Source: Methanomassiliicoccus sp.
GTDB taxonomy: Archaea; Thermoplasmatota; Thermoplasmata; Methanomassiliicoccales; Methanomassiliicoccaceae
DNA length: 64,000 nt
Direction of reading: 5' to 3'
NCBI GenBank assembly: GCA_016109435.1
Contig: JAEILR010000011.1
Location: 1-64,000 of the forward strand
The notes under the pieces are model-generated. The model was not told where the DNA came from, made no database searches, and was given only the letters and a program-made list of their open reading frames with translations. The translations under genes and the position numbers were made by a program. Positions 1 through 64,000 of this stretch are shown here, in pieces (within the stretch, counting starts at the first letter, position 1; each line of letters starts with the position of its first letter).

Positions 1-110
1 TCCACCCGGAGTTCAAGTCCCGGCCCCAGAAGCCATCGCCCCTGCACCTCGGGTTGATAAGGGCGGCGCTGGAGCACAAGCAGAGGATCGTGGACCGCCA
101 CGTCCTCTGA
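1..110 (+). CDS. pyrG: CTP synthase, C-terminal end (partial)
   Basis: Only the last 35 codons are in the window, read from base 3 to the TGA at 108-110. The peptide begins [20 protein letters not shown], which matches the end of the glutaminase domain of CTP synthase (UTP + ATP + glutamine to CTP), including the His-Pro-Glu whose Glu belongs to the class I amidotransferase triad. The rest of the gene lies to the left. A weak inverted repeat, TTGCGA/TCGCAA at 150-170, follows it and could help termination. The assignment rests on a short but highly characteristic stretch. Confidence 0.85.
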
Positions 111-228
111 AACCCATTACCCCATCATATTGTTCCGGAGCCTAGCTCGTTGCGATTTGCGACCTCGCAAGTGTCACATTGGCGCCCGCCAGCCAGGGCC
201 GTTAGGAATATGACCAGGAGATAGCTAG

Positions 229-238
229 GTTTATATTA
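229..238 (+). promoter_or_regulatory. TATA box for aIF2-beta
   Basis: The AT-rich element TTTATATTA stands out in GC-rich sequence about 30 bases before the ATG at 266. GAGAGGAGGG just before the ATG can act as a ribosome binding site on a short leader. Confidence 0.5.
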
Positions 239-265
239 GCGGAGCATCTTGAGAGGAGGGATTCC

Positions 266-901
266 ATGCCTGATGACGATTACTTATCACTATTGGGGCG
301 CGCCAAGGAGAAGCTCCCCGAGACCATCGAGAAGCACGAGAGGTTCACGGTTCCCGAGCCGGACATCTTCCTGGAGGGCAAGATCACGGTCATCCGTAAT
401 TTCGGGCAGATCGTGGACGCATTGCGCCGGGACCCCGACCACCTCCTTCTCTACCTCCTGAGAGAGCTGGGAACTCCGGGCCAGATCGAGGGACAGAGGC
501 TCGTGCTCAAGGCCAAGCTCACCCCCGCCCAGGTCACCGACCGCATCATGAACTACACCGAGACCTTCGTGCTGTGCTCCGAATGCGGGAAGCCGGACAC
601 CAGGATCAACAAGGAAGGACGCATCCTGGTACTGGAGTGCGAGGCCTGCGGGGCCCACCGGCCGGTCAACGTACGCAAGTCCACCAAGGTGCAGGAGAAG
701 GAAGGTCTCAAGGAGGGCGGCATCTACGAGGTAATGGTCGAGGACGTCGGCCGCAAGGGTGACGGAGTGGCCAAGCTGGACAAGTACATCATCTACGTGC
801 CGGGAGCGGCCAAGGGCACCCGGCTCAAGGTGAAGATCCAGAAGATCTCCGGCAACGTTGCTTTCTCGGTACCCGCGCCCGCGGACGCTCCGCTCAGCTG
901 A
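266..901 (+). CDS. aif2b: Translation initiation factor aIF2 beta subunit with C-terminal TRAM domain
   Basis: This is the beta subunit of heterotrimeric aIF2, which delivers initiator Met-tRNA to the small ribosomal subunit. The 211-aa protein has the aIF2-beta/eIF5 core (about residues 1-140), including the C-terminal zinc finger with Cys pairs CSEC and CEAC near residues 103-127. Residues about 148-205 (EGGIYEVMVEDVGRKGDGVA onward) form a TRAM RNA-binding domain. Single-domain aIF2-beta is about 135-140 aa, so the extra length is the TRAM fusion, which also occurs in some methanogens. The ATG at 266 has a good purine-rich site upstream and the expected N terminus. Confidence 0.93.
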   Translation: MPDDDYLSLLGRAKEKLPETIEKHERFTVPEPDIFLEGKITVIRNFGQIVDALRRDPDHLLLYLLRELGTPGQIEGQRLVLKAKLTPAQVTDRIMNYTETFVLCSECGKPDTRINKEGRILVLECEACGAHRPVNVRKSTKVQEKEGLKEGGIYEVMVEDVGRKGDGVAKLDKYIIYVPGAAKGTRLKVKIQKISGNVAFSVPAPADAPLS

Positions 902-1012
902 AGGCCGTGAACAAAGGGGGCCATCGCCCCTCATCTTTCCTCCCCACCAGGTGTTCCTCTGCAATTCCTTCCCGCCGGTCTGAGCCACACGTCGCGGCAG
1001 TACGTCCTGACC

Positions 1013-2197
1013 ATGGGACTGGCCAACCTGTCCTTCTACGTCTTCCAGGGCTACTTCATCTTCTACCTTCAGGACAGCGGGCTGAACTACCTGCAAATGA
1101 GCGTCATCTACGCGGTGAACCTCATCTTCAGCGCAGTGCTCAGCCTGCCGATGGGCAACGTCGCCGACCGCTACGGCCGGAAGAGGGCGTTCGCCATCGG
1201 CGCGGCGATAATGGCCGTGTCGATGCTCATCTACGCCTTCAACCACGCCTTCGCCGTCTTCCTGGTGGCCGAGGTCATATGGGCCGTGGGGTGGGCCCTG
1301 CTGAACGGCTCCAACGAGGCCTGGGTGGTCGACCAGCTGAGCAAGGACGACAGGTCCTCGGAGGGCCCCCGGGCGTTCACGGTCATGATGAGCATGTCCT
1401 ACGTCCTGGGGGTGGCCGGAGGCGTTCTGGCATCCATGCTGGTGATCTTCTCGCTGAACATGCCGTTCCTAGGAGCGGCGATCATCGCCTTTACCTGCGC
1501 CGCGCTGGTCTGGAGGCGGCTGCCGGAGAACTACGGGGCGGAGAAGGTCAGGCTGGGAAAGATCCTCGGCGACAGCCTGAAGTTCTACCGGAGTAACAAG
1601 GGCCTGCAGCTGCTGACCGCCGGGGAGACCTTTCGCTACATCGCCTCGGTCATCTACCTCTTCCTCTACCAGCCGTACCTGGTGGCCATCGGGCTGGGCG
1701 AGGAGTTCCTGGGGGTGTACTTCTCGGTGCTGATGCTGAGCAGCGCGGCGGGCAGCCTGATCGCCCCCCGGGTCGCGGACCGGATGGGCGGCCACCGCGT
1801 CATGGCCTTGTCCAGCCTGGGCCTGTTCGCCGGGTTCGCCCTTCTGGCCCTCTCCCCCGGACTGGCGGCGTCCTGCTTCCTGTTCGCGCTGTGCGGCTTC
1901 TCCAACGGACTGGGATGGCCGCCCCTGATGATCTGGAGGAACCGCCTGGTGCCGTCCAGGATCAGAGCCTCCGCCCTGGCCATGTTCGCCTCGTTCACCT
2001 ACATCGCCGGGGCGGCCATCACCATAGCTCTGGGAGCCCTCATGGACGCCAGTTCGTCGAGCGCGGGGTTCGCCTTCGCCGCGTTCATCGGGCTGCTGTC
2101 GATACCTCTTTACCTTCAGGCGGCGAAGAAAAAAGAACGGGGGGAGGCGGCCGCGGTCACCGCCCCCGTGGTTCGCGACGGGCCTCAGCAGATGTAG
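1013..2197 (+). CDS. Major facilitator superfamily transporter
   Basis: A 394-aa polytopic protein with about 12 hydrophobic segments. The MFS signature loop between TM2 and TM3 is visible as GNVADRYGRKR (about residues 45-56), with a related sequence, RVADRMGGHR, in the second half, so both six-helix halves are present. The substrate cannot be read from the sequence. The frame stays open upstream of this ATG (…SHTSRQYVLT) with no ATG, GTG or TTG, so the N terminus may be slightly longer through a rare start. Its 3' end overlaps the oppositely transcribed peptidase-like gene by 13 bases. Confidence 0.85.
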   Translation: MGLANLSFYVFQGYFIFYLQDSGLNYLQMSVIYAVNLIFSAVLSLPMGNVADRYGRKRAFAIGAAIMAVSMLIYAFNHAFAVFLVAEVIWAVGWALLNGSNEAWVVDQLSKDDRSSEGPRAFTVMMSMSYVLGVAGGVLASMLVIFSLNMPFLGAAIIAFTCAALVWRRLPENYGAEKVRLGKILGDSLKFYRSNKGLQLLTAGETFRYIASVIYLFLYQPYLVAIGLGEEFLGVYFSVLMLSSAAGSLIAPRVADRMGGHRVMALSSLGLFAGFALLALSPGLAASCFLFALCGFSNGLGWPPLMIWRNRLVPSRIRASALAMFASFTYIAGAAITIALGALMDASSSSAGFAFAAFIGLLSIPLYLQAAKKKERGEAAAVTAPVVRDGPQQM

Positions 2198-2706
2198 CTG
2201 GCGCAGGACCGGTCAAAGCCCCGGACCAGCTCCATGTCCAGGTCCTCAGGGGGCTCCTGGGGCAGCGCGTAGGTCAGATAGGGGAAGAACTGTCCGATGT
2301 CCGCCGCCATCTTGGTGGCCAGGTGGTCCTTCCCGAACAGCCGATCGCTGATCTCCAGCGCCCTCCTGCGGGTCAGGGCCTCGTCCATGTAACCGACAGT
2401 GTGGATGTACTCGTGCAGGAGGATGTGGAAGCAGTAGGACTTGTACAGCTCGGGCTGCTCCCTCAGGATCCGGTTCATCGGCCCTCTGTTCATGACGATG
2501 ATGTTCGTGGCCACGGGATAGAAGCCGCCTATCCATGAATCGGGCCGGCCGCCCAGCTCGGCTATGCCCAGCATGAGGCCCCCGCGGGAGAGGCCAAGCT
2601 GAGCCTCCACTGCGTCCTTGACCACCTCGAAGATGTCCGCCAGGTCCTTGGACTTCTCGAGCCTGGCCGGATAACTAGAACCGCTAGTTGTTAACTTTCC
2701 GTTCAC
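2185..2706 (-). CDS. Putative zinc metallopeptidase-like protein (HExxH)
   Basis: A soluble protein of about 173 aa containing HILLHEYIHTVGYMDE, an HExxH zinc-binding helix followed by acidic residues typical of gluzincin/minigluzincin folds. No signal peptide or membrane segment is seen, so it is probably cytoplasmic. I do not recognise the family beyond the motif. Starts: a GTG at 2730 is open but sits on top of the TATA-like GTTTATCTAG (minus strand, about 2730-2739); the GTG at 2706 is about 27 bases downstream of that box and fits a leaderless start. The C terminus ends in CASYIC. Proteolytic activity is a guess from the motif alone. Confidence 0.6.
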   Translation of the reverse strand: MNGKLTTSGSSYPARLEKSKDLADIFEVVKDAVEAQLGLSRGGLMLGIAELGGRPDSWIGGFYPVATNIIVMNRGPMNRILREQPELYKSYCFHILLHEYIHTVGYMDEALTRRRALEISDRLFGKDHLATKMAADIGQFFPYLTYALPQEPPEDLDMELVRGFDRSCASYIC

Positions 2707-2910
2707 GATTCTTTTTCTACCGCCGCCCACTAGATAAACGTTGCTCTCGAAGCTTCTCTGACCACGTGATCATGACCGTTCGGCCCGGGCAAGGCTCCTG
2801 AACCGGAATGCAACTATCCGCTCCTGGTCCAGCTCTCGCACCTCAAGCCCTAACCAGCCCTACGAGCTGGTTCTTTTATCATCGAGGAGCATCATCCAGA
2901 CACTGGTACA

Positions 2911-3864
2911 ATGCTCATACCTCTGGTGCTCCTGGTAGCAAGCATCATCGTCATCTACTTCGGAGCGAGGTGGTTGGTCGAGGGAGCATCGGAACTGGCC
3001 GCCCACTTCGGCATCCCCCCTTTGGTGATCGGTCTGACCATCGTGGCCTTCGGTACTTCCCTTCCCGAGTTCGTGCTCGGAATGATCTCCGCTTTCGAGG
3101 GAGTGGGCTCGCTATCGGTCGGCAACGTCGTTGGCTCCAACATCGCAAATGCCACATACATTATCGGTGCATGCGCGCTTCTCGCCCCCATCGTCGTCCG
3201 GTTCGAGGAGATAAGGCGGGAGGCCATCTTCATGCTGGTCGCCCTCAGCATCTTGGTGCTTTTCTCATTGGATGGCCACATCGATGCGCTGGAGGGGACA
3301 CTGATGGTCTCGATGTTCGTCGCCTACTTCGTTCTGCTTGTCCGTTCGCTCTACTGCTGCCGGCCCCCTAAGGTCGTGATGGATGAGTTCGACGCCTCCC
3401 GCCCGGAGGCAGAAAAGCCGCTAAAGAGCCTCATGTTCCTCGCAGGGGGTGCGGCCATCCTGATCTTTGCCACCGATGTTGCGGTCAACTCAGCAACGGA
3501 GGTCGCCGCCATTCTGGGGATGAGCGAGTTCATAATCGGGGTGACGATAGTGACGCTGGGAACCACCACCCCGGAGTTCGCCACCAGCCTCATCGCCGCC
3601 CGCAAGGGAAGGGCGGACATCGCCATCGGCAATACCGTCGGAACCCTGGTCTTCAACTCCACCATCGTCCTGGGCGCGGGCGCGCTCATCACCCCATTGA
3701 CGATAACCGAGAGCCAGCTGATCCTGGGGATCCTACCGCTATTCCTCTTTGGAGTGCTTCTGGCAGGCATCGCCTACCGGCGGGAGAGCATAGGTAGGGT
3801 GGCCGGCGCGGGCCTGATCGTGCTGTATATCCTCTACATGGCGATCCTTCTATCGCTTACATGA
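2911..3864 (+). CDS. Calcium/sodium antiporter (CaCA family, YrbG-like)
   Basis: A 317-aa membrane protein with about 10 helices and the two inverted alpha repeats of Ca2+:cation exchangers. Repeat 1 reads GLTIVAFGTSLPEF (about residues 48-61); repeat 2 reads GVTIVTLGTTTPEFATS (about residues 210-226). The Glu of each repeat, which binds the ion, is present. In repeat 2 the usual GTSLPE is GTTTPE. It presumably exports Ca2+ in exchange for Na+ or H+. A TATA-like TTTTATC near 2873 precedes the ATG by about 37 bases. Confidence 0.9.
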   Translation: MLIPLVLLVASIIVIYFGARWLVEGASELAAHFGIPPLVIGLTIVAFGTSLPEFVLGMISAFEGVGSLSVGNVVGSNIANATYIIGACALLAPIVVRFEEIRREAIFMLVALSILVLFSLDGHIDALEGTLMVSMFVAYFVLLVRSLYCCRPPKVVMDEFDASRPEAEKPLKSLMFLAGGAAILIFATDVAVNSATEVAAILGMSEFIIGVTIVTLGTTTPEFATSLIAARKGRADIAIGNTVGTLVFNSTIVLGAGALITPLTITESQLILGILPLFLFGVLLAGIAYRRESIGRVAGAGLIVLYILYMAILLSLT

Positions 3865-3895
3865 CCCATCGGTCTTTGATCTCGGCGAGAGTAAT

Positions 3896-3915
3896 GATCC
3901 GGCAAGAGCCGGATC
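3896..3915 (+). terminator. Perfect 8-bp hairpin after the antiporter gene
   Basis: GATCCGGC, loop AAGA, GCCGGATC form a perfect hairpin 32 bases after the antiporter stop. No T-run follows directly, so it may be an RNA 3'-end structure rather than a classical terminator. The rest of the 3865-4037 gap holds a TATA-like AAAATATG near 3989-3996 for the next gene. Confidence 0.4.
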
Positions 3916-4037
3916 GCCTGAGTTCCGACCAGATCGAACCGGAGATCGCATGGTGACGGCCGATCCCGTCCCGGTCGGCGGAGCCAGTAAAATATGTTCC
4001 GAGAAACCGTTATCTACACAGAACACATAATAGCGGC

Positions 4038-4958
4038 GTGCGCAAGGACCTGCCCCTGCTGGCCATGGCCGGCATCTACATCCTCGTGCAGGTGGGCGCT
4101 GTCCTGCTGGCCCCCCTGTTCCTGCCGGAGTTCTCGGCGTTCCCCGACCCCAACGATCCGATCAACCCGTTCATCTACATCTTCATCGTCCTGATGATGA
4201 CGGCCGTCATCCTGATCCTGATCAAATACGGGCGCCAGCGCATCATCCAGGCCATCTTCTACGTCAGCATCTTCATCACCATGCTGTACGTGTTCCTCCC
4301 CCTGTTACTGCTGTTCGATGAGAGCGGAATCATCGCGCTGCTCGCCTCCCTGGCCCTGGCCGGGTTGCTGCTCTTCCTCCTGGCCAAGAGCGGAGAGTGG
4401 TACATCATCAACACCGTGGCGCTGATCATCGCCATCGGGGTCACCGCCATCCTGGGGATGTCGCTGGGGATCCTGCCGGTGATGATCCTGCTCATCATCA
4501 TGGCTATATACGACGCCATCTCGGTGTACAAGACCAAGCACATGATAGCCCTGGCCGAGGGTGTCGCCCCCATGCGCCTGCCGGTGCTGTTCGTCGTGCC
4601 CAAGGAGAAGGGCTTCAGCATGGACCAGGTGGAGAAGAAGGGATTGGTCCGCAAGGAGGGGGAGGAGAGGGAGGCGTTCTTCATGGGAGTCGGGGACGCG
4701 GTCATCCCCGGCCTCCTGGTAGTGTCGGCTTCCCTGTACCTGCCGGACACCGCCTCGTTCATCCTCACCGCCAACCTGTGGGCCGCCGCCGGGGCACTGA
4801 TCGGCGGACTGCTGGGCTACCTGGTCCTGTTCCGCGTGGTCATGAAAGGGAAGCCGCAGGCGGGGCTGCCGTTCCTCAACACCGGGGCCATCCTCGGCTA
4901 CCTCGTCGCCTTCGCCCTGGTCTACGGTACTGTCGGCTGGGAGATGCTGGGTCTGTGA
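4038..4958 (+). CDS. Presenilin/signal-peptide-peptidase-like intramembrane aspartyl protease
   Basis: A 306-aa protein with nine likely transmembrane helices. The two catalytic motifs of GxGD proteases are present: YD (Y158-D159, in AIYDAISVYKTKHM) and GxGD (G217-V-G-D220, in MGVGDAVIPG), separated by a hydrophilic loop (about residues 168-212) as in archaeal presenilin homologues. The third motif, PAL, is degenerate: at about residues 274-281 the sequence reads QAGLPFLNTG. Such enzymes cleave membrane-embedded substrates; the substrate here is unknown. The start is the GTG at 4038, with an AT-rich element about 45 bases upstream. The next gene follows after 40 bases. Confidence 0.82.
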   Translation: MRKDLPLLAMAGIYILVQVGAVLLAPLFLPEFSAFPDPNDPINPFIYIFIVLMMTAVILILIKYGRQRIIQAIFYVSIFITMLYVFLPLLLLFDESGIIALLASLALAGLLLFLLAKSGEWYIINTVALIIAIGVTAILGMSLGILPVMILLIIMAIYDAISVYKTKHMIALAEGVAPMRLPVLFVVPKEKGFSMDQVEKKGLVRKEGEEREAFFMGVGDAVIPGLLVVSASLYLPDTASFILTANLWAAAGALIGGLLGYLVLFRVVMKGKPQAGLPFLNTGAILGYLVAFALVYGTVGWEMLGL

Positions 4959-4998
4959 GAGGTTTATCAACGACGACGAGCATGGTGTATCGATCACC

Positions 4999-5643
4999 AT
5001 GAGGTTCCTGATACTGTCGGATATCCACGGAAGGGACGTGGCGGAGAAGGCCAAGCGGCTGGCGAGGGAGCAGGGGGCGGACGCGTTCATCATCCTGGGG
5101 GACATCACCCACTTCGGCCCGGCCTCCTGGGCGGGGGAGTTCCTCTCCCGGCTGGACCTCCCGGTGTACGCCGTCCCCGGCAACTGCGACCCGCCCGAGC
5201 TGGTGTCCAGGGAGATCGAGGCCCATGGCACCCTCCTCCACGGGCGCAAGGTGAACGTCGATGGACATGCCCTCGTCGGACTGGGAGGATCGAACCCCAC
5301 CATCTTCGAGACCCCGTTCGAGATGGAGGAGGCGGACATCGAGAGCGCTTTGAGGCCGCTGATGGAGAAGGGAGCGATCATGGTGCTACACGCCCCTCCC
5401 CAGGGCATCAATGACCGCATCAGCACCGGCCTGCATGTCGGAAGCGAGGCGATCCTGCGGCTGGTGGACGAATACCGCCCCCGGGTGGTGCTCTCAGGCC
5501 ACATCCACGAGGCCAGGGGCATCCTGGAGAAGGATGGGACGCTGTTCGTCAATCCCGGGGCGGCCAAGGAGGGGCACGCGGCCCTCCTCGACCTGGACGG
5601 GGGGCAGCGCGCGACGATGCTCGAGCTGCCGGGGGACGACTAA
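4999..5643 (+). CDS. Calcineurin-like metallophosphoesterase
   Basis: A 214-aa protein with the ordered metal-binding blocks of the family: DIHGRD (D8, H10), GDITHFGP (about residue 34), GNCDPP (about residue 60, where the usual GNHD His is Cys), HAPP (about residue 131) and SGHIHEARG (about residue 157). Related archaeal proteins act as phosphodiesterases or phosphatases on small substrates; no specific substrate can be read. A TATA-like GGTTTATC at about 4959-4966 precedes the ATG. It is the first of three metallophosphoesterases in the first 10 kb, but the three are not close copies. Confidence 0.85.
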   Translation: MRFLILSDIHGRDVAEKAKRLAREQGADAFIILGDITHFGPASWAGEFLSRLDLPVYAVPGNCDPPELVSREIEAHGTLLHGRKVNVDGHALVGLGGSNPTIFETPFEMEEADIESALRPLMEKGAIMVLHAPPQGINDRISTGLHVGSEAILRLVDEYRPRVVLSGHIHEARGILEKDGTLFVNPGAAKEGHAALLDLDGGQRATMLELPGDD

Positions 5644-5686
5644 ACTGGGCACATCGGCCCCGAATGCTGGCCGGGTGAAGAGAAAC

Positions 5687-5696
5687 CTTTTATATG
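5687..5696 (+). promoter_or_regulatory. TATA box for rps8e
   Basis: CTTTTATATG lies about 30 bases upstream of the rps8e ATG at 5725, consistent with transcription starting about 10 bases before the gene. Confidence 0.5.
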
Positions 5697-5724
5697 TCCT
5701 TTATTTTAGTGGCAGAGGATTAGT

Positions 5725-6108
5725 ATGGCACTTTGGCAGGGTAAATCGAAGCGGAAGCCAACCGGTGGCCGCTTGGTGCAGAACCGAAAGAAGAGGCGCT
5801 ACGAGGTCGGCCGCGAGCCCCTTCTGACCAACCTCGGTCAGGAGAACCTCAGACAGTACCGCACCATGGGTGGCAACTACAAGGTAAAGATGCTCAGTGC
5901 TGCCTATGCTAACGTCATGGACCCCAAGACCAAGCTGGTCAAGAGGGTGAAGATCGTCAAGGTCAGATCGAACCCGGCCAACCCCAACTACGTTCAGCGT
6001 AACATCATGAACCGGGGTGCCACCATCCAGACCGATCTCGGAATGGCCCGTATCACCTCGAGGCCCGGCCAGGACGGGACCATCAACGCGGTCCTGCTCT
6101 CCGAGTGA
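5725..6108 (+). CDS. rps8e: Small ribosomal subunit protein eS8 (S8e)
   Basis: 127 aa, the usual archaeal S8e length. The N terminus MALWQGKSKRKPTGG and the conserved block RKKRRYEVGREP are diagnostic, and the C-terminal region (ITSRPGQDGTINAVLLSE) fits the family. It binds 16S rRNA in the small subunit. It stands alone here rather than in the main ribosomal run and is followed after 39 bases by the SRP19 gene, so the two may be cotranscribed. Confidence 0.95.
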   Translation: MALWQGKSKRKPTGGRLVQNRKKRRYEVGREPLLTNLGQENLRQYRTMGGNYKVKMLSAAYANVMDPKTKLVKRVKIVKVRSNPANPNYVQRNIMNRGATIQTDLGMARITSRPGQDGTINAVLLSE

Positions 6109-6147
6109 GACCAAACCCCTTTTATCCTTCTGGAGTGATGACCGACC

Positions 6148-6444
6148 ATGGCCTTTGACGCGGACAAAGCGTGGGTGCTGTGGCCGGAATATTTTGACAT
6201 CTCCCGCACCAGGTCCGAGGGCCGGCGGGTCATCAAGAAGCTTGCCATCTCCGAACCACAGATGTCGATGCTGATCAAGGCCGTGGATAAATTAGGCTTG
6301 CAGTGGAAGCTGGAGGAGAGCAAGTCCTATCCCGCGGCGTGGTGGAACAAGCAGGGCCTGCTGCTGGTGGAGAACACCATGCCCAAGTCCCAGCTGCTGC
6401 CCAAGGTCGGGGAGATGCTGAGGACGGTCCCCCGTTCCCAGTGA
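6148..6444 (+). CDS. srp19: Signal recognition particle 19 kDa protein
   Basis: 98 aa, matching archaeal SRP19. The N-terminal block WVLWPEYFDISRTRSEGRR is the conserved RNA-binding signature; SRP19 binds helices 6 and 8 of 7S RNA and promotes loading of SRP54. The gene lies just downstream of rps8e in the same orientation. A TTTTATCC sequence at 6119-6126 could be a promoter of its own. The 3' side (6445-6621) is a gap of 177 bases between convergent genes in which I see no gene. Confidence 0.93.
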   Translation: MAFDADKAWVLWPEYFDISRTRSEGRRVIKKLAISEPQMSMLIKAVDKLGLQWKLEESKSYPAAWWNKQGLLLVENTMPKSQLLPKVGEMLRTVPRSQ

Positions 6445-6621
6445 GCAGATCCAATGGATTGTTCTCAGTGGGCCTTGCTCGATCATTCGTAGATGAAAAA
6501 ACGACCGGGCGCAGAGGCAGTCTGGGTTCGCACGTGAGCGCCGCCTCCCGTCCTGGGGCCATGTCATCATACCGGCTTTACTCGGCCGGGCCGTGGAGGT
6601 CCCGGACCGTGCCGGCGCTGC

Positions 6622-6912
6622 TCAGCGGTCCTGGAAGGTCTCTACTTCTTCCACCAGCCGCTTGCCCGCGGATACGCTGTCCACCGAGTGGATGACCGCC
6701 CCGGCCTCGGTGACGGCATTCTCCACATCCTCGAAGATGATGGAGTTGCCCTCTATAGTGATCTTCACGGTCTCCGTGTCCTGGTCGACCTCGACTATGG
6801 AAATGTTCACCCCGGAAACGCCCTGCAGCACGCTGAGGCGCTGGGAAAGCTCCACGATCGAAGGATGATGCGGTTTCAGCACGTCTAAAACGACCCTCTT
6901 TATGTCGCTCAC
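6622..6912 (-). CDS. DUF211 family protein
   Basis: A 96-aa protein beginning [19 protein letters not shown], the typical start of the archaeal DUF211 family, which adopts a small ferredoxin-like alpha/beta fold. Residues such as [20 protein letters not shown] match the family's second half. Some members have been reported to bind metals, but the role is not settled. The ATG lies about 34 bases from a TATA-like element on the minus strand near 6945-6957. Confidence 0.85.
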
Positions 6913-7082
6913 TTATTGCTCACTTATCCATCTTTTTGAATGATATCCCAGTATTAAATGATAGCTCTTGACCTGAGGCTCCATGGTGCTGGACGCGACC
7001 GCGGGCGCCGGCCGCGGTTTCCGTGGCCGGCAGGGACCTTCGAAGGCCAATTATTAACTCCCCTTGTTCTATACTCCGCACT

Positions 7083-8516
7083 ATGCTCCCCTTCCTGGAG
7101 GTTCGGGTACTGGATATCAACTCCGAGCAGTTCGGGGTCCCCATCGACGCGCTCATGGAGAACGCCGGCGAGGCTGTTGCCGAGACCATCATGAACGAGG
7201 TCGGCACGGGCAAGAGGATCGCGGTGGTCTGCGGTGTCGGCAACAATGCCGGCGATGGGTTCGTCGCGGCCCGCAACCTGATGCGCCATAACGATGTGAC
7301 CGTCCTCCTGGCCAATCCTCCTGGGGATATCCGGACGGAGGCCGCGAAAAGGGCCTTCGAGAGGGTCAAGCACATCTCCTCCTCATCGGTCGGAGTGAAC
7401 TTCTCGAACTTCGACATCGTGGTGGACGCCCTCCTGGGAACGGGGACGCTGAAGGAGGTCCGCGAGCCGTACCGCACCCTGATCGGCCGCATCAATGACT
7501 CCGACACCATGGTCGTATCGGTGGACGTCCCTTCCGGACTGGGTACCGACATCCAGATCAAGGCCGACATCACCGTCACCTTCACCGAGGTGAAGATGGG
7601 GATGACCCCGGAGAACTCCGGCCGCATCGTGGTGCAGGACATCGGGATCCCGGCCGACGCCAAGAGATACGTGGGGCCGGGAGAGTACGTCTACTATCCG
7701 GTACGGCGGAAGGATGCCCACAAAGGAGAGAGCGGCAGGCTGCTCATCGTCGGTGGCGGGCCGTTCACCGGCGCGCCGGCGCTTGCGGGACTGGCGGCAT
7801 ACCGCATGGGCGTGGACCTGGTGAACATCGCCACCCCCTGGATGTCCTATGCGCCCATCGCCTCGTACTCTCCGAACCTCATCGTCCACCGGCTGTCCGG
7901 GGACAACCTGGCGCCGGAGGACGTGCCGGCCGTGTTGAAGCTCGCCCAGAGGGCCGACGGCCTGCTGATCGGCCCCGGGCTGGGGACAGACGAGGGGACC
8001 CTGGCCGCGATCAGGGAGATCGTCAGGGAATGCACCCTGCCCATGGTCATCGACGCGGACGCCATCACCGCCGTCGCCCAGGACGTCTCGGTCCTCGAGG
8101 GCAAGCGCTGCGTCATCACTCCCCACTCCAGGGAGTACGCCTCCCTGACCGGGCATGAGCTCCCCCCGGAGATGGAGGCCAGGCAGGCGGACGTGGCCGA
8201 GGCCGCCCGGAGCCTGGGGGTCGTGCTGCTGGTCAAGGGAATGATCGATGTCATCTCCGACGGGGCGTGGACCAAGCTGAACAAGACCGGGAACCCGGGC
8301 ATGAGCGTGGGAGGCACCGGCGATACGTTGGCCGGCGAGGTCGCGGCCCTGCTGTCCAAGCACGTGTCCCCGTTCAACGCCGCGCGCATCGCCGCCTACT
8401 CCAACGGCGCGGCCGGGGACCTTGCCTTCGACCGCATCGGCTACAGCCTCATGGCCACCGACGTCATCGACAACCTGCCGGAGGTCCTGCGCCGCAGCCT
8501 CAAGAAGGCCAAATAG
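7083..8516 (+). CDS. nnr: Bifunctional NAD(P)HX epimerase/dehydratase
   Basis: Repairs hydrated NADH/NADPH. The N-terminal YjeF epimerase domain (about residues 1-205) shows ENAGEAVAE and VVCGVGNNAGDGFVAARNL; the C-terminal ribokinase-like ADP-dependent dehydratase domain (about residues 215-478) shows GPGLGTDEGTL, ITPHSREYASLTG and GNPGMSVGGTGDTLAGEVAA, with the catalytic Asp in GTGDTLAG. The frame is open from 7023, but the ATG at 7083 gives the normal N terminus (MLPFLEVRVLDINSEQFGVP) and sits about 30 bases downstream of the TATA-like AATTATTAA at about 7048-7056. Confidence 0.95.
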   Translation: MLPFLEVRVLDINSEQFGVPIDALMENAGEAVAETIMNEVGTGKRIAVVCGVGNNAGDGFVAARNLMRHNDVTVLLANPPGDIRTEAAKRAFERVKHISSSSVGVNFSNFDIVVDALLGTGTLKEVREPYRTLIGRINDSDTMVVSVDVPSGLGTDIQIKADITVTFTEVKMGMTPENSGRIVVQDIGIPADAKRYVGPGEYVYYPVRRKDAHKGESGRLLIVGGGPFTGAPALAGLAAYRMGVDLVNIATPWMSYAPIASYSPNLIVHRLSGDNLAPEDVPAVLKLAQRADGLLIGPGLGTDEGTLAAIREIVRECTLPMVIDADAITAVAQDVSVLEGKRCVITPHSREYASLTGHELPPEMEARQADVAEAARSLGVVLLVKGMIDVISDGAWTKLNKTGNPGMSVGGTGDTLAGEVAALLSKHVSPFNAARIAAYSNGAAGDLAFDRIGYSLMATDVIDNLPEVLRRSLKKAK

Positions 8517-8556
8517 CGTCGCCAGGATGATATATCGGCACCGGAGATAGGCGGGC

Positions 8557-9234
8557 ATGAACATCGCCCTCATATCCGACGTCCATGCCAACGTGGTCGC
8601 CCTGGAGGCGGTCCTGGAGGATATGGGCGGAAGAGGGGTCGAGCGCATCCTCTGCGCAGGGGACATCGTGGGCTACTATCCGTATCCCGATGAGACCGTG
8701 TCCCTGCTCCGCGAGCGGGAGGTCATGTGCATCCAGGGGAACCACGACCGGGCGGTCCTGAGCACCGGCACGGGAGGCATGAACCCCCAGGCGGGCAGCG
8801 CGGCGAAGTGGACGGCCAACAACATCGCTCCCTTCTCCATTGCCTTCCTGCGCTCTCTCCCGCGGCATCTGTCGTTGGAGCTGGGCGGGGTGAGGGTGGC
8901 GATGTATCACGGCGCGCCCTTTGACGATGATCATTACATCTTCGAGGACGAGGCCGAGGAGGTCTTGCTCAGGATGGCGGGATGCGAGCTGCTGGTGCTC
9001 GGACATACCCACGTTCCGTACATCAAGAGGTTTCCCGGCGGTACGATCGTGAACCCCGGCTCGGTGGGTCAGCCCAGGGACGGCGATCCTGACGCCTGCT
9101 ACGCCATCTTTGATACCGACAGGCGCCGCGCGGCATATCTGCGGGTGCCTTACGACATCGAACGGGTGGCCGAGAGGACCGTGGGATCCGGGCTCCCCCG
9201 CCCCCTGGCCGACCGCCTGTGGTCCGGGCGCTGA
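8557..9234 (+). CDS. Metallophosphoesterase, YfcE/MJ0936-like phosphodiesterase
   Basis: 225 aa with all family blocks: ISDVHANVVALEAVL (D8, H10), CAGDIVGYYPYPDE, IQGNHDRAVL, MYHGAP, and LGHTHVPYIKRFPGGTIVNPGSVGQP. The final block with IVNPGSVGQPRDGDP is typical of the MJ0936/YfcE group of Mn/Ni-dependent phosphodiesterases. The natural substrate is unknown. GATATATCG at about 8528-8536 is about 25 bases before the ATG, giving a nearly leaderless transcript. A strong hairpin plus T-run (9237-9273) follows the stop codon. Confidence 0.9.
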   Translation: MNIALISDVHANVVALEAVLEDMGGRGVERILCAGDIVGYYPYPDETVSLLREREVMCIQGNHDRAVLSTGTGGMNPQAGSAAKWTANNIAPFSIAFLRSLPRHLSLELGGVRVAMYHGAPFDDDHYIFEDEAEEVLLRMAGCELLVLGHTHVPYIKRFPGGTIVNPGSVGQPRDGDPDACYAIFDTDRRRAAYLRVPYDIERVAERTVGSGLPRPLADRLWSGR

Positions 9235-9236
9235 AA

Positions 9237-9273
9237 CCCCACCCGCGGCGAAGGGGTGGGGCAAAACTTTTTT
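9237..9273 (+). terminator. Hairpin plus T-run between two metallophosphoesterase genes
   Basis: CCCCACCC (9237-9244) pairs perfectly with GGGTGGGG (9254-9261) over a 9-base loop, and six T residues follow at 9268-9273. This has the form of a bacterial intrinsic terminator and begins only 2 bases after the upstream stop codon. Confidence 0.65.
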
Positions 9274-9299
9274 GAGCATACCGCGTAGTGCAAGACGAC

Positions 9300-10097
9300 A
9301 TGGCCGACATAACGCCCATCCCGGACCATCCGGCCCTGGAGATCAGGGGCTCCCAGAAGGTGATTTGCGTGGGGGACCTGCACGTGGGACTGGAGTCGGA
9401 GATGAGGGCCAGGGGGGTCCATGTGCCGTCGCAGACGCACCGCATGGAGAGGGAACTGACCGAACTGAGCCAGGGGCGGGACCGCGTCGTTCTCCTGGGG
9501 GACGTCAAGAACAAGGTGCCCGGGTCCACGGCCCAGGAACACGCCGAGCTTCCCCGGTTCTTCCGTTCCCTCCAGCGCAACTATTCCGAGGTGGACGTGG
9601 TAAGGGGTAACCACGATACGAACATCGAGGACTTCCTTCCCACGGGTGTGAACGTGCATCCCTCCACCGGCTTCCGCATCGATGATGTCGGCTTCGCCCA
9701 CGGCCACACCTGGCCATCGCCCGAGGTGATGTCAGCGTCGACACTGGTCATCGGTCACAACCACCCCACCATCGCCCTCGAGGACTCCCTGGGCAACATC
9801 AGCAAGGAGCCGTGCTGGGTAAGGCTGAAGGTTCGGGAGGGGACCTTGAAACGGTACGTCGAAGTGCCTAACGAGATCATCATGGTGCCGGCCTTCAACC
9901 GCAACCTGGGCGGCTCTCCCGTCAACCTGTCCCGGGGCAAGCTGCTGGGCCCGCTGTTCTCAGAGGGCTTCGTGGACGTGAGCGAAGGGAGGGTATACCT
10001 TACCGACGGCATTTATCTGGGCACCATCGGCAGTCTGATGGTGCAGAGCACCTCCAGGGTGAGGACGCTGCCCCACCGCTCCCGGCCAGACTATTGA
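9300..10097 (+). CDS. SbcD-related metallophosphoesterase
   Basis: About 265 aa. Blocks: ICVGDLHVGLESEMRARGV (D and H ligands), VVLLGDVKNKVPG, VVRGNHDTNIEDFLP, FAHGHTWP and VIGHNHPTIALED. The DLHVGLE start and spacing match the archaeal SbcD-related phosphoesterase group, often found near DNA-metabolism genes; a nuclease or phosphodiesterase role is plausible but unproven. The GTG at 9288 is a possible alternative start; the ATG at 9300 is preferred. The C-terminal third (LGPLFSEGFVDVSEGRVYLT) lies outside the phosphoesterase fold. The end overlaps the convergent GyrI-like gene by 7 bases. Confidence 0.85.
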   Translation: MADITPIPDHPALEIRGSQKVICVGDLHVGLESEMRARGVHVPSQTHRMERELTELSQGRDRVVLLGDVKNKVPGSTAQEHAELPRFFRSLQRNYSEVDVVRGNHDTNIEDFLPTGVNVHPSTGFRIDDVGFAHGHTWPSPEVMSASTLVIGHNHPTIALEDSLGNISKEPCWVRLKVREGTLKRYVEVPNEIIMVPAFNRNLGGSPVNLSRGKLLGPLFSEGFVDVSEGRVYLTDGIYLGTIGSLMVQSTSRVRTLPHRSRPDY

Positions 10098-10699
10098 TGC
10101 GGCCTTATCGGGTTCCGTATGATGGTCCGTAGCCTTTCCGGCGCCGTCCGGTTGACATCGCTCAAATAGATCTCGTGATGCCTGCCCATCAGCTCGTGAC
10201 CGCTCCCGCCGACGAAAGCGTGAAGGCGCTGGATGGTAGGCCCCTCGTCAGCGTAGGGGCCGATGTGCATGACTTGGGCGGCGAGGCCCTCATCAAAACG
10301 CTCGAACCTCATTCTGGATAGGGCAGGGGGGTCCTTCTTACGGCGCAATTCCTCCGTGGCCTCCTCGACCATCTCCTCGGTCACGAGGTCCGGCTGCATG
10401 ATCAAGGAGGTCCACTTCCAGTTGTCCTTCCTTTTGAAATCCAGGGATGCCAGATCATCGACCCACCACAGGCCCTCCAGCGGGAGCACCCCGTAGTCGC
10501 TGCCCAACTTCTTGGCCTTGAACTTCAATGTGTAGGAGAGACCGAAGAGCGCTTCCAAGGCCTGCCGGTACTCCTCCGAACCGTTGGGGTCACCGGAGCC
10601 GTCGATCATTAGGAAGTTCATCGCCGGTACCTCCACCAGAACAGGTTCGAGCGGAGCGTCGTACAGCGTGCGAAGCTGTTTCCTCAGGTCGAGCTTCAT
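10091..10699 (-). CDS. GyrI-like small-molecule-binding domain protein
   Basis: A 202-aa cytoplasmic protein (MKLDLRKQLRTLYDAPLEPV start) of the GyrI-like/SOUL-related ligand-binding group: FLMIDGSGDPNGSEEYRQAL near the start, YGVLPLEGLWW mid-protein, and VMHIGPYADEGPTIQRLHAF then GRHHEIYLSDVNRTAPERLR at the end. Relatives bind small hydrophobic molecules; no DNA-binding domain is attached here. The ATG at 10699 (not the longer open frame to 10735) is the natural N terminus. The IS element begins 23 bases upstream and seems to have separated this gene from its TATA box. Confidence 0.85.
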   Translation of the reverse strand: MKLDLRKQLRTLYDAPLEPVLVEVPAMNFLMIDGSGDPNGSEEYRQALEALFGLSYTLKFKAKKLGSDYGVLPLEGLWWVDDLASLDFKRKDNWKWTSLIMQPDLVTEEMVEEATEELRRKKDPPALSRMRFERFDEGLAAQVMHIGPYADEGPTIQRLHAFVGGSGHELMGRHHEIYLSDVNRTAPERLRTIIRNPIRPHQ

Positions 10700-10729
10700 G
10701 TCCCGACGTATCGTGGACGGAGTTGACAC

Positions 10730-10751
10730 TCCCACGAATGAATTCGTGGGA
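10730..10751 (-). repeat. Right-end subterminal hairpin of the IS element
   Basis: TCCCACGAA, loop TGAA, TTCGTGGGA is a perfect 9-bp stem just after the tnpB stop. In this family it is the TnpA recognition hairpin, and the segment from the tnpB 3' end to here would be the scaffold of the TnpB guide RNA. It shares the CCCACGA stem core with the left-end hairpin. Confidence 0.7.
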
Positions 10752-10763
10752 TTCTCCGGTGGT

Positions 10764-11837
10764 TCAGCATTGCTTCACGTCCCCGGAGTTTGGCGGGCTG
10801 TCGAATAGACCGCTGTTCCCGAACACCTGGTCCCGGAACCGCCGACCGATGTTTATGGCACCGTTCAAATCGGCATTGTACTGGCTTCCGCAGTCGCAGA
10901 GGAACAAGCCCTGATGAGGGCGCTTTCCCCTGCCCCCGCATACATGGCAGGTCTTGGAAGTATATGCCTCGTTTATGCTGAACACCGAAACACCCGCCCA
11001 GTTCGCCTTGTATTCGATGAACTGGGCCACGCGAAACGAAGGCATCCGGGCAATCTTCGCCCGGAACTTCCGTCCCTTGGTGAGCGACCTTTCCCGGATT
11101 CCGGTCAGGTCGCCCATGACGATGACGGCATCGTTGTCCTTTGCCATCTGCACGATTTCCTTGGAAAGTCGGTGCAACGAGGCATCGACCTGGCGACGCT
11201 CGGCCCTGCCGACCTTCCGAATCGTGTCCAGGCACTTCTTCTCGCCTAGCCTCTGCCTAAGCCAGTTATAGTGCATACGCACTCCTCGAACATCTTTGGT
11301 CGCTAGAATGTGGGCGGCAATCTTTCCGTCCCGCAACAGCACGGCAGTCGCCGGACGGACCTCGCCCAAATCCACGGCCAGGATGGGTTGAGATGGATGG
11401 AGGAGCGCTTCTGGAACCTCCTTCTGGATGACGATATGCACGGACCAGTGGTCGCCCTTGCGTATCAGCTTGCACTCACGGATGTTCTCGCCAAGCAGTT
11501 CCAATTGGCCGTTTGGCATCTGGATAGGGCACCACAGGCCGCCGCGAAGGTTCGCCACCGGAACCTTGAACCACCACTTGCTCCAGGTAGTGTCTTTCGC
11601 CTTTTCGACCTTGATACAATCGTTCCGCAGGACCATCGGGTACATCTTCGTTCTATCGAAGCGACGACCGAGCGAACGCAACAGGCGTCCGGCCTGTTGC
11701 TTGGTGGCCGAGTACAGCGGAACCTCGGCATTGCCACGGATACATGATTGCCAGCAATCATATTCCTGCTGGAGGATCGCCCCCTTGGTCGTTGTCAGCC
11801 CGAATATCTTGGCCTTGATGGTCTTTTGCACGAACAT
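10764..11837 (-). CDS. tnpB: TnpB, RNA-guided RuvC nuclease of the IS element
   Basis: 357 aa, a typical TnpB length. RuvC-I is AVDLGEVRPATAV (D156); the zinc finger is C297HVC…C314DC near the end; RuvC-III is YNADLNGAINIG (D323). At RuvC-II the sequence is VIVMGDLTGIRER, so the usual catalytic Glu (EDL) is Gly242, while a Glu occurs at 290 in INEAYTSKTC; this fits TnpBs described with a displaced catalytic Glu. The C-terminal NSGLFDSPPNSGDVKQC tail is intact, so no truncation is evident. TnpB proteins use an overlapping 3'-derived guide RNA to cut DNA next to the element's target tetranucleotide. Confidence 0.9.
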   Translation of the reverse strand: MFVQKTIKAKIFGLTTTKGAILQQEYDCWQSCIRGNAEVPLYSATKQQAGRLLRSLGRRFDRTKMYPMVLRNDCIKVEKAKDTTWSKWWFKVPVANLRGGLWCPIQMPNGQLELLGENIRECKLIRKGDHWSVHIVIQKEVPEALLHPSQPILAVDLGEVRPATAVLLRDGKIAAHILATKDVRGVRMHYNWLRQRLGEKKCLDTIRKVGRAERRQVDASLHRLSKEIVQMAKDNDAVIVMGDLTGIRERSLTKGRKFRAKIARMPSFRVAQFIEYKANWAGVSVFSINEAYTSKTCHVCGGRGKRPHQGLFLCDCGSQYNADLNGAINIGRRFRDQVFGNSGLFDSPPNSGDVKQC

Positions 11838-11883
11838 CTTTTTTCCCGTCTGGCTCTCGATATACTTCTGAATATGTTAACAT

Positions 11884-11905
11884 CTTTCGGAGGGTTGTCC
11901 GAAAG
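11884..11905 (-). repeat. Hairpin inside the IS left end, upstream of tnpB
   Basis: CTTTCGGA, six-base loop, TCCGAAAG is a perfect 8-bp stem between the terminal hairpin and the tnpB start. It may be part of the left-end structure or of the tnpB leader. Confidence 0.45.
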
Positions 11906-11926
11906 TACCGCTCCGTCGCAATTCAT

Positions 11927-11946
11927 CCCACGATCGAGATCGTGGG
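11927..11946 (-). repeat. Left-end subterminal hairpin of the IS element
   Basis: CCCACGAT, loop CGAG, ATCGTGGG is a perfect 8-bp stem about 18 bases inside the TTAC. It mirrors the right-end hairpin (same CCCACGA core), as expected for TnpA binding at both ends. Confidence 0.7.
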
Positions 11947-11992
11947 CTTTCTTCCTCCCGTTCTGTAATAATCGGTGGCGCTACTGCTGTTC

Positions 11993-12028
11993 AGAAAAAA
12001 AGGTGAAAAGAAAGAGGGTTGAAAGGGG
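11993..12028 (-). terminator. T-rich terminator after mvhA
   Basis: Read on the minus strand, the bases after the mvhA stop are pyrimidine-rich with T-runs (TTTCTTTTCACCTTTTTTTC), the usual form of archaeal transcription termination. Confidence 0.5.
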
Positions 12029-12029
12029 T

Positions 12030-13544
12030 TTAGAAGTTCTTGATGTCCTGGTAGATGGACCCGTCGGCGTTCCTCACGATGGCCCTGAGGGGCATGTGGC
12101 CGGGCAGGGTGTGGGTGGCGCAGGAGTTGCAGGGGTCGTATGCCCTGTAGGCCATCTCCACCTCATTGAGGATACCGGGAGATATCTGCCAGTTCTTGAT
12201 CAGTCCCTTGGCGGCCTGCCGAACGGACAGGTTGATGGGGGCGTTGTTGTTGGTCGTCCCCACCACCAGGTTCACGTCGGTGGTGATGCCGTTCTCGTCC
12301 GCCACGTAGTGGTGGAAGAGAGTTCCACGGGGCGCCTCCAGGCAACCGATGCCTTCCCCGGGCTCGCCGGGCTTGGTCTGGATGTCCCTGCTGGTTATCT
12401 CGGGGTCCTGGGACAGCTCGAGCATCAGCTCGGCGGCGTGCACCAGCTCGATGACCCTGGCCCAGTGGTAGACCATGGTGTGGTGGATCGGTCCGTTGAT
12501 CCCCAGGCCCTTAAAGAAGTCCTTCATCTGCAGGTAGTAGTCCTGCGCCAGGGGGGTGGTGAAACCAGTGGACGCGTTGATCCTGGCCAGCGGGGCGCAT
12601 CTGTAGATGCCGCTCTTGGGGCCGTCGGTGAACCCGTTCCAGCCGATCTTCTTCATGAAGCAGAACTTCTCGTAGGACCACGGCTCGACATGCTCACCGA
12701 TGAAATCGAGGTACTTGTCGGGGTGGAACTTCCACATCTCCTTGCCGGTCTGATCCACGACCCTACAATCACCGTCGTAGAAGTTGATCTTGTTGTTCTT
12801 ATCAACCAGGCCCATGTAGTAGGTCTCGTTGTAGTAGATGCCCGGGTTGGTGATAAGGGCGAGGTAGTCCTCGTTCTTCAGCACGACGTCCGTGAGCAGC
12901 TGGGCGGTGAACTTGGCGAAGTCAACGGTGGACTTGCCCCACACCTCGATCTGGGCCCTCTCCTCCTCGGACAGGGGCTTGCTCATGCCGCCGGGGATGC
13001 CGCACACCGGGTGGGTAGCCTTGCCTCCCATCATCTCCTGGGTCTTCTGGGCCCAGGAGCGGTGCTTGATGACCTCGGCGCCGATGTTGACACCTACCGC
13101 GTCCACGACGCCCAGGATGTTCCTCTTCTCCGCCGGGGCCATGGGGCCGAGCACGAAGTCGGCGGCCGCCAGGGCGTAGAAGTGGGCGATGTGGCTGTGG
13201 ACGTAGTGAGCGGCGTAGAACAGCTCACGGAGCTTCTTTGCAGCGGGTGGGGGCTCGGCCTTGAACACGCCGTCCAGGGCCTTGGTGGAGCACAGGTGGT
13301 GCGCTCCGGGGCACACGCCGCACAGACGGGGGGTGATCTTGTTCAGCTCGTCGACCGACCGGCCGATGCAGAACTTCTCGAAGCCCCTCAGCTCCGGCAC
13401 CTGCCAGTAAGCGTTCGCCACATTACCCTCATCGTTCAGGAAGATCTCGATCTTCCCGTGACCCTCAAGCCTGGTGATGGGATCGATGGTGATCCTCTTG
13501 GACTCGGACTTGTGGGTCGGTTCAGAGATTATTGGACCGGCCAT
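12030..13544 (-). CDS. mvhA: F420-non-reducing [NiFe]-hydrogenase large subunit
   Basis: 504 aa. Both nickel-binding Cys pairs are present: RLCGVCPGAH (C75, C78) and DPCNSCATH (C472, C475). This subunit oxidises H2 in the cytoplasm and passes electrons through MvhG and MvhD to HdrA. A 26-residue tail follows the final CATH, and the family normally has its tail removed by a maturation protease after nickel insertion. It is the last gene of hdrA-mvhD-mvhG-mvhA and shares one base with the mvhG stop (TAATG), indicating translational coupling. T-rich sequence follows. Confidence 0.95.
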   Translation of the reverse strand: MAGPIISEPTHKSESKRITIDPITRLEGHGKIEIFLNDEGNVANAYWQVPELRGFEKFCIGRSVDELNKITPRLCGVCPGAHHLCSTKALDGVFKAEPPPAAKKLRELFYAAHYVHSHIAHFYALAAADFVLGPMAPAEKRNILGVVDAVGVNIGAEVIKHRSWAQKTQEMMGGKATHPVCGIPGGMSKPLSEEERAQIEVWGKSTVDFAKFTAQLLTDVVLKNEDYLALITNPGIYYNETYYMGLVDKNNKINFYDGDCRVVDQTGKEMWKFHPDKYLDFIGEHVEPWSYEKFCFMKKIGWNGFTDGPKSGIYRCAPLARINASTGFTTPLAQDYYLQMKDFFKGLGINGPIHHTMVYHWARVIELVHAAELMLELSQDPEITSRDIQTKPGEPGEGIGCLEAPRGTLFHHYVADENGITTDVNLVVGTTNNNAPINLSVRQAAKGLIKNWQISPGILNEVEMAYRAYDPCNSCATHTLPGHMPLRAIVRNADGSIYQDIKNF

Positions 13545-14551
13545 TAGTTAACACCTGCCTTCTTCTCCTTGACTTTCCGCTTGATGATGGACTTGGGCAT
13601 GGTGAACGCATAGAACGTTCCCAGGGGGTCCTTGATCTGGGTCATCAGCTCCAGGATCTCGTCCTCGGTGAGCTGGGTCTCGTTGTCGGCGGTCCTGAAG
13701 ATGGATGCCAGCGCGCTCAGCATCGAGCCGCCCTGGTCCATGACCGCAGCGGTCGGACCCATGCAGCCCCGGCAGGGCTGGTTCGCATCAAGGCACTTCG
13801 CGCCGCAGCCGGCCCGGGTGGCCGGTCCCAGGCAGATGACGCCCTGCTCCAGCATGCACTTCTTCGGATCGATGTCGATCTCGTAGGGCATGTTGATCCT
13901 GTCGATGGTGGTGACCTCCTTGGTCCTGCCGCACTCGTCGCACAGGGTCTTCTGGGAGGCGATCACGGTGCCCTTGGGGGGCAGCGGGGTGCCTTCCTTG
14001 ACATGCTGCTCCACGATCCCCAGGAAACTGTTGATCTGGTCGACGGTGGGCGGGCAGCCGGGCATGAAGTAATCGACGTCGATGACATCCTCGAGAGTGA
14101 GGACGGTGTCGTACATGACCGGCAGCTCCAGCTCTCCCTCGGGGGCCTGGAACTTGGGAAGGGGCCTGACGCGGTCGGGGTTGACGGTGGAGAAGGTCTT
14201 GTTGTAGACATAGTCCTGCAGGTCCTTCTTGTTGGTGACGTTGGCCAGACCGGGTATGCCGCCGAAACAGGCGCACGAACCGAAGGAGACCACGATGGCC
14301 GACTTCTGCCGGAGCAACCTGGCTACATGCTCGTTCTCGCTGTTCCTGACCGCGCCGTTGTAGAGCGTCAGGGTGATGCTCTTGTCGGGCATGGCCTCGA
14401 CGTCCTTCAGCTTGGTGTCGACCGCGATGGGCCAGAACACGATGTCAGCCATCTCGGCGACCCCAAGGATCTTCTCATCGATGTCCAGGAGGGCCACGTC
14501 GCATCCGCCGCATCCCGCGCCCCAGTATTGTGCTATCTTGACTTTTGCCAT
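13544..14551 (-). CDS. mvhG: F420-non-reducing [NiFe]-hydrogenase small subunit
   Basis: 335 aa. The N terminus AKVKIAQYWGAGCGGCDVAL carries the proximal cluster CxxC (C14, C17); further Cys appear in SFGSCACFGG, MPGCPPT and in a Cys-rich segment near residues 240-270 (KKCMLEQGVICLG, GCGAKC, CRGC), consistent with three Fe-S clusters. It relays electrons from the MvhA active site. The ATG at 14551 is chosen because the four upstream residues (MWWN) are not part of the family N terminus. Confidence 0.95.
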   Translation of the reverse strand: MAKVKIAQYWGAGCGGCDVALLDIDEKILGVAEMADIVFWPIAVDTKLKDVEAMPDKSITLTLYNGAVRNSENEHVARLLRQKSAIVVSFGSCACFGGIPGLANVTNKKDLQDYVYNKTFSTVNPDRVRPLPKFQAPEGELELPVMYDTVLTLEDVIDVDYFMPGCPPTVDQINSFLGIVEQHVKEGTPLPPKGTVIASQKTLCDECGRTKEVTTIDRINMPYEIDIDPKKCMLEQGVICLGPATRAGCGAKCLDANQPCRGCMGPTAAVMDQGGSMLSALASIFRTADNETQLTEDEILELMTQIKDPLGTFYAFTMPKSIIKRKVKEKKAGVN

Positions 14552-14566
14552 GTTCCACCACACTCC

Positions 14567-15064
14567 TTAATGATGTGAATCTCCGCGCCCGTGGGGCCTC
14601 TCTTCCTCGGCCTCCTTGAGCGGGTTCGGACCCAGTTCCTTCATCTTCGCGGTGAACTCCTTTATCGTGGACTGGAACTTCACTCCCTCAGAGGCGGAGA
14701 CCCACTCCAGCTGGAGGCGCTCGGGGTCGAGGCCGTACTGCTCGAGCAGCATCTTGAGGAGGGCGATCCTCCTCCGGGTCCTGTAGTTGCCGCCGATGTA
14801 GTGGCAGTCCGCGGGGTGGCAGCCGAGCACCAGGACGCCGTCGGCGCCCTTGGCGAAGGCCCGGAGGACGAACTCCGGGTCTACCCTGGCCGAGCACATG
14901 GCCCGGATGACCAGGAAGTTGGTCGGCATCTGCAACCTGGACACTCCTGCCAGGTCCGCGCCCGCGTACGAGCACCAGTTGCAGCAGAAGGCGATGATCT
15001 TGGGCTCGAACTCACCCTCTGCCGCCTTGGCCGCCGGGGCGGCCTCCGCGTGTTGTTGCGACAT
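14567..15064 (-). CDS. mvhD: F420-non-reducing hydrogenase iron-sulfur subunit D
   Basis: About 165 aa with the MvhD/FrhD-type 2Fe-2S domain: AFCCNWCSYAGADLAG (about residues 26-41), IRAMCSARVDPEF (about residue 57) and VLGCHPADCHYIGGNY (about residue 80), supplying the conserved Cys. MvhD docks hydrogenase to HdrA and carries electrons to the bifurcating flavin. A GTG at 15070 overlaps the hdrA stop and is an alternative start; ATG 15064 lies 2 bases after hdrA. It is freestanding here, not fused to HdrA as in some methanogens. Confidence 0.93.
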   Translation of the reverse strand: MSQQHAEAAPAAKAAEGEFEPKIIAFCCNWCSYAGADLAGVSRLQMPTNFLVIRAMCSARVDPEFVLRAFAKGADGVLVLGCHPADCHYIGGNYRTRRRIALLKMLLEQYGLDPERLQLEWVSASEGVKFQSTIKEFTAKMKELGPNPLKEAEEERPHGRGDSHH

Positions 15065-15066
15065 GT

Positions 15067-18000
15067 TCACTCACTCTCCTCGAGCGCGGCGTCGATAGCA
15101 GCGATGATCTGCTGGTTCTTGAAGCCCCTCTGCTCCATGGCGCCGGACGGGCAGGCCGCAACGCAGCAGCCGCAGCCCTTGCAAAGGCCCTCGTTGACGA
15201 TGGCCTTCTTCTTCTCGGGGTTCTTGGGGTCGGCCACAATGGTGATGGACTTGTACTCGCAGACCGGCTCGCAGATGGCGCAACCGTCGCAGAGATCCTC
15301 GTTCACCGCGGCGATGATCCCCTCGCTCTTCAGTTCGGGCTTGGAGATAATGGTCATGGCACGGGCGGCCGCTCCGGACGCCTGGGCGATGGCCTCATCG
15401 GTGAACTTGGGCCAGTGGGCAAGACCAGAGAGGTAGATGCCGTTGGTGGCGAAGTCGACCGGCCTCAGCTTCATGTGGGCCTCCAGGAAGTACTTGTCCT
15501 TGCTCAGGGGGACCTTGAGCATCTTGGCCAGGTCCTCGTTGCCGTGGTGGGGGCGTATCCCGGTGCTCAGCACGACCATGTCGGGGCGGAGCAGGAGGTC
15601 CTCGCCCAGGATGGTGTCGAAGGCGGTGAGCTTCAGCTCGCTGCCCTCCTTGGCCACCACTGGCGGCTTGTCCTCGGGGACTCTGACGAACTTCACGCCG
15701 ACCGTTCCGGCCTCCTTGTACAGCTCCTCACGGAAGCCGTAGGTCCTGATGTCCTTGTGGAACACGTAGACATCGGCCTTGGGGTTGGCCTTCTTCACGG
15801 CGATGGCGTTCTTGATGGCGTTGGCGCAGCACACCCTGCTGCAGTAGGGGGCCTCGGCGTTCCGGGAACCGACGCACTGGATCATGGCGATCTTCTTGGC
15901 GGCGAGGGATCCCTTCTGCATCTGGTCCTCCAGCTCCAGCTGGGTGACGACCCTGGGGTCCTCTCCGTAGAGGAACTCCTTGGGCTTGTACTCCTCCGCG
16001 CCGACCGCGACCACGATGCTGCCGGTCTCGATCTCGCCGTCGGTCGTCTGCACCTTGAAGTTGCCGACGAAGCCTCCGACGTCCTTGACCTCGGTGTTGA
16101 GGTGCACGGTGATGTTCTTGTTGTTCCGGACCCTGGTGATCAGTTCCTTGGCGAACTCCCGCACCTTGCGTCCGTCCTCCTCGTGGTAGATCTTCATGGC
16201 GTTGCCGCCTAGCTCTCCGCTCCTCTCGAGGAGGTCCACGGGGAAGCCCTGAGCGGCCATGTCCAGGGCGGCGGTCATTCCGGATATACCTCCACCAATG
16301 ACTATGGCGGAGTGGGTGACCGGCAGCTTGGACTCATAGAGGGGCTCGAGCAGCCGGGACTTGGCGACGGCCATCCTGACCAGGTCCATGGACTTCTGGG
16401 TGGCCTTCTCAGGCTCTCCCATGTGGATCCAGGAGCACTGGTCCCTGATGTTGGCCATCTCGAACAGATAGGGGTTCAGTCCGGCCTCCTTCAGGGTGCT
16501 CATGAACAGAGGCTCGTGGGTACGGGGAGTGCACGAGGCGACCACGACCCGGTTGAGCTTCTCCTTCTTGATGACATCCTTTATCTTACCCTGGGTATCG
16601 GCGGAGCAGGAGTACTTGTTCTCCTCCGCGTAGACCACATTGGGCAGGGTCTTGGCGTAGTCGACGACCTTGGGGACGTCCACCGTTCCCTTAATGTTGA
16701 TGCCGCAGTCGCAGACGAAGACACCGATCCTCGGCTCCTGGCCTTCAATATCGATCTCCTCGACCTTCTCCTCCTCGGCATGAAGCCTCTTGTTGGAGAT
16801 GTACGCGCCGGCCTTGGCGGCGGCACCGGAGGCCTCGGCGACCGAGGTCGGGATGTCCTTGGGAGCGGCGAAGGCGCCGGTCACGAAGACACCGGGGCGG
16901 CTGGAGGAAAGCGGGCTGTAGACATTGGTGCCGGCGAAGCCGAAGCGGTTCAGGTTGACACCGAAGATCTTGCCGAGGGCGTCAGCGCCCTTGGGCGGCT
17001 CCAGTCCGAGCGACAGGACCACCATGTCGAACCTCTCCTCGGCGACATCTCCGTTGGCGGAGTAACGCAGGAGGAGGTCCTTGGTCTCGGGGTCCTGGAT
17101 GATGTTGGCCACCCTGGTCGCGCGGTGCATCTTGATGCCGTACTCCTTCTCGGCCCTGGCCCGGTAGTCCTCGAACTCCTTGCCGACCGCCCGGATATCC
17201 ATGAAGAAGATGGTCGGCTTGAGCCCGGCGGTGTGTTCGCCGGCGATGATCGCCTGCTTCATGGCATACATGCAGCAGACCGAGGAACAGTAGGTGTTCC
17301 CGACCTTCTCGTCCCTGGACCCCACGCACTGCAGGAAGGCGATCTTCTTAGGGGCCTTCTGGTCCGAGGGCCTGAGCACGTGGCCGCCGTATGGGCCGGT
17401 GGCGCTGAGGAACCTCTCGAACTCGAGGGAGGTGACGACGTTGGGGTACTCCCCGTAGCCGTACTCCTTCTTCAGGCGGGCGTCGAATGCGGAGAACCCG
17501 GGAGCGAGGATGATCGCGCCGATGTCAAGGGTCTCTTCGACCTCCTTGTCCTCGTAGTTGATGGCCCCGGCGGGACAGTTCTTCTCGCACAGCCCGCAGC
17601 GCCCCTTGGTCAGCTTGAGGCACTTCGATGCGTCGATGGTGAACTTCAGGGGGACTGCCTGGGCAAAGGGGATGTAGATAGCCTTACGGTTGACGAGATT
17701 GGCGTCATACTCGTTGGGCACCTTGACCGGGCACTTCTCAGCGCAAATGCCGCAACCGACGCACTTGTCCATGCTGACATAGCGGGGGTTGTGGCGCACC
17801 TTCACCTTGAAGTCGGGGGCCTCGCCGGAGACGTCCACGACCTCGGACATTGTCATGAGGTTGATCATGGGATGTCTGGCAGCCTCGACCAGCTTAGGCG
17901 AAAGAATGCACATCGAACAGTCATTCGTCGGGAAGGTCTTGTCCAGCTGGGACATGACCCCTCCGATGCTTGGCGTCTTCTCAACCAGGTAGACCTGGAA

Positions 18001-18084
18001 CCCCGACTCGGCAAGGTCCAAAGCGGTCTGTACGCCGGAGATACCTCCTCCGACGACCATTACTGCACCTGCTTTTTCCGACAT
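15067..18084 (-). CDS. hdrA: Heterodisulfide reductase subunit A, long duplicated form
   Basis: 1005 aa, against about 650-670 for ordinary HdrA. Residues 1-440 are an HdrA-like unit with a FAD-binding VVGGGISG (about 10-17), TNDCSMCI, and ferredoxin clusters CVGCGICAEKCP (108-119) and CGLCEKNCP (163-171). Residues about 452-1005 form a second, near-complete HdrA: the N-terminal VFVCDCGINI cluster domain (457-463), a second VIGGGISG (595-602), and two C-terminal 4Fe-4S motifs, CDGCAICEPVC and CKGCGCCVAACP. HdrA carries the bifurcating FAD that couples H2 oxidation to ferredoxin and CoM-S-S-CoB reduction; HdrBC are not in the window. GGAGGA (18091-18096) precedes the ATG. Confidence 0.93.
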   Translation of the reverse strand: MSEKAGAVMVVGGGISGVQTALDLAESGFQVYLVEKTPSIGGVMSQLDKTFPTNDCSMCILSPKLVEAARHPMINLMTMSEVVDVSGEAPDFKVKVRHNPRYVSMDKCVGCGICAEKCPVKVPNEYDANLVNRKAIYIPFAQAVPLKFTIDASKCLKLTKGRCGLCEKNCPAGAINYEDKEVEETLDIGAIILAPGFSAFDARLKKEYGYGEYPNVVTSLEFERFLSATGPYGGHVLRPSDQKAPKKIAFLQCVGSRDEKVGNTYCSSVCCMYAMKQAIIAGEHTAGLKPTIFFMDIRAVGKEFEDYRARAEKEYGIKMHRATRVANIIQDPETKDLLLRYSANGDVAEERFDMVVLSLGLEPPKGADALGKIFGVNLNRFGFAGTNVYSPLSSSRPGVFVTGAFAAPKDIPTSVAEASGAAAKAGAYISNKRLHAEEEKVEEIDIEGQEPRIGVFVCDCGINIKGTVDVPKVVDYAKTLPNVVYAEENKYSCSADTQGKIKDVIKKEKLNRVVVASCTPRTHEPLFMSTLKEAGLNPYLFEMANIRDQCSWIHMGEPEKATQKSMDLVRMAVAKSRLLEPLYESKLPVTHSAIVIGGGISGMTAALDMAAQGFPVDLLERSGELGGNAMKIYHEEDGRKVREFAKELITRVRNNKNITVHLNTEVKDVGGFVGNFKVQTTDGEIETGSIVVAVGAEEYKPKEFLYGEDPRVVTQLELEDQMQKGSLAAKKIAMIQCVGSRNAEAPYCSRVCCANAIKNAIAVKKANPKADVYVFHKDIRTYGFREELYKEAGTVGVKFVRVPEDKPPVVAKEGSELKLTAFDTILGEDLLLRPDMVVLSTGIRPHHGNEDLAKMLKVPLSKDKYFLEAHMKLRPVDFATNGIYLSGLAHWPKFTDEAIAQASGAAARAMTIISKPELKSEGIIAAVNEDLCDGCAICEPVCEYKSITIVADPKNPEKKKAIVNEGLCKGCGCCVAACPSGAMEQRGFKNQQIIAAIDAALEESE

Positions 18085-18483
18085 TTATGCTCCTCCAAAA
18101 TACTTCTTCTTAGATGATTCGTCCCTAGATGATATACAATACATCGGTCCTTTGGGCAATTTTACCGCGGATTTCTGGGTTGTTTCCGCCCCGTTTCCGA
18201 GCATCGATCCTCCTCTTGCCGGGTGCGTTGTCCCCGAGGGGCCGCTATTGGCCGATCCCGACATATTGGACAAATTGCTTCCAGGGGCAAGCAGCTGCAC
18301 AGGTTTTGCGTGTGAACACAGCTCATGGCCTGGGTGCTTTTTGGCGGAAATGGAATGTTCGTATATTAACGTATCGTACATTGCCTCGAAATCGCTCCAT
18401 GCCTTGTTTTGTGGCCCAATCTTGGCATTAGCATTTATAAACGTATCGGTGCCGGAGACAGTATTTTACGAACGTTCGTAATC
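18085..18483. promoter_or_regulatory. Divergent intergenic region between hdrA and the RING-like gene (399 bp)
   Basis: No credible gene is seen. Minus strand: ATTGTATATC (18131-18140) is a likely hdrA TATA box, leaving a leader of about 20-25 bases that ends in a strong GGAGGA. Plus strand: TTTATAA (18434-18440) is a likely TATA box for the gene at 18484. Between that box and the ATG lies the 16-bp palindrome at 18466-18481. A related, degenerate TTCGTATATTAACGTA lies near 18357-18372. Confidence 0.6.
18466..18481. promoter_or_regulatory. Perfect 16-bp palindrome (candidate operator)
   Basis: TTACGAACGTTCGTAA is a perfect palindrome ending 2 bases before the ATG at 18484 and about 26 bases downstream of the TATA box, over the predicted transcription start. 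A dimeric repressor bound here would block initiation. The regulator is not identified. Confidence 0.6.
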
Positions 18484-19293
18484 ATGGTCCTGAAACCCCC
18501 ATCTCCGAGCGTCCAGCATATTATCAAACCTACTAATGGAGAACCAACCGGCATAAAGAGGCAACGCTCTCGGACCCCCGTGTTCGACCCCAAACGTCCC
18601 TTAAGCGCTCGTTTTAACGTTTCCGGGCTCGGAGAACGAGTCAGGAAGATCATCTCCGCGAGAAAAGGGGACGGAGGAGGGGACGCCCGGCCCAAGGAAC
18701 GCCCCCGCATACAGATCACCGGCCGGGAGGAAGAGAGAGCGGTCTGCCAGGTCTGCATGGGGCGGATCAAGCCCGGCACCGAGTACTCGTTCTGCGGCGC
18801 TGGAAAGTTCCACAGCTCGTGCATCGATCGGGTCGGGCACTGTCCCTTCTGCCGGCGGAACCACGCGATAATGGGTAATGAGGAGGTCACCTCCAGGCGA
18901 TATGTCCCTATCAACGTCCCGTCCCACCCGGAGAGGGAAGAGCGACAGACCATCGCCGGACCCATGTGCCCGGCCTGCGGTGAGCCGGTGGGGGCCGAGG
19001 CCAACATCTGCCTGGCCTGCGGCGCCATCTTCGTAGCCGAGAGCGGGACCTTCCCCTGCCCATCCTGCGGTTCCACGGTCGATGCGGACCACGATCACTG
19101 CGACCGCTGCGGGGAACCGTTCCAGCCGATGAGGTCCCGGTCCTGCCCGGCGTGCGGGAGGGCGGTGGAGGCGGATGTGGTGAGCTGCATCTGCGGGGCC
19201 GTCCTGGGGGACCAATGCCCCAAGTGCGGGTCGATGCTCCCGGAGGACGCCACCGTGTGCGGGGCCTGCGGCTCTCTCTTCGAGTTCGTATGA
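18484..19293 (+). CDS. RING-like domain plus four zinc ribbons, unknown function
   Basis: A 269-aa soluble protein I cannot place in a named family. After a basic, low-complexity N terminus (residues 1-80), residues about 86-125 read CQVC-x10-C-x5-HSSC-x6-CPFC, a C-C-C-H-C-C-C arrangement close to a RING or related treble-clef finger, with Asp where the sixth ligand would be. Residues about 160-269 hold four CxxC…C(x)xC zinc ribbons (CPACG/CLACG, CPSCG/CDRCG, CPACG/CICG, CPKCG/CGACG). The ATG at 18484 directly follows a TATA box and palindrome; the frame is open upstream to 18409 but that part is promoter. ftsZ follows in the same direction after about 130 bases with its own promoter. Confidence 0.7.
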   Translation: MVLKPPSPSVQHIIKPTNGEPTGIKRQRSRTPVFDPKRPLSARFNVSGLGERVRKIISARKGDGGGDARPKERPRIQITGREEERAVCQVCMGRIKPGTEYSFCGAGKFHSSCIDRVGHCPFCRRNHAIMGNEEVTSRRYVPINVPSHPEREERQTIAGPMCPACGEPVGAEANICLACGAIFVAESGTFPCPSCGSTVDADHDHCDRCGEPFQPMRSRSCPACGRAVEADVVSCICGAVLGDQCPKCGSMLPEDATVCGACGSLFEFV

Positions 19294-19374
19294 ACTGGAG
19301 CGAGCTCGGCGCCCTCACAGGGACTAGCGGCATCACGGAGCTCGGGATGAGTTTCCTGAGAGCTGTCGATATAC

Positions 19375-19387
19375 ATTTTTATATTAT
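19375..19387 (+). promoter_or_regulatory. TATA region for ftsZ
   Basis: ATTTTTATATTAT is the most AT-rich stretch upstream of ftsZ and is suitably placed for transcription starting near 19408-19412. Confidence 0.45.
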
Positions 19388-19421
19388 CTTGTCAATGCAC
19401 AATTAGTTCTTGAACAACGGG

Positions 19422-20489
19422 ATGCACATGAAGGATATGGTAAACCGAGCTGGAAGCTTCACTTCCAGCGCCGATCACGAGACAGGGGCCTCGGTGGCCC
19501 CCCCGGCCAGCACGGACGATGATGACCTTAGGAAGCTTGTCGAATCCTTGCAGATCGGGATAGCTATAGTGGGATGCGGAGGAGGCGGCTCCAACACCGT
19601 CAACCGGCTTACGGCAGCGGGGGTGGCCGGGGCCAAGGTCGTGGCGGCGAACAGCGATGCCCGCCACCTGCTCACAGTGAAGGTCCCTCACAAGATCATC
19701 CTGGGGAAGGTCTCCACGAAGGGACTGGGAGCCGGGGCCATACCGGAGGTGGGCAGGTCCGCCGCGGAGGAGGCTCGCGACGAGCTCATGGCCCATATCG
19801 AGGGGAACAGAGTAGTGTTCGTCACCGCGGGGATGGGGGGCGGCACAGGCACTGGATCGGCACCTTACGTTGCCGAGCTGGCGAGGCGCGTCGGGGCCCT
19901 GACCATCGGTGTCGTCACCATGCCCTTCAAGGCCGAGGGCCGACTGCGGATGGAGAACGCCAAGAAAGGCCTCTTGAAGCTGCATGAGAACTGCGACACC
20001 ACGATCATCATCCACAACGAGCAGCTCCTGAAGCTGGTGCCCAAGCTGCCCCTCGAAGCTGCGTTCAGGGTGGCGGACGAGACCCTCATGCACGGCATCA
20101 AGGGGATTACCGAGATCATTACGAAACCGGGACTGGTCAACGTCGACTTCAACGATATCAACACCATAATGAGGAATGGGGGAGTGGCCATGATCGGCAT
20201 GGGAGAGAGCGCGGAGGGCAGGGACAGGGTGCCCAACGCCGTCCAGGAAGCTCTCAGCTCTCCCCTGCTGGGCGACTTCGACATGTCCTCGGCGGAGGGC
20301 TGCCTGGTCAGGGTCCAGGGAGGCCCAGACCTCACCGTGGGGGAGGCAGAGATGGCCGCGGAGATGATCTCCTCGAAGCTGAATTCCCGGGCAAGGATTA
20401 TATGGGGTTGCTCCATAGAGCCGGAACTGGAGGGAAGGGTGAGCCTGCTCGTGGTCATCACCGGGGTGAAGACCCCCCTGATCCCGTAG
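19422..20489 (+). CDS. ftsZ: Cell division GTPase FtsZ
   Basis: About 355 aa. The N-terminal tubulin-like GTPase domain has [15 protein letters not shown], the tubulin signature [14 protein letters not shown], and the catalytic T7 loop [11 protein letters not shown] (NxDxxD); the C-terminal domain ends …GVKTPLIP. It polymerises into the division ring. The first 35 or so residues are polar and variable, and there is no long C-terminal linker. Start is ambiguous: TTG 19410, ATG 19422 and ATG 19428 are in frame; 19422 is chosen from the promoter distance. rnp2 follows 16 bases after the stop, suggesting cotranscription. Confidence 0.95.
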
Positions 20490-20505
20490 GCCGCATCCGA
20501 ACCAC

Positions 20506-20802
20506 ATGGTCGTCAAATCGAAGAGGGGAAGGAGAAGGTACATCGCGGTAAAGGTTCGCGGAGAGGAGACCATGACCGACGAGGGCCTGCTCGCCCACCT
20601 CACGTCCGTCCTCTACCGGTCCGGCGTTCGCTATAAGGTCATTCAGTTCAATGGGAGGGAGGGGATCGTCAGGGTGGGAGGAGCGGACAGCGCCCGGGCC
20701 GTGGAGAACCTCAACGCTCCCGAGGGACCCGTAGTGACGGTGAAGACCTCGGGGACCCTCCGCTCCCTTCGGGGGGAGCGGTCGCATCGAAAAAAGCACT
20801 AG
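20506..20802 (+). CDS. rnp2: RNase P protein component 2 (Pop5)
   Basis: 98 aa beginning MVVKSKRGRRRYIAVKVRGE, the typical start of archaeal Pop5/Rnp2, with a ferredoxin-like RNA-binding fold. It partners Rnp3 (Rpp30) in activating the RNase P RNA that trims tRNA 5' ends. It lies upstream of psmA as in many Euryarchaeota, but the usual rnp3 and rpl15e neighbours are absent and ftsZ stands there instead. A T-run at 20838-20843 follows. Confidence 0.9.
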   Translation: MVVKSKRGRRRYIAVKVRGEETMTDEGLLAHLTSVLYRSGVRYKVIQFNGREGIVRVGGADSARAVENLNAPEGPVVTVKTSGTLRSLRGERSHRKKH

Positions 20803-20837
20803 GCCAGGACAACTGGTAGCACGATGGGGCCCCTTAA

Positions 20838-20870
20838 TTTTTTCCTTCCGTTCGCATTAAGATATATATT
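20838..20870 (+). promoter_or_regulatory. T-run terminator and TATA box between rnp2 and psmA
   Basis: TTTTTT at 20838-20843 can end the ftsZ-rnp2 transcript. ATATATATT at 20862-20870 is a strong TATA box about 45-50 bases before the psmA ATG, which is preceded by AAGGAGTGA. Confidence 0.55.
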
Positions 20871-20914
20871 GATGAAGCGCTTTAGTGAGTTTTTGTAGTC
20901 AAGGAGTGAACTAG

Positions 20915-21637
20915 ATGCAACCAGGACAAATGGCATATGATAGGGCCATCACCGTGTTCTCGCCCGATGGAAGGCTTTTCCAGGTGGAGTACGCAAGGGA
21001 GGCTGTGAAGCGGGGTACCACCACGGTCGGGCTCAAGTTCAGGGACGGGGCCGTCCTAATCGTTGACAAGCGCATCGCGAGCCGCCTTATGGAGCCGAAG
21101 TCCATCGAGAAGATATTCCAGATCGACGAGCACATCGGATGCGCGACCTCCGGCCTGGTGGCTGACGCCAGGGTCCTGGTGGACCACGCCCGTGTGACCG
21201 CCCAGGTAAGCAAGATCACCTATGATGAGAGGATCAACGTCGAGATGCTGGTCAAGAAGATCTGCGACTACAAGCAGAACTATACTCAGTATGGCGGCGT
21301 AAGGCCATTCGGCACCGCCCTCCTGGTCGCCGGTGTGGACGACCAGGGCGTACACCTCTTCGAGACCGATCCCTCCGGGGCCCTCGTCTCCTACAAGGCC
21401 GGAAGCATCGGGGCCGGCCGCAATGTAGTGATGGAAGTGTTCGAGGAACAGTACCAGGAAGGCATGGAGATGGATGACGCCATCGTGCTCGGCCTGAAGG
21501 CCCTCAAGAAGGCCACCGAGGAAGAGAAGCTCAACCCCAAGTCGGTGGAGATAGGTGTGGTCCGCAGGGGTTTCAACTTCCGCCGCCTGGATGACAGCGA
21601 GGTAGAGGCCGTCGTAGAAAAGGCCAACACCGCCTGA
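20915..21637 (+). CDS. psmA: Proteasome alpha subunit
   Basis: 240 aa with the diagnostic N-terminal [20 protein letters not shown] block that forms the gating helix and AAA-docking surface. It builds the outer rings of the 20S proteasome; the beta subunit is not in the window. It opens the conserved RNA-processing superoperon, followed by SBDS after 11 bases. The ATG at 20915 has AAGGAGTGA 9 bases upstream. Confidence 0.97.
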
Positions 21638-21648
21638 GATCTGATAGG

Positions 21649-22353
21649 ATGGTCGACATAGAGGATGCCATCGTCGCCAAGCTCGAGTCCCACGGGGAGA
21701 CCTTCGAGATCCTGATCGATCCGGACGTGGTCAAGCTGATCCGGGAAGGCAGGGAGGTCGACCTGGCCGACCACATGGTCATAGATGAGATCTTCCGCAA
21801 CGCGCGCAAGGGGACCCGTCCGGAGGAGAAGAAGGTCCAGGAGGTCTTCGGCACCATCGACCCGACCGAGGTGGCCAAGCACATCATCCTCAAGGGCGAA
21901 GTGCAGCTGACCACCCAGCAGCGTAAGGAGATGCAGGAGAGCAAGAGGAAGCGCATCATCTCCGAGATCGCCCGCAACGCCATCAATCCCCAGACCGGCG
22001 CCCCCCACCCTCCTGCCAGGATCGAGGCGGCCATGGAGGAGGCGCGGGTCCACATAGACCCGTTCAAATCGGTGGAGTCACAGATCGAACCGATACTGAA
22101 GGCCCTTCGCCCGCTCCTCCCCATCCGCTTCGACAAGGTCCGCATCGCGGTGAAGCTGACCGGGGACCAGTACGGAAGGTGCTACGATTTCATCACCCAG
22201 TCCGGCAAGGTCGTTAAGGACGAGTGGCAATCCTCCGGCAACTGGATCGGCGTCGTGGAGCTGCCGGCAGGCATGCGCGATGACTTCCTGGGGAAGCTCG
22301 CGGAGAGGACCAAAGGGGACGTCGAAACCAAGATCCTCAAAGGCGCGATATGA
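21649..22353 (+). CDS. Ribosome maturation protein SBDS homologue
   Basis: 234 aa with three domains: an N-terminal FYSH domain (about residues 1-90, [17 protein letters not shown]), a central helical domain ([20 protein letters not shown], then [20 protein letters not shown]) and a C-terminal ferredoxin-like domain. SBDS helps release aIF6 from the 50S subunit. Its place between psmA and rrp4 is the classical archaeal order. AATTTTTAAG at 22357-22366, just after the stop, may terminate transcription, since rrp4 has its own TATA box. Confidence 0.95.
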
Positions 22354-22405
22354 GAGAATTTTTAAGATGCTTGATATAATACGGCGTGCTAGTTCGAGCA
22401 AAGAG

Positions 22406-22413
22406 ATTTAAAT
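22406..22413 (+). promoter_or_regulatory. TATA box upstream of rrp4
   Basis: ATTTAAAT lies about 55 bases upstream of the rrp4 ATG; a second AT-rich site, AGTATATC, lies at about 22418-22425. This suggests an internal promoter for the exosome genes. Confidence 0.45.
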
Positions 22414-22464
22414 GGATAGTATATCAACAGACCATTCGTGTGTTAATGTAGATGGAGATATGAT

Positions 22465-23166
22465 ATGAACGGTGAAGGGTCGAGACAACCTCGGGAGATC
22501 GTTATGCCCGGTGATCTCCTGGAGGGCGACAAGATAAAACCAGGTGCTGGAACCTATGTTTCTGAGGGCAAGATATACGCTGCCCTGCTCGGCATCAAGT
22601 CGGTAAAGTCGAACTATGTGAACATCATCCCCCTGAGCGGACGGTACATCCCCGCGGTCGGGGACAGCGTGATCGGCAAGGTGGAGGACATTGGCCCGTC
22701 CAACTGGCTGATCGACATTAACTCTCCCTATCCTGCCCCGTTGCACGTGAACGAGGTCCCCTGGAGGGTCGAGTTCGGCGACACCGCCCGATACATGAAC
22801 GTTGGCGATGTCATCCTGGCGAAGGTGCTCATGGTGGATGAGACCATGAGAGTGCAGGTCACAATGAAGGACCAGGGGCTGAGAAAGCTCCAGGGCGGGC
22901 AGATCATCGAGATCTCCCCCAGCAAGGTGCCCAGAGTTATAGGGAAGAGCGGCTCCATGATCCAGATGATCAAGGGATACACGAACTGCCGCATCTTCGT
23001 GGGTCAGAACGGAAGGATCTGGCTGGATGGCGAAGTGGATAACATCATGCAGGCCATCAAGGCGATCCATATGATCGAGGAGGACGCCCATTCCTACGGG
23101 TTGACCGAGAAGGTGAAGGTGTTCCTGGAATCGAACGCCGCGCGAACCGCGCCGGATTCAGAGTGA
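22465..23166 (+). CDS. rrp4: Exosome complex RNA-binding subunit Rrp4
   Basis: 233 aa with N-terminal, S1 and KH domains in order: [19 protein letters not shown] (N-terminal domain), [20 protein letters not shown] (S1 region) and [20 protein letters not shown] (KH, with the GxxG loop in GKSG). It forms the RNA-entry cap on the Rrp41/Rrp42 ring. The ATG at 22465 follows GGAGAT. It ends 10 bases before rrp41. Confidence 0.96.
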
Positions 23167-23176
23167 GGTGAAGCTT

Positions 23177-23953
23177 ATGTCCGGAATGACAACTGACATT
23201 GATCTGATAAATGACGAAGGCATCAGAATAGACGGTAGGAAGGTGGACGAGCTCCGGCCATTGAAGATAGAGGCCGGCGTACTGAAGAGGGCGGACGGGT
23301 CCGCGTATGTCGAGTGGGGCAAGAACAAGGTCCTGGCCGCGGTCTACGGGCCCAGGGAATGCCACCCTCGCCACATGCAGAACCCTGCCAAGGCCATCGT
23401 ACAGTGCAAGTACAACATGCTGTCGTTCTCGGTCTCGGACCGCAAGCGTCCGGGGCCGGACCGCCGCTCCATCGAGATCTCCAAGATCATCTCCGAGGCC
23501 CTGGAGTACGTCGTGTTCACTGAGAACTATCCCCGCGCCTCCATCGATGTGTACATCGAGGTGCTGCAGGCCAACGCCGGGACCAGGTGCGCCGGCCTAA
23601 CCGCCGCTTCGGTGGCGCTCGCCGACGCGGGCATACCGATGAAGGACCTCGTTCCCGCGGTCGCCATCGGCAAGGCTGACGGACAGATCGTCCTCGACCT
23701 GAACAAGGAGGAGGACAACTTCGGCAACGCCGACCTGCCCATCGCCATGATCCCCCGCACCGGGGAGGTCCTGCTTTTGCAGATGGATGGCCACTTGACC
23801 ATGGAAGAGTTCAACCTCGCCCTGGAGTACGGCAAGAAGGCCTGCCAGATGGTATATGATGTCCAGAAGGACGCCCTCCGTCGGCGCTACGCCGTGCAGG
23901 GAGGCGGCGATATCGAGGACGAGCCGGCCCAGAACAACGGATCGGAGGCCTGA
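23177..23953 (+). CDS. rrp41: Exosome complex catalytic subunit Rrp41
   Basis: About 258 aa, RNase PH fold. This is the catalytic exosome subunit: [16 protein letters not shown] carries the RNA/phosphate-binding Arg residues, and [18 protein letters not shown] carries the acidic catalytic residues. It degrades or tails RNA using phosphate. The GTG at 23168 is in frame, but GAGGTGA (23165-23171) is well placed as the ribosome site for ATG 23177. The acidic C-terminal tail ([16 protein letters not shown]) is typical. Confidence 0.96.
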
Positions 23954-23955
23954 AG

Positions 23956-24729
23956 ATGTCGGAACCGGTCATATCTGAGATCAAGAAGGGACACATTCAT
24001 AAGCTGCTGTCCACCGGCCGGAGGGTCGACGGTCGTGCCCTCGACGAGTACCGTGAGATCAGCATCGAGACCAACTACATCGAGAGCGCGCAGGGTTCCG
24101 CCCGGGTCCGCCTGGGCAACACCGATGTCCTGGTAGGCGTGAAGATGAGCGTAGGTTCGCCGTTCGCGGACACTCCCGACCGAGGGGTCCTTACCACCAA
24201 CACTGAGCTCATCCCGCTGGCCTCCCCGACCTTCGAGTCCGGACCCCCAGACGCAGGCGCCATCGAACTGGCCAGGGTCATCGACCGGGGCATCAGGGAG
24301 AGCGAGATGATCGATCTCCAGAAGCTGTGCATAAAGCACGGTGAGGAAGTATGGATCAACTTCCTGGACATATACGTCCTGGACTACGACGGCAACCTCT
24401 TCGATGCTTGCTTCCTCGGGGCCATCGCCGCCCTGAAGACCACCATCGTGCCGGCCGCTGAGAACGGAAAGGGCGACGACTATCCCATACCGCTCAAGCA
24501 CCTGCCCATTCAGACCACGGTCGTAAAGATAGAAAACTCTATATTGTTTGACCCGACTCTGGACGAAGAAAAGGTCGCAGACGCTCGCCTGACAGTCACC
24601 ACTGATGAGAACGGTGACCTTAGGGCCATGCAGAAGGGACTCGCCGGCGCCTTCACGCTGGACGAGGTCAAGCAAGTGATCGAAATGTCCCTGCGCAAGA
24701 GCAAGGACCTCAGAAACATCGTTGGGTGA
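23956..24729 (+). CDS. rrp42: Exosome complex subunit Rrp42
   Basis: 257 aa, the non-catalytic RNase PH-fold partner of Rrp41; the two alternate in the hexameric ring. GRRVDGRALDEYREISIE near the N terminus and SARVRLGNTDVLVGVKMSVG are family blocks. It starts 2 bases after the rrp41 stop, consistent with coupled translation to give a 1:1 ratio. Confidence 0.95.
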   Translation: MSEPVISEIKKGHIHKLLSTGRRVDGRALDEYREISIETNYIESAQGSARVRLGNTDVLVGVKMSVGSPFADTPDRGVLTTNTELIPLASPTFESGPPDAGAIELARVIDRGIRESEMIDLQKLCIKHGEEVWINFLDIYVLDYDGNLFDACFLGAIAALKTTIVPAAENGKGDDYPIPLKHLPIQTTVVKIENSILFDPTLDEEKVADARLTVTTDENGDLRAMQKGLAGAFTLDEVKQVIEMSLRKSKDLRNIVG

Positions 24730-24733
24730 TAGT

Positions 24734-25036
24734 ATGTCCAAGTCAACAGAGAAGGCAGGAAGCTCCGGAAGGTTCGGCGCGAGGTACGGCGTGGTCGTCA
24801 GGAACCGCGTTCGCGACATCGACAAGATGAGGACCTCGGCCCACGAGTGCCCCCGCTGCCACAGGGACAGCGTGTCCAGGGTCAGCAGCGGCATCTGGGA
24901 GTGCAGCAAGTGCGACGCCAAGTTCGCCGCCGGCGCTTACTCCCCCATCTCCAAGAAGGAGACCTCCGAGGAGTTCAAGGCAGCTCAGGCCGCTAAGGTC
25001 GAGAGCGAAGCGAACGTTAAGACCAAGGGTGCGTGA
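24734..25036 (+). CDS. rpl37ae: Large ribosomal subunit protein eL43 (L37Ae)
   Basis: 100 aa. The N terminus GRFGARYGVVVRNRVRDID and the zinc motif CPRC…WECSKC are diagnostic of L37Ae. The start is the ATG at 24734 (MSKSTEKAG), 4 bases after rrp42. A Lys/Glu/Ala-rich C-terminal tail of about 25 residues extends past the usual zinc-finger core. Confidence 0.95.
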   Translation: MSKSTEKAGSSGRFGARYGVVVRNRVRDIDKMRTSAHECPRCHRDSVSRVSSGIWECSKCDAKFAAGAYSPISKKETSEEFKAAQAAKVESEANVKTKGA

Positions 25037-25037
25037 A

Positions 25038-25172
25038 ATGTACAAGTGCGGGGCCTGCAACGAGCCCATCCGTTCCAACGTCAACACCGTTGGGATACAG
25101 TGCGAAAAGTGCGGATCCAAGATCTTCTACAAAGAACGTCCCAACGTCAAGAAGGTCGTAAAGTCCCGGTGA
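25038..25172 (+). CDS. rpoP: RNA polymerase subunit P (Rpo12)
   Basis: A 44-residue protein, MYKCGACNEPI to NVKKVVKSR. The zinc ribbon CGAC…CEKCG and the end GSKIFYKERP are those of archaeal Rpo12 (eukaryotic Rpb12), which links Rpo3/Rpo10 to the polymerase core. It starts 1 base after the rpl37ae stop and ends 3 bases before pcc1, in the conserved order. Confidence 0.93.
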   Translation: MYKCGACNEPIRSNVNTVGIQCEKCGSKIFYKERPNVKKVVKSR

Positions 25173-25175
25173 AGG

Positions 25176-25418
25176 ATGCCCCGGGCAACCCTTCGCCTGG
25201 TTACCCCGCATGAGAAGGCGGTATGGGGGGCGCTCTCTCCGGAGATCGGACGAGAGATACCCCGCACAAGGGTCAGCCTCTCCCCCCGGGAGGGAGAGAT
25301 CGTGCTCGACGTGGAGGCCACCGACCTCGGTGCTCTCCGCGCGGCCCTAAACTCATATCTCAGATGGATAAGGATATCCGAAGAGATCGGCAACATGGTA
25401 GGTGAAGAAGATGGATGA
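25176..25418 (+). CDS. pcc1: KEOPS complex subunit Pcc1
   Basis: 80 aa. The sequence VSLSPREGEIVLDVEATDLGALRAALNSYLRWI is that of Pcc1 (CTAG/Pcc1 family), the dimeric subunit of KEOPS that works with Kae1, Bud32 and Cgi121 to make t6A37 in tRNAs. It lies between rpoP and prefoldin beta as in other Euryarchaeota. Its last bases overlap the prefoldin start by 8. Confidence 0.88.
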   Translation: MPRATLRLVTPHEKAVWGALSPEIGREIPRTRVSLSPREGEIVLDVEATDLGALRAALNSYLRWIRISEEIGNMVGEEDG

Positions 25419-25785
25419 ACTCAGCCCCAAGGTCCAGAACCAGATCGCTCAGTTCCAGCAGCTCCAGCAGCAGCTGCAATCGGTGCTCAATCAGAAATTC
25501 CAGATGGACGCCCAGGTCAAGGAGATGCAGCGCACCACGGAGGAGCTGAACCGCTCCCCCGAGGATGTGGTCATCTACAAGTCGGTTGGCTCCCTCCTCA
25601 TCAAGGCGGAGGGCAAGGAGGCCGTCCTAAAGGAGATCGAGGATGACAAGGAGACCATGGAGATCCGGGTCAAATCCTTGGAGAGGCAGGAGAAGTCCTT
25701 GAAGGACCGCTACCAGACCCTCCAGGAACAGATCAACAAGGCCCTCTCCTCCGGCGCCGCCGGCGGTCCGATAAGCCCGATGTGA
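25411..25785 (+). CDS. pfdB: Prefoldin beta subunit
   Basis: About 124 aa, almost wholly coiled coil: N-terminal helix SPKVQNQIAQFQQLQQQLQS, central beta-hairpin region SPEDVVIYKSVGSLLIKA, and C-terminal helix. Together with the alpha subunit it forms the jellyfish-shaped hexamer that hands unfolded proteins to the thermosome. ATG 25411 is preferred over GTG 25402 because AGGTGAAG lies just upstream. A short hairpin (25801-25815) and a T-run (25823-25828) follow. Confidence 0.93.
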   Translation: MDELSPKVQNQIAQFQQLQQQLQSVLNQKFQMDAQVKEMQRTTEELNRSPEDVVIYKSVGSLLIKAEGKEAVLKEIEDDKETMEIRVKSLERQEKSLKDRYQTLQEQINKALSSGAAGGPISPM

Positions 25786-25950
25786 TATCGAAAACCCTTT
25801 TCCGGACCTCCCGGACGATTCATTTTTTATCGATCTCCTAAGCTCCCATTGTCGTCCCTCACGGTGGCCGTTCATGGCCGGACGCCATATGGTCGCGGTA
25901 TTCCAGTGGCCATATCGGGCTCGGCCGGGGATCATTGGAAAATTGCTAAT

Positions 25951-26943
25951 ATGTCATGGGCATACCAACCGGGGATGCTTTCCGCCATAGCCAAGAAGCT
26001 GATGTCGGGGAAGAAGGTCGTCCTCCTTCACGGCAATGCCGACCCTGACGCGCTGGGATCGGCCTACGCCCTCTACCGCTCGTTCCCGGACGTCACCGTC
26101 GCCGCCCTGGGAGGCCTCGACCGCCTGGCGAAGGTCATGGCCATCAACCTGGAGTTCGAGGTGGAGAGCACGGTGGACCTTGACCAGTATGATGTCGTGG
26201 TGGCGGTGGATTCCTCCTCCCGGGACCAGATCGGCATCGATGTCACCGGGAGGGACGTGGTAGCCATCGACCATCATTCGCCCTGCGGGGACTGGGATGA
26301 CGAGATGTTCTACTGCGATGAGGGGCGGCGGAGCTGCGCTGAGATCATTTTCGAGCTGCTCCGGGTGGCCGGGTCGCCGGTCGACCGACCGATAGGTCTG
26401 GCGCTGGCAGTAGGCATGATCACCGACAGCGGACACTTCCGGTTCGCCAACTCCGCGCTCCTGCGCACCTTCTCCGAGGTCATGGAGACGAGCGGCATCA
26501 ACATGGACGAGGCGATGGACCTGACCGACCTGGAGCCGGACGTGTCGGAGCGGATCTCGCAGCTGAAGGGGGCCCAGAGGATGCGCTTCGACCGGCTTGG
26601 GGACCACATAGTGGCCATCTCCCTGGGGAGCGCTCACGAGAGCTCAGTATGCAAGTCCATGCTGGGCATCGGGGCCGATGTCGCCTTCGTCGGCTCGCAG
26701 AGGGACGAGAGGTTCCGGATCAGCGCCCGGGCCCGGCAATCGACCGTACGCAAGGGCTTTCACCTCGGCAAGCTCCTTGACCAGGTCGGGGGGGAGACCA
26801 GCAACAGCGGCGGCGGCCACGCGGGGGCGGCCGGGCTGACCGGCGTGGGGGACGTGGAGGCGGTGCTCAACATGTGCATGGCCCGGACCATGGACTTCTT
26901 CCGGGAGCAGCGCAGGGCCGCCGAGACTAGATGTGATCAGTGA
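25951..26943 (+). CDS. DHH/DHHA1 family phosphoesterase
   Basis: About 330 aa. DHH-domain motifs in order: HGNADPDALGSAYAL (motif I), VVAVDSSSRDQ (motif II), VVAIDHHSP (DHH, motif III) and GMITDSGHFRF (motif IV); a DHHA1 domain follows, with GGGHAGAAGLTGVG (about residue 285). RecJ-like archaeal members cleave nucleic acid or nanoRNA/cyclic dinucleotides; the substrate is not determined. Placement after prefoldin beta is conserved in Euryarchaeota. Starts at TTG 25849, ATG 25951 and ATG 25975 are in frame; 25951 is a compromise. The end overlaps the convergent HAD gene by 17 bases. Confidence 0.88.
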   Translation: MSWAYQPGMLSAIAKKLMSGKKVVLLHGNADPDALGSAYALYRSFPDVTVAALGGLDRLAKVMAINLEFEVESTVDLDQYDVVVAVDSSSRDQIGIDVTGRDVVAIDHHSPCGDWDDEMFYCDEGRRSCAEIIFELLRVAGSPVDRPIGLALAVGMITDSGHFRFANSALLRTFSEVMETSGINMDEAMDLTDLEPDVSERISQLKGAQRMRFDRLGDHIVAISLGSAHESSVCKSMLGIGADVAFVGSQRDERFRISARARQSTVRKGFHLGKLLDQVGGETSNSGGGHAGAAGLTGVGDVEAVLNMCMARTMDFFREQRRAAETRCDQ

Positions 26944-27625
26944 TCTCCCTCAGGTTGGTGACCCTGTCAAAACCCTGGCCGATACGTTCAGCCCTGCGGT
27001 CCAGGAGCACTGCCCGGATGCCGACCCGCTGAGGGCCCATGACGTCCCATACCGGATCGTCTCCGACGAATAGGCATTCCTCCGGTCCCCGGTCCGCCAT
27101 CGAAAGCGCGTGAGAGAAGACGCGGGGGTCTGGTTTCCTCCATCCCACGTCCCGGCAGAACACCACGGAGCGCACCCACGGCCGGATGGCCATTCTCTCT
27201 ACGGCCTCCCTCCACAATATCGCCGGGCTCCCCCATGTGGTGTTGGACACGATGACCGCCTCTATCCCCCGGGACCTCAGCGCGGAAAGGAAGGGGAAGG
27301 TGTCCTCGAACACCCTAGCCTGATCGAAGAGAGGGCGCATGAACGCGCGGCATGCCGCATCCATGGTCCGGTCATCGATGGCATCCGGTCCGAACACCGC
27401 GGAGAGCCGCGCCTCCAGGGGGCGGACCTCGAGATCGTCGGGGACACGCTTCTGACCCTCCCACGACCTCTCCAGCACATTCTGCGGGGGCACATCGTGG
27501 CCTTCGAGGACCAGGGCCCGGGCCGCCGATGCCAGGGACAGCGGCAGCACCTGCCCGGGAGAGGTGTGACCGAACAGGTCGACGAGGGTCCCTCCTAGGT
27601 CAACGAGCACGGTGCGGACAGGCAT
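26927..27625 (-). CDS. HAD-superfamily hydrolase
   Basis: 232 aa. Motif I is VLVDLGGTLVD (nucleophile Asp near residue 9; the usual second Asp of DxDGT is Gly), motif II is VIVSNTTWG, motif III Lys is in DVGWRKPDPRVF, and motif IV is LFVGDDPVWDVMG. The cap between motifs I and II is helical (C1 type). Substrate unknown; the DxG variant suggests weak or altered phosphatase chemistry. ATG 27625 lies about 27 bases from GTTTATAC (27649-27656, minus strand), fitting a leaderless start. Confidence 0.87.
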   Translation of the reverse strand: MPVRTVLVDLGGTLVDLFGHTSPGQVLPLSLASAARALVLEGHDVPPQNVLERSWEGQKRVPDDLEVRPLEARLSAVFGPDAIDDRTMDAACRAFMRPLFDQARVFEDTFPFLSALRSRGIEAVIVSNTTWGSPAILWREAVERMAIRPWVRSVVFCRDVGWRKPDPRVFSHALSMADRGPEECLFVGDDPVWDVMGPQRVGIRAVLLDRRAERIGQGFDRVTNLREITDHI

Positions 27626-27699
27626 CGGTCTTACCACGTCCTCCCCAAGTATAAACCTCACCCTCAGCCCATCGTACGCCGCATAGCCTCGGTCGCTGA

Positions 27700-28743
27700 T
27701 CAGAGGAGGCCGATGGCCTGCCTCATGATGTCATAGTTGCGGGGGTTCCTCTCAAAGTATGCCCGTGCCGGTTCCAGCTGGTCGCTGAGGGCCTTTGCCA
27801 CACCGGTCTTGAGGTCCATAGGGTGCAGCTTTCCGGCCGAGTAGGTGCGCTCCAGCTCATCGTAGGAGGCGAACTCCAGCTTCCCCCCGAACTTCTCCGG
27901 GCGGTCTATCACGAACACCGGATCCCTCTGGAACAGGATGTACTTGCAGATGGCCAGCAGGGGATTGCCCTCCACCTCGGGAGGACAGAACGCCTTCTTG
28001 ATCTTGCGCTCGATGTCCGCCGGGGAATCATGGATCAGGATGCCGCTGTCCGGGTCCGACTTGGACATCTTGTTGGCCACCGGGTCCATGCGACTGACTC
28101 CCTTGAGGCCGGGCAACAGGGGAGTGTGCAGGGCGACCGGCACCTTCCAGTGCAGTTTCTCCCCGGCCTCGCGGGCCAGCATGTGCGCACGCCTCTGGTC
28201 GATGCCGGAGTAGGCGACATCAATGTCCATCCTGAAGATGTCGGTGGCCTGCATCAGGGGGTAGAGGAATTTCGAGGAATCGAGCTCGGCATCGTCCTCC
28301 TTCCGCCCCATGATGGTCATGGCCCGCTTGATGCGGGAGAGGGAAGTGACCTTCCCCACCTTGACCACCGCCTCCCAGTACTCGAGGTTCATGATGTCGG
28401 AGGCCAGCACGAACTTGACCTTGTCGCGGGGGACCCCCAAGGCCTCGAAGCAGTCCTCCATGTACCGGGCGCAGGTACGGATGCGCTCGATGTCCCCGCC
28501 CAGCTTATCGTTGATGTAAGCGTGCCAGTCGGCGAAGAAGATGGTCATCTCGAACCCTGCGTCGATGAAGTCCTTGACCTTGTTGGCACAGATGACCCAG
28601 CCCAGGTGAACGAGTCCCGAGGGCTCGAAACCGATATAGCTCTTGGGAGAGGGGTTGATGGCAAGGATGTTCCTCAGCTCATCGGCGGTGACGATCTCCT
28701 CGGTGTTCCTGGCCAGCAGGTTGAACCTCTCTTCGTTGTCCAT
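27700..28743 (-). CDS. tyrS: Tyrosyl-tRNA synthetase
   Basis: 347 aa, the compact archaeal/eukaryal form. The class I motifs are visible: FEPSGLVHLGW (HIGH-like, about residues 39-49) and NKMSKSDPDSGI (KMSKS, about residues 227-238), with FFADWHAYINDK between them. It charges tRNA-Tyr. The transcript is probably leaderless or nearly so: TATATATCG-type TATA at 28771-28779 is about 28 bases from the ATG. Confidence 0.95.
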   Translation of the reverse strand: MDNEERFNLLARNTEEIVTADELRNILAINPSPKSYIGFEPSGLVHLGWVICANKVKDFIDAGFEMTIFFADWHAYINDKLGGDIERIRTCARYMEDCFEALGVPRDKVKFVLASDIMNLEYWEAVVKVGKVTSLSRIKRAMTIMGRKEDDAELDSSKFLYPLMQATDIFRMDIDVAYSGIDQRRAHMLAREAGEKLHWKVPVALHTPLLPGLKGVSRMDPVANKMSKSDPDSGILIHDSPADIERKIKKAFCPPEVEGNPLLAICKYILFQRDPVFVIDRPEKFGGKLEFASYDELERTYSAGKLHPMDLKTGVAKALSDQLEPARAYFERNPRNYDIMRQAIGLL

Positions 28744-29080
28744 ATCTCTCGGTTCCCGATTCTTTGGGAGTTATATATCGTTTCGGGACGACCGTCCCCG
28801 ATGGCCGCAGCCGGTGACCCGGACGTGCATCGATAGGATGACCGTTGTTCCTGCACCTTATCGGAATCTAAAATTCCTTTAATACATATGTTTACTAACG
28901 TCGTTGTATATCCAACATTTGTCTTTGACACAAAGGTTAATTTAGAGATTTGTCTATAACCGATTTGCCCGAGAACAAGAAGGGGCCGTCCCAAAAGGGC
29001 GGCCCATGGTGGTCGGGCGAAAGTGTCAGACCCCGCCCAGCGCGGCGGAGCCGAGGAAAAGATGGCAAAGGAGTGGTAGT
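28744..29080. promoter_or_regulatory. Divergent intergenic region between tyrS and glnA (337 bp)
   Basis: No gene is seen. Several AT-rich elements could serve glnA: TTTAATACATATG near 28878-28890, GTTGTATATC near 28903-28912 and GGTTAATTTAG near 28935-28945. ATTTGTCT occurs twice (28917-28924 and 28948-28955), and the first copy overlaps TGTCTTTGACA, an 11-bp inverted repeat (28920-28930). The leader holds a GC-rich hairpin at 28983-29005 (GGGCCGTCCC, loop AAAA, GGGCGGCCC, one bulged T). AAGGAGTGG precedes the ATG at 29081. Confidence 0.45.
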
Positions 29081-30535
29081 ATGGTTGCAGAATCAGGGAA
29101 GCAATGCACTGAGAACGAGCGGCGGGCCGCGGCCATGGAGATGTGCTCGTCCGGCACTGTCAAGATGATCGACTTCAAGTTCACGGACGTGCCGGGAACG
29201 CTTCAGCACATCACCTATCCGGCCGGCAGGATGTGCGACGACCTGCTGCAGAGCGGCGTTGGCTTCGATGCGTCCTCCATACGCGGTTTCGCCTCCATCA
29301 ATGAGAGCGACATGCTCCTGGTCCCGGACATCAACACCGCGGTCATGGACCCAGCATGCAAGATCCCTACCCTGTCGGTGTTCTGCGACGTCCGGGAGCC
29401 GGTCACCGGCGAACGCTACGAGAAGGACCCCCGGTTCATCGCCCAGAAGGCCGAGGAGCATCTCAAGTCCACCGGGATCGCCGACACCGCGTTCTTCGGC
29501 CCGGAGCTGGAGTTCTTCGTCTTCGATTCGGTCCGGTTCGACCAGAACCATCATTCCGGCTACTATTACATCGACTCCAACGAGGGCATCTGGAACTCCG
29601 GCAACAACATCAACGGCATCAACCATGGCCATCGTCCCAAGCACAAGGAGGGGTACTTCCCGGTGCCTCCCACCGATTCACTGCAGGACTTCAGGTCCCA
29701 GTGCGTCCTCAACCTCATGGAGGCGGGCATCGAGTGCGAGGTCCACCACCACGAGGTGGCCACCGCCGGCCAGGGCGAGATCGGCATGCGTTACCAGACC
29801 CTGACCAAGATGGCCGACCAGGTGATGATGTACAAGTACGTCCTCAAGAACACCGCGGCGGCCGCCGGCAAGACCGTCACCTTCATGCCTAAGCCCCTCT
29901 ACGGCGACAACGGGACGGGCATGCACGTCCATCAGAGCATGGCCAAGGAAGGCAGCAACGTCTTCTACGACCAAGACGGCTATGCCCTGCTGTCCCAGAC
30001 CGCCCTCTACTACATCGGCGGCCTGCTGGAGCACGCCCCCGCGCTGCTCGCGCTGACCTCCCCGTCCACCAACTCCTACCGCCGGCTGGTCCCGGGCTTC
30101 GAGGCGCCGGTGAACCTGGTGTACTCCCAGAGGAACCGTTCAGCGGCCATCAGGATCCCGGTGTACTCCAAGAGCCCCAAGACCAAGCGCATCGAGTTCC
30201 GGCCGCCAGACGCGACCTCCAACCCCTACCTGGCGTTCTCGGCGATGCTCATGGCCGGTCTGGACGGCATAAAGAAGAAGATCGATCCCGGCGCCCCGTA
30301 CGACATGGACATGTTCGAGCTCCCGGCGAAGGAGAGGGACAAGATACGCAACGTGCCCGGGTCCCTGGAGAAGGCCCTCGATGCCCTGGAGTCGGACCAC
30401 GACTTCCTAGTGCAGGGCGGGGTGTTCACCAATGACTTCATCGACGGTTGGATCGACTACAAGAAGCGCAAGGAGAACGATTACATCCGCCAGCGTCCTC
30501 ACCCCTCGGAGTTCTATCTGTACTTCGACGCGTGA
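29081..30535 (+). CDS. glnA: Glutamine synthetase type I
   Basis: 484 aa, long GSI form. Ammonia is added to glutamate using ATP. Motifs: GVGFDASSIRGF, FFGPELEFFVFD (metal Glu), NHGHRPKHKEGYFPVPPTDS, HHHEVATAGQGEIGMRY, KPLYGDNGTGMHVHQS and NPYLAFSAML. At the adenylylation loop, where enterobacterial GS has NLYDLP with modified Tyr397, this protein has DMFELP (F412), so regulation by adenylylation is not possible at that site. An open frame from 29006 exists, but ATG 29081 has an AAGGAGTGG site and the family N terminus. A T-run at 30558-30565 follows. Confidence 0.95.
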   Translation: MVAESGKQCTENERRAAAMEMCSSGTVKMIDFKFTDVPGTLQHITYPAGRMCDDLLQSGVGFDASSIRGFASINESDMLLVPDINTAVMDPACKIPTLSVFCDVREPVTGERYEKDPRFIAQKAEEHLKSTGIADTAFFGPELEFFVFDSVRFDQNHHSGYYYIDSNEGIWNSGNNINGINHGHRPKHKEGYFPVPPTDSLQDFRSQCVLNLMEAGIECEVHHHEVATAGQGEIGMRYQTLTKMADQVMMYKYVLKNTAAAAGKTVTFMPKPLYGDNGTGMHVHQSMAKEGSNVFYDQDGYALLSQTALYYIGGLLEHAPALLALTSPSTNSYRRLVPGFEAPVNLVYSQRNRSAAIRIPVYSKSPKTKRIEFRPPDATSNPYLAFSAMLMAGLDGIKKKIDPGAPYDMDMFELPAKERDKIRNVPGSLEKALDALESDHDFLVQGGVFTNDFIDGWIDYKKRKENDYIRQRPHPSEFYLYFDA

Positions 30536-30557
30536 GAACGAAACTCCTTCCCTCCTC

Positions 30558-30565
30558 TTTTTTTT
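30558..30565 (+). terminator. T-run terminator after glnA
   Basis: Eight T residues in a pyrimidine-rich context (CCTCCTC then T8) follow the glnA stop by about 22 bases, between two convergent genes. Confidence 0.5.
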
Positions 30566-31110
30566 CAATGCGCTCCGGGACAGGCGAGGTCCTCCTCGTC
30601 GAATCGCATCCTGAGCATACCCTCGCCGTCGGTCATCACCGCGGTGAAACGCCCCGGATGGTGCTTGTTCAGCATCTTCCGCACGGCCTTTCCGGGGTTG
30701 AGGACGAACAGATCCCTCTCCCGGGGGAACATGCGCAGAAAATTCTCCACCATGTCCAGCGCTATGTGACGGCCGCGCTTGTTGGGGACGACGTACATGA
30801 CGTCGATCCTCTTGCTCGAAGAATCGTATGAATAGAAGCCGACGATGGCGGGACTGGCATCCTTGGTCACCACCAGCTTGGCCTCGGTGCCTGGCTCTAT
30901 GTGGGGCAAGGTGATGTGCTCCCGGGGGGCATAGCACCACCGGAACCGCCCGTCCTTCCCCTCTTCGTTGCACTGCTCTACCAGCTCGTTGATGATCCAG
31001 TAGTCCTTGAAGTTCCTGGCCCTGAGGAATCTGAACCGTCCCGTCCCATCACCATCCAGATATCGGTTCTCTGTGCGGACTGTTCCGATCGGATATTGCG
31101 ATGATGCTAT
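30565..31110 (-). CDS. GNAT-like acetyltransferase with no canonical start codon
   Basis: The clear coding part has GNAT-like features: AIVGFYSYDSSSKRIDVMYV then VPNKRGRHIALDMVENFLRM, an acetyl-CoA-loop-like strand-loop-helix. The same frame stays open to 31149 and reads as protein well upstream of the only usual in-frame start (TTG at 30909): …RTENRYLDGDGTGRFRF, RARNFKDYWIINELVEQC, RFRWCYAPREHITLPHIEPG. No ATG, GTG or TTG occurs above 30909. An ATA at 31110 (IASSQYPIGTV) lies about 12-20 bases below an AT-rich element and could be a mutated or rare start. It may be a pseudogene, a start-codon mutation, or a short form from 30909. Substrate unknown. Confidence 0.5.
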   Translation of the reverse strand: MASSQYPIGTVRTENRYLDGDGTGRFRFLRARNFKDYWIINELVEQCNEEGKDGRFRWCYAPREHITLPHIEPGTEAKLVVTKDASPAIVGFYSYDSSSKRIDVMYVVPNKRGRHIALDMVENFLRMFPRERDLFVLNPGKAVRKMLNKHHPGRFTAVMTDGEGMLRMRFDEEDLACPGAH

Positions 31111-31223
31111 GACCGATAACGATTTAGAAATGACGCCGTGGTTGCGTCGTTATGAGAGTAGAAAACGAACGCCCCCGGACCATCACTACCCTGTGGTCCT
31201 GGAGGCGTTGAACGGTACTAACC

Positions 31224-31376
31224 CTAGTTGCCCTGAGCCTTGGGCGGGGCCAGCTCCTTGCTGCCCGCCGGCTCGGGGTACCTCAGGGACGGCCACGCTT
31301 CATGCTCATCTCTCAGCCCGCTCAGCAGGCGGACCGCCGTCTTGGCTTGGAGGATCTCCGAGTCTCTCATGTCCAT
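31224..31376 (-). CDS. Small hypothetical protein (50 aa)
   Basis: ATG 31376 opens a 50-codon frame (MDMRDSEILQAKTAVRLLSG…), amphipathic at the N terminus and Pro/Lys-rich at the end. GGGGGATGCGGGGG lies just before it as a ribosome site, and ACTATATTATTG (minus strand, about 31411-31422) is a good TATA box. A TTG at 31409 would add CRGGCGG-containing residues. I do not recognise it; the promoter and ribosome site are the main reasons to list it. Confidence 0.4.
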   Translation of the reverse strand: MDMRDSEILQAKTAVRLLSGLRDEHEAWPSLRYPEPAGSKELAPPKAQGN

Positions 31377-31479
31377 TCCCCCGCATCCCCCACGACAGAA
31401 ATCGTGCAATAATATAGTGTATCGACAACTATTTTAAGTCAACTATAATATTATCATGGAAGATATATATGTGGCATTT

Positions 31480-31764
31480 TTATCCGCCCGCTGTGATAGG
31501 AAGGATCGTGACCGTGTCGCCGGCCGCGAGGGGGGCGCCGACCCCGCCCGAATGCGCTATGTTCTTACCGTTGACGAGCACGTAGATCATGTCCGAGAGG
31601 GTGTCACCCCGGGGGTAGAGGACCCTTTGCAGCGGAGCGCCGTAGCGAGTTATCAGCTCGGCCAGGAGGTCGCCGACGGTCCTGCCGTCGAATTCGATCT
31701 CCGCAGAGGTACCTTTGAGGGCCTGGGACATGTGGCCGTAGGTGCGGACGGTAACCCTGATCAT
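31480..31764 (-). CDS. MoaD/ThiS-family ubiquitin-like sulfur-carrier protein
   Basis: 94 aa with a beta-grasp fold pattern (MIRVTVRTYGHMSQAL; FDGRTVGDLLAELITRYG; IYVLVNGKNI) and the ending DTVTILPITAGG, whose terminal Gly-Gly is the site of adenylation and thiocarboxylation or conjugation in MoaD, ThiS and archaeal SAMP proteins. The start ATG overlaps the stop of the upstream reductase (ATGA), so the two are translationally coupled. Molybdopterin synthesis, thiolation and protein conjugation are all possible; no moaE or E1-like gene is nearby. Confidence 0.85.
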   Translation of the reverse strand: MIRVTVRTYGHMSQALKGTSAEIEFDGRTVGDLLAELITRYGAPLQRVLYPRGDTLSDMIYVLVNGKNIAHSGGVGAPLAAGDTVTILPITAGG

Positions 31765-33113
31765 CTGAGCCTCTGTACCAGGTCCTCCGCCGCGACGTTG
31801 ACCACGTCCTTGACCATCGAGGTCGGGGGGCAGTATGCGTTCTCGAAGGACGATACGAACTCCTCGGCGGTTACCCCCTTCATGATCGCCGCGGTCAGCC
31901 AATTGATGCGCCCGGTGACCTCCTCCCCGGCCACGATCTGTCCGCCCAGCAGTCTGTGGGTCTCGCGGTCGGCTATCAGCTTCACCATGAGCTTCTTGCC
32001 CCCGGGATAGTAGCGGGCCCGGGTCAGGCCGGTCGCCCTCCCCTCCACCACGTTCACACCGTAATAGTCGGCCAGACCGCGGGAGAGGCCGGTGCCCCCG
32101 ACCTGGACATCGCCGATCTGGGATATCCAAGCGCTGAGGACCGGGGGGAAGGTAGCGTACCCGCCCGCGGCGTTCAGCCCGGCCACCCGCCCCTGCCTCA
32201 CCGCGGTGGCCCCCAACTGGCTCATGGTCGGCCCGGGAACGGCGGCGCTCTCGCACATGACCACGTCCCCCGCGAGATAGACATCGCGGACCAATCTTCC
32301 CTTCCTGTAGGGCTGGAGGGTGGCCGATACCCTGACCGCTCCGAGCGGACCGATCTCCAGGCCCATGGCCGTGGGTATCTCGAGATTGGCCCTGACGCCG
32401 GTGGCCATTATGACCATGTCGCAGGGGATCTCGGTAACGCCGGCGAACACCGACTCGACCTTGCCGTTGCCCTTTATCGCGCCCATGGGGGTGCTCATCA
32501 CGAACCTGATCCCCAGTCCCTCCATGTACGTCTGCACCTCCTTAGCCATGTCCTGGTCGCAGATGCGGGGGATGACCTGGGGGAACATCTCCACCACGGT
32601 GACATCCTTCCCGGCATGGCGGAGGGCCACCGCGATCTCCAGTCCGATCACCCCGGCGCCGGCGACCACGACGGAACGGGCCGAGGGCAGCGCCTTCTGC
32701 ACATCCATGCCGTCCTGGATGAAGCGTACCCGGAACACCCCGGGCAGGGTGGATCCCTCGATGGGGGGCACGAACACCGTGCCGCCGGTGGCGATGATGA
32801 GTGAATCGTAAGGCAGCGAGGAGCCGTCGTTAGTGGTGACCGCCTTCTTGTCCACGTCCACGGATGTCACCGTGGTGCGGGTGCGGACGTCGATGCCCCT
32901 CTCCCGGCGGTAGAACTCCGGGTCGTGCATGATTATCGAGCTGAAGTCCTTGATCTTCCCCTCGAGGACGAAGGGGATCGCGCAGGGCGAGTAGGAGATG
33001 TGCTCCTCAGCAGTGATGACGATGATCTCAGCGTCCCTGTCCGCCCCTCTAGCCGAGGACGCCGCGGTCATGCCCGCGGCCCCCGAACCGACGACGATTA
33101 TCCTCTTGGCCAT
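31761..33113 (-). CDS. FAD-dependent pyridine nucleotide-disulfide oxidoreductase (CoA-disulfide reductase/NADH oxidase type)
   Basis: 450 aa. FAD-binding VVGSGAAGMTAASSARG (residues 7-23); a single redox Cys in HISYSPCAIPF (about C44), the hallmark of CoA-disulfide reductase, NADH oxidase and persulfide reductase enzymes; NAD(P)H-binding VVVAGAGVIGLEIAVAL; FAD-contacting DVYLAGDVV; and the dimerisation domain to the end. The reaction could be reduction of CoA disulfide, polysulfide or O2. Coupling to a MoaD-like gene hints at a sulfur-related role. The minus-strand TATA CTTTAATAG lies at about 33147-33155. Confidence 0.9.
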   Translation of the reverse strand: MAKRIIVVGSGAAGMTAASSARGADRDAEIIVITAEEHISYSPCAIPFVLEGKIKDFSSIIMHDPEFYRRERGIDVRTRTTVTSVDVDKKAVTTNDGSSLPYDSLIIATGGTVFVPPIEGSTLPGVFRVRFIQDGMDVQKALPSARSVVVAGAGVIGLEIAVALRHAGKDVTVVEMFPQVIPRICDQDMAKEVQTYMEGLGIRFVMSTPMGAIKGNGKVESVFAGVTEIPCDMVIMATGVRANLEIPTAMGLEIGPLGAVRVSATLQPYRKGRLVRDVYLAGDVVMCESAAVPGPTMSQLGATAVRQGRVAGLNAAGGYATFPPVLSAWISQIGDVQVGGTGLSRGLADYYGVNVVEGRATGLTRARYYPGGKKLMVKLIADRETHRLLGGQIVAGEEVTGRINWLTAAIMKGVTAEEFVSSFENAYCPPTSMVKDVVNVAAEDLVQRLR

Positions 33114-33216
33114 GCTCTTACCTTACGGTCAGGATTGGGACGATTCTATTAAAGAGTTGGCGAGTGGGCGGCCCCAGATGGGCCGGGAGGACCTCTCCGG
33201 AGCGCAGGGGGAAAGG

Positions 33217-33224
33217 TAATTATC
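33217..33224 (+). promoter_or_regulatory. TATA box for the RaSEA gene
   Basis: TAATTATC lies about 30 bases before the ATG at 33255, in a divergent region shared with the disulfide reductase promoter (about 33147-33155). Confidence 0.4.
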
Positions 33225-33254
33225 GGGGAGGCCATGTCCATAATGGAATAACCC

Positions 33255-34253
33255 ATGGCCCGTTCGAGCTTGGAGGAAGTGCAGAGCCCGGTCACCATCT
33301 GGAAGGAAGAGGACATGGTGGACGGCCGGAAGGTCGACGCTTTCGTGGTGATACTGCGGACCACCGGCTGCTGGTGGTCCCGGCAGAAAGGCTGCCTGAT
33401 GTGCGGATATAACACCGCAAGCTCCAGGGCGGTCACCGCGTCGGACCTCCGGGTCCAGCTGGCCAGGGCCGCGGAAAGGTACGGCGGAGAGAAGATGGTG
33501 AAGATCTACACCTCCGGCTCGTTCCTTGACCCGAACGAGATACCCCTGGAGGTCCGCCCGGACGTATTCTCCACCTTCGGGGCGGCGGAGAGGGTACTGT
33601 TCGAGAGCAGGTCCGAGTTCGTCACCGACGAGAACCTCGAGGGCATCGACCCCCGCTCGGCGGTGGCCATCGGGTTGGAGACCGCCACCGAGGAGATCCT
33701 CAGGAAGTGCGTCCGGAAGGGTTTCACGGTCGAGGACTACACTCGCGCCGCCGGGGTGCTGAAGGCCAGGAAGGTGCCTCTGAGGACCTACCTGCTGCTG
33801 AAGCCTCCCTACCTCACCGAGCGGGCCGCGGTCGAGGACGCCATCGCCTCCGTTCGCTACGCGGCCCCCTTGTCGGAGAGCGTGAGCATCAACCCGGTCA
33901 ACGTCCAGCGGGACACCGTGGTGGAGATGCTTTGGAAGAGGGGCAACTACCGCCCTCCATGGTTGTGGTCCCTCGTGGAGGTGCTGCGGCGGGGGAAGGA
34001 GGGGACGGGCACGCGCATCATGTCCTCTCCGTCCGGAGGGGGCACCGCCCGCGGTGTTCACAATTGCGACCGCTGTGACAGAAAGATACTTGGGGCGGTC
34101 CAACGTTTTTCGTTCAGCCAGGACCTCGATGACCTCGAGGGGCTGGAATGCGGATGCCGCAGGGAGTGGGCCGGGCTCATGGACCTCCAGGACACCATGG
34201 GGACCAGCGTGGACGTGGCCAGGTACCTCGGCGATGAGCTGGAGCTCGGATAG
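33255..34253 (+). CDS. raSEA: Archaeosine synthase radical-SAM subunit RaSEA
   Basis: 332 aa. The radical SAM cluster motif is atypical: TTGCWWSRQKGCLMCGYNT (about residues 37-55), with Cys spaced C-x7-C-x2-C as in the archaeal family TIGR01210. Later blocks are KIYTSGSFLDPNEIPLEVR, FESRSEFVTDENLEG and AIGLETATEEILRKCVRKGF; a Cys pair (HNCDRCDRK) lies near residue 273. RaSEA works with ArcS to convert the lysine adduct of preQ0-tRNA into archaeosine at position 15. ArcS is not in the window. Confidence 0.88.
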   Translation: MARSSLEEVQSPVTIWKEEDMVDGRKVDAFVVILRTTGCWWSRQKGCLMCGYNTASSRAVTASDLRVQLARAAERYGGEKMVKIYTSGSFLDPNEIPLEVRPDVFSTFGAAERVLFESRSEFVTDENLEGIDPRSAVAIGLETATEEILRKCVRKGFTVEDYTRAAGVLKARKVPLRTYLLLKPPYLTERAAVEDAIASVRYAAPLSESVSINPVNVQRDTVVEMLWKRGNYRPPWLWSLVEVLRRGKEGTGTRIMSSPSGGGTARGVHNCDRCDRKILGAVQRFSFSQDLDDLEGLECGCRREWAGLMDLQDTMGTSVDVARYLGDELELG

Positions 34254-34264
34254 GAGGAATGAAC

Positions 34265-34585
34265 ATGGAGTTCGATATCAAGAAGGGGCATGCGTCCAAG
34301 ATCGAGGGTGACGGACTGAAGGATCTCATGAAGAGCGTCCTGGGCAATGTGAAGGAGGAGAACGGAGCGCTGGTCGCCTCCTTCGGCGCCACCACCCGGT
34401 TCGAGGTGAAAATGCTCAGCAAGACCGCCCTGTCGGTCGTCAGCACCTCGGACAAGGGAGCCTCCCTCGAGGCCATGAAGGAATCGAACGAGAAGTACAA
34501 CGACTTCATGCTGAAGGCCACCGGCTTCACCGCCAAGGAACGAAGCAAGCGGCTGCAGAAGAAGGCGAAGGAAGGAAAGCTCTGA
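34265..34585 (+). CDS. Conserved small protein, DUF5611-like
   Basis: 106 aa, soluble, rich in Lys and Glu, beginning MEFDIKKGHASKIEGDGL. It resembles a small Thermoplasmata family that I recall as DUF5611, but the assignment is from memory. The predicted fold is alpha/beta with a basic C terminus (KERSKRLQKKAKEGKL). GGAGG at 34253-34257 sits 7 bases from ATG 34265, which is therefore preferred over ATG 34259. It starts 11 bases after raSEA and is probably cotranscribed with it. Confidence 0.7.
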   Translation: MEFDIKKGHASKIEGDGLKDLMKSVLGNVKEENGALVASFGATTRFEVKMLSKTALSVVSTSDKGASLEAMKESNEKYNDFMLKATGFTAKERSKRLQKKAKEGKL

Positions 34586-34657
34586 GCGTTACGGTGCCGT
34601 CGGGAGAGCTGCGGGGTCCTCCGGGCCTCCCGCGCCGTGTCGGCCGATGAAGGACGC

Positions 34658-34867
34658 TCAGCGGCGGCCGGGGCTTCCGGTCCGCCTCGCCAGTTCCTGA
34701 GGGTGTTTTTTATAATACGAGCTCAGGTCCGCCGCGGAGGGGTTGTGGCCGTTCAGCCTGCGGAACTGGTCCTTGAACACATCGATGGTGGAAGCCTCGA
34801 ACGGATCGACTATGTCGAAATTGAAGAGGGTCCGTTGGGCCCTATCGTTGTCCCGTGGCTTGCTCAC
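34658..34867 (-). CDS. Small hypothetical protein (69 aa)
   Basis: A GTG at 34867 preceded by GGAGATGA opens MSKPRDNDRAQRTLFNFDIV to TGSPGRR. Composition is protein-like, with a helical centre (DVFKDQFRRLNGHNPSAADL). The minus-strand TATA ATATTTTTATC at about 34903-34913 supports transcription in this direction. A competing plus-strand frame (34637-34945) has no promoter or ribosome site. A GTG at 34879 is an alternative start. I do not recognise the family. Confidence 0.55.
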   Translation of the reverse strand: MSKPRDNDRAQRTLFNFDIVDPFEASTIDVFKDQFRRLNGHNPSAADLSSYYKKHPQELARRTGSPGRR

Positions 34868-35233
34868 TTCATCTCCCACGGACCGAGAGGGGCCCCGAGG
34901 GTGATAAAAATATGCCGCCCATTATCGTCATGCCTCACCGGCTAGGGGTCCGGGGCAGGTTTCCAGGAGAAGGGAATGAGGCATAGCCAGATGGGGGCCG
35001 GGGGAGCACGGCAGGTTTAAATATCATGACCTTAATGCCACTCGCACGCTGTAAGCGCTGAGGACGTTCGACCAGACGCCATGGGCAATGCTCCGCATCC
35101 CAATTTCCCCTCTAACTCCATTCTCGGAGGGCGGATAACGCGTCACGGTCGAAGGTGCTGACCTCGAGCGATCGAGTAAGAAAGAGGCGCAAGCACAGAG
35201 AGTGGATTCTCTCAAGAGAAGAGAGGGAGAATC
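34868..35233 (+). promoter_or_regulatory. Promoter and ~185-base leader of the ribosomal protein operon
   Basis: No gene is seen in these 366 bases. TTTAAATAT at 35016-35024 is the evident TATA box, so the rpl3 transcript would carry a leader of roughly 185 bases, unusually long among the mostly short leaders of this window. The leader contains CTCGA-GCGA-TCGAG (35163-35176) and, just before the ATG, the hairpin at 35205-35233. Confidence 0.6.
35205..35233 (+). promoter_or_regulatory. Hairpin enclosing the rpl3 ribosome binding site
   Basis: GATTCTC (35205-35211) can pair with GAGAATC (35227-35233), which directly precedes the rpl3 ATG. The purine-rich ribosome site GAGAGGGAG lies in the loop and 3' arm, so folding would hide it. 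This is the layout expected of autogenous translational control. Confidence 0.5.
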
Positions 35234-36235
35234 ATGCCAAACAAGAGACGTCCAAAGAAAGGTTCAAGGGCATATTCGCCCAGGAAGAGAGCGGTCAGCC
35301 AGACGCCCAGGTTAGACTCCTGGCCGGAGATCAGCGAGGGTCCCAAGCTTCAGGGCTTCGCCGGTTACAAGGCCGGAATGACCCACGCGTTCATAGTGGA
35401 CTACAGGAAGTCCAGCCTCACCAAGGGGCAGGAGATCCAGATCCCGGTCACCGTACTGGAGGTGCCTCCCATGAAGGTAGCCGCGGTACGTGTGTATGAG
35501 ACCTCCCGATACGGTCTGCGCACCGTGGGAGAGGTCTGGGCCAGCGGGGTCGAGCATAACCTTGCCCGGAGACTTCCCATCCCCAAGAACCAGGATGCCG
35601 ACAAGGCCTGGAGCGAACTGAACAAGAAGGACATCGAGGATGTCCGCATACTGACCTACACTCAGCCCAAGATGATCACCGGTGTTCCCAAGAAGGTCCC
35701 TGATCTGATGGAGACCCGGGTCGGCGGAGGGACCGTCGAGCAGCGGCTGGAGTATGCGAAGGGATTGCTGGGAAAGGAGATCAGCGTCACTGAGTTCGCC
35801 AAGGACGGCGCCATCATCGACGTGTCCGCGGTCACCAAGGGCAAGGGGTTCCAGGGAGCGGTCAAGCGGTGGGGCGTCAAGCTGCTGTCCCACAAGAACT
35901 CCAAGCACCGCAGGATGGTCGGCACGCTGGGCCCCAAGAGGCCCGGCTTCGTCCGCCCGCAGGTCCCCCAGGCCGGTCAGATGGGTTACCACCAGAGGAC
36001 CGAGTTCAACAAGAGGGTCCTCAAGATCGGGGAGAAGGGGGAAGAGGTGACGCCCAAGGGCGGGTTCATCCACTACGGCAATGTCCGGAGCAACTACGTT
36101 CTGATCCACGGATCCGTCCCCGGGCCCACCAAGAGGCTCATCCGCCTCAGGGACCCAGTCAGACCGGCCGGTACCGTGCTCAAGGAGGCGCCCAACATGG
36201 TCTACGTCTCCACTGAATCCAAGCAGGGGGCCTGA
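35234..36235 (+). CDS. rpl3: Large ribosomal subunit protein uL3
   Basis: 333 aa, normal archaeal length. Basic N terminus (NKRRPKKGSRAYSPRKRA), GFAGYKAGMTHAF and the central loop segment VTKGKGFQGAVKRWGVK that reaches the peptidyl-transferase centre are clear. It opens the 23-gene ribosomal run and is the probable target of any control exerted by the structured leader. rpl4 follows after 5 bases. Confidence 0.97.
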   Translation: MPNKRRPKKGSRAYSPRKRAVSQTPRLDSWPEISEGPKLQGFAGYKAGMTHAFIVDYRKSSLTKGQEIQIPVTVLEVPPMKVAAVRVYETSRYGLRTVGEVWASGVEHNLARRLPIPKNQDADKAWSELNKKDIEDVRILTYTQPKMITGVPKKVPDLMETRVGGGTVEQRLEYAKGLLGKEISVTEFAKDGAIIDVSAVTKGKGFQGAVKRWGVKLLSHKNSKHRRMVGTLGPKRPGFVRPQVPQAGQMGYHQRTEFNKRVLKIGEKGEEVTPKGGFIHYGNVRSNYVLIHGSVPGPTKRLIRLRDPVRPAGTVLKEAPNMVYVSTESKQGA

Positions 36236-36240
36236 AGGAA

Positions 36241-37011
36241 ATGGCCAGGAACAATGTCAATATCTACTCAGTAAAGGGCGACATCGTGAAGAGCGTGGAG
36301 CTCCCCTCCGCCTTCGCCACCGAGTACCGGCCGGACATCATCCACCGGGCCTCCGTGGCCGAGCAGGCCAACAAGCGCCAGCCCTACGGGCCCAGCCCCG
36401 GGGCGGGCATGAGGCATGCTGTTTCCCAGTGGGGAAAGGGCAGGGGCACGTCGCGTGTCCAGAGGCTCACCCAGGGCAGCAAGGCCGCTGAGTCCCCCAA
36501 CAACGTGGGCGGACGCCGGGCCTTCCCCCCCAAGCCGGAGAAGGACTACTCCAAGAAGGTCAACCGGAAGGAGAAGTTCAAGGCCAAGCTGTCCGCGCTC
36601 GCCGCCATGTCCGACCCTGAGATGGTCAGGCAGAGGGGGCACCGCTTCGAGGACGGCCTCACCATGCCCGTGATCGTGGAGGACGACTTCGAGAAGCTCG
36701 CCACCACCAGCGCCGTGGTGACCGCCCTGGAGAGCCTAGGCGTGTCCGCGGACCTGGAGAGGGCCAAGGACGGCAAGAAGATCCGGGCCGGCCGCGGCAA
36801 GATGAGGGGCAGGAAGTACAAGACCCCCCGGAGCATACTTGTGGTCGTTTCGGCCCAGGAGGCCCCGGTGTTCATGGGGGCCAACAACCTGCCCGGCGTT
36901 GAGATCGTATCGACCGATGGGCTGAGCGCGGGAGTGCTGGCCCCAGGCGGAATGGCAGGAAGGCTCGCGGTCTTCTCCGAGTCCGCCCTCAAGAAGATAG
37001 GAGAGTGGTAG
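36241..37011 (+). CDS. rpl4: Large ribosomal subunit protein uL4
   Basis: 256 aa. RQPYGPSPGAGMRHAVS and WGKGRGTSRVQR (the extended loop lining the exit tunnel) and GRGKMRGRKYK identify archaeal L4. In bacteria L4 also represses its own operon; whether that applies here is not known. It ends 2 bases before rpl23. Confidence 0.96.
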   Translation: MARNNVNIYSVKGDIVKSVELPSAFATEYRPDIIHRASVAEQANKRQPYGPSPGAGMRHAVSQWGKGRGTSRVQRLTQGSKAAESPNNVGGRRAFPPKPEKDYSKKVNRKEKFKAKLSALAAMSDPEMVRQRGHRFEDGLTMPVIVEDDFEKLATTSAVVTALESLGVSADLERAKDGKKIRAGRGKMRGRKYKTPRSILVVVSAQEAPVFMGANNLPGVEIVSTDGLSAGVLAPGGMAGRLAVFSESALKKIGEW

Positions 37012-37013
37012 GC

Positions 37014-37295
37014 ATGGCCAGCACAGACATACTGTTCCACCCCTATGTCACTGAAAAGACAATGAACCACATGACCGGGACCCCCACCCAGGACTTCAAG
37101 GACGGTAACCGCATCGAGTTCGTCGTCCTTAAGCAGGCGACCAAGAAGGAGATCAAGGAGGCCTTCGAGCAGCATTTCGATGTGAAGGTCGTCAAGGTGT
37201 GGACCAAGAAGACCAAGGAAGGAAAGCGCGCCACCATCCAACTCGCCGAGGGCTACTCGGCCGAGGACATCGGGATGAGGATCGGAGTGTTCTGA
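37014..37295 (+). CDS. rpl23: Large ribosomal subunit protein uL23
   Basis: 93 aa. HPYVTEKTM and FDVKVVKVWTKKTKEGKR are conserved L23 blocks; L23 sits at the tunnel exit and docks SRP and SecY. ATG 37014 gives the standard N terminus; the GTG at 37005 lies inside the rpl4 end. The C terminus ends …DIGMRIGVF. Confidence 0.95.
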   Translation: MASTDILFHPYVTEKTMNHMTGTPTQDFKDGNRIEFVVLKQATKKEIKEAFEQHFDVKVVKVWTKKTKEGKRATIQLAEGYSAEDIGMRIGVF

Positions 37296-37304
37296 GGGGA
37301 TAAT

Positions 37305-38000
37305 ATGGGAAAACAACTCAGACAGCAGAGACGCGGCAAGGGCAGCGCAGTATACCGCAACCCCGGCCACAGGCAGATCGGCTGCATTCGGTATCCCAAC
37401 GTCGATGCCGGAGCCGGCAAGATAGTCGACCTCATACACGCCCCCGGACGCAGCGGTCCGCTGGCCAAGGTGGAGTTCGGCGGAGAGAGGGTATTCATGA
37501 TCGCCGCGGAGGGCATGATGGTCGGGAACGAGGTCAACTACGAGACCGGTTCCGCGGACCTCAGCCCCGGCAACGTGGTGCCCCTGAGCTCCGTTCCTGA
37601 GGGAAGCTTCGTGTACAACGTAGAGGGACAGCCCGGTGACGGCGGCAAGTTCGTCCGCGTTGCCGGAGCGTCCGCGACCGTGGTGAGCAGGGGAGGCAAG
37701 GTCGTTCTCCTCATGCCCTCCGGTTCGTTCAAGTCCTTCGACCCCCGCTGCCGCGCCTCCCTAGGCGTGGTCGCCGGAGGCGGTCAGAGGGAGAAGCCAT
37801 TCGGAAAGGCGGGTAACAAGTACCACGCCTACCGCAGCAAGGCCAAGGCTAATTTCAAGGTCAAGGGAGTGGCCATGAACCCCGTGAACCACCCCCACGG
37901 AGGCGGTGGCCACCCCCATGTGGGCAAACCCAGCACCGTCGGCCGGAACGCGCCGCCTGGACGTAAGGTCGGCCGCCTGTCACCCAAGCGGAGGAAGTGA
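37305..38000 (+). CDS. rpl2: Large ribosomal subunit protein uL2
   Basis: 231 aa. MGKQLRQQRRGKGSAVYR and the C-terminal NPVNHPHGGGGHPHVGK loop, which carries the conserved His near the peptidyl-transferase centre, are diagnostic. Length is slightly below the 237-240 aa common in Euryarchaeota. rps19 follows after 5 bases. Confidence 0.97.
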   Translation: MGKQLRQQRRGKGSAVYRNPGHRQIGCIRYPNVDAGAGKIVDLIHAPGRSGPLAKVEFGGERVFMIAAEGMMVGNEVNYETGSADLSPGNVVPLSSVPEGSFVYNVEGQPGDGGKFVRVAGASATVVSRGGKVVLLMPSGSFKSFDPRCRASLGVVAGGGQREKPFGKAGNKYHAYRSKAKANFKVKGVAMNPVNHPHGGGGHPHVGKPSTVGRNAPPGRKVGRLSPKRRK

Positions 38001-38005
38001 TCTAG

Positions 38006-38467
38006 ATGGCAAAGGAGAAGATTGGCGGCCAGAAAGCCGCGCGAAGAAAGCAGCGCAAGAAGAAGGGCGGCATCACCGCCAAGCGCAGAAAGGAGTTCAC
38101 CTACCGTGGCTTCACTATGGAGGAGCTGCTGGAGATGCCCTTCGATGAGATGGTCACTTTGCTCCCGTCCCGTGCCCGGAGAACCCTGGGCCGCGGAATG
38201 AACGATGAGCAGAGGATCGCCTTCGAGGTGCTGAGGTCCGGGGAACGCGAGGTTACCAGGACCCACCGCAGGGACGTACCCATCGTCCCCCAGTTCGTGG
38301 GGAAGAGGGTCGCCGTCCACAACGGCAAGGAGTTCTTCGAGTTCGAGATAAAGCCCGAGATGATCGGGCACTTCACTGGCGAGTTCGCCATGACCAGGCA
38401 CGAAGTGAAGCACTCTGGACCGGGCGTAGGTGCCACCAGGGGTTCCAAGTTCCTGCCGCTTAAGTGA
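38006..38467 (+). CDS. rps19: Small ribosomal subunit protein uS19
   Basis: 153 aa, the archaeal long form with a basic N terminus (ARRKQRKKKGGITAKRRKE). THRRDVPIVPQFVGKRVAVH and GATRGSKFLPLK are conserved S19 blocks. S19 contacts the A-site region of the 30S head. Confidence 0.96.
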   Translation: MAKEKIGGQKAARRKQRKKKGGITAKRRKEFTYRGFTMEELLEMPFDEMVTLLPSRARRTLGRGMNDEQRIAFEVLRSGEREVTRTHRRDVPIVPQFVGKRVAVHNGKEFFEFEIKPEMIGHFTGEFAMTRHEVKHSGPGVGATRGSKFLPLK

Positions 38468-38476
38468 GGTGGAAAC

Positions 38477-38923
38477 ATGGCTGGATACACTCAACACACA
38501 GATCCGGACAAGACCGCGAAGGCCATTGGCAAGGAGAAACCCATCTCCCCCAAGGACTCCCGTGAAATCTGCCGCATGATAAGAGGCAAGAACGTAACCG
38601 TGGCGATAAGGATGCTGGAAGAGGTCATCGACCTCAAGAGGCCAGTCCACTTCGCCCGGTACAACACCGGCGTAGCCCACAAGAACGGAATCGGCCCCGG
38701 CCGCTTCCCCAAGAAGTCGGCCACGGCCATACTGAACGTGATCAACAGCGCCAAGCACAACGCCGAGTACAAGGGCCTGGACGCGGACAACATGAAAGTA
38801 AAGGTCATAACCACGAACCTCGGACGGACCATTCCCGGACACATGCCCCGCGCCTACGGCAGGAGCACCCACTGGAACCAGCAGACCGTCAACATCGAGG
38901 TCATCCTGGAGGAGGCACAGTAA
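38477..38923 (+). CDS. rpl22: Large ribosomal subunit protein uL22
   Basis: 148 aa. SPKDSREICRMIRGKNVTVA, the beta-hairpin region HKNGIGPGRFPKKSATAI that reaches the exit tunnel, and GHMPRAYGRSTHWN define archaeal L22. It starts 9 bases after rps19. Confidence 0.96.
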   Translation: MAGYTQHTDPDKTAKAIGKEKPISPKDSREICRMIRGKNVTVAIRMLEEVIDLKRPVHFARYNTGVAHKNGIGPGRFPKKSATAILNVINSAKHNAEYKGLDADNMKVKVITTNLGRTIPGHMPRAYGRSTHWNQQTVNIEVILEEAQ

Positions 38924-38925
38924 TT

Positions 38926-39666
38926 ATGGCAAACGAAAGGAAGTTCATAGCCGAGAACGTCCGCAGGGTCCTCCTCAAGGAATACTTGATGAAGGAGGTA
39001 ACCAGGGCGGGATTCGGAGGGCTAGACGTACAGAGGACCCCCATGGGGACCAGGGTAACGCTCATCACCGAGCGCCCCGGCATCGTGATCGGCCGCCGCG
39101 GCGCGGCCATCAAGAACCTGACCCGGGCCATCGAGGAGGACTTCAAGTTCGACAACCCCCAGGTCGAGGTCAAGGAAGTCGCCAACCCCAACCTCAACGC
39201 CCAGATCATGGCCGAGAAGCTGGCCTTCGCCCTCGAGAGGGGCTGGCACTTCAGGCGGGCCGGGCACAGCACCATCCGCCGGGTCATGGACTCCGGAGCC
39301 AGGGGCTGCCACATCATCATCGCCGGCAAGCTGACCGGCCAGAGGCACCGCACCGAGAAGTTCAAGGAAGGCTACATCAAGTTCTGCGGCGAGCCGAAAC
39401 TGACCAACGTCGAGAGAGGTTACGCGGTAGCGAAGCTCAAGCCCGGCGTCATCGGCGTCACCGTGGAGATCATGCGCCCGGACACCAAGCTGCCGGATGA
39501 GATCGATGTCATCGAGCCGGCCGTGGCGAGCGAGAAGTTCCCCGAACTGGCACCGTTGATGGTAAAGAAGGAGGAACCCTCCGTGATCGTACCGAACGCG
39601 GAGAGGGACGAGGAGCCCGCCCCCGAAGGTGAGGGCGTCGACGACACCATGGAGAGTGAGCAGTAA
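38926..39666 (+). CDS. rps3: Small ribosomal subunit protein uS3
   Basis: 246 aa. A KH domain with GIVIGRRGAAIKNL (GxxG loop) is followed by the C-terminal S3 domain (GCHIIIAGKLTGQRHRTEKF). The last 45 residues or so are a strongly acidic tail (ERDEEPAPEGEGVDDTMES), longer than in many archaea. It shares one base with rpl29 (TAATG). Confidence 0.96.
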   Translation: MANERKFIAENVRRVLLKEYLMKEVTRAGFGGLDVQRTPMGTRVTLITERPGIVIGRRGAAIKNLTRAIEEDFKFDNPQVEVKEVANPNLNAQIMAEKLAFALERGWHFRRAGHSTIRRVMDSGARGCHIIIAGKLTGQRHRTEKFKEGYIKFCGEPKLTNVERGYAVAKLKPGVIGVTVEIMRPDTKLPDEIDVIEPAVASEKFPELAPLMVKKEEPSVIVPNAERDEEPAPEGEGVDDTMESEQ

Positions 39667-39869
39667 TGGCTCTCCTCCGGACGTCGGAGATCAAGGACAT
39701 GAACGCCGAGGAGCGCGTCAAGAAGTTGCGCGAGCTCCGCGACGAGCTCATGCACGAGCGTGGAACCGCCGCTATGGGCGGAGCGCCCACCAACCCCGGA
39801 AGGATACGGGCCCTCAGGACCAACATTGCTAGGATCGAGACCATCCAGAAGGAGGAGGAGAAGCACTAA
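39666..39869 (+). CDS. rpl29: Large ribosomal subunit protein uL29
   Basis: 67 aa. Two-helix hairpin with ALLRTSEIKDMNAEERVKKL and the C-terminal signature IRALRTNIARIETI. The start and stop codons overlap both neighbours by one base, so rps3-rpl29-sui1 are coupled. L29 sits by L23 at the tunnel exit. Confidence 0.95.
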   Translation: MALLRTSEIKDMNAEERVKKLRELRDELMHERGTAAMGGAPTNPGRIRALRTNIARIETIQKEEEKH

Positions 39870-40168
39870 TGGCCGAAATCTGCCCGGTATGTGGACTGCC
39901 CAAAGAGCTGTGCATGTGCGAGGAGATCGCGCGTGAGCAGCAGACCGTTAGAATAAGCACCGACAGCAGGCGCTACGGCAAGATCGTCACCGTCGTCGAA
40001 GGCATCGACGAGAACGATATCGACATGGACGATCTGGCCAAGAAGCTTAAGAGCAAGTGCGCCGCAGGCGGTACGGCCAAAGAAGGCCGCATTGAGCTTC
40101 AGGGCGACCACAAGAAGAAGGTCAAAGAGGTCCTCGAACAGATGGGCTTCAAGACGGATCTGAGATGA
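39869..40168 (+). CDS. sui1: Translation initiation factor aIF1 (SUI1)
   Basis: 99 aa. The archaeal N-terminal Cys-rich segment (CPVCGLPKELCMCEE) precedes the SUI1 domain, with RRYGKIVTVVEGIDE, GGTAKEGRIELQGDHKKKV and the ending MGFKTDLR. aIF1 checks start-codon pairing on the 30S subunit. Its place between rpl29 and rnp1 is conserved in Euryarchaeota. Confidence 0.95.
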   Translation: MAEICPVCGLPKELCMCEEIAREQQTVRISTDSRRYGKIVTVVEGIDENDIDMDDLAKKLKSKCAAGGTAKEGRIELQGDHKKKVKEVLEQMGFKTDLR

Positions 40169-40428
40169 AAGTGAGCAAGAGGGATCTCATGAGGTTTGAA
40201 CTGATCGGATTGGAGGTGGAGGTCATGCCCAACCCCGGCTGCGGGAACATCCACGGCCTAGTGGTGGACGAGACCAAGAACACCTTTCTCGTGCGCAAGG
40301 GCGACCGCGAGGTCACCGTGCCCAAGTCGACCAATGAGTTCCTGTTCACATACCAGGGAGATAAGGTCCAGATTCACGGTTCGGAGATCCAGCACCGACC
40401 TGAGGATCGTATCAAGAAGATTAGGTGA
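40165..40428 (+). CDS. rnp1: RNase P protein component 1 (Rpp29)
   Basis: 87 aa. A small beta-barrel of the Rpp29/Pop4 type: DLMRFELIGLEVEVMPNPGC, HGLVVDETKNTFLVRKGDRE and FLFTYQGDKVQIHGSEI. It partners Rpp21 on the RNase P specificity domain. It overlaps sui1 by 4 bases (ATGA). Confidence 0.93.
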   Translation: MKVSKRDLMRFELIGLEVEVMPNPGCGNIHGLVVDETKNTFLVRKGDREVTVPKSTNEFLFTYQGDKVQIHGSEIQHRPEDRIKKIR

Positions 40429-40433
40429 TCCCA

Positions 40434-40763
40434 ATGGCTAATGAAGTCAAGGATATAGGAATCGATGTCAAGGCGCCTGAGTCCGCCTGTACCGACAAGA
40501 ACTGCCCGTTCCACGGACAGCTTGCGGTCAAGGGCCAGACCATCGAAGGGGTTGTCATTTCCACAAAAATGGACAAGACCGCGGTGGTAGAGCGCAACTA
40601 CCTGAAATACCAAGAGAAGTACGAGCGTTACGAGAAGAGAACGAGCCACTACTCAGTGCACAACCCCCCCTGCCTGGGAATAAAGGCCGGCGACCAGGTC
40701 AAGATCATGGAATGCCGCCCGCTGAGCAAGACCGTCTCCTTCGTGATCATCGAGAAGAGGTGA
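40434..40763 (+). CDS. rps17: Small ribosomal subunit protein uS17
   Basis: 109 aa. Archaeal-type N-terminal extension with CTDKNCPFHGQL, then the OB-fold core GVVISTKMDKTAVVERNYL and IMECRPLSKTVSFVIIEKR. The GTG at 40425 is in frame, but GGTGAT at 40424-40429 is better read as the ribosome site of ATG 40434. Confidence 0.95.
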   Translation: MANEVKDIGIDVKAPESACTDKNCPFHGQLAVKGQTIEGVVISTKMDKTAVVERNYLKYQEKYERYEKRTSHYSVHNPPCLGIKAGDQVKIMECRPLSKTVSFVIIEKR

Positions 40764-40768
40764 ACGTG

Positions 40769-41167
40769 ATGAAGGGAGTCGCAGGTAAACAGTCACGCGG
40801 TGTCCAGACCGGAACCGTGCTCAACGTTATCGACAACACGGGCGCCAAGACGATCGCGATCATCACCGTCCCGGGATACCACGGCACAGCCCGCAGGTAC
40901 CCCAAGGCCGGTGTAGGAGACATAGTCATCGCCTCCGTCAAGAAGGGAAGCCCGGAGATGAGAAGGCAGGTAGTCCATGCCATCATCGTCCGCCAGCGCC
41001 GGCCGTTCCGCCGGGCGGACGGGCTCATGATCTCCTTCGAGGACAATGCCGCGGTCATCACCACCGAAGAGGGTGAGACCAAGGGATCGGACATCAAGGG
41101 ACCTGTGGCTAGGGAGGCCGCGGAGAGATGGCCCCGCATAGCGGCGACCGCCTCTACGATCATCTGA
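40769..41167 (+). CDS. rpl14: Large ribosomal subunit protein uL14
   Basis: 132 aa. GVQTGTVLNVIDNTGAKTIA, RYPKAGVGDIVIASVKKG and HAIIVRQRRPFRRADG are conserved blocks; the C terminus GPVAREAAERWPRIAATAST is typical. ATG 40769 gives the correct N terminus (MKGVAGKQSRGV); the frame is open further upstream inside rps17. Confidence 0.96.
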   Translation: MKGVAGKQSRGVQTGTVLNVIDNTGAKTIAIITVPGYHGTARRYPKAGVGDIVIASVKKGSPEMRRQVVHAIIVRQRRPFRRADGLMISFEDNAAVITTEEGETKGSDIKGPVAREAAERWPRIAATASTII

Positions 41168-41177
41168 AGGTGATAGA

Positions 41178-41555
41178 ATGGTAGACAGCAAGAAGGCAAG
41201 GAAGCAAAGGAAGTCATTCTACAACGCTCCCAACCACATCCGGAGGAAGAACATCTCCTCCCACCTTAGCGACGAGCTCCGGAAGGAGTACAAGCTCCGG
41301 GCGCTGCAGGTGATCAAGGGAGATACGGTAAGGGTAATGCGCGGCGACGAGGACATCGTCGGCATCGAGGGAACGGTCGCATCGGTGATCACCAAGACCG
41401 GTAGGGTCACCGTCGAGGGCCTCACCATCGCCAAGGCCGATGGGACTCAGACCGCAAGGCCGGTCCATGCGTCCAAGGTCATGATAACCAAGCTTGACCT
41501 CTCCGACCCCCGGAGGAAGGATAAGCTTACCCGGGCCAAGGAGGTTTCACAATGA
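41178..41555 (+). CDS. rpl24: Large ribosomal subunit protein uL24
   Basis: 125 aa. KQRKSFYNAPNHIRRKNISS precedes the KOW motif in VIKGDTVRVMRGDEDIVGIEG. L24 is an early assembly initiator at the 5' end of 23S rRNA. It overlaps rps4e by 4 bases. Confidence 0.95.
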   Translation: MVDSKKARKQRKSFYNAPNHIRRKNISSHLSDELRKEYKLRALQVIKGDTVRVMRGDEDIVGIEGTVASVITKTGRVTVEGLTIAKADGTQTARPVHASKVMITKLDLSDPRRKDKLTRAKEVSQ

Positions 41556-42262
41556 GCAACGAAATGAAGAGATTGACCGCCCCCCGCAGCTGGCCGGTCA
41601 AGAGGAAGACCGACCATTGGATAACCAAGCCCTCCCCTGGCGCCCATGCCCTGGAGGGAAGCATCCCGGTGAACGTGGTCCTCCGTGACATGCTGAAGGT
41701 GTGCAACACCGCGGCCGAGGTCAGGGCGGTCATGTTCGACAAGGGCCTGAAGGTCGACGGCAAGATCATCAACAACCACAAGCACGGCGTCGGCCTCATG
41801 GACGTGGTCTCACTTCCCAAGGCCAAGTCCGACTACCGCATGGTGATGGACCGCCGCGGCAAGCTGCAGCTGGTGAAGATCCCCGAGGCCAAGGCCTCCT
41901 GGAAACTGTGCCGCATAGACGACAAGTCCATCGTGCCCGGCGGGAAGACCCAGCTGAACCTGCACGACGGAAGGAACATCCTGGTGGAGAAGGATTCCTA
42001 CAAGACCGGGGACGTCCTCAAGATCGAGGTTCCCAGCCAGAAGATCCTGGACCACTATAAGCTGGAGAAGGGCAGCGTAGCCCTGCTGACGTCCGGTTCC
42101 CACGTCGGTGAGATCGCGGTGGTCGATGAGTACGTCATCACCAGGCTCGCCGCCGATAACCTCGTTAAGTTCAAGGACGGCACCTCCACCGTGAAGAGCA
42201 ACGTGTTCGTCATCGGGTCCAGGGGACCTGAGATCGAGCTGCCCGAGGAGGCCGCGCTATGA
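41552..42262 (+). CDS. rps4e: Small ribosomal subunit protein eS4 (S4e)
   Basis: 236 aa. The N terminus MKRLTAPRSWPVKRKTDHW, an S4-like domain (VNVVLRDMLKVCNTAAEVRA, KGLKVDGKIINNHKHGVGLM) and a C-terminal KOW-like region (LLTSGSHVGEIAVVDEY) give archaeal S4e. It overlaps rpl24 and rpl5 by 4 bases each. Confidence 0.96.
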   Translation: MSNEMKRLTAPRSWPVKRKTDHWITKPSPGAHALEGSIPVNVVLRDMLKVCNTAAEVRAVMFDKGLKVDGKIINNHKHGVGLMDVVSLPKAKSDYRMVMDRRGKLQLVKIPEAKASWKLCRIDDKSIVPGGKTQLNLHDGRNILVEKDSYKTGDVLKIEVPSQKILDHYKLEKGSVALLTSGSHVGEIAVVDEYVITRLAADNLVKFKDGTSTVKSNVFVIGSRGPEIELPEEAAL

Positions 42263-42771
42263 GCGACGTCATGAGGCAGCCCCGTATCGAGAAGATCGTT
42301 GTCAACATCGGCGTCGGCGAGGCCGGCGAGCGCCTCAACAAGGCCCAGAAGGTCCTTAACATGGTCACCAAGCAGAAGCCCGTGATCACCACCGCCAAGG
42401 TCACCAACCGTGACCTGGGGGTGAGGCATGGCATGCCCATCGGCTGCAAGGTCACCATCAGGGGCGAGAACGCCAACGACTTCCTGAAGAAGGCCCTGGT
42501 CATCAGGGACAACAGGGTGGCCAACTACTCCTTCGATAAGGAGGGCAACCTGTCCTTCGGGATACCCGACTACACCGACTTCGAGGGAATGAAGTACGAT
42601 CCCGAGATCGGCATTTTCGGAATGGACGTCAACGTGGTCTTCATGAGGCCGGGCTTCCGGGTGGCCAAGAGGCGCATCATGCCCAGAAAGCTGCCCAAGG
42701 AGCACCGCATGACCCGGGACGAGGCCATCAGCTTCATGAAGGAACGGTTCAAAGTCGAGGTGGTCGAGTGA
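42259..42771 (+). CDS. rpl5: Large ribosomal subunit protein uL5
   Basis: 170 aa. [25 protein letters not shown]-type block [16 protein letters not shown] and [20 protein letters not shown] are conserved. L5 binds 5S rRNA. The stop overlaps the GTG start of rps14. Confidence 0.96.
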
Positions 42772-42914
42772 AGACTAAGAAGGAATTTGGTAGGAAGAAG
42801 GGATGCCTGCGCTGCGGAAGGAAGCGGGGCATCGTGCGCCGCTACGGTATGCACGTCTGCCGGCAGTGCTTCCGCGAGATCGCCCCGGAGATCGGGTTCA
42901 AGAAGTATAGCTGA
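42768..42914 (+). CDS. rps14: Small ribosomal subunit protein uS14, zinc form
   Basis: 48 aa from a GTG start at 42768 ([20 protein letters not shown]…) to IGFKKYS. The zinc pairs CLRC and CRQC and the end [13 protein letters not shown] are diagnostic. It overlaps rpl5 by 4 bases (GTGA), which supports the GTG start. Confidence 0.93.
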
Positions 42915-42923
42915 GGTGATGAC

Positions 42924-43313
42924 ATGCAGAGCGACCCACTAAACGACGCCATGTCGACCATAAAGAACGCGGCCTCAGTCGGGAAGAGCGAATGCACCAT
43001 CCGCCCCTCCTCGAAGCTGATCGGAAGGGTACTCAAGGTCATGCAGGAGCACGGCTACATCAACCAGTTCGAGTTCGTCGAGGACGGAAAGGCCGGCGTG
43101 TTCAAGGTAAAGATACAGGGAAAGATAAACGACTGCGGCGTGATAAAGCCGAGATATTCGGTTCAGAAGAACGATCTAGAAAAGTTCGAATCCAGATACC
43201 TACCCGCTCAGGACTTTGGAGTGCTCATCATGACGACCACCGCGGGCGTCGTGAGCCACGCCAGGGCCAAGGAGCTTGGGGTGGGCGGAAAGCTTCTGGC
43301 CTACGTGTACTGA
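42924..43313 (+). CDS. rps8: Small ribosomal subunit protein uS8
   Basis: 129 aa. [20 protein letters not shown] at the N terminus and the C-terminal signature [19 protein letters not shown] are conserved. S8 binds the central domain of 16S rRNA. GAGGTGATGAC supplies the ribosome site before the ATG. Confidence 0.96.
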
Positions 43314-43323
43314 GGGGACTTCG

Positions 43324-43875
43324 ATGACACTTAGCGGAATAATTGAGGAGATCGTTGCCATCCCCAAGGGAGTGACGGTCACCGTTAAAGGATCGGTCGT
43401 AGAGGTCAAGGGCCCCAAGGGAAAGCTGACCAGGGACTTTGCTAACCCCAAGACCAAGATCAAGGTGGACGGGACCAACCTGGTGGTCGTGTGCGAACTG
43501 CCCCGGGTAAAGGACAAGGCCATGGTAGGCACCTTCGCCTCCCACCTCACCAACATGGTCGAGGGGGTCACCATCGGGTTCGAGTACCACATGAAGATCG
43601 TGTACTCTCACTTCCCGATGAAGACCGTGGTGAAGGGTGACAAGTTCATCATCGAGAACTTCCTCGGCGAGCGGGCGCCCCGCCAGGCCAAGATCCTGGG
43701 CGATACCAAGATCGTGGTCAAGGGCGCCGACGTGGTGCTCACCGGCACCGATGTCGAGGCCGTTGGACAGACCGCGGCCAACATCGAGTATGCCACCAAG
43801 ATCTGGGGCTACGACCCCAGGGTGTTCCAGGATGGCATCTACATCACTGAGAAGGCCAAGAAGGTGAGCTCATGA
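43324..43875 (+). CDS. rpl6: Large ribosomal subunit protein uL6
   Basis: 183 aa. Two L6 domains: IPKGVTVTVKGSVVEVKGPK in the first, and VVLTGTDVEAVGQTAANIE in the second. ATG 43324 gives the proper N terminus (MTLSGIIEEIVAIPKG); the open frame from 43276 runs inside rps8. It overlaps rpl32e by 4 bases. Confidence 0.96.
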   Translation: MTLSGIIEEIVAIPKGVTVTVKGSVVEVKGPKGKLTRDFANPKTKIKVDGTNLVVVCELPRVKDKAMVGTFASHLTNMVEGVTIGFEYHMKIVYSHFPMKTVVKGDKFIIENFLGERAPRQAKILGDTKIVVKGADVVLTGTDVEAVGQTAANIEYATKIWGYDPRVFQDGIYITEKAKKVSS

Positions 43876-44621
43876 GCAAGGAGAAGAAGATAGAGATCAA
43901 CGAGCTGTCCGACCTCCCTCATTACAAGGAGGAGTACGACGCGCAGCTCTCGGACATGGGCGTGGAGTCCGTGTCCGACCTCAGGACCGCCCTCGGTGAC
44001 GCGGGCAAGAGCAAGAAGATAATGGACGAGCTCATCGGGGTCGGCCCCAAGACCATCAAGTCATGGAGAACTCTCCTCGACGTCAAGGTCGAGAAGAAGG
44101 CCCGGAAGGAGAAGGCCATCGTCCCGGCGTCCCAGACCAAGCCCGCCAAGAAGGGCGAGGAGGACGTGGAGATCGTCGAGGCCCAGAGGTCCGAGGTCGT
44201 GGACAAGGACGCCTACGTCCCCAAGAAGAAGCCGGTCCTGGACGCCGAGACCAAGAAGCTCCTGGAACTGCGCTATGACATGAGCCATGACCGCATTGCC
44301 TTCCTGAGGCAGGAGTGGTTCCGCTTCCCCCGCCTGGGTGAGAAGTGGAGGCGGCCGCGGGGCATGCACAGCAAGATGCGCCGGCACATCAACTACCGTC
44401 CCAACGTGGTCAGCATCGGATACCGCGGACCGGCCAAGGTTCGCGGCCTGCACCCCTCCGGATTCCAGGAGGTCATGGTGTGGAACCCCGACCAGCTCGC
44501 CAAGGTGGACCCCAAGGTCCAGGCGGTAAGGGTCGGCGGGAGCGTCGGATTCAAGAAGAGGCAGGCCATCGAGCAGAAGGCCGATGAGCTGGGCATTCGT
44601 GTCCTCAACAGGACGGGATGA
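43872..44621 (+). CDS. rpl32e: Large ribosomal subunit protein eL32 with helix-hairpin-helix N-terminal extension
   Basis: 249 aa, about twice the minimal L32e. The C-terminal 125 residues are the L32e core (FLRQEWFRFPRLGEKWRRPR, GMHSKMRRHINYRP, GYRGPAKVRGLHPSGFQEVM). Residues about 8-75 resemble a helix-hairpin-helix domain (LSDMGVESVSDLRTALG, IGVGPKTIKSWRTLL), followed by a charged linker. Similar N-terminal extensions occur in some other Euryarchaeota. Confidence 0.94.
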   Translation: MSKEKKIEINELSDLPHYKEEYDAQLSDMGVESVSDLRTALGDAGKSKKIMDELIGVGPKTIKSWRTLLDVKVEKKARKEKAIVPASQTKPAKKGEEDVEIVEAQRSEVVDKDAYVPKKKPVLDAETKKLLELRYDMSHDRIAFLRQEWFRFPRLGEKWRRPRGMHSKMRRHINYRPNVVSIGYRGPAKVRGLHPSGFQEVMVWNPDQLAKVDPKVQAVRVGGSVGFKKRQAIEQKADELGIRVLNRTG

Positions 44622-45079
44622 ATATGGATCTTAAGAACCAGAGGCGCATGGCCGCCGAGATCCTGGACTGCGGCGCGAACCGGGTCTGGATCGACCCCAA
44701 CCGGGCCGAGGACCTCGCCGATGCCATCACCAGGGCGGACATCCGCACAGCGATCGAGTCCGGGACCATCAAGGCGCTGCCGAAGGCCGGCATCTCCAAG
44801 GGCCGGACCAGGCACAACCTCGCCCAGCGAAGGAAGGGCCGCCAGCGCGGCCCCGGCAGCAGGAAGGGCCGGTCGGGAGCCCGTACCCCTACCAAGAGGG
44901 ACTGGATCCAGACCATCAGGCCGATCCGCGCCGAGCTGCGCGACCTCAGGGACACCGGGAAGATCACCAAGCAGGTCTACCGGGTGTTCTACATGAAGGC
45001 CAAGGGAGGGGTGTTCAAGAGCCGTGCTCACCTGCTCACCCACCTCAAGACCGAGGGCCACCTGCAGGAGGCGAAGTAA
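44618..45079 (+). CDS. rpl19e: Large ribosomal subunit protein eL19
   Basis: 153 aa. MDLKNQRRMAAEILDCGANR, VWIDPNRAEDLADAITRADI and the very basic RTRHNLAQRRKGRQRGPGSR-like region define L19e. ATG 44618 overlaps the rpl32e stop; ATG 44624 is an alternative. rpl18 begins directly after the stop, with no spacer. Confidence 0.95.
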   Translation: MNMDLKNQRRMAAEILDCGANRVWIDPNRAEDLADAITRADIRTAIESGTIKALPKAGISKGRTRHNLAQRRKGRQRGPGSRKGRSGARTPTKRDWIQTIRPIRAELRDLRDTGKITKQVYRVFYMKAKGGVFKSRAHLLTHLKTEGHLQEAK

Positions 45080-45580
45080 ATGGCACAAGGACCGAGATAC
45101 AGAGTACACTTCCGCAGGCGCAGGGAGGGAAGGACCGATTACAGGCAGAGGCAGAGGCTCCTGAGGGGCAGGGTCCCCCGGGCGGTCGTGCGCCTCTCTC
45201 ACAGGAACGCGATCGTCCAGTTCATCTCCTACGACGAGAAGGGAGACCGGGTGATGGCCACCGCCACCTCCAAGGAGCTGAACAAGCTCGGGTGGAACGG
45301 CTCCACCGGGAACATCCCCGCGGCTTACCTCACCGGCTATCTGGCCGGGCTGAGGGCGGCCGCGAACGGAGTAGAGGGTGCCGTTCTGGACATCGGCCTC
45401 AAGGGGCCGGCGAGGGGCTCAGGCGTCTTCGCTGCTCTCAAGGGCATGCTCGATGCAGGCATCGCGATCCCTCACGGCGAGGAGGTCATCCCCGCCCAGG
45501 AGCGGATCAACGGTGCTCACATCGACGAGAACATGGGTAAGATGATCGAAGAGGTCAAGAGCCGGATGGAGGCGAAGTAA
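45080..45580 (+). CDS. rpl18: Large ribosomal subunit protein uL18
   Basis: 166 aa. [40 protein letters not shown] and [20 protein letters not shown] are archaeal L18 blocks. L18 binds 5S rRNA with L5. rps5 follows after 1 base. Confidence 0.96.
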
Positions 45581-45581
45581 G

Positions 45582-46277
45582 ATGGCAGAATGGAACCCCA
45601 AGACAAGACTGGGCAAGATGGTCCTGAGCGGTGAGATAACCACCATGAGCCAGGCGCTTGCCACCAAGCTCCCCCTGAGGGAGCCGGAGATCGTCGACAT
45701 CCTGCTGCCGGAGATGAAGGACGAGGTCATCGACCTCAACATGGTCCAGAGGATGACCGACTCCGGCCGCAGGGTCCGGTTCGCGGTCACCAGCTGCGTC
45801 GGGAACGGCGACGGGTTCGTCGGCATTGGCCGCGCCAAGGGCAAGGAGGTCGGTCCGACCATCCGCAAGGCCATCGACAACGCCAAGCTGAACATCATCG
45901 AGATCAAGAGGGGCTGCGGCTCCTGGGAGTGCGGATGCGGTACCGCGCACTCGATCCCCCTTGTCGTCGTCGGGAAGTCGGGATCGGTCGAGGTCACCCT
46001 GAAGTCCGCGCCTCGCGGTATCGGTCTGGCCGTCGGCGACGTGGCCAAGACCATCCTCGGCCTGGCCGGGGTCAAGGACGCCTGGGGCTTCGCCCGCGGG
46101 CACACCAAGACCACCGTAAACTACGCACTGGCGACCTTCGATGCCCTGAAGAGGACCTCTGAGATCAGGGTCTCCGAAGAGCAGGAGAGGCGCTTGAAGA
46201 TCATCAGCGGACCCACCAGGGTCCACGTGGCCGGCGCGCCCGTCGAGGGCGATGCCGACGCGCTCAAGGAAGCGTGA
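45582..46277 (+). CDS. rps5: Small ribosomal subunit protein uS5
   Basis: 231 aa. The double-stranded RNA-binding S5 domain ([40 protein letters not shown]) is followed by the C-terminal domain ([20 protein letters not shown]). S5 guards decoding accuracy at the mRNA entry site. Confidence 0.96.
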
Positions 46278-46282
46278 TTGAA

Positions 46283-46747
46283 ATGGCATTCGCGGTCATC
46301 AGAGTTCGCGGACACATAAAGATAAACAAGGACATCGAGGACACGATGTGCATGCTCCGCCTTACCCGCGTCAACCACTGCGTCATCATCCCGGAGAACG
46401 ATGTCATGAAGGGGATGCTGCAGAAGACCAAGGACTTCATCACCTGGGGCGAGGTCTCCGAAGAGACCCTGACCAAGATGATCCAGTCCCGCGGTCGGCT
46501 CGTGGGGGACAAGCCCATCGACGACGCGTACGTTGGAGGTAACTCCCCGTTCGGGTCGATCGGCGAGTTCGCCAAGAGCGTGGTGAAGGACGAGACCAAG
46601 TACTCCGAGCTGAAGGATGTCAAGCCCCTATTCAGGCTGCATCCTCCCCTCCAGGGGTACGAGGGCGTGAAGAAGGACCTCAAGACCCACGGGTCCCTGG
46701 GGTACCGGGGCGACAAGATCAACGCCCTCATCGAGAAGATGCTGTGA
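46283..46747 (+). CDS. rpl30: Large ribosomal subunit protein uL30
   Basis: 154 aa, archaeal long form. FAVIRVRGHIKINKDIEDTM, LRLTRVNHCVIIPENDVMKG and the C-terminal FRLHPPLQGYEGVKKDLKTH are conserved. ATG 46283 is chosen over the GTG at 46274, which overlaps the rps5 stop. Confidence 0.95.
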   Translation: MAFAVIRVRGHIKINKDIEDTMCMLRLTRVNHCVIIPENDVMKGMLQKTKDFITWGEVSEETLTKMIQSRGRLVGDKPIDDAYVGGNSPFGSIGEFAKSVVKDETKYSELKDVKPLFRLHPPLQGYEGVKKDLKTHGSLGYRGDKINALIEKML

Positions 46748-46757
46748 GGGGTAAGAC

Positions 46758-47183
46758 ATGGTAAGCAGGACCAACAAGTTCAGAGGTTCCCGTACCCACG
46801 GACGCGGCAAGAAGAGCGGCAGGGGGGCGGGAAAGAGGGGAGGCACCGGTAACGCCGGTCTCCACAAGCACAAGACCATCAGCGTGTTGAAGTACGACCC
46901 GTTGCACTTCGGCCGGCACGGATTCAAGCGCCCGCAGAAGGTCGTTTCCGCCAAGATCACCCTCAACGTGGGTGACCTGGAGGAGCGTCTCGAGGACATA
47001 ACGAAGCAGGGCTTCGCCGTGAATGAGGACGGCAAAGTAAAAATCAACCTTGCCAATATGGGCGTGGACAAGCTCCTGGGCTTCGGGAAGGTCTCAAACC
47101 CCTTTGACGTCGTGGTTGCCGAGTTCTCGGCCAGAGCTAAGGAGAAGCTCGAGGCTGCCGGGGGCTCGGTCGCCCAACCCTAG
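46758..47183 (+). CDS. rpl15: Large ribosomal subunit protein uL15
   Basis: 141 aa. NKFRGSRTHGRGKKSGRGAG at the N terminus and HFGRHGFKRPQKV are typical of archaeal L15. It is the last ribosomal gene of the run; secY follows after 20 bases, as in most archaea and bacteria. Confidence 0.95.
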   Translation: MVSRTNKFRGSRTHGRGKKSGRGAGKRGGTGNAGLHKHKTISVLKYDPLHFGRHGFKRPQKVVSAKITLNVGDLEERLEDITKQGFAVNEDGKVKINLANMGVDKLLGFGKVSNPFDVVVAEFSARAKEKLEAAGGSVAQP

Positions 47184-47203
47184 TTCAGCATTCAGTGATC
47201 AAT

Positions 47204-48787
47204 ATGGCCGAGCAACAGAACAGCCGACTGTACAAGTTGAAACCACTGACGGACAGGCTACCAGCGGTCAAACGTCCGGAAGGGCACGTGCACTTCCGGA
47301 CCAAGATCATGTGGGTCGTCCTCATGCTGGTCTTCTACTTCATAATGACCAACGTGTTCCTGTACGGTCTGGACCAAGAGAACATCATCGATATCTTCGG
47401 TCCATACCGGGCGATCCTGGCCGGTGCCCAGGGCTCCCTCATGCATCTGGGCATAGGGCCGATAGTCACCGCGTCGATCATCATGCAGCTGTTCGTCGGC
47501 GCCAAGATCATCAAGCTGGACCTCACCAACGACGAGGATAAGGCGGTATACCAGGGCGCCCAGAAGTTCCTGGTCATCGTCATGATCCTGGTGGAATCGA
47601 TCCCCCAGGTGTTCGGCTACCTGGTGCCCTCCGCTACCCTCGTGACCGGCCTGGACAGCGTCACCGGGGCCGAGGGACTGTTCAGCGGCGAGAATCTGGC
47701 CAGGATCATTCTGATAGCGCAGCTGTTCCTAGGCTCATACTTAGTGTTCCTGATGGACGAGATAGTGTCCAAATGGGGCATCGGGAGCGGCATATCGCTG
47801 TTCATCGCCGCGGGCGTAGCGCAAGCGATATTCACCGGTACGTTCAACTGGAACCCCATAGACGGGTCCGCGGCGCTGAGCACCGTCAACCCGCCGGCAG
47901 GTACCATACCCAAGACCATCTACCTGCTCACCAACATGTCGGCCAGCCAGCTCAGCTCGGGAGGGTACGAGCAGATATTGCTGCAAAATCCAAATCCAGT
48001 GGTAGCGCTGGTGGGAACGATAATCATCTTCCTGTTCGTGTCCTATGTTGAGTCGGCAAGGATCGAACTGCCGCTGGCCCACGGGACCGCGAGGGGGGCC
48101 AGAGGCCGCTACCCCATCAAGCTGCTGTACGCATCCAACATCCCGGTCATCCTGATGGCCGCGGTGCTGGCCAACATCAGCATGTTCGCCTTCCTGTTCT
48201 ACACCAACGACTTCCTGTCGCAGATCCCGCTGCTGGGACACAATGCCTGGTTGGGATACTTCACCGAACAATCGGGATCGACACCGGCCGGAGGTCTGGC
48301 CTGGTACCTCTCCACGCCGAGAGGGCTGGCGGACTGGCTGCTGCCGCTGCTCAATCCTGAAGCGTATGCCGACGTGGTGTTCGGCCACAACTCGCTGCAG
48401 ATACTGACCAGAGTGGTGGTGTACTTCGGCGTGATGGTCGGCGGTTCGATCGTCTTCGCCAAGTTCTGGATCATGACCACCAACATGGGCCCGGAGGCAG
48501 TGGCGAGACAGATCGAGAACTCCGGCCTCCAGATCCCCGGCTTCCGCCGGGACCCTAGGGTGCTCAAGAGGGTCCTCGAAAGGTATATACCGGTGGTCAC
48601 CGTCATATCCGGTGCCCTGGTCGGCGCGCTGGCGGCGGGAGCGGACCTCATCGGTACGGTGGGTAACGCTTCCGGTACCGGTGTGCTGCTGGCCGTCGGC
48701 ATCCTGATCCAGTTCTACGAGGCACTGGGAAGGGAACAGATGATGGAGATGCACCCGATGCTGAGAGGATTCTTCGGAGGTGAGTGA
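47204..48787 (+). CDS. secY: Protein translocase channel subunit SecY
   Basis: 527 aa with 10 transmembrane helices, somewhat longer than typical (about 440-490) because of long external loops around residues 110-140 and 210-260 and again at 345-385. TM2/plug region SLMHLGIGPIVTASIIMQLF, ESARIELPLAHGTARGARGR (cytoplasmic loop that binds SecE and the ribosome) and LYEALGREQMMEMHPMLR-type C terminus are recognisable. ATG 47204 is preferred over GTG 47195. No adenylate kinase gene follows; the EMC3-like gene starts 3 bases after the stop. Confidence 0.95.
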   Translation: MAEQQNSRLYKLKPLTDRLPAVKRPEGHVHFRTKIMWVVLMLVFYFIMTNVFLYGLDQENIIDIFGPYRAILAGAQGSLMHLGIGPIVTASIIMQLFVGAKIIKLDLTNDEDKAVYQGAQKFLVIVMILVESIPQVFGYLVPSATLVTGLDSVTGAEGLFSGENLARIILIAQLFLGSYLVFLMDEIVSKWGIGSGISLFIAAGVAQAIFTGTFNWNPIDGSAALSTVNPPAGTIPKTIYLLTNMSASQLSSGGYEQILLQNPNPVVALVGTIIIFLFVSYVESARIELPLAHGTARGARGRYPIKLLYASNIPVILMAAVLANISMFAFLFYTNDFLSQIPLLGHNAWLGYFTEQSGSTPAGGLAWYLSTPRGLADWLLPLLNPEAYADVVFGHNSLQILTRVVVYFGVMVGGSIVFAKFWIMTTNMGPEAVARQIENSGLQIPGFRRDPRVLKRVLERYIPVVTVISGALVGALAAGADLIGTVGNASGTGVLLAVGILIQFYEALGREQMMEMHPMLRGFFGGE

Positions 48788-48790
48788 TAG

Positions 48791-49462
48791 ATGGAAGCTC
48801 CCGCTCCGGTAGCGCGCCCGCCACCCGATCCCAAGAAGCAGATGAGCCAGTTCGTCACCATCTTCATGTTCGTGCTGGCCATGTTCGTGCTGTTCGATCA
48901 GGGCCTGAGGACCTGGCTGGGCACCATCGTCGGCTACGTGCTGGAGCCCCTGATCGGGCTCAACGGCACCATGCCGGTGGTCACCCTGTTCCTGGCAGGC
49001 ATGATCATGACCGCCCTTTCGGTGGTCATGAGGCACCTGTTCACCGACTACATCGAGCAGACCAGGAGCCAGAAGATCGTCAGCGCGTTCAACAAGGAAC
49101 TGCAGAAGGCCAGGGTGGAGAACAATAAGTACAAGATCAAGAAGCTGACCGAGGAGCAGCCCAAGATCCTCAAGAAGTCCATGGACATGTCCACCGGTCA
49201 GATGAAGCTGATGCCCATCACCATGCTGGCCATCATCCCCATCTTTGCCTGGCTGAGCGTGTGGATCGGTGGTCTGGGCGCCGACGCGGTGGTCAACGTC
49301 CCCTGGGCGTCCAACGTGTCCCTCCTCGCCACCAACGTGCTTCCCAACTGGATCCTGCTGTACTCGCTGGTCAGCATACCGTCCGGGCAGATCATCGCCC
49401 GGGCCCTCCGATACTTGAGCTTCCGCAAGAGGCTCAGACAGATCGAGGCCCAGGCGGCATGA
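48791..49462 (+). CDS. EMC3/TMCO1-like (DUF106) membrane protein of the Oxa1 superfamily
   Basis: 223 aa. Three main hydrophobic segments (about residues 22-45, 60-78 and 140-160, with a fourth near 185-205) surround a charged, coiled-coil cytoplasmic stretch (residues 85-130, IVSAFNKELQKARVENNKYK). This layout and the DMSTGQMKLMPITMLAIIPI segment match archaeal DUF106, the homologue of EMC3 and of YidC/Oxa1 insertases. A role in membrane-protein insertion with SecY is inferred. It overlaps cmk by 4 bases. Confidence 0.88.
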   Translation: MEAPAPVARPPPDPKKQMSQFVTIFMFVLAMFVLFDQGLRTWLGTIVGYVLEPLIGLNGTMPVVTLFLAGMIMTALSVVMRHLFTDYIEQTRSQKIVSAFNKELQKARVENNKYKIKKLTEEQPKILKKSMDMSTGQMKLMPITMLAIIPIFAWLSVWIGGLGADAVVNVPWASNVSLLATNVLPNWILLYSLVSIPSGQIIARALRYLSFRKRLRQIEAQAA

Positions 49463-49992
49463 GGCTCACCATCAGCGGCCCGCCGGGGTCGGGGAAGACC
49501 ACGGTCTGCAAGCTGGTGGCCGAACGGCTGCACCTCGAGGTCATCATCTCCGGCAACATCTTCCGACAGCTGGCCAAGGAGGCCTCGATGTCCCTTTCCG
49601 ACTTCGGAACGGCATGCGAGATGGACCCCGAGGTCGATCGCAAGCTCGACGCGCGCATGGTGGAGATAGCTTCCTCCCGGGACGATGTGCTTCTGGAGGG
49701 CCGCCTCACCGCCCACATGCTCACCCGTCACGGCATCCCCGCTTTCCGGGTGTACATGGACGCCGACCTCGACGTCCGGGCCGCCCGGGTGGCAGAGAGG
49801 GAGGGAGGCATTAAGGCGCGGAGGAAGAGGGAGATCGTAGAGCGAGAGGAATGCGAGCGCCACCGGTACCTTGCCTATTACGGCATCGACGTTCTCGACC
49901 GCAACATCTACGACCTTATCATTGACACTACATATCTGACACCCAAGCAGGTGGCGGACAGGATATGCGAGGCGGTGACGTTACATGAGTGA
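49459..49992 (+). CDS. cmk: Cytidylate kinase
   Basis: 177 aa. P-loop ISGPPGSGKTTVCKLVAERL; then ISGNIFRQLAKEASMSLSDF (nucleotide-site residues) and LLEGRLTAHML; lid-type AEREGGIKARRKREIVERE. Archaeal Cmk phosphorylates CMP/dCMP. In many Euryarchaeota rpl34e and rpl14e flank this gene; here both are absent and the truB/cbf5 gene overlaps its end by 8 bases. ATG 49459 is the correct start although the frame is open from 49261. Confidence 0.94.
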   Translation: MRLTISGPPGSGKTTVCKLVAERLHLEVIISGNIFRQLAKEASMSLSDFGTACEMDPEVDRKLDARMVEIASSRDDVLLEGRLTAHMLTRHGIPAFRVYMDADLDVRAARVAEREGGIKARRKREIVEREECERHRYLAYYGIDVLDRNIYDLIIDTTYLTPKQVADRICEAVTLHE

Positions 49993-50938
49993 CATGCTGG
50001 TCCGGGACAAGAGCCCCCTGGGAGTAGGCGCGGGGAAGAAGCCCTCGGAGAGGAGCATAGAGGAGCTTCTGGAAGCCGGGGTCATCATCATGGACAAGCC
50101 CATGGGACCGACCTCGCACCAGGCCACCGCCTGGGTCAGGGACATTCTGGAGGTGGAGAAGATCGGCCACGGAGGGACCCTTGACCCCAAGGTGTCAGGC
50201 GTCCTGCCGGTGGCGACCGGCCGGGCGGTACGGGCCCTAAACCTGGTCCTCCGCTCCGACAAGGAGTATGTCTGCCTCATGCGGCTGCACCGCGACCGCA
50301 AGGAGGAGGATGTCCGCAGGGTGGTGAGCACCTTCACCGGGCGGATCTATCAGACCCCGCCGGTGCGCTCGGCGGTCAAGCGGCAGATGCGCATCCGGAC
50401 GATCCATTCCCTGAATATCCTGGAGATCCGGGGGCGGGACGTGCTGTTCCGGGTCAAGTGCGACGCCGGGACATACATACGGACGCTGTGCGTGGACATC
50501 GGCGACGCTCTCGGCGTGGGGGCGAGCATGGAAGACCTGCGGCGGACGCGGTCGGGCAACATGACCGAGGACCAGTCCGTCACATTGCAGGACATCAAGG
50601 ACGCCTACGTCGACTGGAAGAACGGGGACGAGAAGTGGCTGCGCTCCATCCTGTCGCCGTTCGAGGTGCTGTTCGATCCCCTTCCCAAAGTGATCATCAA
50701 GGACAGCGCCGTGGACGCGGTCTGCCACGGGGCGGACCTGGCCGCGGTAGGCGTGGTCAGGGTGGACGACTCCATCGCCAAGGACGCCATAGTGGCAATG
50801 TTCACTTCCAAGGGCGAGGCGGTGGCGGTGGGGACGGCCAAGATGCCGGCCGAGGAGATGGTGCGAGCCAAGGAGGGCGTGGCCGTCTCCACTGACCGGG
50901 TGTACATGCCCGCCGGGACCTATCCCAAGATGTGGTGA
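49985..50938 (+). CDS. cbf5: tRNA/rRNA pseudouridine synthase Cbf5 (TruB family)
   Basis: 317 aa. The TruB catalytic domain has IIMDKPMGPTSHQATAWV and KIGHGGTLDPKVSGVLPVAT (catalytic D67), then CDAGTYIRTLCVDIGDAL; the C-terminal PUA domain starts near residue 240 (PKVIIKDSAVDAVCHGADLA). With L7Ae, Nop10 and Gar1 it acts in box H/ACA RNPs, and alone it makes pseudouridine 55 in tRNA. It is the last gene of the long run; 50939-51095 holds the promoter of the next operon. Confidence 0.95.
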   Translation: MSDMLVRDKSPLGVGAGKKPSERSIEELLEAGVIIMDKPMGPTSHQATAWVRDILEVEKIGHGGTLDPKVSGVLPVATGRAVRALNLVLRSDKEYVCLMRLHRDRKEEDVRRVVSTFTGRIYQTPPVRSAVKRQMRIRTIHSLNILEIRGRDVLFRVKCDAGTYIRTLCVDIGDALGVGASMEDLRRTRSGNMTEDQSVTLQDIKDAYVDWKNGDEKWLRSILSPFEVLFDPLPKVIIKDSAVDAVCHGADLAAVGVVRVDDSIAKDAIVAMFTSKGEAVAVGTAKMPAEEMVRAKEGVAVSTDRVYMPAGTYPKMW

Positions 50939-51011
50939 CCGCTGCGGTCGTTCATATCGCGCGTCGTCCCGGGCCGTTCTTCCGGACCACTGTCCCCTTG
51001 CCATTGAGGAT

Positions 51012-51086
51012 ATTGTTAGAAATATACAACAATCCTTAAATACCAATGTTATCTATATCGAACATAAAGTTAGAAAAAGATAACAT
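51012..51086. promoter_or_regulatory. Promoter with two inverted repeats upstream of the membrane protein/HTH operon
   Basis: TTAAATA at 51037-51043 is the likely TATA box. Upstream lies ATTGTT (51012-51017)…AACAAT (51028-51033). Downstream lies ATGTTATCT (51046-51054)…AGATAACAT (51078-51086), a perfect 9-bp inverted repeat across the expected transcription start. GTTAGAAA occurs once in each half (51015-51022 and 51069-51076). These are plausible operators for the HTH protein encoded third in the operon. Confidence 0.5.
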
Positions 51087-51095
51087 GGTGAGCAA

Positions 51096-51356
51096 ATGAA
51101 AAGGAAAGACACGATAGAGCTGACCAGGGTGGCGTTCGTGGGGGCGGCGATAGTCGTGTTCCTCATCGGCCTTCTTCTCGTGATCGAGACCGGATTCGAC
51201 GGCGAGCTCTCCCTCCTCGCCCTTAAGGCAGTGGAAGGACTCGTGCACCTCGACATCACCGGCCAGCTGATGCTGGGGGTCGGGCTTATGGTCATGATCG
51301 CCTCGATGGCGCTCCTCAGCGAGGTTGCGGTCAGCCGCGGGGAGGCGACGCTATGA
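51096..51356 (+). CDS. Small two-helix membrane protein, unknown function
   Basis: 86 aa with two hydrophobic segments, about residues 8-30 ([20 protein letters not shown]) and 54-76 ([20 protein letters not shown]). The loop between them is acidic. I do not recognise the family. It overlaps the next gene by 4 bases and is the first gene of a three-gene operon that ends with an HTH regulator, so it may be part of a membrane system under that regulator. Confidence 0.7.
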
Positions 51357-51751
51357 GCGTCAGCATGATCAAGGCCCGTACGATCAGCATGGTGCTAGGC
51401 GGGGGGCTTCTGGTCGCCTGCGGTATCCTCATGGTCCTGGAGGACACCATCGACGGCATCCTGTGGCTGGAGGTGCTGCTGGGCCTCGGCCTGTTCGGCG
51501 GGGGTCTGTTCGAGTATCTCGGATTGCGGCAACCGCTCAAGGACGAGAGGGTGGCCCGCATCGGGACCCGGGCGGCGACCTATTCCTGGTATTCCATCCT
51601 GGTGATGGTCGGATTCCTGGGAATGGTGTACGGCATGGGGGGCGGTCACAAGATTTCCATGTCCCAGGCCACCGGGGTCGTCCTCATAACCATGGTGGTG
51701 TCGATCATGCTGTTCAACTGGTACCTTGGCCGCAAGGGAGACGTCGAATGA
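51353..51751 (+). CDS. DUF2178-like membrane protein
   Basis: 132 aa with four hydrophobic segments (about 10-28, 35-54, 75-95, 105-122). The central stretch [20 protein letters not shown] matches the pattern DER..RI..rAatySW typical of DUF2178, an archaeal and bacterial membrane family usually encoded with a small XRE-type regulator. Function unknown. It overlaps both neighbours by 4 bases. Confidence 0.78.
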
Positions 51752-51966
51752 AGACCACCATCAAGGAGAACCGGGCCCGCGTGGGTATGACCCAGGAGCA
51801 GTTGGCCGACAAGGTGGGGGTGCGGCGGGAGACCATCGTGTTCCTGGAGAAGGGAAAGTACAACCCCTCCCTCCGCCTCGCGCACGACGTGGCCAAGGCC
51901 CTGGGGGTCAGGATCGACGACCTGTTCTCCTTCGATGACGAGGCCGGACCGTCCGGTCGCGAGTGA
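51748..51966 (+). CDS. XRE-family HTH transcriptional regulator, YozG-like
   Basis: 72 aa, a bare [59 protein letters not shown]. The sequence is of the small regulator type often paired with DUF2178 membrane proteins. It probably controls its own operon through the inverted repeats at 51012-51086; this link is inferred from position. Confidence 0.88.
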
Positions 51967-52003
51967 GGGTGAGCTTCATCTAGACCGTCGATATATCGAG
52001 GGC

Positions 52004-52495
52004 ATGGCCAAGAGGGCTGAGGGACTAAGCATCGTCCGGGTCGACCGGAGCAACGCGGACCAGTACGTGGCGCTGATCAGGGCGCTGGCCGAGTTCGAGG
52101 CTCTCGACCCCCCGGATGCGGAGGGCCACGCCCGCCTGGTCCGGGACGTCACATCCGACCCGCCGATGTTCCACGCCTACCTGGCAATGCTGGACGGGGC
52201 TCCCACGGGCTACCTGGCATTCTACTTCACCTACTCCACCTTCCTGGCCCGGCCCTCTCTGTTCCTGGAGGACATCTTCATCCTTGAGGAGCACCGCAAG
52301 AAGGGCATCGGCAGGGAGCTGTTCCGGTTCTGCGTCCGGGAGGCGGAACGCCGAGGGTGCGGCCGAATGGAGTGGACCGCCCTGGACTGGAACACCCCGG
52401 CGCACGAGTTCTACGAGGGCATGGGGGCGAAGAAACTGGACTGGCTCCTCTTCCGCCTCAACGCCGCGGACTTCGGCGCCGCCCTGGACCGGTGA
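52004..52495 (+). CDS. GNAT acetyltransferase, SSAT/thialysine-acetyltransferase-like
   Basis: 163 aa. ALIRALAEFEALDPPDAEGH at the front, FYFTYSTFLARPSLFLEDIF (the substrate-binding strand of the spermidine/spermine acetyltransferase group), EEHRKKGIGRELFRF (acetyl-CoA loop RxxGIG) and WTALDWNTPAHEFYEGMGAK are all present. It likely acetylates a polyamine or amino-acid side chain. ATG 52004 is used; the frame is open from 51935 inside the regulator gene. Confidence 0.87.
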   Translation: MAKRAEGLSIVRVDRSNADQYVALIRALAEFEALDPPDAEGHARLVRDVTSDPPMFHAYLAMLDGAPTGYLAFYFTYSTFLARPSLFLEDIFILEEHRKKGIGRELFRFCVREAERRGCGRMEWTALDWNTPAHEFYEGMGAKKLDWLLFRLNAADFGAALDR

Positions 52496-52525
52496 GACCG
52501 GGGCCGGTCTTGAGGACCGAGGACA

Positions 52526-52765
52526 TCAGGACCGATCGTACTTCGATTCCTCGACGCGACGGCGGAGCATTTCCTCCTCGTCGACGACAACCTCCTCCTT
52601 CGCCATGGCCTCGGCGTGCACGTCGGGGCCGTCACCCCAGATATAGAGAGGAGTGAGCTTTCCGCATACGTTGCAGCGCCGTATCCTGACCACGAACAGA
52701 TTTAAGCCGAAGAGACCGGGAACGAACAGCTCACCGCACCTCCTGCATCTCCTTATGCCGACCAT
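52526..52765 (-). CDS. Small zinc-ribbon protein
   Basis: 79 aa. MVGIRRCRRCGELFVPG then RIRRCNVCGKLTPLYIWGDG gives two CxxC pairs for one zinc ribbon; the last 30 residues are acidic and helical (AEAMAKEEVVVDEEEML). The minus-strand TATA TTATATC (52787-52793) is about 25 bases from ATG 52765, so the mRNA is probably leaderless; ATG 52771 is an alternative. I do not recognise the family. Confidence 0.7.
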   Translation of the reverse strand: MVGIRRCRRCGELFVPGLFGLNLFVVRIRRCNVCGKLTPLYIWGDGPDVHAEAMAKEEVVVDEEEMLRRRVEESKYDRS

Positions 52766-52851
52766 AGGCATGGATGCGCGATTTGAGATATAACCCTGAC
52801 CCGGCCGGCGGCGGCCGGACACTGGACGAAGCTTCCCACGAGTTTCCGAGG

Positions 52852-53829
52852 TCAGAACTCCAGCAGCGACCTCTGGCCGCGAATGAGCGGCCGGGCCTCG
52901 ATCCCCAGCCGGGCTTTGATCTCGTAGGCCAGGGAGTCGGAGAAGCCGTGATGAGTGATGACCATCTCCGGATCGCAGGCCTTGACGAAGGCGATGAGGT
53001 CATTGAAGTCAGCGTGGTCGGAGAACGGGAAGGCCTCGTGGACCCCCGCCTTCACCTTGTAGCCGCTGTCGATGGCCCACCCGGACACCGCCAGCCGCTT
53101 GACGTCCCTGCGGCGCAGCGCCTCGGCCTGCTTGGTCCGGTTCAGCCAGGGGGAACAGATGACGACGAACGGGCCGTCGGGGTCGTCCCCGTCCCACAAT
53201 TGGCATTCCAAAGGGTCCTCCTCGCTGCGCACCAGGGCGGTAGCGTTGAACACCGACTGGTCGGCGAAGGGGGAGAACTCGCGAAGCACACGAAGCATGT
53301 CCTGGGACTTGCCGAACGGATACGCGTACAGCGATACCGGACGCCCCTGAGAGAAGTTGTCCTCCACCTCGTCCCGGACAAGCGAGGCGATGAGGTCGCT
53401 GGGCGGGAACACGTACCTCGGCTTACCGTAGGTGGACTCGATGATGAGCACGTCGGTCTTCACCGGCCTGGCCCCCTGGTTCCCGCAGCGGTCCCGGGTG
53501 CACAGGTCCCCGGTGTACAGCACCCTGCGACCGTTGACCTCCACTTGGAACATCCGGGAACCGGACATGTGCCCGGCGTCGAAGGTCTCGATGTCCGGGC
53601 GGTGGGCCTGGGTCAGCTGCTTCTTGCTGCGACCGTTGAGGCAGCGCAGCGTGGTGTCGGAACAGACCACGCTAGTTCCTACCACCCTCTTGGGCAGGTG
53701 GTCCGAGTGAGCGTGGGAAATGCAGAAAGTTCCGGTCGGCTCGATGACATCGGCATCGAAGCGGAACTCCTCCTTGCCGAGGACCTCCACCCCGTTCCCC
53801 AGCCTGATCGTGAACGCTCTCCCCGGCAT
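52852..53829 (-). CDS. Metallo-beta-lactamase fold exonuclease-like protein
   Basis: 325 aa. CISHAHSDHLPKRV (HxHxDH zinc motif, about residue 35), DAGHMSGSRMFQVE (second His block), RVLYTGDLCTRDR (metal Asp) and a C-terminal half with a beta-CASP-like layout ending in AFPFSDHADFNDL and VITHHGFSDSLAYEI. It belongs with archaeal RNA/DNA nucleases of the mRNA 3'-end processing/SNM1-like group; exact activity unknown. The frame is open to 54144, but TTTAACTAC (53852-53860, minus strand) puts the start at ATG 53829, leaderless. Confidence 0.85.
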   Translation of the reverse strand: MPGRAFTIRLGNGVEVLGKEEFRFDADVIEPTGTFCISHAHSDHLPKRVVGTSVVCSDTTLRCLNGRSKKQLTQAHRPDIETFDAGHMSGSRMFQVEVNGRRVLYTGDLCTRDRCGNQGARPVKTDVLIIESTYGKPRYVFPPSDLIASLVRDEVEDNFSQGRPVSLYAYPFGKSQDMLRVLREFSPFADQSVFNATALVRSEEDPLECQLWDGDDPDGPFVVICSPWLNRTKQAEALRRRDVKRLAVSGWAIDSGYKVKAGVHEAFPFSDHADFNDLIAFVKACDPEMVITHHGFSDSLAYEIKARLGIEARPLIRGQRSLLEF

Positions 53830-53946
53830 CCCCGTTTCGATACTGGATAGAGTAGTTAAAGGTATCTGCCGAGGCGCCTGTAGACGCGAAAGGTCCATGC
53901 CGAGGAGCGGCCTTATACTCATACAGCGTTCCATTGGAAGGAGCCG

Positions 53947-54540
53947 ATGAAGGTCAAATACACGATCATGGTCATCGCAGCCGCCGTCGTCCTGGTGGCC
54001 GCGGCCATACTGGTAGTGACCATGCCCGCCCCCGATGACCGCACCGTATCGGAGAGACTGATCCTGACGGCGTCCGACCTGACAGGGATGAACGCCACGC
54101 AACACTCGGAGCCGTTCCCGAGCCCTTATCACCCGGCCCTCCACCTAGGCGGTTCCGAGGCCGCCGAGTCCGGTTTCTCGCTGACGGTCGACGGCTGGTT
54201 TCTGGACGTAGCCTGTGTTCTTGTTGTATACAACTCATCGTCCCTGGCGAGCCAGGCAGTCTTGGATATGGGTCTAGACGAAAACTACTCCGAGATGAAT
54301 GTGGGCGACAAGTGCTTGGCGGGAGGATACTATAATGAAACCTATGGCACCCCGTACGTGATCCGCTCGAACATCAGTGCGGTCCTGCTGGAGAACGACA
54401 CCATCACCTACTTCATCTTCAGGACATACCCGGTGAACGGGTCAGGAGAGGTCTTGTCGGCAGACCCAGGGACCTTCTCGCTGCAGAACATAGAGGGGAT
54501 CCTGAAGGCCCAGTCGGACAAAGTGAAGCTCGGCGCATGA
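53947..54540 (+). CDS. Secreted or membrane-anchored hypothetical protein
   Basis: 197 aa. A basic N terminus and one hydrophobic segment (residues 5-27, YTIMVIAAAVVLVAAAILVV) act as signal anchor; the remainder is extracellular in character, with several N-x-S/T sequons (NATQ, NSSS, NYSE, NETY, NISA, NDTI, NGSG). The C terminus ends FSLQNIEGILKAQSDKVKLG. No family is recognised. It overlaps nothing downstream of note; the small zinc protein gene converges on it. Confidence 0.6.
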   Translation: MKVKYTIMVIAAAVVLVAAAILVVTMPAPDDRTVSERLILTASDLTGMNATQHSEPFPSPYHPALHLGGSEAAESGFSLTVDGWFLDVACVLVVYNSSSLASQAVLDMGLDENYSEMNVGDKCLAGGYYNETYGTPYVIRSNISAVLLENDTITYFIFRTYPVNGSGEVLSADPGTFSLQNIEGILKAQSDKVKLGA

Positions 54541-54689
54541 TCCGCATGTGCGGGGATGAAAAACGGGGACGCTGCCAGGCAGATAGAAGATATTATCGTC
54601 CGGAGGCAAGAGGCCGTACCTCCGGCGCTCCGGTCACCTGGCCCGGAACGGCGGTCCCTGCAAGCGGGGAGCTTCGATCCCGTGGACGC

Positions 54690-54869
54690 CTATCCCTGCA
54701 GCCTCATCGGACTGCCGCAGCAGTCGAAGGAGCACTCCTGGACGCATCCGCATGACTGGGATGACTGTTCCGTCCCGCACTCGGTGCACTCCTTGACGAC
54801 CTTCAGTTCCAGACCGCACTCGCCGCAGACGTATACCTGATCCATCTTCATGTCGCTACAACCGGGCAT
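54690..54869 (-). CDS. Cys-rich small zinc-binding protein (59 aa)
   Basis: A short frame from ATG 54869 to TAG at 54690. The protein, MPGCSDMKMDQVYVCGECG to SPMRLQG, has 12 Cys including pairs CGEC and CTEC and clusters CGC and CC near the C terminus, suggesting one or two metal sites (zinc ribbon or rubredoxin-like). GGAGGT lies 6 bases before the ATG, and the minus-strand TATA CTTTAATTAC (54903-54912) is about 35 bases upstream, so expression is well supported. Function unknown. Confidence 0.7.
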   Translation of the reverse strand: MPGCSDMKMDQVYVCGECGLELKVVKECTECGTEQSSQSCGCVQECSFDCCGSPMRLQG

Positions 54870-55022
54870 TTCAGTACCTCCGTGTGACTACGTCAGCGGG
54901 GTGTAATTAAAGATGAGGGTAGCCAGGCGGTTGGTCGGGGGGCCGTTCGGCGGCCGGCCCGCCCGCCCGTCGCCGGCCTAGCCACTTTCGGGACGTTTTT
55001 GCCGCCCCATCCCACCGGAAGC

Positions 55023-55067
55023 GGAGGGCCGTTTTCGGCCACCTCCCCCCTGGTGCGGATTAATATT
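55023..55067 (+). promoter_or_regulatory. Hairpin and TATA box upstream of the polymerase cassette
   Basis: GGAGG/GCCG-TTTT-CGGC/CCTCC (55023-55046) forms a stem with a two-base bulge. ATTAATATT (55059-55067) is a good TATA box about 30 bases before ATG 55097. The rest of 54913-55022 is very GC-rich and holds no gene that I can see. Confidence 0.5.
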
Positions 55068-55096
55068 CAGGAACCGGAAGGGAAGTGCGGGAGAGA

Positions 55097-55831
55097 ATGG
55101 ACCTATCGACCAGGGAAGCGGGCGCGCTGAGCGTCGGGCCGCACAGAGAGGGGATGGGCCACCAAGAGGCGGTCCGCACCTCGATACCCACCCTGGACGC
55201 CTTCTTCGGAGGGCTGCGGCCGGGGACCCTCACTCTCATCGACTCCTCCGACCGCATGCTCTTCGACCTCACCCACATCCTGTGCGTGAACGGCGTCAGC
55301 ACTCTGGGCCGGGACGTGGTGTGGGTGGACGGAGGGAACTCAGTGAACCCCTACGAGCTGGGCCGCATCTGCCGGCGCTTCGGTCTGGACCGTTCGGAGA
55401 TACTCGACAGCATCAACGTGGCCAGGGCGTTCACCGCCTACCAGCTGGTGTCCCTCATCGACGAGCGGCTGGAGGACGAGGTCCGACGCACCGGCGCGGG
55501 CATGGTCATCGTCTCCTGCCTCCCGGACATGTTCCAGGACCAGGAGATGCGGTGGTCCGAATCGTACCGGCTGATCCAGCGGTGCGTGGAGAGGCTGCGG
55601 GACATCACTCGGGAGAGCGGGACGGCCACCCTCATCACCAACTACGGCCTGATGAAGCTCCTGCAGCGGAAGAGGCTGAAGGACCTGATCTACGGCACGG
55701 TCGACGACATCGTGCGCATCGAGAACGCCTCCCGTTGCGTGCGCATCTCCCTGCCCAACCGCCAGGAATCGATGCTGTACCACGCCGTGCCGCACAACCA
55801 AACCACTCTCGAGGAGTTCACGGAGCGATGA
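55097..55831 (+). CDS. RadA/RadB-like RecA-superfamily protein lacking Walker motifs
   Basis: 244 aa. The overall RadA/RadB scheme is kept: SIPTLDAFFGGLRPGTLTLI at the front, then VVWVDGGNSVNPYELGRICR (where RadA has the IDTE…FRPERI strand-helix), SINVARAFTAYQLVSLIDER (RadA: NIARAF), and a late VDDIVRIENASRCVRISLPN. But the Walker A GxxxxGKT is replaced by IDSSDRMLFD (residues 48-57), and the Walker B IVDSL is IVSCL (138-142), so ATP hydrolysis is not expected. The next gene starts 1 base after the stop. A structural or regulatory partner of the polymerase is the likely role. Confidence 0.8.
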   Translation: MDLSTREAGALSVGPHREGMGHQEAVRTSIPTLDAFFGGLRPGTLTLIDSSDRMLFDLTHILCVNGVSTLGRDVVWVDGGNSVNPYELGRICRRFGLDRSEILDSINVARAFTAYQLVSLIDERLEDEVRRTGAGMVIVSCLPDMFQDQEMRWSESYRLIQRCVERLRDITRESGTATLITNYGLMKLLQRKRLKDLIYGTVDDIVRIENASRCVRISLPNRQESMLYHAVPHNQTTLEEFTER

Positions 55832-55832
55832 C

Positions 55833-56072
55833 ATGGGACGAACGGTGCCGACCTACCGCATGACGCTGGAATCGATCATACAGAGCTGGAGCGACTTCCG
55901 CCGGGCGCTGCCCCGGGAGGACCGGGAGGTCTTCGACCAGATGGTCAACCGGGCGAGGATGCATTCCTCCGCCTCCACCTACGCGGCCTTCTCCGACCCG
56001 GTGGAGGGCGCGCTGCTCTCCATCCTCCTGGAGCAGGAGAAGGAGATACGCCGGCTGAGGGAGAAGAGATGA
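55833..56072 (+). CDS. Small helical protein in the polymerase cassette
   Basis: 79 aa, predicted all-helical, with TLESIIQSWSDFRRALPRED, VFDQMVNRARMHSSASTYAA and the charged C-terminal helix LLEQEKEIRRLREKR. ATG 55833 follows the RadA-like stop by 1 base, and its own stop overlaps the polymerase ATG (ATGA). It looks like an adaptor or bridging subunit; no family is recognised. ATG 55860 is a possible shorter start. Confidence 0.75.
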   Translation: MGRTVPTYRMTLESIIQSWSDFRRALPREDREVFDQMVNRARMHSSASTYAAFSDPVEGALLSILLEQEKEIRRLREKR

Positions 56073-58261
56073 TCGGCTGGGTCCTGGACTGCTACGCCGA
56101 CATGGCCGAGAATCGCATGGTCACCTGGGTCAGGACCGGGCAGGGCGCGGTGAGGGTGATCGGCGACGTGGTGCCCCGCATCTACGTGCGCGCCTCCAAG
56201 GACCGCCTGGAGAAGCTCATCGGGGACCTGGCCCTCATCGGGGTCAGGGACGTTTCCCTGGTACGTCGCCGCACCGGGCTGGGGGAGCGGGAGCGGGAGG
56301 TGCTGTCGGTGGCGGTGCGCGACTATGCCTCGATACAGCCGCTGGCGATGACCATCGACGCGTGGGGCGACCACCATGACCATCTGCTCTACAATGTCGA
56401 CCTGCGCATGGACCAGCGCTACTTCCTGGAGAAGGGCGTGTTCTCCATGGGGATGGTGGAGCTGCCGTCGATGACCTCCCGGGACTCCAGGCTGCGGATC
56501 GACTACCAGGTCCCGCCGCTCAGCTCCGTCGACCTCCGCGTCAAGACGAAGGGGGTGGGAATACCGACCTTCGACGACCCCATCGCCTCGGTGGCGGTCA
56601 ACGATGTAGTGCTGGACGGGCCGGAGGGTTCGGTGCTGGAGCAGCTGCAGGCGCTGATCAGAGAGGAGGACCCCGACATCATCTACACCGACAAGGGGGA
56701 CAGCTTCTACCTTCCCTACCTACAGAGGAGGGCCGCGGAGCAGGGCGTGAGCCTGGAACTGGGGCGGGACAGGGGGGAGAGGACCTCCCGGGGCAAGAGC
56801 TTCTTCACCTACGGCCGGATAGTGTACAAGCCGCCAGGCCACAAGCTGAGGGGCAGGGTGCACATCGATCGCGAGTCGTCCTTCACCTTCCGGGAGAGCG
56901 GACTGAACGGCCTCATCGAGCTGTCCCGGCTGTCCATGATCCCCCTGCAGGACCTCTCGCGCCTTTCCCCGGGCAGCGCCATCAGCGCTATGCAGGTGAA
57001 CGAGGCGGTGCGCACCGGGCACGTGATCCTGTGGAAGAAGAACCGGCCCGAGGACTTCAAGACCGCCGGAGCGCTCATCGCCTGCGACCGCGGGGGGTTC
57101 ATCTACGAGCCCCGAGTAGGGGTGCATGACGGCGTCTGGGAGGTGGACTTCTTTTCCCTGTACCCCAGCATCATGGTGGTGCACAACATCTCTCCGGAGA
57201 CGGTCATGTGCCCATGCTGCCCCCGCTCCTCCCTGACCGTCCCGGAGCTGGGCTACCATATCTGCGAGAAGGGGCAGGGGCTGGTGCCCCGGGTCCTGGT
57301 CCCCATCCTCGACCGGCGCCGGGTGTACAAGGAGCTGAGGAAGCAGGGCGGCCAGAGGGGGGAGATGTACGACCAGCGGACCAAGGCCCTGAAGTGGGTG
57401 CTGGTCACCTGCTTCGGCTACACCGGATACCGCAACGCGAGGTTCGGGAGGATAGAGTGCCACGAGTCCATCACCGCCTTCGGGAGGGACATCCTTGTCC
57501 GCTCGGCGGAGCTGGCCGAGCGGCGGGGCTTCGACGTGCTGCACGGGATCGTGGACTCCCTGTGGCTAAGGGGGGAGGGTAGCATCGCCTCGTACTGCGA
57601 GGAGGTGAGCCGGGAGACGGAGATACCACTCAACCTGGAGGGGCGGTACTCATGGATCGTGTTCCTTCCCAGCATCTCCACCGGGGTGGGGGCGCTGAAC
57701 CGCTACTACGGCCGGTTCGAGGACGGCACGCTCAAGCTGCGGGGCATCGCCGTCCGCCGGAGGGACACCCCCGCGCTGGTGGAGGACCTCCAGCAGGACA
57801 TGCTCGCGCACCTCTCGGGGGCCGGGGACACGCCCTCGTTCCTCGAGCTGGTGCCCTCCTCCCTGGAGGTGATGGACCGGTACGTGGAGGAGGTGCGCTC
57901 GGGGACCGTGGACAGGGGACGCCTGGTTCTCAGGAAGAGCATCTCCCGAAAGCTGGAAGAGTACGTGCAGTTCAACGACTCGGTGGCCGCCCTCCGCCAG
58001 CTGCACGACCGGGGCTTCGAGCTGCAGCCCGGGCAGTCGGTGGAATACCTCATCACCGATTCCACCAGCGGCAGTTCCTGGCAGAGGGTTCGGGCCGCGC
58101 CCTTCCTGGAGGGGGACGAGAGGTACGACGCGGAAAAGTACGTGGACCTCGTGCTGCGCGGCGCGGCGGAGCTGCTGTCGCCGTTCGGCCGGGGCATCCA
58201 CGAGCTCCGGGCCAGGGACCGGGAGAGGGGATCAAAGCACCGACAGGAGCGATACGTCTAG
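56069..58261 (+). CDS. polB: Divergent family B DNA polymerase (PolB2-like), exonuclease motifs degraded
   Basis: 730 aa. Polymerase motif A is intact: EVDFFSLYPSIMV (D360). Motif B is recognisable as KWVLVTCFGYTGYRNARFGR (K442…G450). Motif C is HGIVDSLWL (491-499) in place of YGDTDS, keeping the second Asp (D496) but not the first. The 3'-5' exonuclease looks dead: ExoI is SVDLRVK (D155 kept, Glu replaced by Arg), ExoII is GDSFYLPYL (Asp replaced by Tyr214), and no ExoIII YxxxD is seen. A four-Cys site (C381, C383, C384, C399) follows motif A. This fits the archaeal PolB2 group rather than replicative PolB or PolD. Its last 30 bases overlap the convergent permease gene. Confidence 0.88.
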   Translation: MIGWVLDCYADMAENRMVTWVRTGQGAVRVIGDVVPRIYVRASKDRLEKLIGDLALIGVRDVSLVRRRTGLGEREREVLSVAVRDYASIQPLAMTIDAWGDHHDHLLYNVDLRMDQRYFLEKGVFSMGMVELPSMTSRDSRLRIDYQVPPLSSVDLRVKTKGVGIPTFDDPIASVAVNDVVLDGPEGSVLEQLQALIREEDPDIIYTDKGDSFYLPYLQRRAAEQGVSLELGRDRGERTSRGKSFFTYGRIVYKPPGHKLRGRVHIDRESSFTFRESGLNGLIELSRLSMIPLQDLSRLSPGSAISAMQVNEAVRTGHVILWKKNRPEDFKTAGALIACDRGGFIYEPRVGVHDGVWEVDFFSLYPSIMVVHNISPETVMCPCCPRSSLTVPELGYHICEKGQGLVPRVLVPILDRRRVYKELRKQGGQRGEMYDQRTKALKWVLVTCFGYTGYRNARFGRIECHESITAFGRDILVRSAELAERRGFDVLHGIVDSLWLRGEGSIASYCEEVSRETEIPLNLEGRYSWIVFLPSISTGVGALNRYYGRFEDGTLKLRGIAVRRRDTPALVEDLQQDMLAHLSGAGDTPSFLELVPSSLEVMDRYVEEVRSGTVDRGRLVLRKSISRKLEEYVQFNDSVAALRQLHDRGFELQPGQSVEYLITDSTSGSSWQRVRAAPFLEGDERYDAEKYVDLVLRGAAELLSPFGRGIHELRARDRERGSKHRQERYV

Positions 58262-59815
58262 GCCGGTGAAATTGAGGAGCGAGGGGAGTATCAGGCAGCC
58301 GGTCAGGTGCACCCGGCCGATGGCCAGTCTGGGGGGGAGCGTCCCCATCAGCGTGGACACCGCCAGAACGATCAGCCCGGGAAGCCCGCAGAACACCGCC
58401 GCCAGGGCGACCAGGAGGACGATGATGGCCCGGTTGAGGGTACGCAGGTCCGTTCCCGCCGCCGATCGGGCCAGCCTCGCTCCCAGGACGACGGCCGTGC
58501 GGTAGGAGACCGCCGCGGAGACGAGGACCGCGAGCAGCAGCAGGGGGAACCACGGTGAGGGCGGGCAGATCGCCGCGGCGCCGTCAGCGCCCAGCACCTC
58601 CTTGGCCGCCAGCATGGCCCCCGAACGACCCTTGAAGGCGAGGGCGAGAGCGAGGAGGCCGAGCACGGTGGAAGAGGTGCCCACCGCCGACACCATGGTC
58701 AGGTAGCTCCGCCCGGCGTCCTCCAGGCCCCCCTTCCCTCGCCCCAGCGAGGAGGCCAGGATGACCCCGGTGGTCGAGGAGATGCCGGGGAACCATCCCA
58801 CCAAAGCGCCGGAGAGCGTGCCCCGGAGGCCCGACCTCAGGTCGTCGGCCCCCTCCGCCGCGACCTCCTGCGGCGGTATGGACGCGCGTCCCAGGGAGGA
58901 GATGAGCGACGGCAGGCCGAACAGGCCGGTGAGCAGGGGGAACATGATGCTGTGCCCCAGGCCCTCGAACGCGCCGGAGAGCGGCAGTCTGGCCTCCGTG
59001 CAGGTGAGGCCGAGGGCTCCCGACAGCAGCAGGAACAGGATGGCCAGGCCGCGCTCCCTCCGCGCGGACCGGCGGACCCGCCACCGCCCCTCGACCCTCA
59101 CCGTGCCCCGGGGGACCCTCGCCCCGACCAGTCTCCACCTCCCAGTCCCCGTCCGCAGCCACGCTTCTCCCGCCGGCCCCCGCTCCACCGTCCCCGAGAG
59201 CACCGCGTCCTGGCCGTCCACGGGGACGGGGCGCGACAGGCTGATCACCTCCGCCGTGCGCACGGCCCGTCGGACGACCACCTTTGCGGTCACCTCCCTG
59301 CCGCGTTCGGACAGTATCAGGGCGACGAGGGCGGCGGCGATGAGGAAGGGCGTGGCCAGGTCCAGCAGGGGGAAGAGGTTCAGGGGCGGCCCCAGCACCA
59401 GGGAGAGGGGCAGGCACATGACCACCGCCAGGGCGGCGCCCACCAGGCCCCCGTACGCGGAGCACCGCACCGCCTCCAGCCCCCGCCCCTCCAGGAGCAT
59501 GCGGTGGCCGGGGAGGATGCTCATCACGGTGTCCTCCTCCGGGGCCCCCAGGAACAGCGAGGGGAGGAAGTCCAGGATGGAGTGGGCCACCGCCGCGGAG
59601 GCGATGATAGCGACCATGAACAGGGGCGCGGCCTCCCGTTCCGCTCCCAGGAGCACCGCGGCATCCCCCAGCGCCGGGAGCAGGACCGGCCCGGACGCCA
59701 CCAGGACGAGGGCGAGGGTGTTGACATGGAGCCCTGGAGCGAGGCCGGTGAGCGTCCCCAGCCCGGCTCCCAGCAACGCCATGTACAGCACTACCAGTAG
59801 CAGGGAGAGGTCCAC
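58232..59815 (-). CDS. TctA-like membrane protein (COG1784-type) with inserted soluble domain
   Basis: 527 aa with 11-12 hydrophobic segments in two halves. GTLTGLAPGLHVNTLALVLV near the N terminus and ALVGWFPGISSTTGVILASS in the second half are the paired Gly-rich signatures of the TctA/DUF112 permease superfamily. Between the halves, residues about 170-255 form a hydrophilic insert rich in beta-type sequence (VDGQDAVLSGTVERGPAGEA, GTVRVEGRWRVRRSARRERG) that could be a cytoplasmic OB-like domain. No TctB or TctC partner is seen, so tripartite transport is not implied; the substrate is unknown. Confidence 0.8.
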   Translation of the reverse strand: MDLSLLLVVLYMALLGAGLGTLTGLAPGLHVNTLALVLVASGPVLLPALGDAAVLLGAEREAAPLFMVAIIASAAVAHSILDFLPSLFLGAPEEDTVMSILPGHRMLLEGRGLEAVRCSAYGGLVGAALAVVMCLPLSLVLGPPLNLFPLLDLATPFLIAAALVALILSERGREVTAKVVVRRAVRTAEVISLSRPVPVDGQDAVLSGTVERGPAGEAWLRTGTGRWRLVGARVPRGTVRVEGRWRVRRSARRERGLAILFLLLSGALGLTCTEARLPLSGAFEGLGHSIMFPLLTGLFGLPSLISSLGRASIPPQEVAAEGADDLRSGLRGTLSGALVGWFPGISSTTGVILASSLGRGKGGLEDAGRSYLTMVSAVGTSSTVLGLLALALAFKGRSGAMLAAKEVLGADGAAAICPPSPWFPLLLLAVLVSAAVSYRTAVVLGARLARSAAGTDLRTLNRAIIVLLVALAAVFCGLPGLIVLAVSTLMGTLPPRLAIGRVHLTGCLILPSLLNFTGLDVSLLSVL

Positions 59816-59874
59816 GCCACCTCTTCGCCCACCCGGGTAGAAGTGGAACGCCGCTACGCTTAGTGTTCGCTCAC

Positions 59875-59881
59875 TTATTAA
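59875..59881 (+). promoter_or_regulatory. TATA-like box for the ABC exporter operon
   Basis: TTATTAA lies about 28 bases before the ATG at 59907; the resulting mRNA would have almost no leader. Confidence 0.4.
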
Positions 59882-59906
59882 CCAGTAGCTGGATTACGGT
59901 GTTCGC

Positions 59907-60818
59907 ATGAAAGTGGTGTCCGCCCGGAAGCTTACCAAAAAGTACGACAAGCTGGTCGCGGTCGATGGGATAGATTTCGATATCGAGGAAGGCGAGATCT
60001 TCGGGTTCCTGGGGCCTAACGGCGCGGGTAAGAGCACCACCATTCGGATGGTCCAGGGGGTCTCCCCCATCACCTCCGGCAGCCTGGAGGTCCTGGGCAT
60101 GGACGTGCGGAAGCAGAGCAAGGAGATCAAGGGGCTCATCGGCGTCGCCCCCCAGGAGAGCAACCTGGACCCCGATTTCCCGGTCATTCGCAACCTCACC
60201 ACCTACGCCCGGTACTTCGGCATCCCTCCGGCCGAGGCAGAGAAGCGTTCCCGGAAGCTGCTGGAGTTCATGCAGCTGAGCGACAAAGCGGACGCCAAGA
60301 TCGAGGAGCTGTCCGGGGGGATGAAGCGCCGTCTGATCGTCGCCCGGGCGCTGATCAATGAGCCGAAGCTCCTCATACTGGACGAGCCGACCACCGGACT
60401 GGACCCTCAGGCCCGGCACCTCATCTGGGAGAGGATCAGGGAGCTGAAGAAGGGCGGCACCACCATCATCCTATCCACCCACTACATGGACGAGGCGGAG
60501 CAGCTGTGCGACCGATTGGTCATCATGGAGAACGGCCGGTTCCTGGTGGAGGGGCAGCCCCGTGACCTCATACGGGACGTGGTCGGACCCTGCGTCATGG
60601 AGGTCATCGATCCGGACGGGAAGGAGATCGAGGACTACCTGTCAACGAAGGGGGACCAGGTGGAGCGCTCGGCGGACCGCATCTACGTATACTCGAAACA
60701 GTGCGAGATCGTGCAGTCGGACTTCCGCAAGCGGTTCCCGGAGGTGTACTCCAGGGTCCGCCCGGCCACGCTGGAGGACGTCTTCCTCAAGCTCACCGGC
60801 AGGAGGCTGAAGGAATGA
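59907..60818 (+). CDS. ABC transporter ATP-binding protein (drug/exopolysaccharide exporter type)
   Basis: 303 aa. Walker A FLGPNGAGKSTTIRM (about residues 33-47), Q-loop VAPQESNLD, signature LSGGMKRRLIVARALI, Walker B LLILDEPTTGLDPQ and H-loop STHYMDEAEQL are all intact. A C-terminal domain (residues 220-303) follows, as in DrrA/NodI-type ATPases. It pairs with the ABC-2 permease next door (ATGA overlap); the exported substrate is unknown. Confidence 0.93.
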   Translation: MKVVSARKLTKKYDKLVAVDGIDFDIEEGEIFGFLGPNGAGKSTTIRMVQGVSPITSGSLEVLGMDVRKQSKEIKGLIGVAPQESNLDPDFPVIRNLTTYARYFGIPPAEAEKRSRKLLEFMQLSDKADAKIEELSGGMKRRLIVARALINEPKLLILDEPTTGLDPQARHLIWERIRELKKGGTTIILSTHYMDEAEQLCDRLVIMENGRFLVEGQPRDLIRDVVGPCVMEVIDPDGKEIEDYLSTKGDQVERSADRIYVYSKQCEIVQSDFRKRFPEVYSRVRPATLEDVFLKLTGRRLKE

Positions 60819-61618
60819 GCATGCTGTCCAGTATCGATTCCGGCGCATGGCTGGTGTGGCGGCGCAACGCTGACGTGTTCTTCAAGACCTGGAAGACCAA
60901 CTTCCTGCCCTCCATCCTGGAGCCCCTCCTGTACCTGGTGGCCATGGGGGCGGGGCTCGGCGGCCTCATCGTCGGCCTCAAGTACGCCGGCCAGGACATC
61001 AGCTACGTCCGGTTCCTGGCCCCCGGCCTGGTGGCCATCTCCATCATGTACGGCGGGTTCTTCGAGTGCACCTACGGCTCGTTCGTCCGGATGCACTACC
61101 AGAAGACGTTCGACGCCATCGTGGCCACGCCGGTTAGCATCGAGGACGTGATCGCCGGGGAGATACTGTGGGGGGCGACCAAGAGCTTCGTCAATTCCAC
61201 CATCGTGCTCCTGGTGGTGATGGTCCTGGGAGCGACATTCTTCCCCGAAGTGCTGTTCACCGCCCCCACCGTGCTGGTGGTGCCCATCGTGGCCTTCCTC
61301 GGCGGCCTGATGTTCTCGTCCATCGCCATGATCTTCACCGGGATCGTTCCCAACATCGACTCGTTCAACTACCCCTTTTTCCTGCTGGTCACCCCCATGT
61401 TCCTGCTGGGAGGGACCTTCTTTCCCATCTCCCAGCTCGGCCCGGCGGAGCCCATCGCCTACGTACTGCCGCTGACCCACGTGAGCATACTGGTCCGGGA
61501 CCTCTCGCTGGGGCTCTTCAGCTGGATCGACCTGGCCGCGTTCCTGTACATCGTCATCGCCACGGTGATAACCTTCGTTCCGGCGGTGTATGTGATGAGA
61601 AAGCGCCTGGTCAAGTGA
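60815..61618 (+). CDS. ABC-2 type permease (NodJ/DrrB-like)
   Basis: 267 aa with six membrane segments. The N terminus WLVWRRNADVFFKTWKTNFL, FLAPGLVAISIMYGGFFECT and FPISQLGPAEPIAYVLPLTH match the ABC-2/NodJ signature. Translational coupling to the ATPase supports a two-component exporter. The C terminus overlaps the convergent phosphoribosyltransferase gene by 8 bases. Confidence 0.92.
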   Translation: MSMLSSIDSGAWLVWRRNADVFFKTWKTNFLPSILEPLLYLVAMGAGLGGLIVGLKYAGQDISYVRFLAPGLVAISIMYGGFFECTYGSFVRMHYQKTFDAIVATPVSIEDVIAGEILWGATKSFVNSTIVLLVVMVLGATFFPEVLFTAPTVLVVPIVAFLGGLMFSSIAMIFTGIVPNIDSFNYPFFLLVTPMFLLGGTFFPISQLGPAEPIAYVLPLTHVSILVRDLSLGLFSWIDLAAFLYIVIATVITFVPAVYVMRKRLVK

Positions 61619-62189
61619 TCCGGTCGGCGACGATAACGCGGCCCTCCCGCACCTCGACCCGGACCAGGGACCTGATGCGGACGCCCAGCTCCTTCTCCAT
61701 ACGGATGCGGGCGTCGCCCTTCTCCACCATCACGACGATGTCCACCACCTTTGCCCCCGCCTCCCGAAGGGCGAGGACCAGCGGCTTCAGCGTTCCCCCG
61801 GTGGACAGCACGTCGTCCACGATGACCACCCGGTCGCCGGCCCGGACGTCGTTCACGTACAGCCTGCCCTTGGAATACCCGGTGGACTGATCGACCGCTA
61901 TCTCCCCTGTCAGGCCGTAGGGACGCTTCCGCACCACCGCGTATGGTATCCCGGCCCGCAGGGACAGCCCCACCGCCAGGGGGATCCCCAGGGCCTCGGG
62001 GGTGACGATGACGTCGCAATCCAGGTCGGCGAGGGCGAACATCGCGTCCACGACCTCGGAGAGAAGCAGGGGGTCCGCCCTGGGTATGCCGTCGGTGAGG
62101 GGGTGGACGAAGTAATCGTACTCCCCCACCCGGATGACCAGGGCTGCCTCCAGGCTCTGTTTCAGGCGGGGCAGCGGGTGATCGCTCAT
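61611..62189 (-). CDS. Hypoxanthine/adenine-type phosphoribosyltransferase (archaeal Hpt group)
   Basis: 192 aa. The PRPP-binding motif is VVIVDDVLSTGGTLKPLV (about residues 119-136); the N-terminal half has YDYFVHPLTDGIPRADPLLL and ALADLDCDVIVTPEALGIPL. This pattern is that of the archaeal Hpt/GMP-type family, a purine base + PRPP to nucleotide enzyme. It is a paralogue of the gene at 62985. Which base each prefers cannot be read from the sequence. Confidence 0.87.
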   Translation of the reverse strand: MSDHPLPRLKQSLEAALVIRVGEYDYFVHPLTDGIPRADPLLLSEVVDAMFALADLDCDVIVTPEALGIPLAVGLSLRAGIPYAVVRKRPYGLTGEIAVDQSTGYSKGRLYVNDVRAGDRVVIVDDVLSTGGTLKPLVLALREAGAKVVDIVVMVEKGDARIRMEKELGVRIRSLVRVEVREGRVIVADRIT

Positions 62190-62204
62190 CGGTCCTCGCC
62201 CGGA

Positions 62205-62873
62205 CTATGGGCCTACCACGCGAGCCCACCGGTCGGCGGTCTTCTTGACCTTTCCCGTCTCCTTCAGCTCCTTCAGCGTGGACTTGACCAGCGGCAGGGG
62301 AACGTCGATCTTGAACTGGGACTTGAAGGCTCGGCGGATCTCGGTCTCGCTCTTGGCCTCGCCCAGGGTCTTCGGCAGCAGCGTCCGCAGGTCCTCGTGA
62401 AGGTTCCAGGGGAAGATGAACCACGTCCACCGGTCCTCGGGCACCCTCACCGAGAAGAAGTCCGGTTCCATCTTGGAATGGGCGATGTGCAGGAGAGTGG
62501 AGGTCTTGATCTCCCGGGGATGTTTCCTGAACAGGTGGGCCAGGGCCAGGGTGAGCGATTCCCCGGTATCGGTGATGTCATCCACGATGAGCACCGACTC
62601 GCCCTCCACGTCGGAGCTGAGCTCCTGGGTCAGCAGGGCCTTGCCGTCGGGGTTGGCGGTGACGCCCCAGTGCTCGGTCTTCACCGCGTACAGCTTCTTC
62701 ACGTTGAGCTGATCGCACAGCAGCCTCGCGGGCACCCACCCTCCCCGGGTGAGGCCGACGACCACCGTCGGCCGGTACCCGTCGGCCTGAACCTGCCTGG
62801 CAATTTCCCTGGTCCATCTCGATATCTCGTCATAGGTGACGATCTTGCACCTGAAGCTCTCCACGTCTGCCAT
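62205..62873 (-). CDS. Phosphoribosyltransferase of the archaeal COG2236 group with C-terminal extension
   Basis: 222 aa. YRPTVVVGLTRGGWVPARLL, the PRPP loop SVLIVDDITDTGESLTLALA and WFIFPWNLHEDL define a xanthine/hypoxanthine-like PRTase group. The last 70 or so residues (GEAKSETEIRRAFKSQFKID…VKSTLKELKETGKVKKTADR) are an added small winged-helix-like segment. ATG 62873 is chosen; the frame is open to 62930. It lies between the two Hpt-like genes on the same strand. Confidence 0.87.
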   Translation of the reverse strand: MADVESFRCKIVTYDEISRWTREIARQVQADGYRPTVVVGLTRGGWVPARLLCDQLNVKKLYAVKTEHWGVTANPDGKALLTQELSSDVEGESVLIVDDITDTGESLTLALAHLFRKHPREIKTSTLLHIAHSKMEPDFFSVRVPEDRWTWFIFPWNLHEDLRTLLPKTLGEAKSETEIRRAFKSQFKIDVPLPLVKSTLKELKETGKVKKTADRWARVVGP

Positions 62874-62984
62874 GTCCACACCCTTGCCGGACGGATCGTG
62901 ACCGCTCTGGCCAGAACGGGGACGACCCATTACGGTGATGATGCGAAGGCAAGGGCATGGGAGAAAAAAAGCTTTCGTCCCGGT

Positions 62985-63584
62985 TCAGGGAACGGATATC
63001 CTGGGCCTGGGCGCGGACGTCACCACCCTGCCCCCCAGGACATCCACTCGGAGAAGGGTCTTTATGCACATCCCCAGCTCCCTCTCCAGCGCGGCCCGCC
63101 CGTCGCCCTTCTCCAGCACCACCACGGTGTCCACGACCTCGACCCCCATGGACCGGAGGGCGGTGACGATGCTCCTGAGGGTCCCTCCGGTGGAAAGGAT
63201 ATCGTCCACCAGTACCACCCGGTCCCCCTCCCGGAGGCCGTTGATGTACATCTGGCAGGTGGAATAGCCGGTCACCTGGCACACGCTGACCTCTCCCGGC
63301 AGCCCGTAGGAGCGCTTCCTCACCACCACGTATGGTATCCCGGTGTGCAGGGACAGGGGCACCACCAGAGGTATGCCCATGGCCTCCGGGGCGACCAGGC
63401 GGTCGCAGTCCAGGTCGGCGATCTCCACCATCCGGTCGATCACCTCTTCCAGCACCTCGGCCTCCATGAACGGTATGCCGTCGGTCAGCGGACTGACGAT
63501 ATAGCTGTAGCCGCCCCGGGGCACCACCACGGCGCCCTCCATGGACCGCTTCAGCCCTTCCAGGGGCGCGTCAGGGGCTGGCAT
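62985..63584 (-). CDS. Hypoxanthine/adenine-type phosphoribosyltransferase, second copy
   Basis: 199 aa, paralogous to the gene at 61611: YSYIVSPLTDGIPFMEAEVL, EIADLDCDRLVAPEAMGIPL and VVLVDDILSTGGTLRSIVTA. Differences at the substrate side (for example YSTCQMYING against YSKGRLYVND) suggest different base preference. It overlaps the end of the adenine deaminase gene by 14 bases, so deamination of adenine and salvage of hypoxanthine may be coexpressed. Confidence 0.87.
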   Translation of the reverse strand: MPAPDAPLEGLKRSMEGAVVVPRGGYSYIVSPLTDGIPFMEAEVLEEVIDRMVEIADLDCDRLVAPEAMGIPLVVPLSLHTGIPYVVVRKRSYGLPGEVSVCQVTGYSTCQMYINGLREGDRVVLVDDILSTGGTLRSIVTALRSMGVEVVDTVVVLEKGDGRAALERELGMCIKTLLRVDVLGGRVVTSAPRPRISVP

Positions 63585-64000
63585 CCATGATCATCTCCGG
63601 CCTCCCCTCCCCTATGACCGGACTGACCGGCGTCATCCTCCGGGTATCGTACAGCCCCCGGTCCCCCAGCTTCAGCTCCGGCAGCACCAGCAACGACTGG
63701 AAGGAAAGGGTCATGAACGGGGAGGGCAGAGGGCAGCCCATGGACCGGAGGAAGGCGGTCATCTCCTTGTCCCTGGCGGCGACCTCTCCGGCGGGGAGGG
63801 TGCTCATGAGACCGGCCACGGGAAGCTCCAGGCCCTTGCCGTCCCGCCCGTCGGTGGCGAAGTACCCGCCTCCCTGGGCGATCACCCGGTCGATGGCCTC
63901 GACCACCAGGCGGGGGCTGGTGCCCACGGCGATGATGTTGTGCGAGTCGTGAGCCACCGACGAGGCCATGGCTCCGGAGAACAGACCGAAGCCCCGGACG
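63571..64000 (-). CDS. ade: Adenine deaminase, C-terminal part (partial)
   Basis: The frame enters from beyond the window (VRGFGLFSGAMASSVAHDSH…) and ends at 63571. ASSVAHDSHNIIAVGT, LELPVAGLMSTLPAGEVAAR, SPFMTLSFQSLLVLPELKLG and RGLYDTRRM are the conserved C-terminal blocks of bacterial/archaeal adenine deaminase, a metal-dependent amidohydrolase that converts adenine to hypoxanthine. The catalytic N-terminal half is outside. Its product is the substrate expected for the Hpt-type enzymes downstream. Confidence 0.9.
   Translation of the reverse strand, partial: VRGFGLFSGAMASSVAHDSHNIIAVGTSPRLVVEAIDRVIAQGGGYFATDGRDGKGLELPVAGLMSTLPAGEVAARDKEMTAFLRSMGCPLPSPFMTLSFQSLLVLPELKLGDRGLYDTRRMTPVSPVIGEGRPEMIMDASP

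Follow-up and report, generated by a model that had tools for sequence, protein, structure and literature searches.

To our knowledge, methanogens have few transcription factors known to respond to redox state; MsvR is one of them, and few of its targets are known. In the published account (PMC3729527), its recognition motif is written as TTCGTAN4TACGAA or TTCGN7-9CGAA, and the MsvR boxes overlap the start site of fpaA in Methanothermobacter thermautotrophicus. A literature search for MsvR and Methanomassiliicoccus together found no paper. The locus described here lies in a stretch of 64,000 nucleotides, hereafter the window, from Methanomassiliicoccus sp. (contig JAEILR010000011.1), in the gap between an hdrA-like gene and a divergent gene for a RING-like zinc-binding protein. 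A 16-bp palindrome in this gap probably serves as the operator of an MsvR-family repressor that would sense redox state; this protein, composed of an ArsR-type winged helix and a V4R domain, is encoded elsewhere in the genome.

The palindrome, TTACGAACGTTCGTAA, occupies positions 18466 to 18481, reads the same on both strands, and ends two bases before an ATG at 18484. It is perfectly symmetric and lies between a TATA-like box and that ATG, just as a sequence-only reading of the window had described it. In its compact form it is written TACGAA-CG-TTCGTA, with the order CGAA-N2-TTCG, and it does not fit the published MsvR box TTCG-N7-9-CGAA. Because its order differs from the published one, the palindrome would be a variant of the MsvR operator. 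When up to three mismatches are allowed, TTACGAACGTTCGTAA has a single match within the window, with 0.04 expected. The same reading had argued from the symmetry that chance was an unlikely source. This argument is not supported, since the window contains two perfect 16-bp palindromes versus ~1.5 expected at 62% GC; the expectation for a 400-bp gap is about 0.01. The symmetry by itself is not significant, and it is conservation that counts: what exceeds chance is that 14 of the 15 genomes of the window's family retain the core here. The second perfect palindrome, GATGACGGCCGTCATC at 4196 to 4211, is located within a membrane-protein-like open reading frame and is probably a chance occurrence.

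With two or fewer mismatches, the 16-mer is present in all seven genomes of the genus, each time at the hdrA/RING-like locus, and at one extra place in G003. Of the 147 genomes of the order, 18 have the exact 12-base core, ACGAACGTTCGT: 14 of the 15 in the window's family (f1), where it sits at the hdrA/RING-like promoter, and 4 of the 132 outside it. When the promoter regions of the 14 family genomes are aligned across 18380 to 18595, all 12 core columns are invariant, versus 9 of 204 other columns. One of these nine is the A directly after the core, and the invariant block extends from 18468 to 18480. The 14 genomes contain 29 exact cores, whereas a reversed-pattern control gave none. Fourteen of the 29 belong to the hdrA/RING-like locus and 15 to other loci: five upstream of one regulator gene (G008 and G010-G013), two each between an acyl-CoA-synthetase-like gene and a gene with a CBS domain, upstream of an HTH_10 regulator, and upstream of a symporter-like gene, with the last four at other places (one in G012:C3, one in G014:C79, and two in G009), several of the gene names having been assigned by eye. 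The exact core just upstream of the HTH_10 (Bat-like) regulator in G003, and of a look-alike in G004 (L064 and L065, near 3000-3100), hints at a regulatory cascade.

A whole-genome search for the palindrome upstream of other genes, which had been proposed earlier, gave a divided answer. In the source genome the core occurs only once with zero or one mismatch, but some relatives have sites at other genes. A one-mismatch scan of the genus yielded 24 further-mismatch or extra matches. The prospect that the palindrome might be neither conserved in close relatives nor present elsewhere was not borne out, although its other targets are visible only family-wide. Outside the family, ACGAAYRTTCGT gave 9 hits versus 6 for the control in f3 and 10 versus 8 in f2, as compared with 31 versus 1 in f1. 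The motif was rejected as an order-wide signal, its enrichment being confined to f1. Among 20 RING-like promoters outside the family, six contain exact CGAANNTTCG, with fewer than 0.2 expected by a simple count. In the RING-like promoter of L022 (G047, family f2) the palindrome is replaced by TTCGTATATTCACGAA, a TTCG-N8-CGAA box with the published MsvR spacing, and in genus g13 (G027, G044, and G054) a related site, identified by eye, precedes the TATA-like box.

The TATA-like box of the RING-like gene, TTTATAAA, was located by eye at 18434 to 18441 on the plus strand. The palindrome begins ~28 bases after its centre, and the segment between the two has zero indels in the 14 family genomes. 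This constant spacing supports the earlier reading of an operator-like site over the transcription start, a start that is predicted from the TATA spacing. Just 3' of the box, at 18444 to 18449 on the plus strand, lies a TATCGG element whose TATCG is replaced by TTTCG in 11 of the 14 family genomes; TTTCGG after the TATA-like box also occurs in some f3 genomes and is a candidate second element.

The ATG at 18484, which had been read as the start codon of the RING-like gene, is probably not the start. None of the nine relatives examined has an ATG at the corresponding spot (G013 has an in-frame ATG four bases further on), and in the relatives examined most candidate starts, together with the protein similarity, fall 76 to 147 bases beyond the first palindrome base. 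The GTG at 18580 (+114), which aligns with the starts of G003-G005, fits the protein alignment better. The gene would accordingly extend from 18580 to 19293 on the plus strand, and its transcript would likely carry a leader of ~100 bases. Part of the genus has in common, within 18520 to 18580 of this leader, a ATTATCAA.CCTAC/G.AA-like sequence. An Rfam search of 17900 to 18800 with E values up to 1 gave no match. The encoded zinc-binding protein ends in double zinc ribbons. Its first zinc cluster is RING-like in that the top Foldseek matches are RING fingers, with weak E-values from 0.017 and a modest structure prediction (mean pLDDT 70, pTM 0.34). The next gene is ftsZ, at 19410 to 20489 on the plus strand.

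The candidate binder is a protein of 249 amino acid residues encoded elsewhere in the source genome (G000:C23:47193-47939). Its gene is the regulator gene that follows exact sites in five genomes, and it is present in 14 of the 15 family genomes. G007 alone is without it, and this genome is also without the palindrome, a close RING-like match, and the half-box at hdrA, while the hdrA TATA block is kept; the co-occurrence of regulator and palindrome in 14 of 15 genomes rests on this one loss. The Pfam domains are HTH_5 (46.2 bits, cut-off 22) and V4R (31.1 bits, barely above the cut-off of 31). The three regulators scored all pass the NCBIfam MsvR equivalog NF053755, with scores of 235.7, 240.5, and 237.8 bits (cut-off 220). 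That from the source genome scores 235.7 bits, and L091, a canonical-type paralogue from G001 with which it is 32% identical, scores 324. The V4R cysteines, Cys 205, Cys 231 (counted by eye), and Cys 239, have the same spacing as Cys 206, Cys 232, and Cys 240 of the published Methanosarcina acetivorans MsvR. The middle cysteine is a threonine in the three f3 sequences aligned. The predicted structure (mean pLDDT 76.6) contains a winged helix together with a C-terminal part of alpha/beta type, and in a sequence search of the PDB the HTH part alone was matched, to ArsR-like proteins.

Within the promoter of the regulator gene itself, the best match to the site has zero mismatches in five genomes, one in G002, two in G006 and G014, and three in six, the source genome included. 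The seven genus genomes all have it at -53, the other seven between -60 and -63. As a control, 9347 stretches of 150 bp were drawn at random from family loci with exact sites left out; 7.2% of them reach three or fewer mismatches. Both G001 and G009 possess a second, canonical-type MsvR gene (L091 and L092, 74% identical to each other), and two TTCG-N8-CGAA boxes lie upstream of each (1300-1500).

Canonical msvR promoters were taken from the best 80 of 267 MsvR-family loci in a scan of named genomes, with L091 and L092 added and three loci of the window's own regulator type removed (n = 79). Many of these loci are closely related, such that the counts are not independent, and the shuffles preserve base composition only. 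There are 28 TTCG-N8-CGAA boxes, distributed over 24 of the 79 promoters. Fifteen of these boxes have a 3' half that continues as [CT][AG]TTC, so the 3' arm is CGAA[CT][AG]TTC, a core derived in this analysis rather than a published feature. Of the 79 promoters, 77 have enough upstream sequence; 16 of the 77 contain this core (0.2 in shuffles), and all 16 are among the 27 promoters outside Methanobrevibacter (0.1 in shuffles). The form that is one base longer, CGAA-N3-TTC, occurs in 29 of the 77 (1.0 in shuffles), 28 of them from Methanobrevibacter; CGAA/TTC spacings of 1, 4, and 5 were observed in none of the 77. Four Methanobrevibacter promoters were inspected: L146 and L152 have the sequence ACGAACAGTTCGT, a third differs, and the fourth has none. 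Because CGAA[CT][AG]TTC recurs in canonical msvR promoters, the palindrome would be a symmetrised version of an arm that these promoters already use.

On the other side of the gap, the hdrA-like gene, with FAD and 4Fe-4S domains, occupies 15067 to 18084 on the minus strand, and the genes at 12030 to 15070 are, by eye, presumably those for the hydrogenase subunits mvhA, mvhG, and mvhD. The hdrA TATA-like box, TTAATATA, assigned by eye to 18362 to 18369 on the minus strand, is the same in all 14 genomes and in G007, and the leader would be about 250 nt. Overlapping the edge of this box is a weaker half-box, TACGAACATTCC, at 18352 to 18363 on the minus strand, whose sequence is similar to the 3' arm of msvR boxes found elsewhere. 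Eight of the 14 family genomes, the seven of the genus plus G014, have the exact half-box; in the other six it differs at two or more bases. The sequence-only reading had noted a half-site near 18357 to 18372; a related, weaker box does exist at the hdrA promoter, but it is better placed at 18352 to 18363. The hdrA promoter block from 18310 to 18400 (GGGTGCTTTT...TATATTAACATATCG) has several tens of bases conserved in the family, which exceeds the need of a bare TATA box.

In G008, G010, and G014, tblastn searches of the gap with two RING-like proteins (E up to 1) detected no RING-like gene. The TATA-like box and the palindrome are retained in these genomes, and in the 60 alignment columns downstream the pairwise agreement among the three is only 13/49, 16/57, and 14/49. 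Given that the site persists where the RING-like gene is undetectable, the palindrome most simply serves a further role at hdrA, with ftsZ as the alternative. A broader proposal is that a redox-sensing MsvR paralogue in Methanomassiliicoccales uses a compact inverted MsvR box to control directly both the hdrA operon (heterodisulfide reductase and the adjacent hydrogenase genes) and the RING-like zinc protein, with the hdrA side as the target that selection has kept, since the operator outlives the RING-like gene; this we advance tentatively, its chances lying a little below even.

With respect to mechanism, we infer that a dimer of the regulator would read the half-sites TTACGAAC and GTTCGTAA. 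The palindrome would cover the likely transcription start of the RING-like gene, and the bound protein would block the loading or the escape of RNA polymerase. The weaker half-box at hdrA, whose centre lies about 117 bp from that of the palindrome, would extend the action of this protein to the divergent hdrA operon, and action at the two sites is possibly cooperative.

The occurrence pattern of the palindrome suggests a docking site for an MsvR relative, and several observations count against it. The order CGAA-N2-TTCG is opposite to that of the published box, and that box is present in full in just 24 of the 79 canonical loci. Relatives of the regulator (E of 1e-15 or less) are found in 103 of the 147 order genomes, yet the exact core reaches only 4 of 132 genomes beyond the family, where ACGAAYRTTCGT lacks clear enrichment. 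None of the 12 f3/f4 regulator promoters examined (of 16 loci) contains CGAANNTTCG, and the regulator promoter of the source genome has only a three-mismatch site. The limitation of the genome-wide enrichment to f1, with MsvR relatives more widely spread, would also suit an operator for another family-specific transcription factor, such as the HTH_10 regulator or, by autoregulation, the RING-like zinc protein; an HTH_10 gene (Pfam) indeed directly follows an exact site in G003, with its look-alike in G004. Another factor of this type is nonetheless unlikely. The exact site accompanies HTH_10 in 2 of 14 genomes, whereas all 14 have a positioned site with zero to three mismatches at the msvR-like gene, and the core is common to the msvR promoters of other methanogens. 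The RING-like protein was set aside as an unlikely repressor of its own gene, given that in G008, G010, and G014 the site outlives it.

A role at the RNA level, in which the RING-like transcript would form a 5' hairpin that affects stability or translation, draws on the fact that UUACGAACGUUCGUAA, if transcribed, folds on itself (-3.7 kcal/mol) and would be at the 5' end. The fold is weak, however, and the predicted leader folds vary among the four genomes folded. It is the letters that are invariant and not the pairing alone, the same core appears upstream of other genes, and in the g13 genomes the related site precedes the TATA-like box; the hairpin is judged highly improbable. Very little probability is likewise assigned to a chance palindrome or to a core-promoter element that is conserved without having a dedicated regulator. 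The number of perfect palindromes in the window, the location at the initiator position, and the single copy in the source genome are all in keeping with such an origin, but the core is invariant in 14 genomes in which the flanks have diverged, and 15 of the 29 exact copies, compared with no reversed ones, are at other loci.

If the MsvR-family reading is correct, a conserved operator beside hdrA would connect the sensing of redox state with the central enzyme of electron bifurcation in an abundant order of methanogens, and a repressor related to MsvR may control a core energy-conserving enzyme. The MsvR recognition element would then be redrawn around CGAA[CT][AG]TTC, which is testable across methanogens.

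The locus shares this core with 16 of the 27 canonical msvR promoters from outside Methanobrevibacter, the full set covering Methanoculleus, Methanoregula, Methanobrevibacter, and others; unlike the palindrome, 24 of the 79 canonical loci also have the full TTCG-N8-CGAA box. In the published account (PMC3729527), the operators of M. thermautotrophicus PmsvR/fpaA and M. acetivorans PmsvR are arranged as TTCGTA-N4-TACGAA, in contrast to the compact TACGAA-CG-TTCGTA observed here, and the M. thermautotrophicus locus involves fpaA rather than hdrA and a RING-like gene. The likenesses to these systems (PMC3729527) are the half-site letters TTCGTA/TACGAA, a site in the promoter of the msvR-family gene, and a regulator with an HTH domain, a V4R domain, and three conserved V4R cysteines; the published placement over the start site or the BRE/TATA region would be matched here by the position predicted from TATA spacing.
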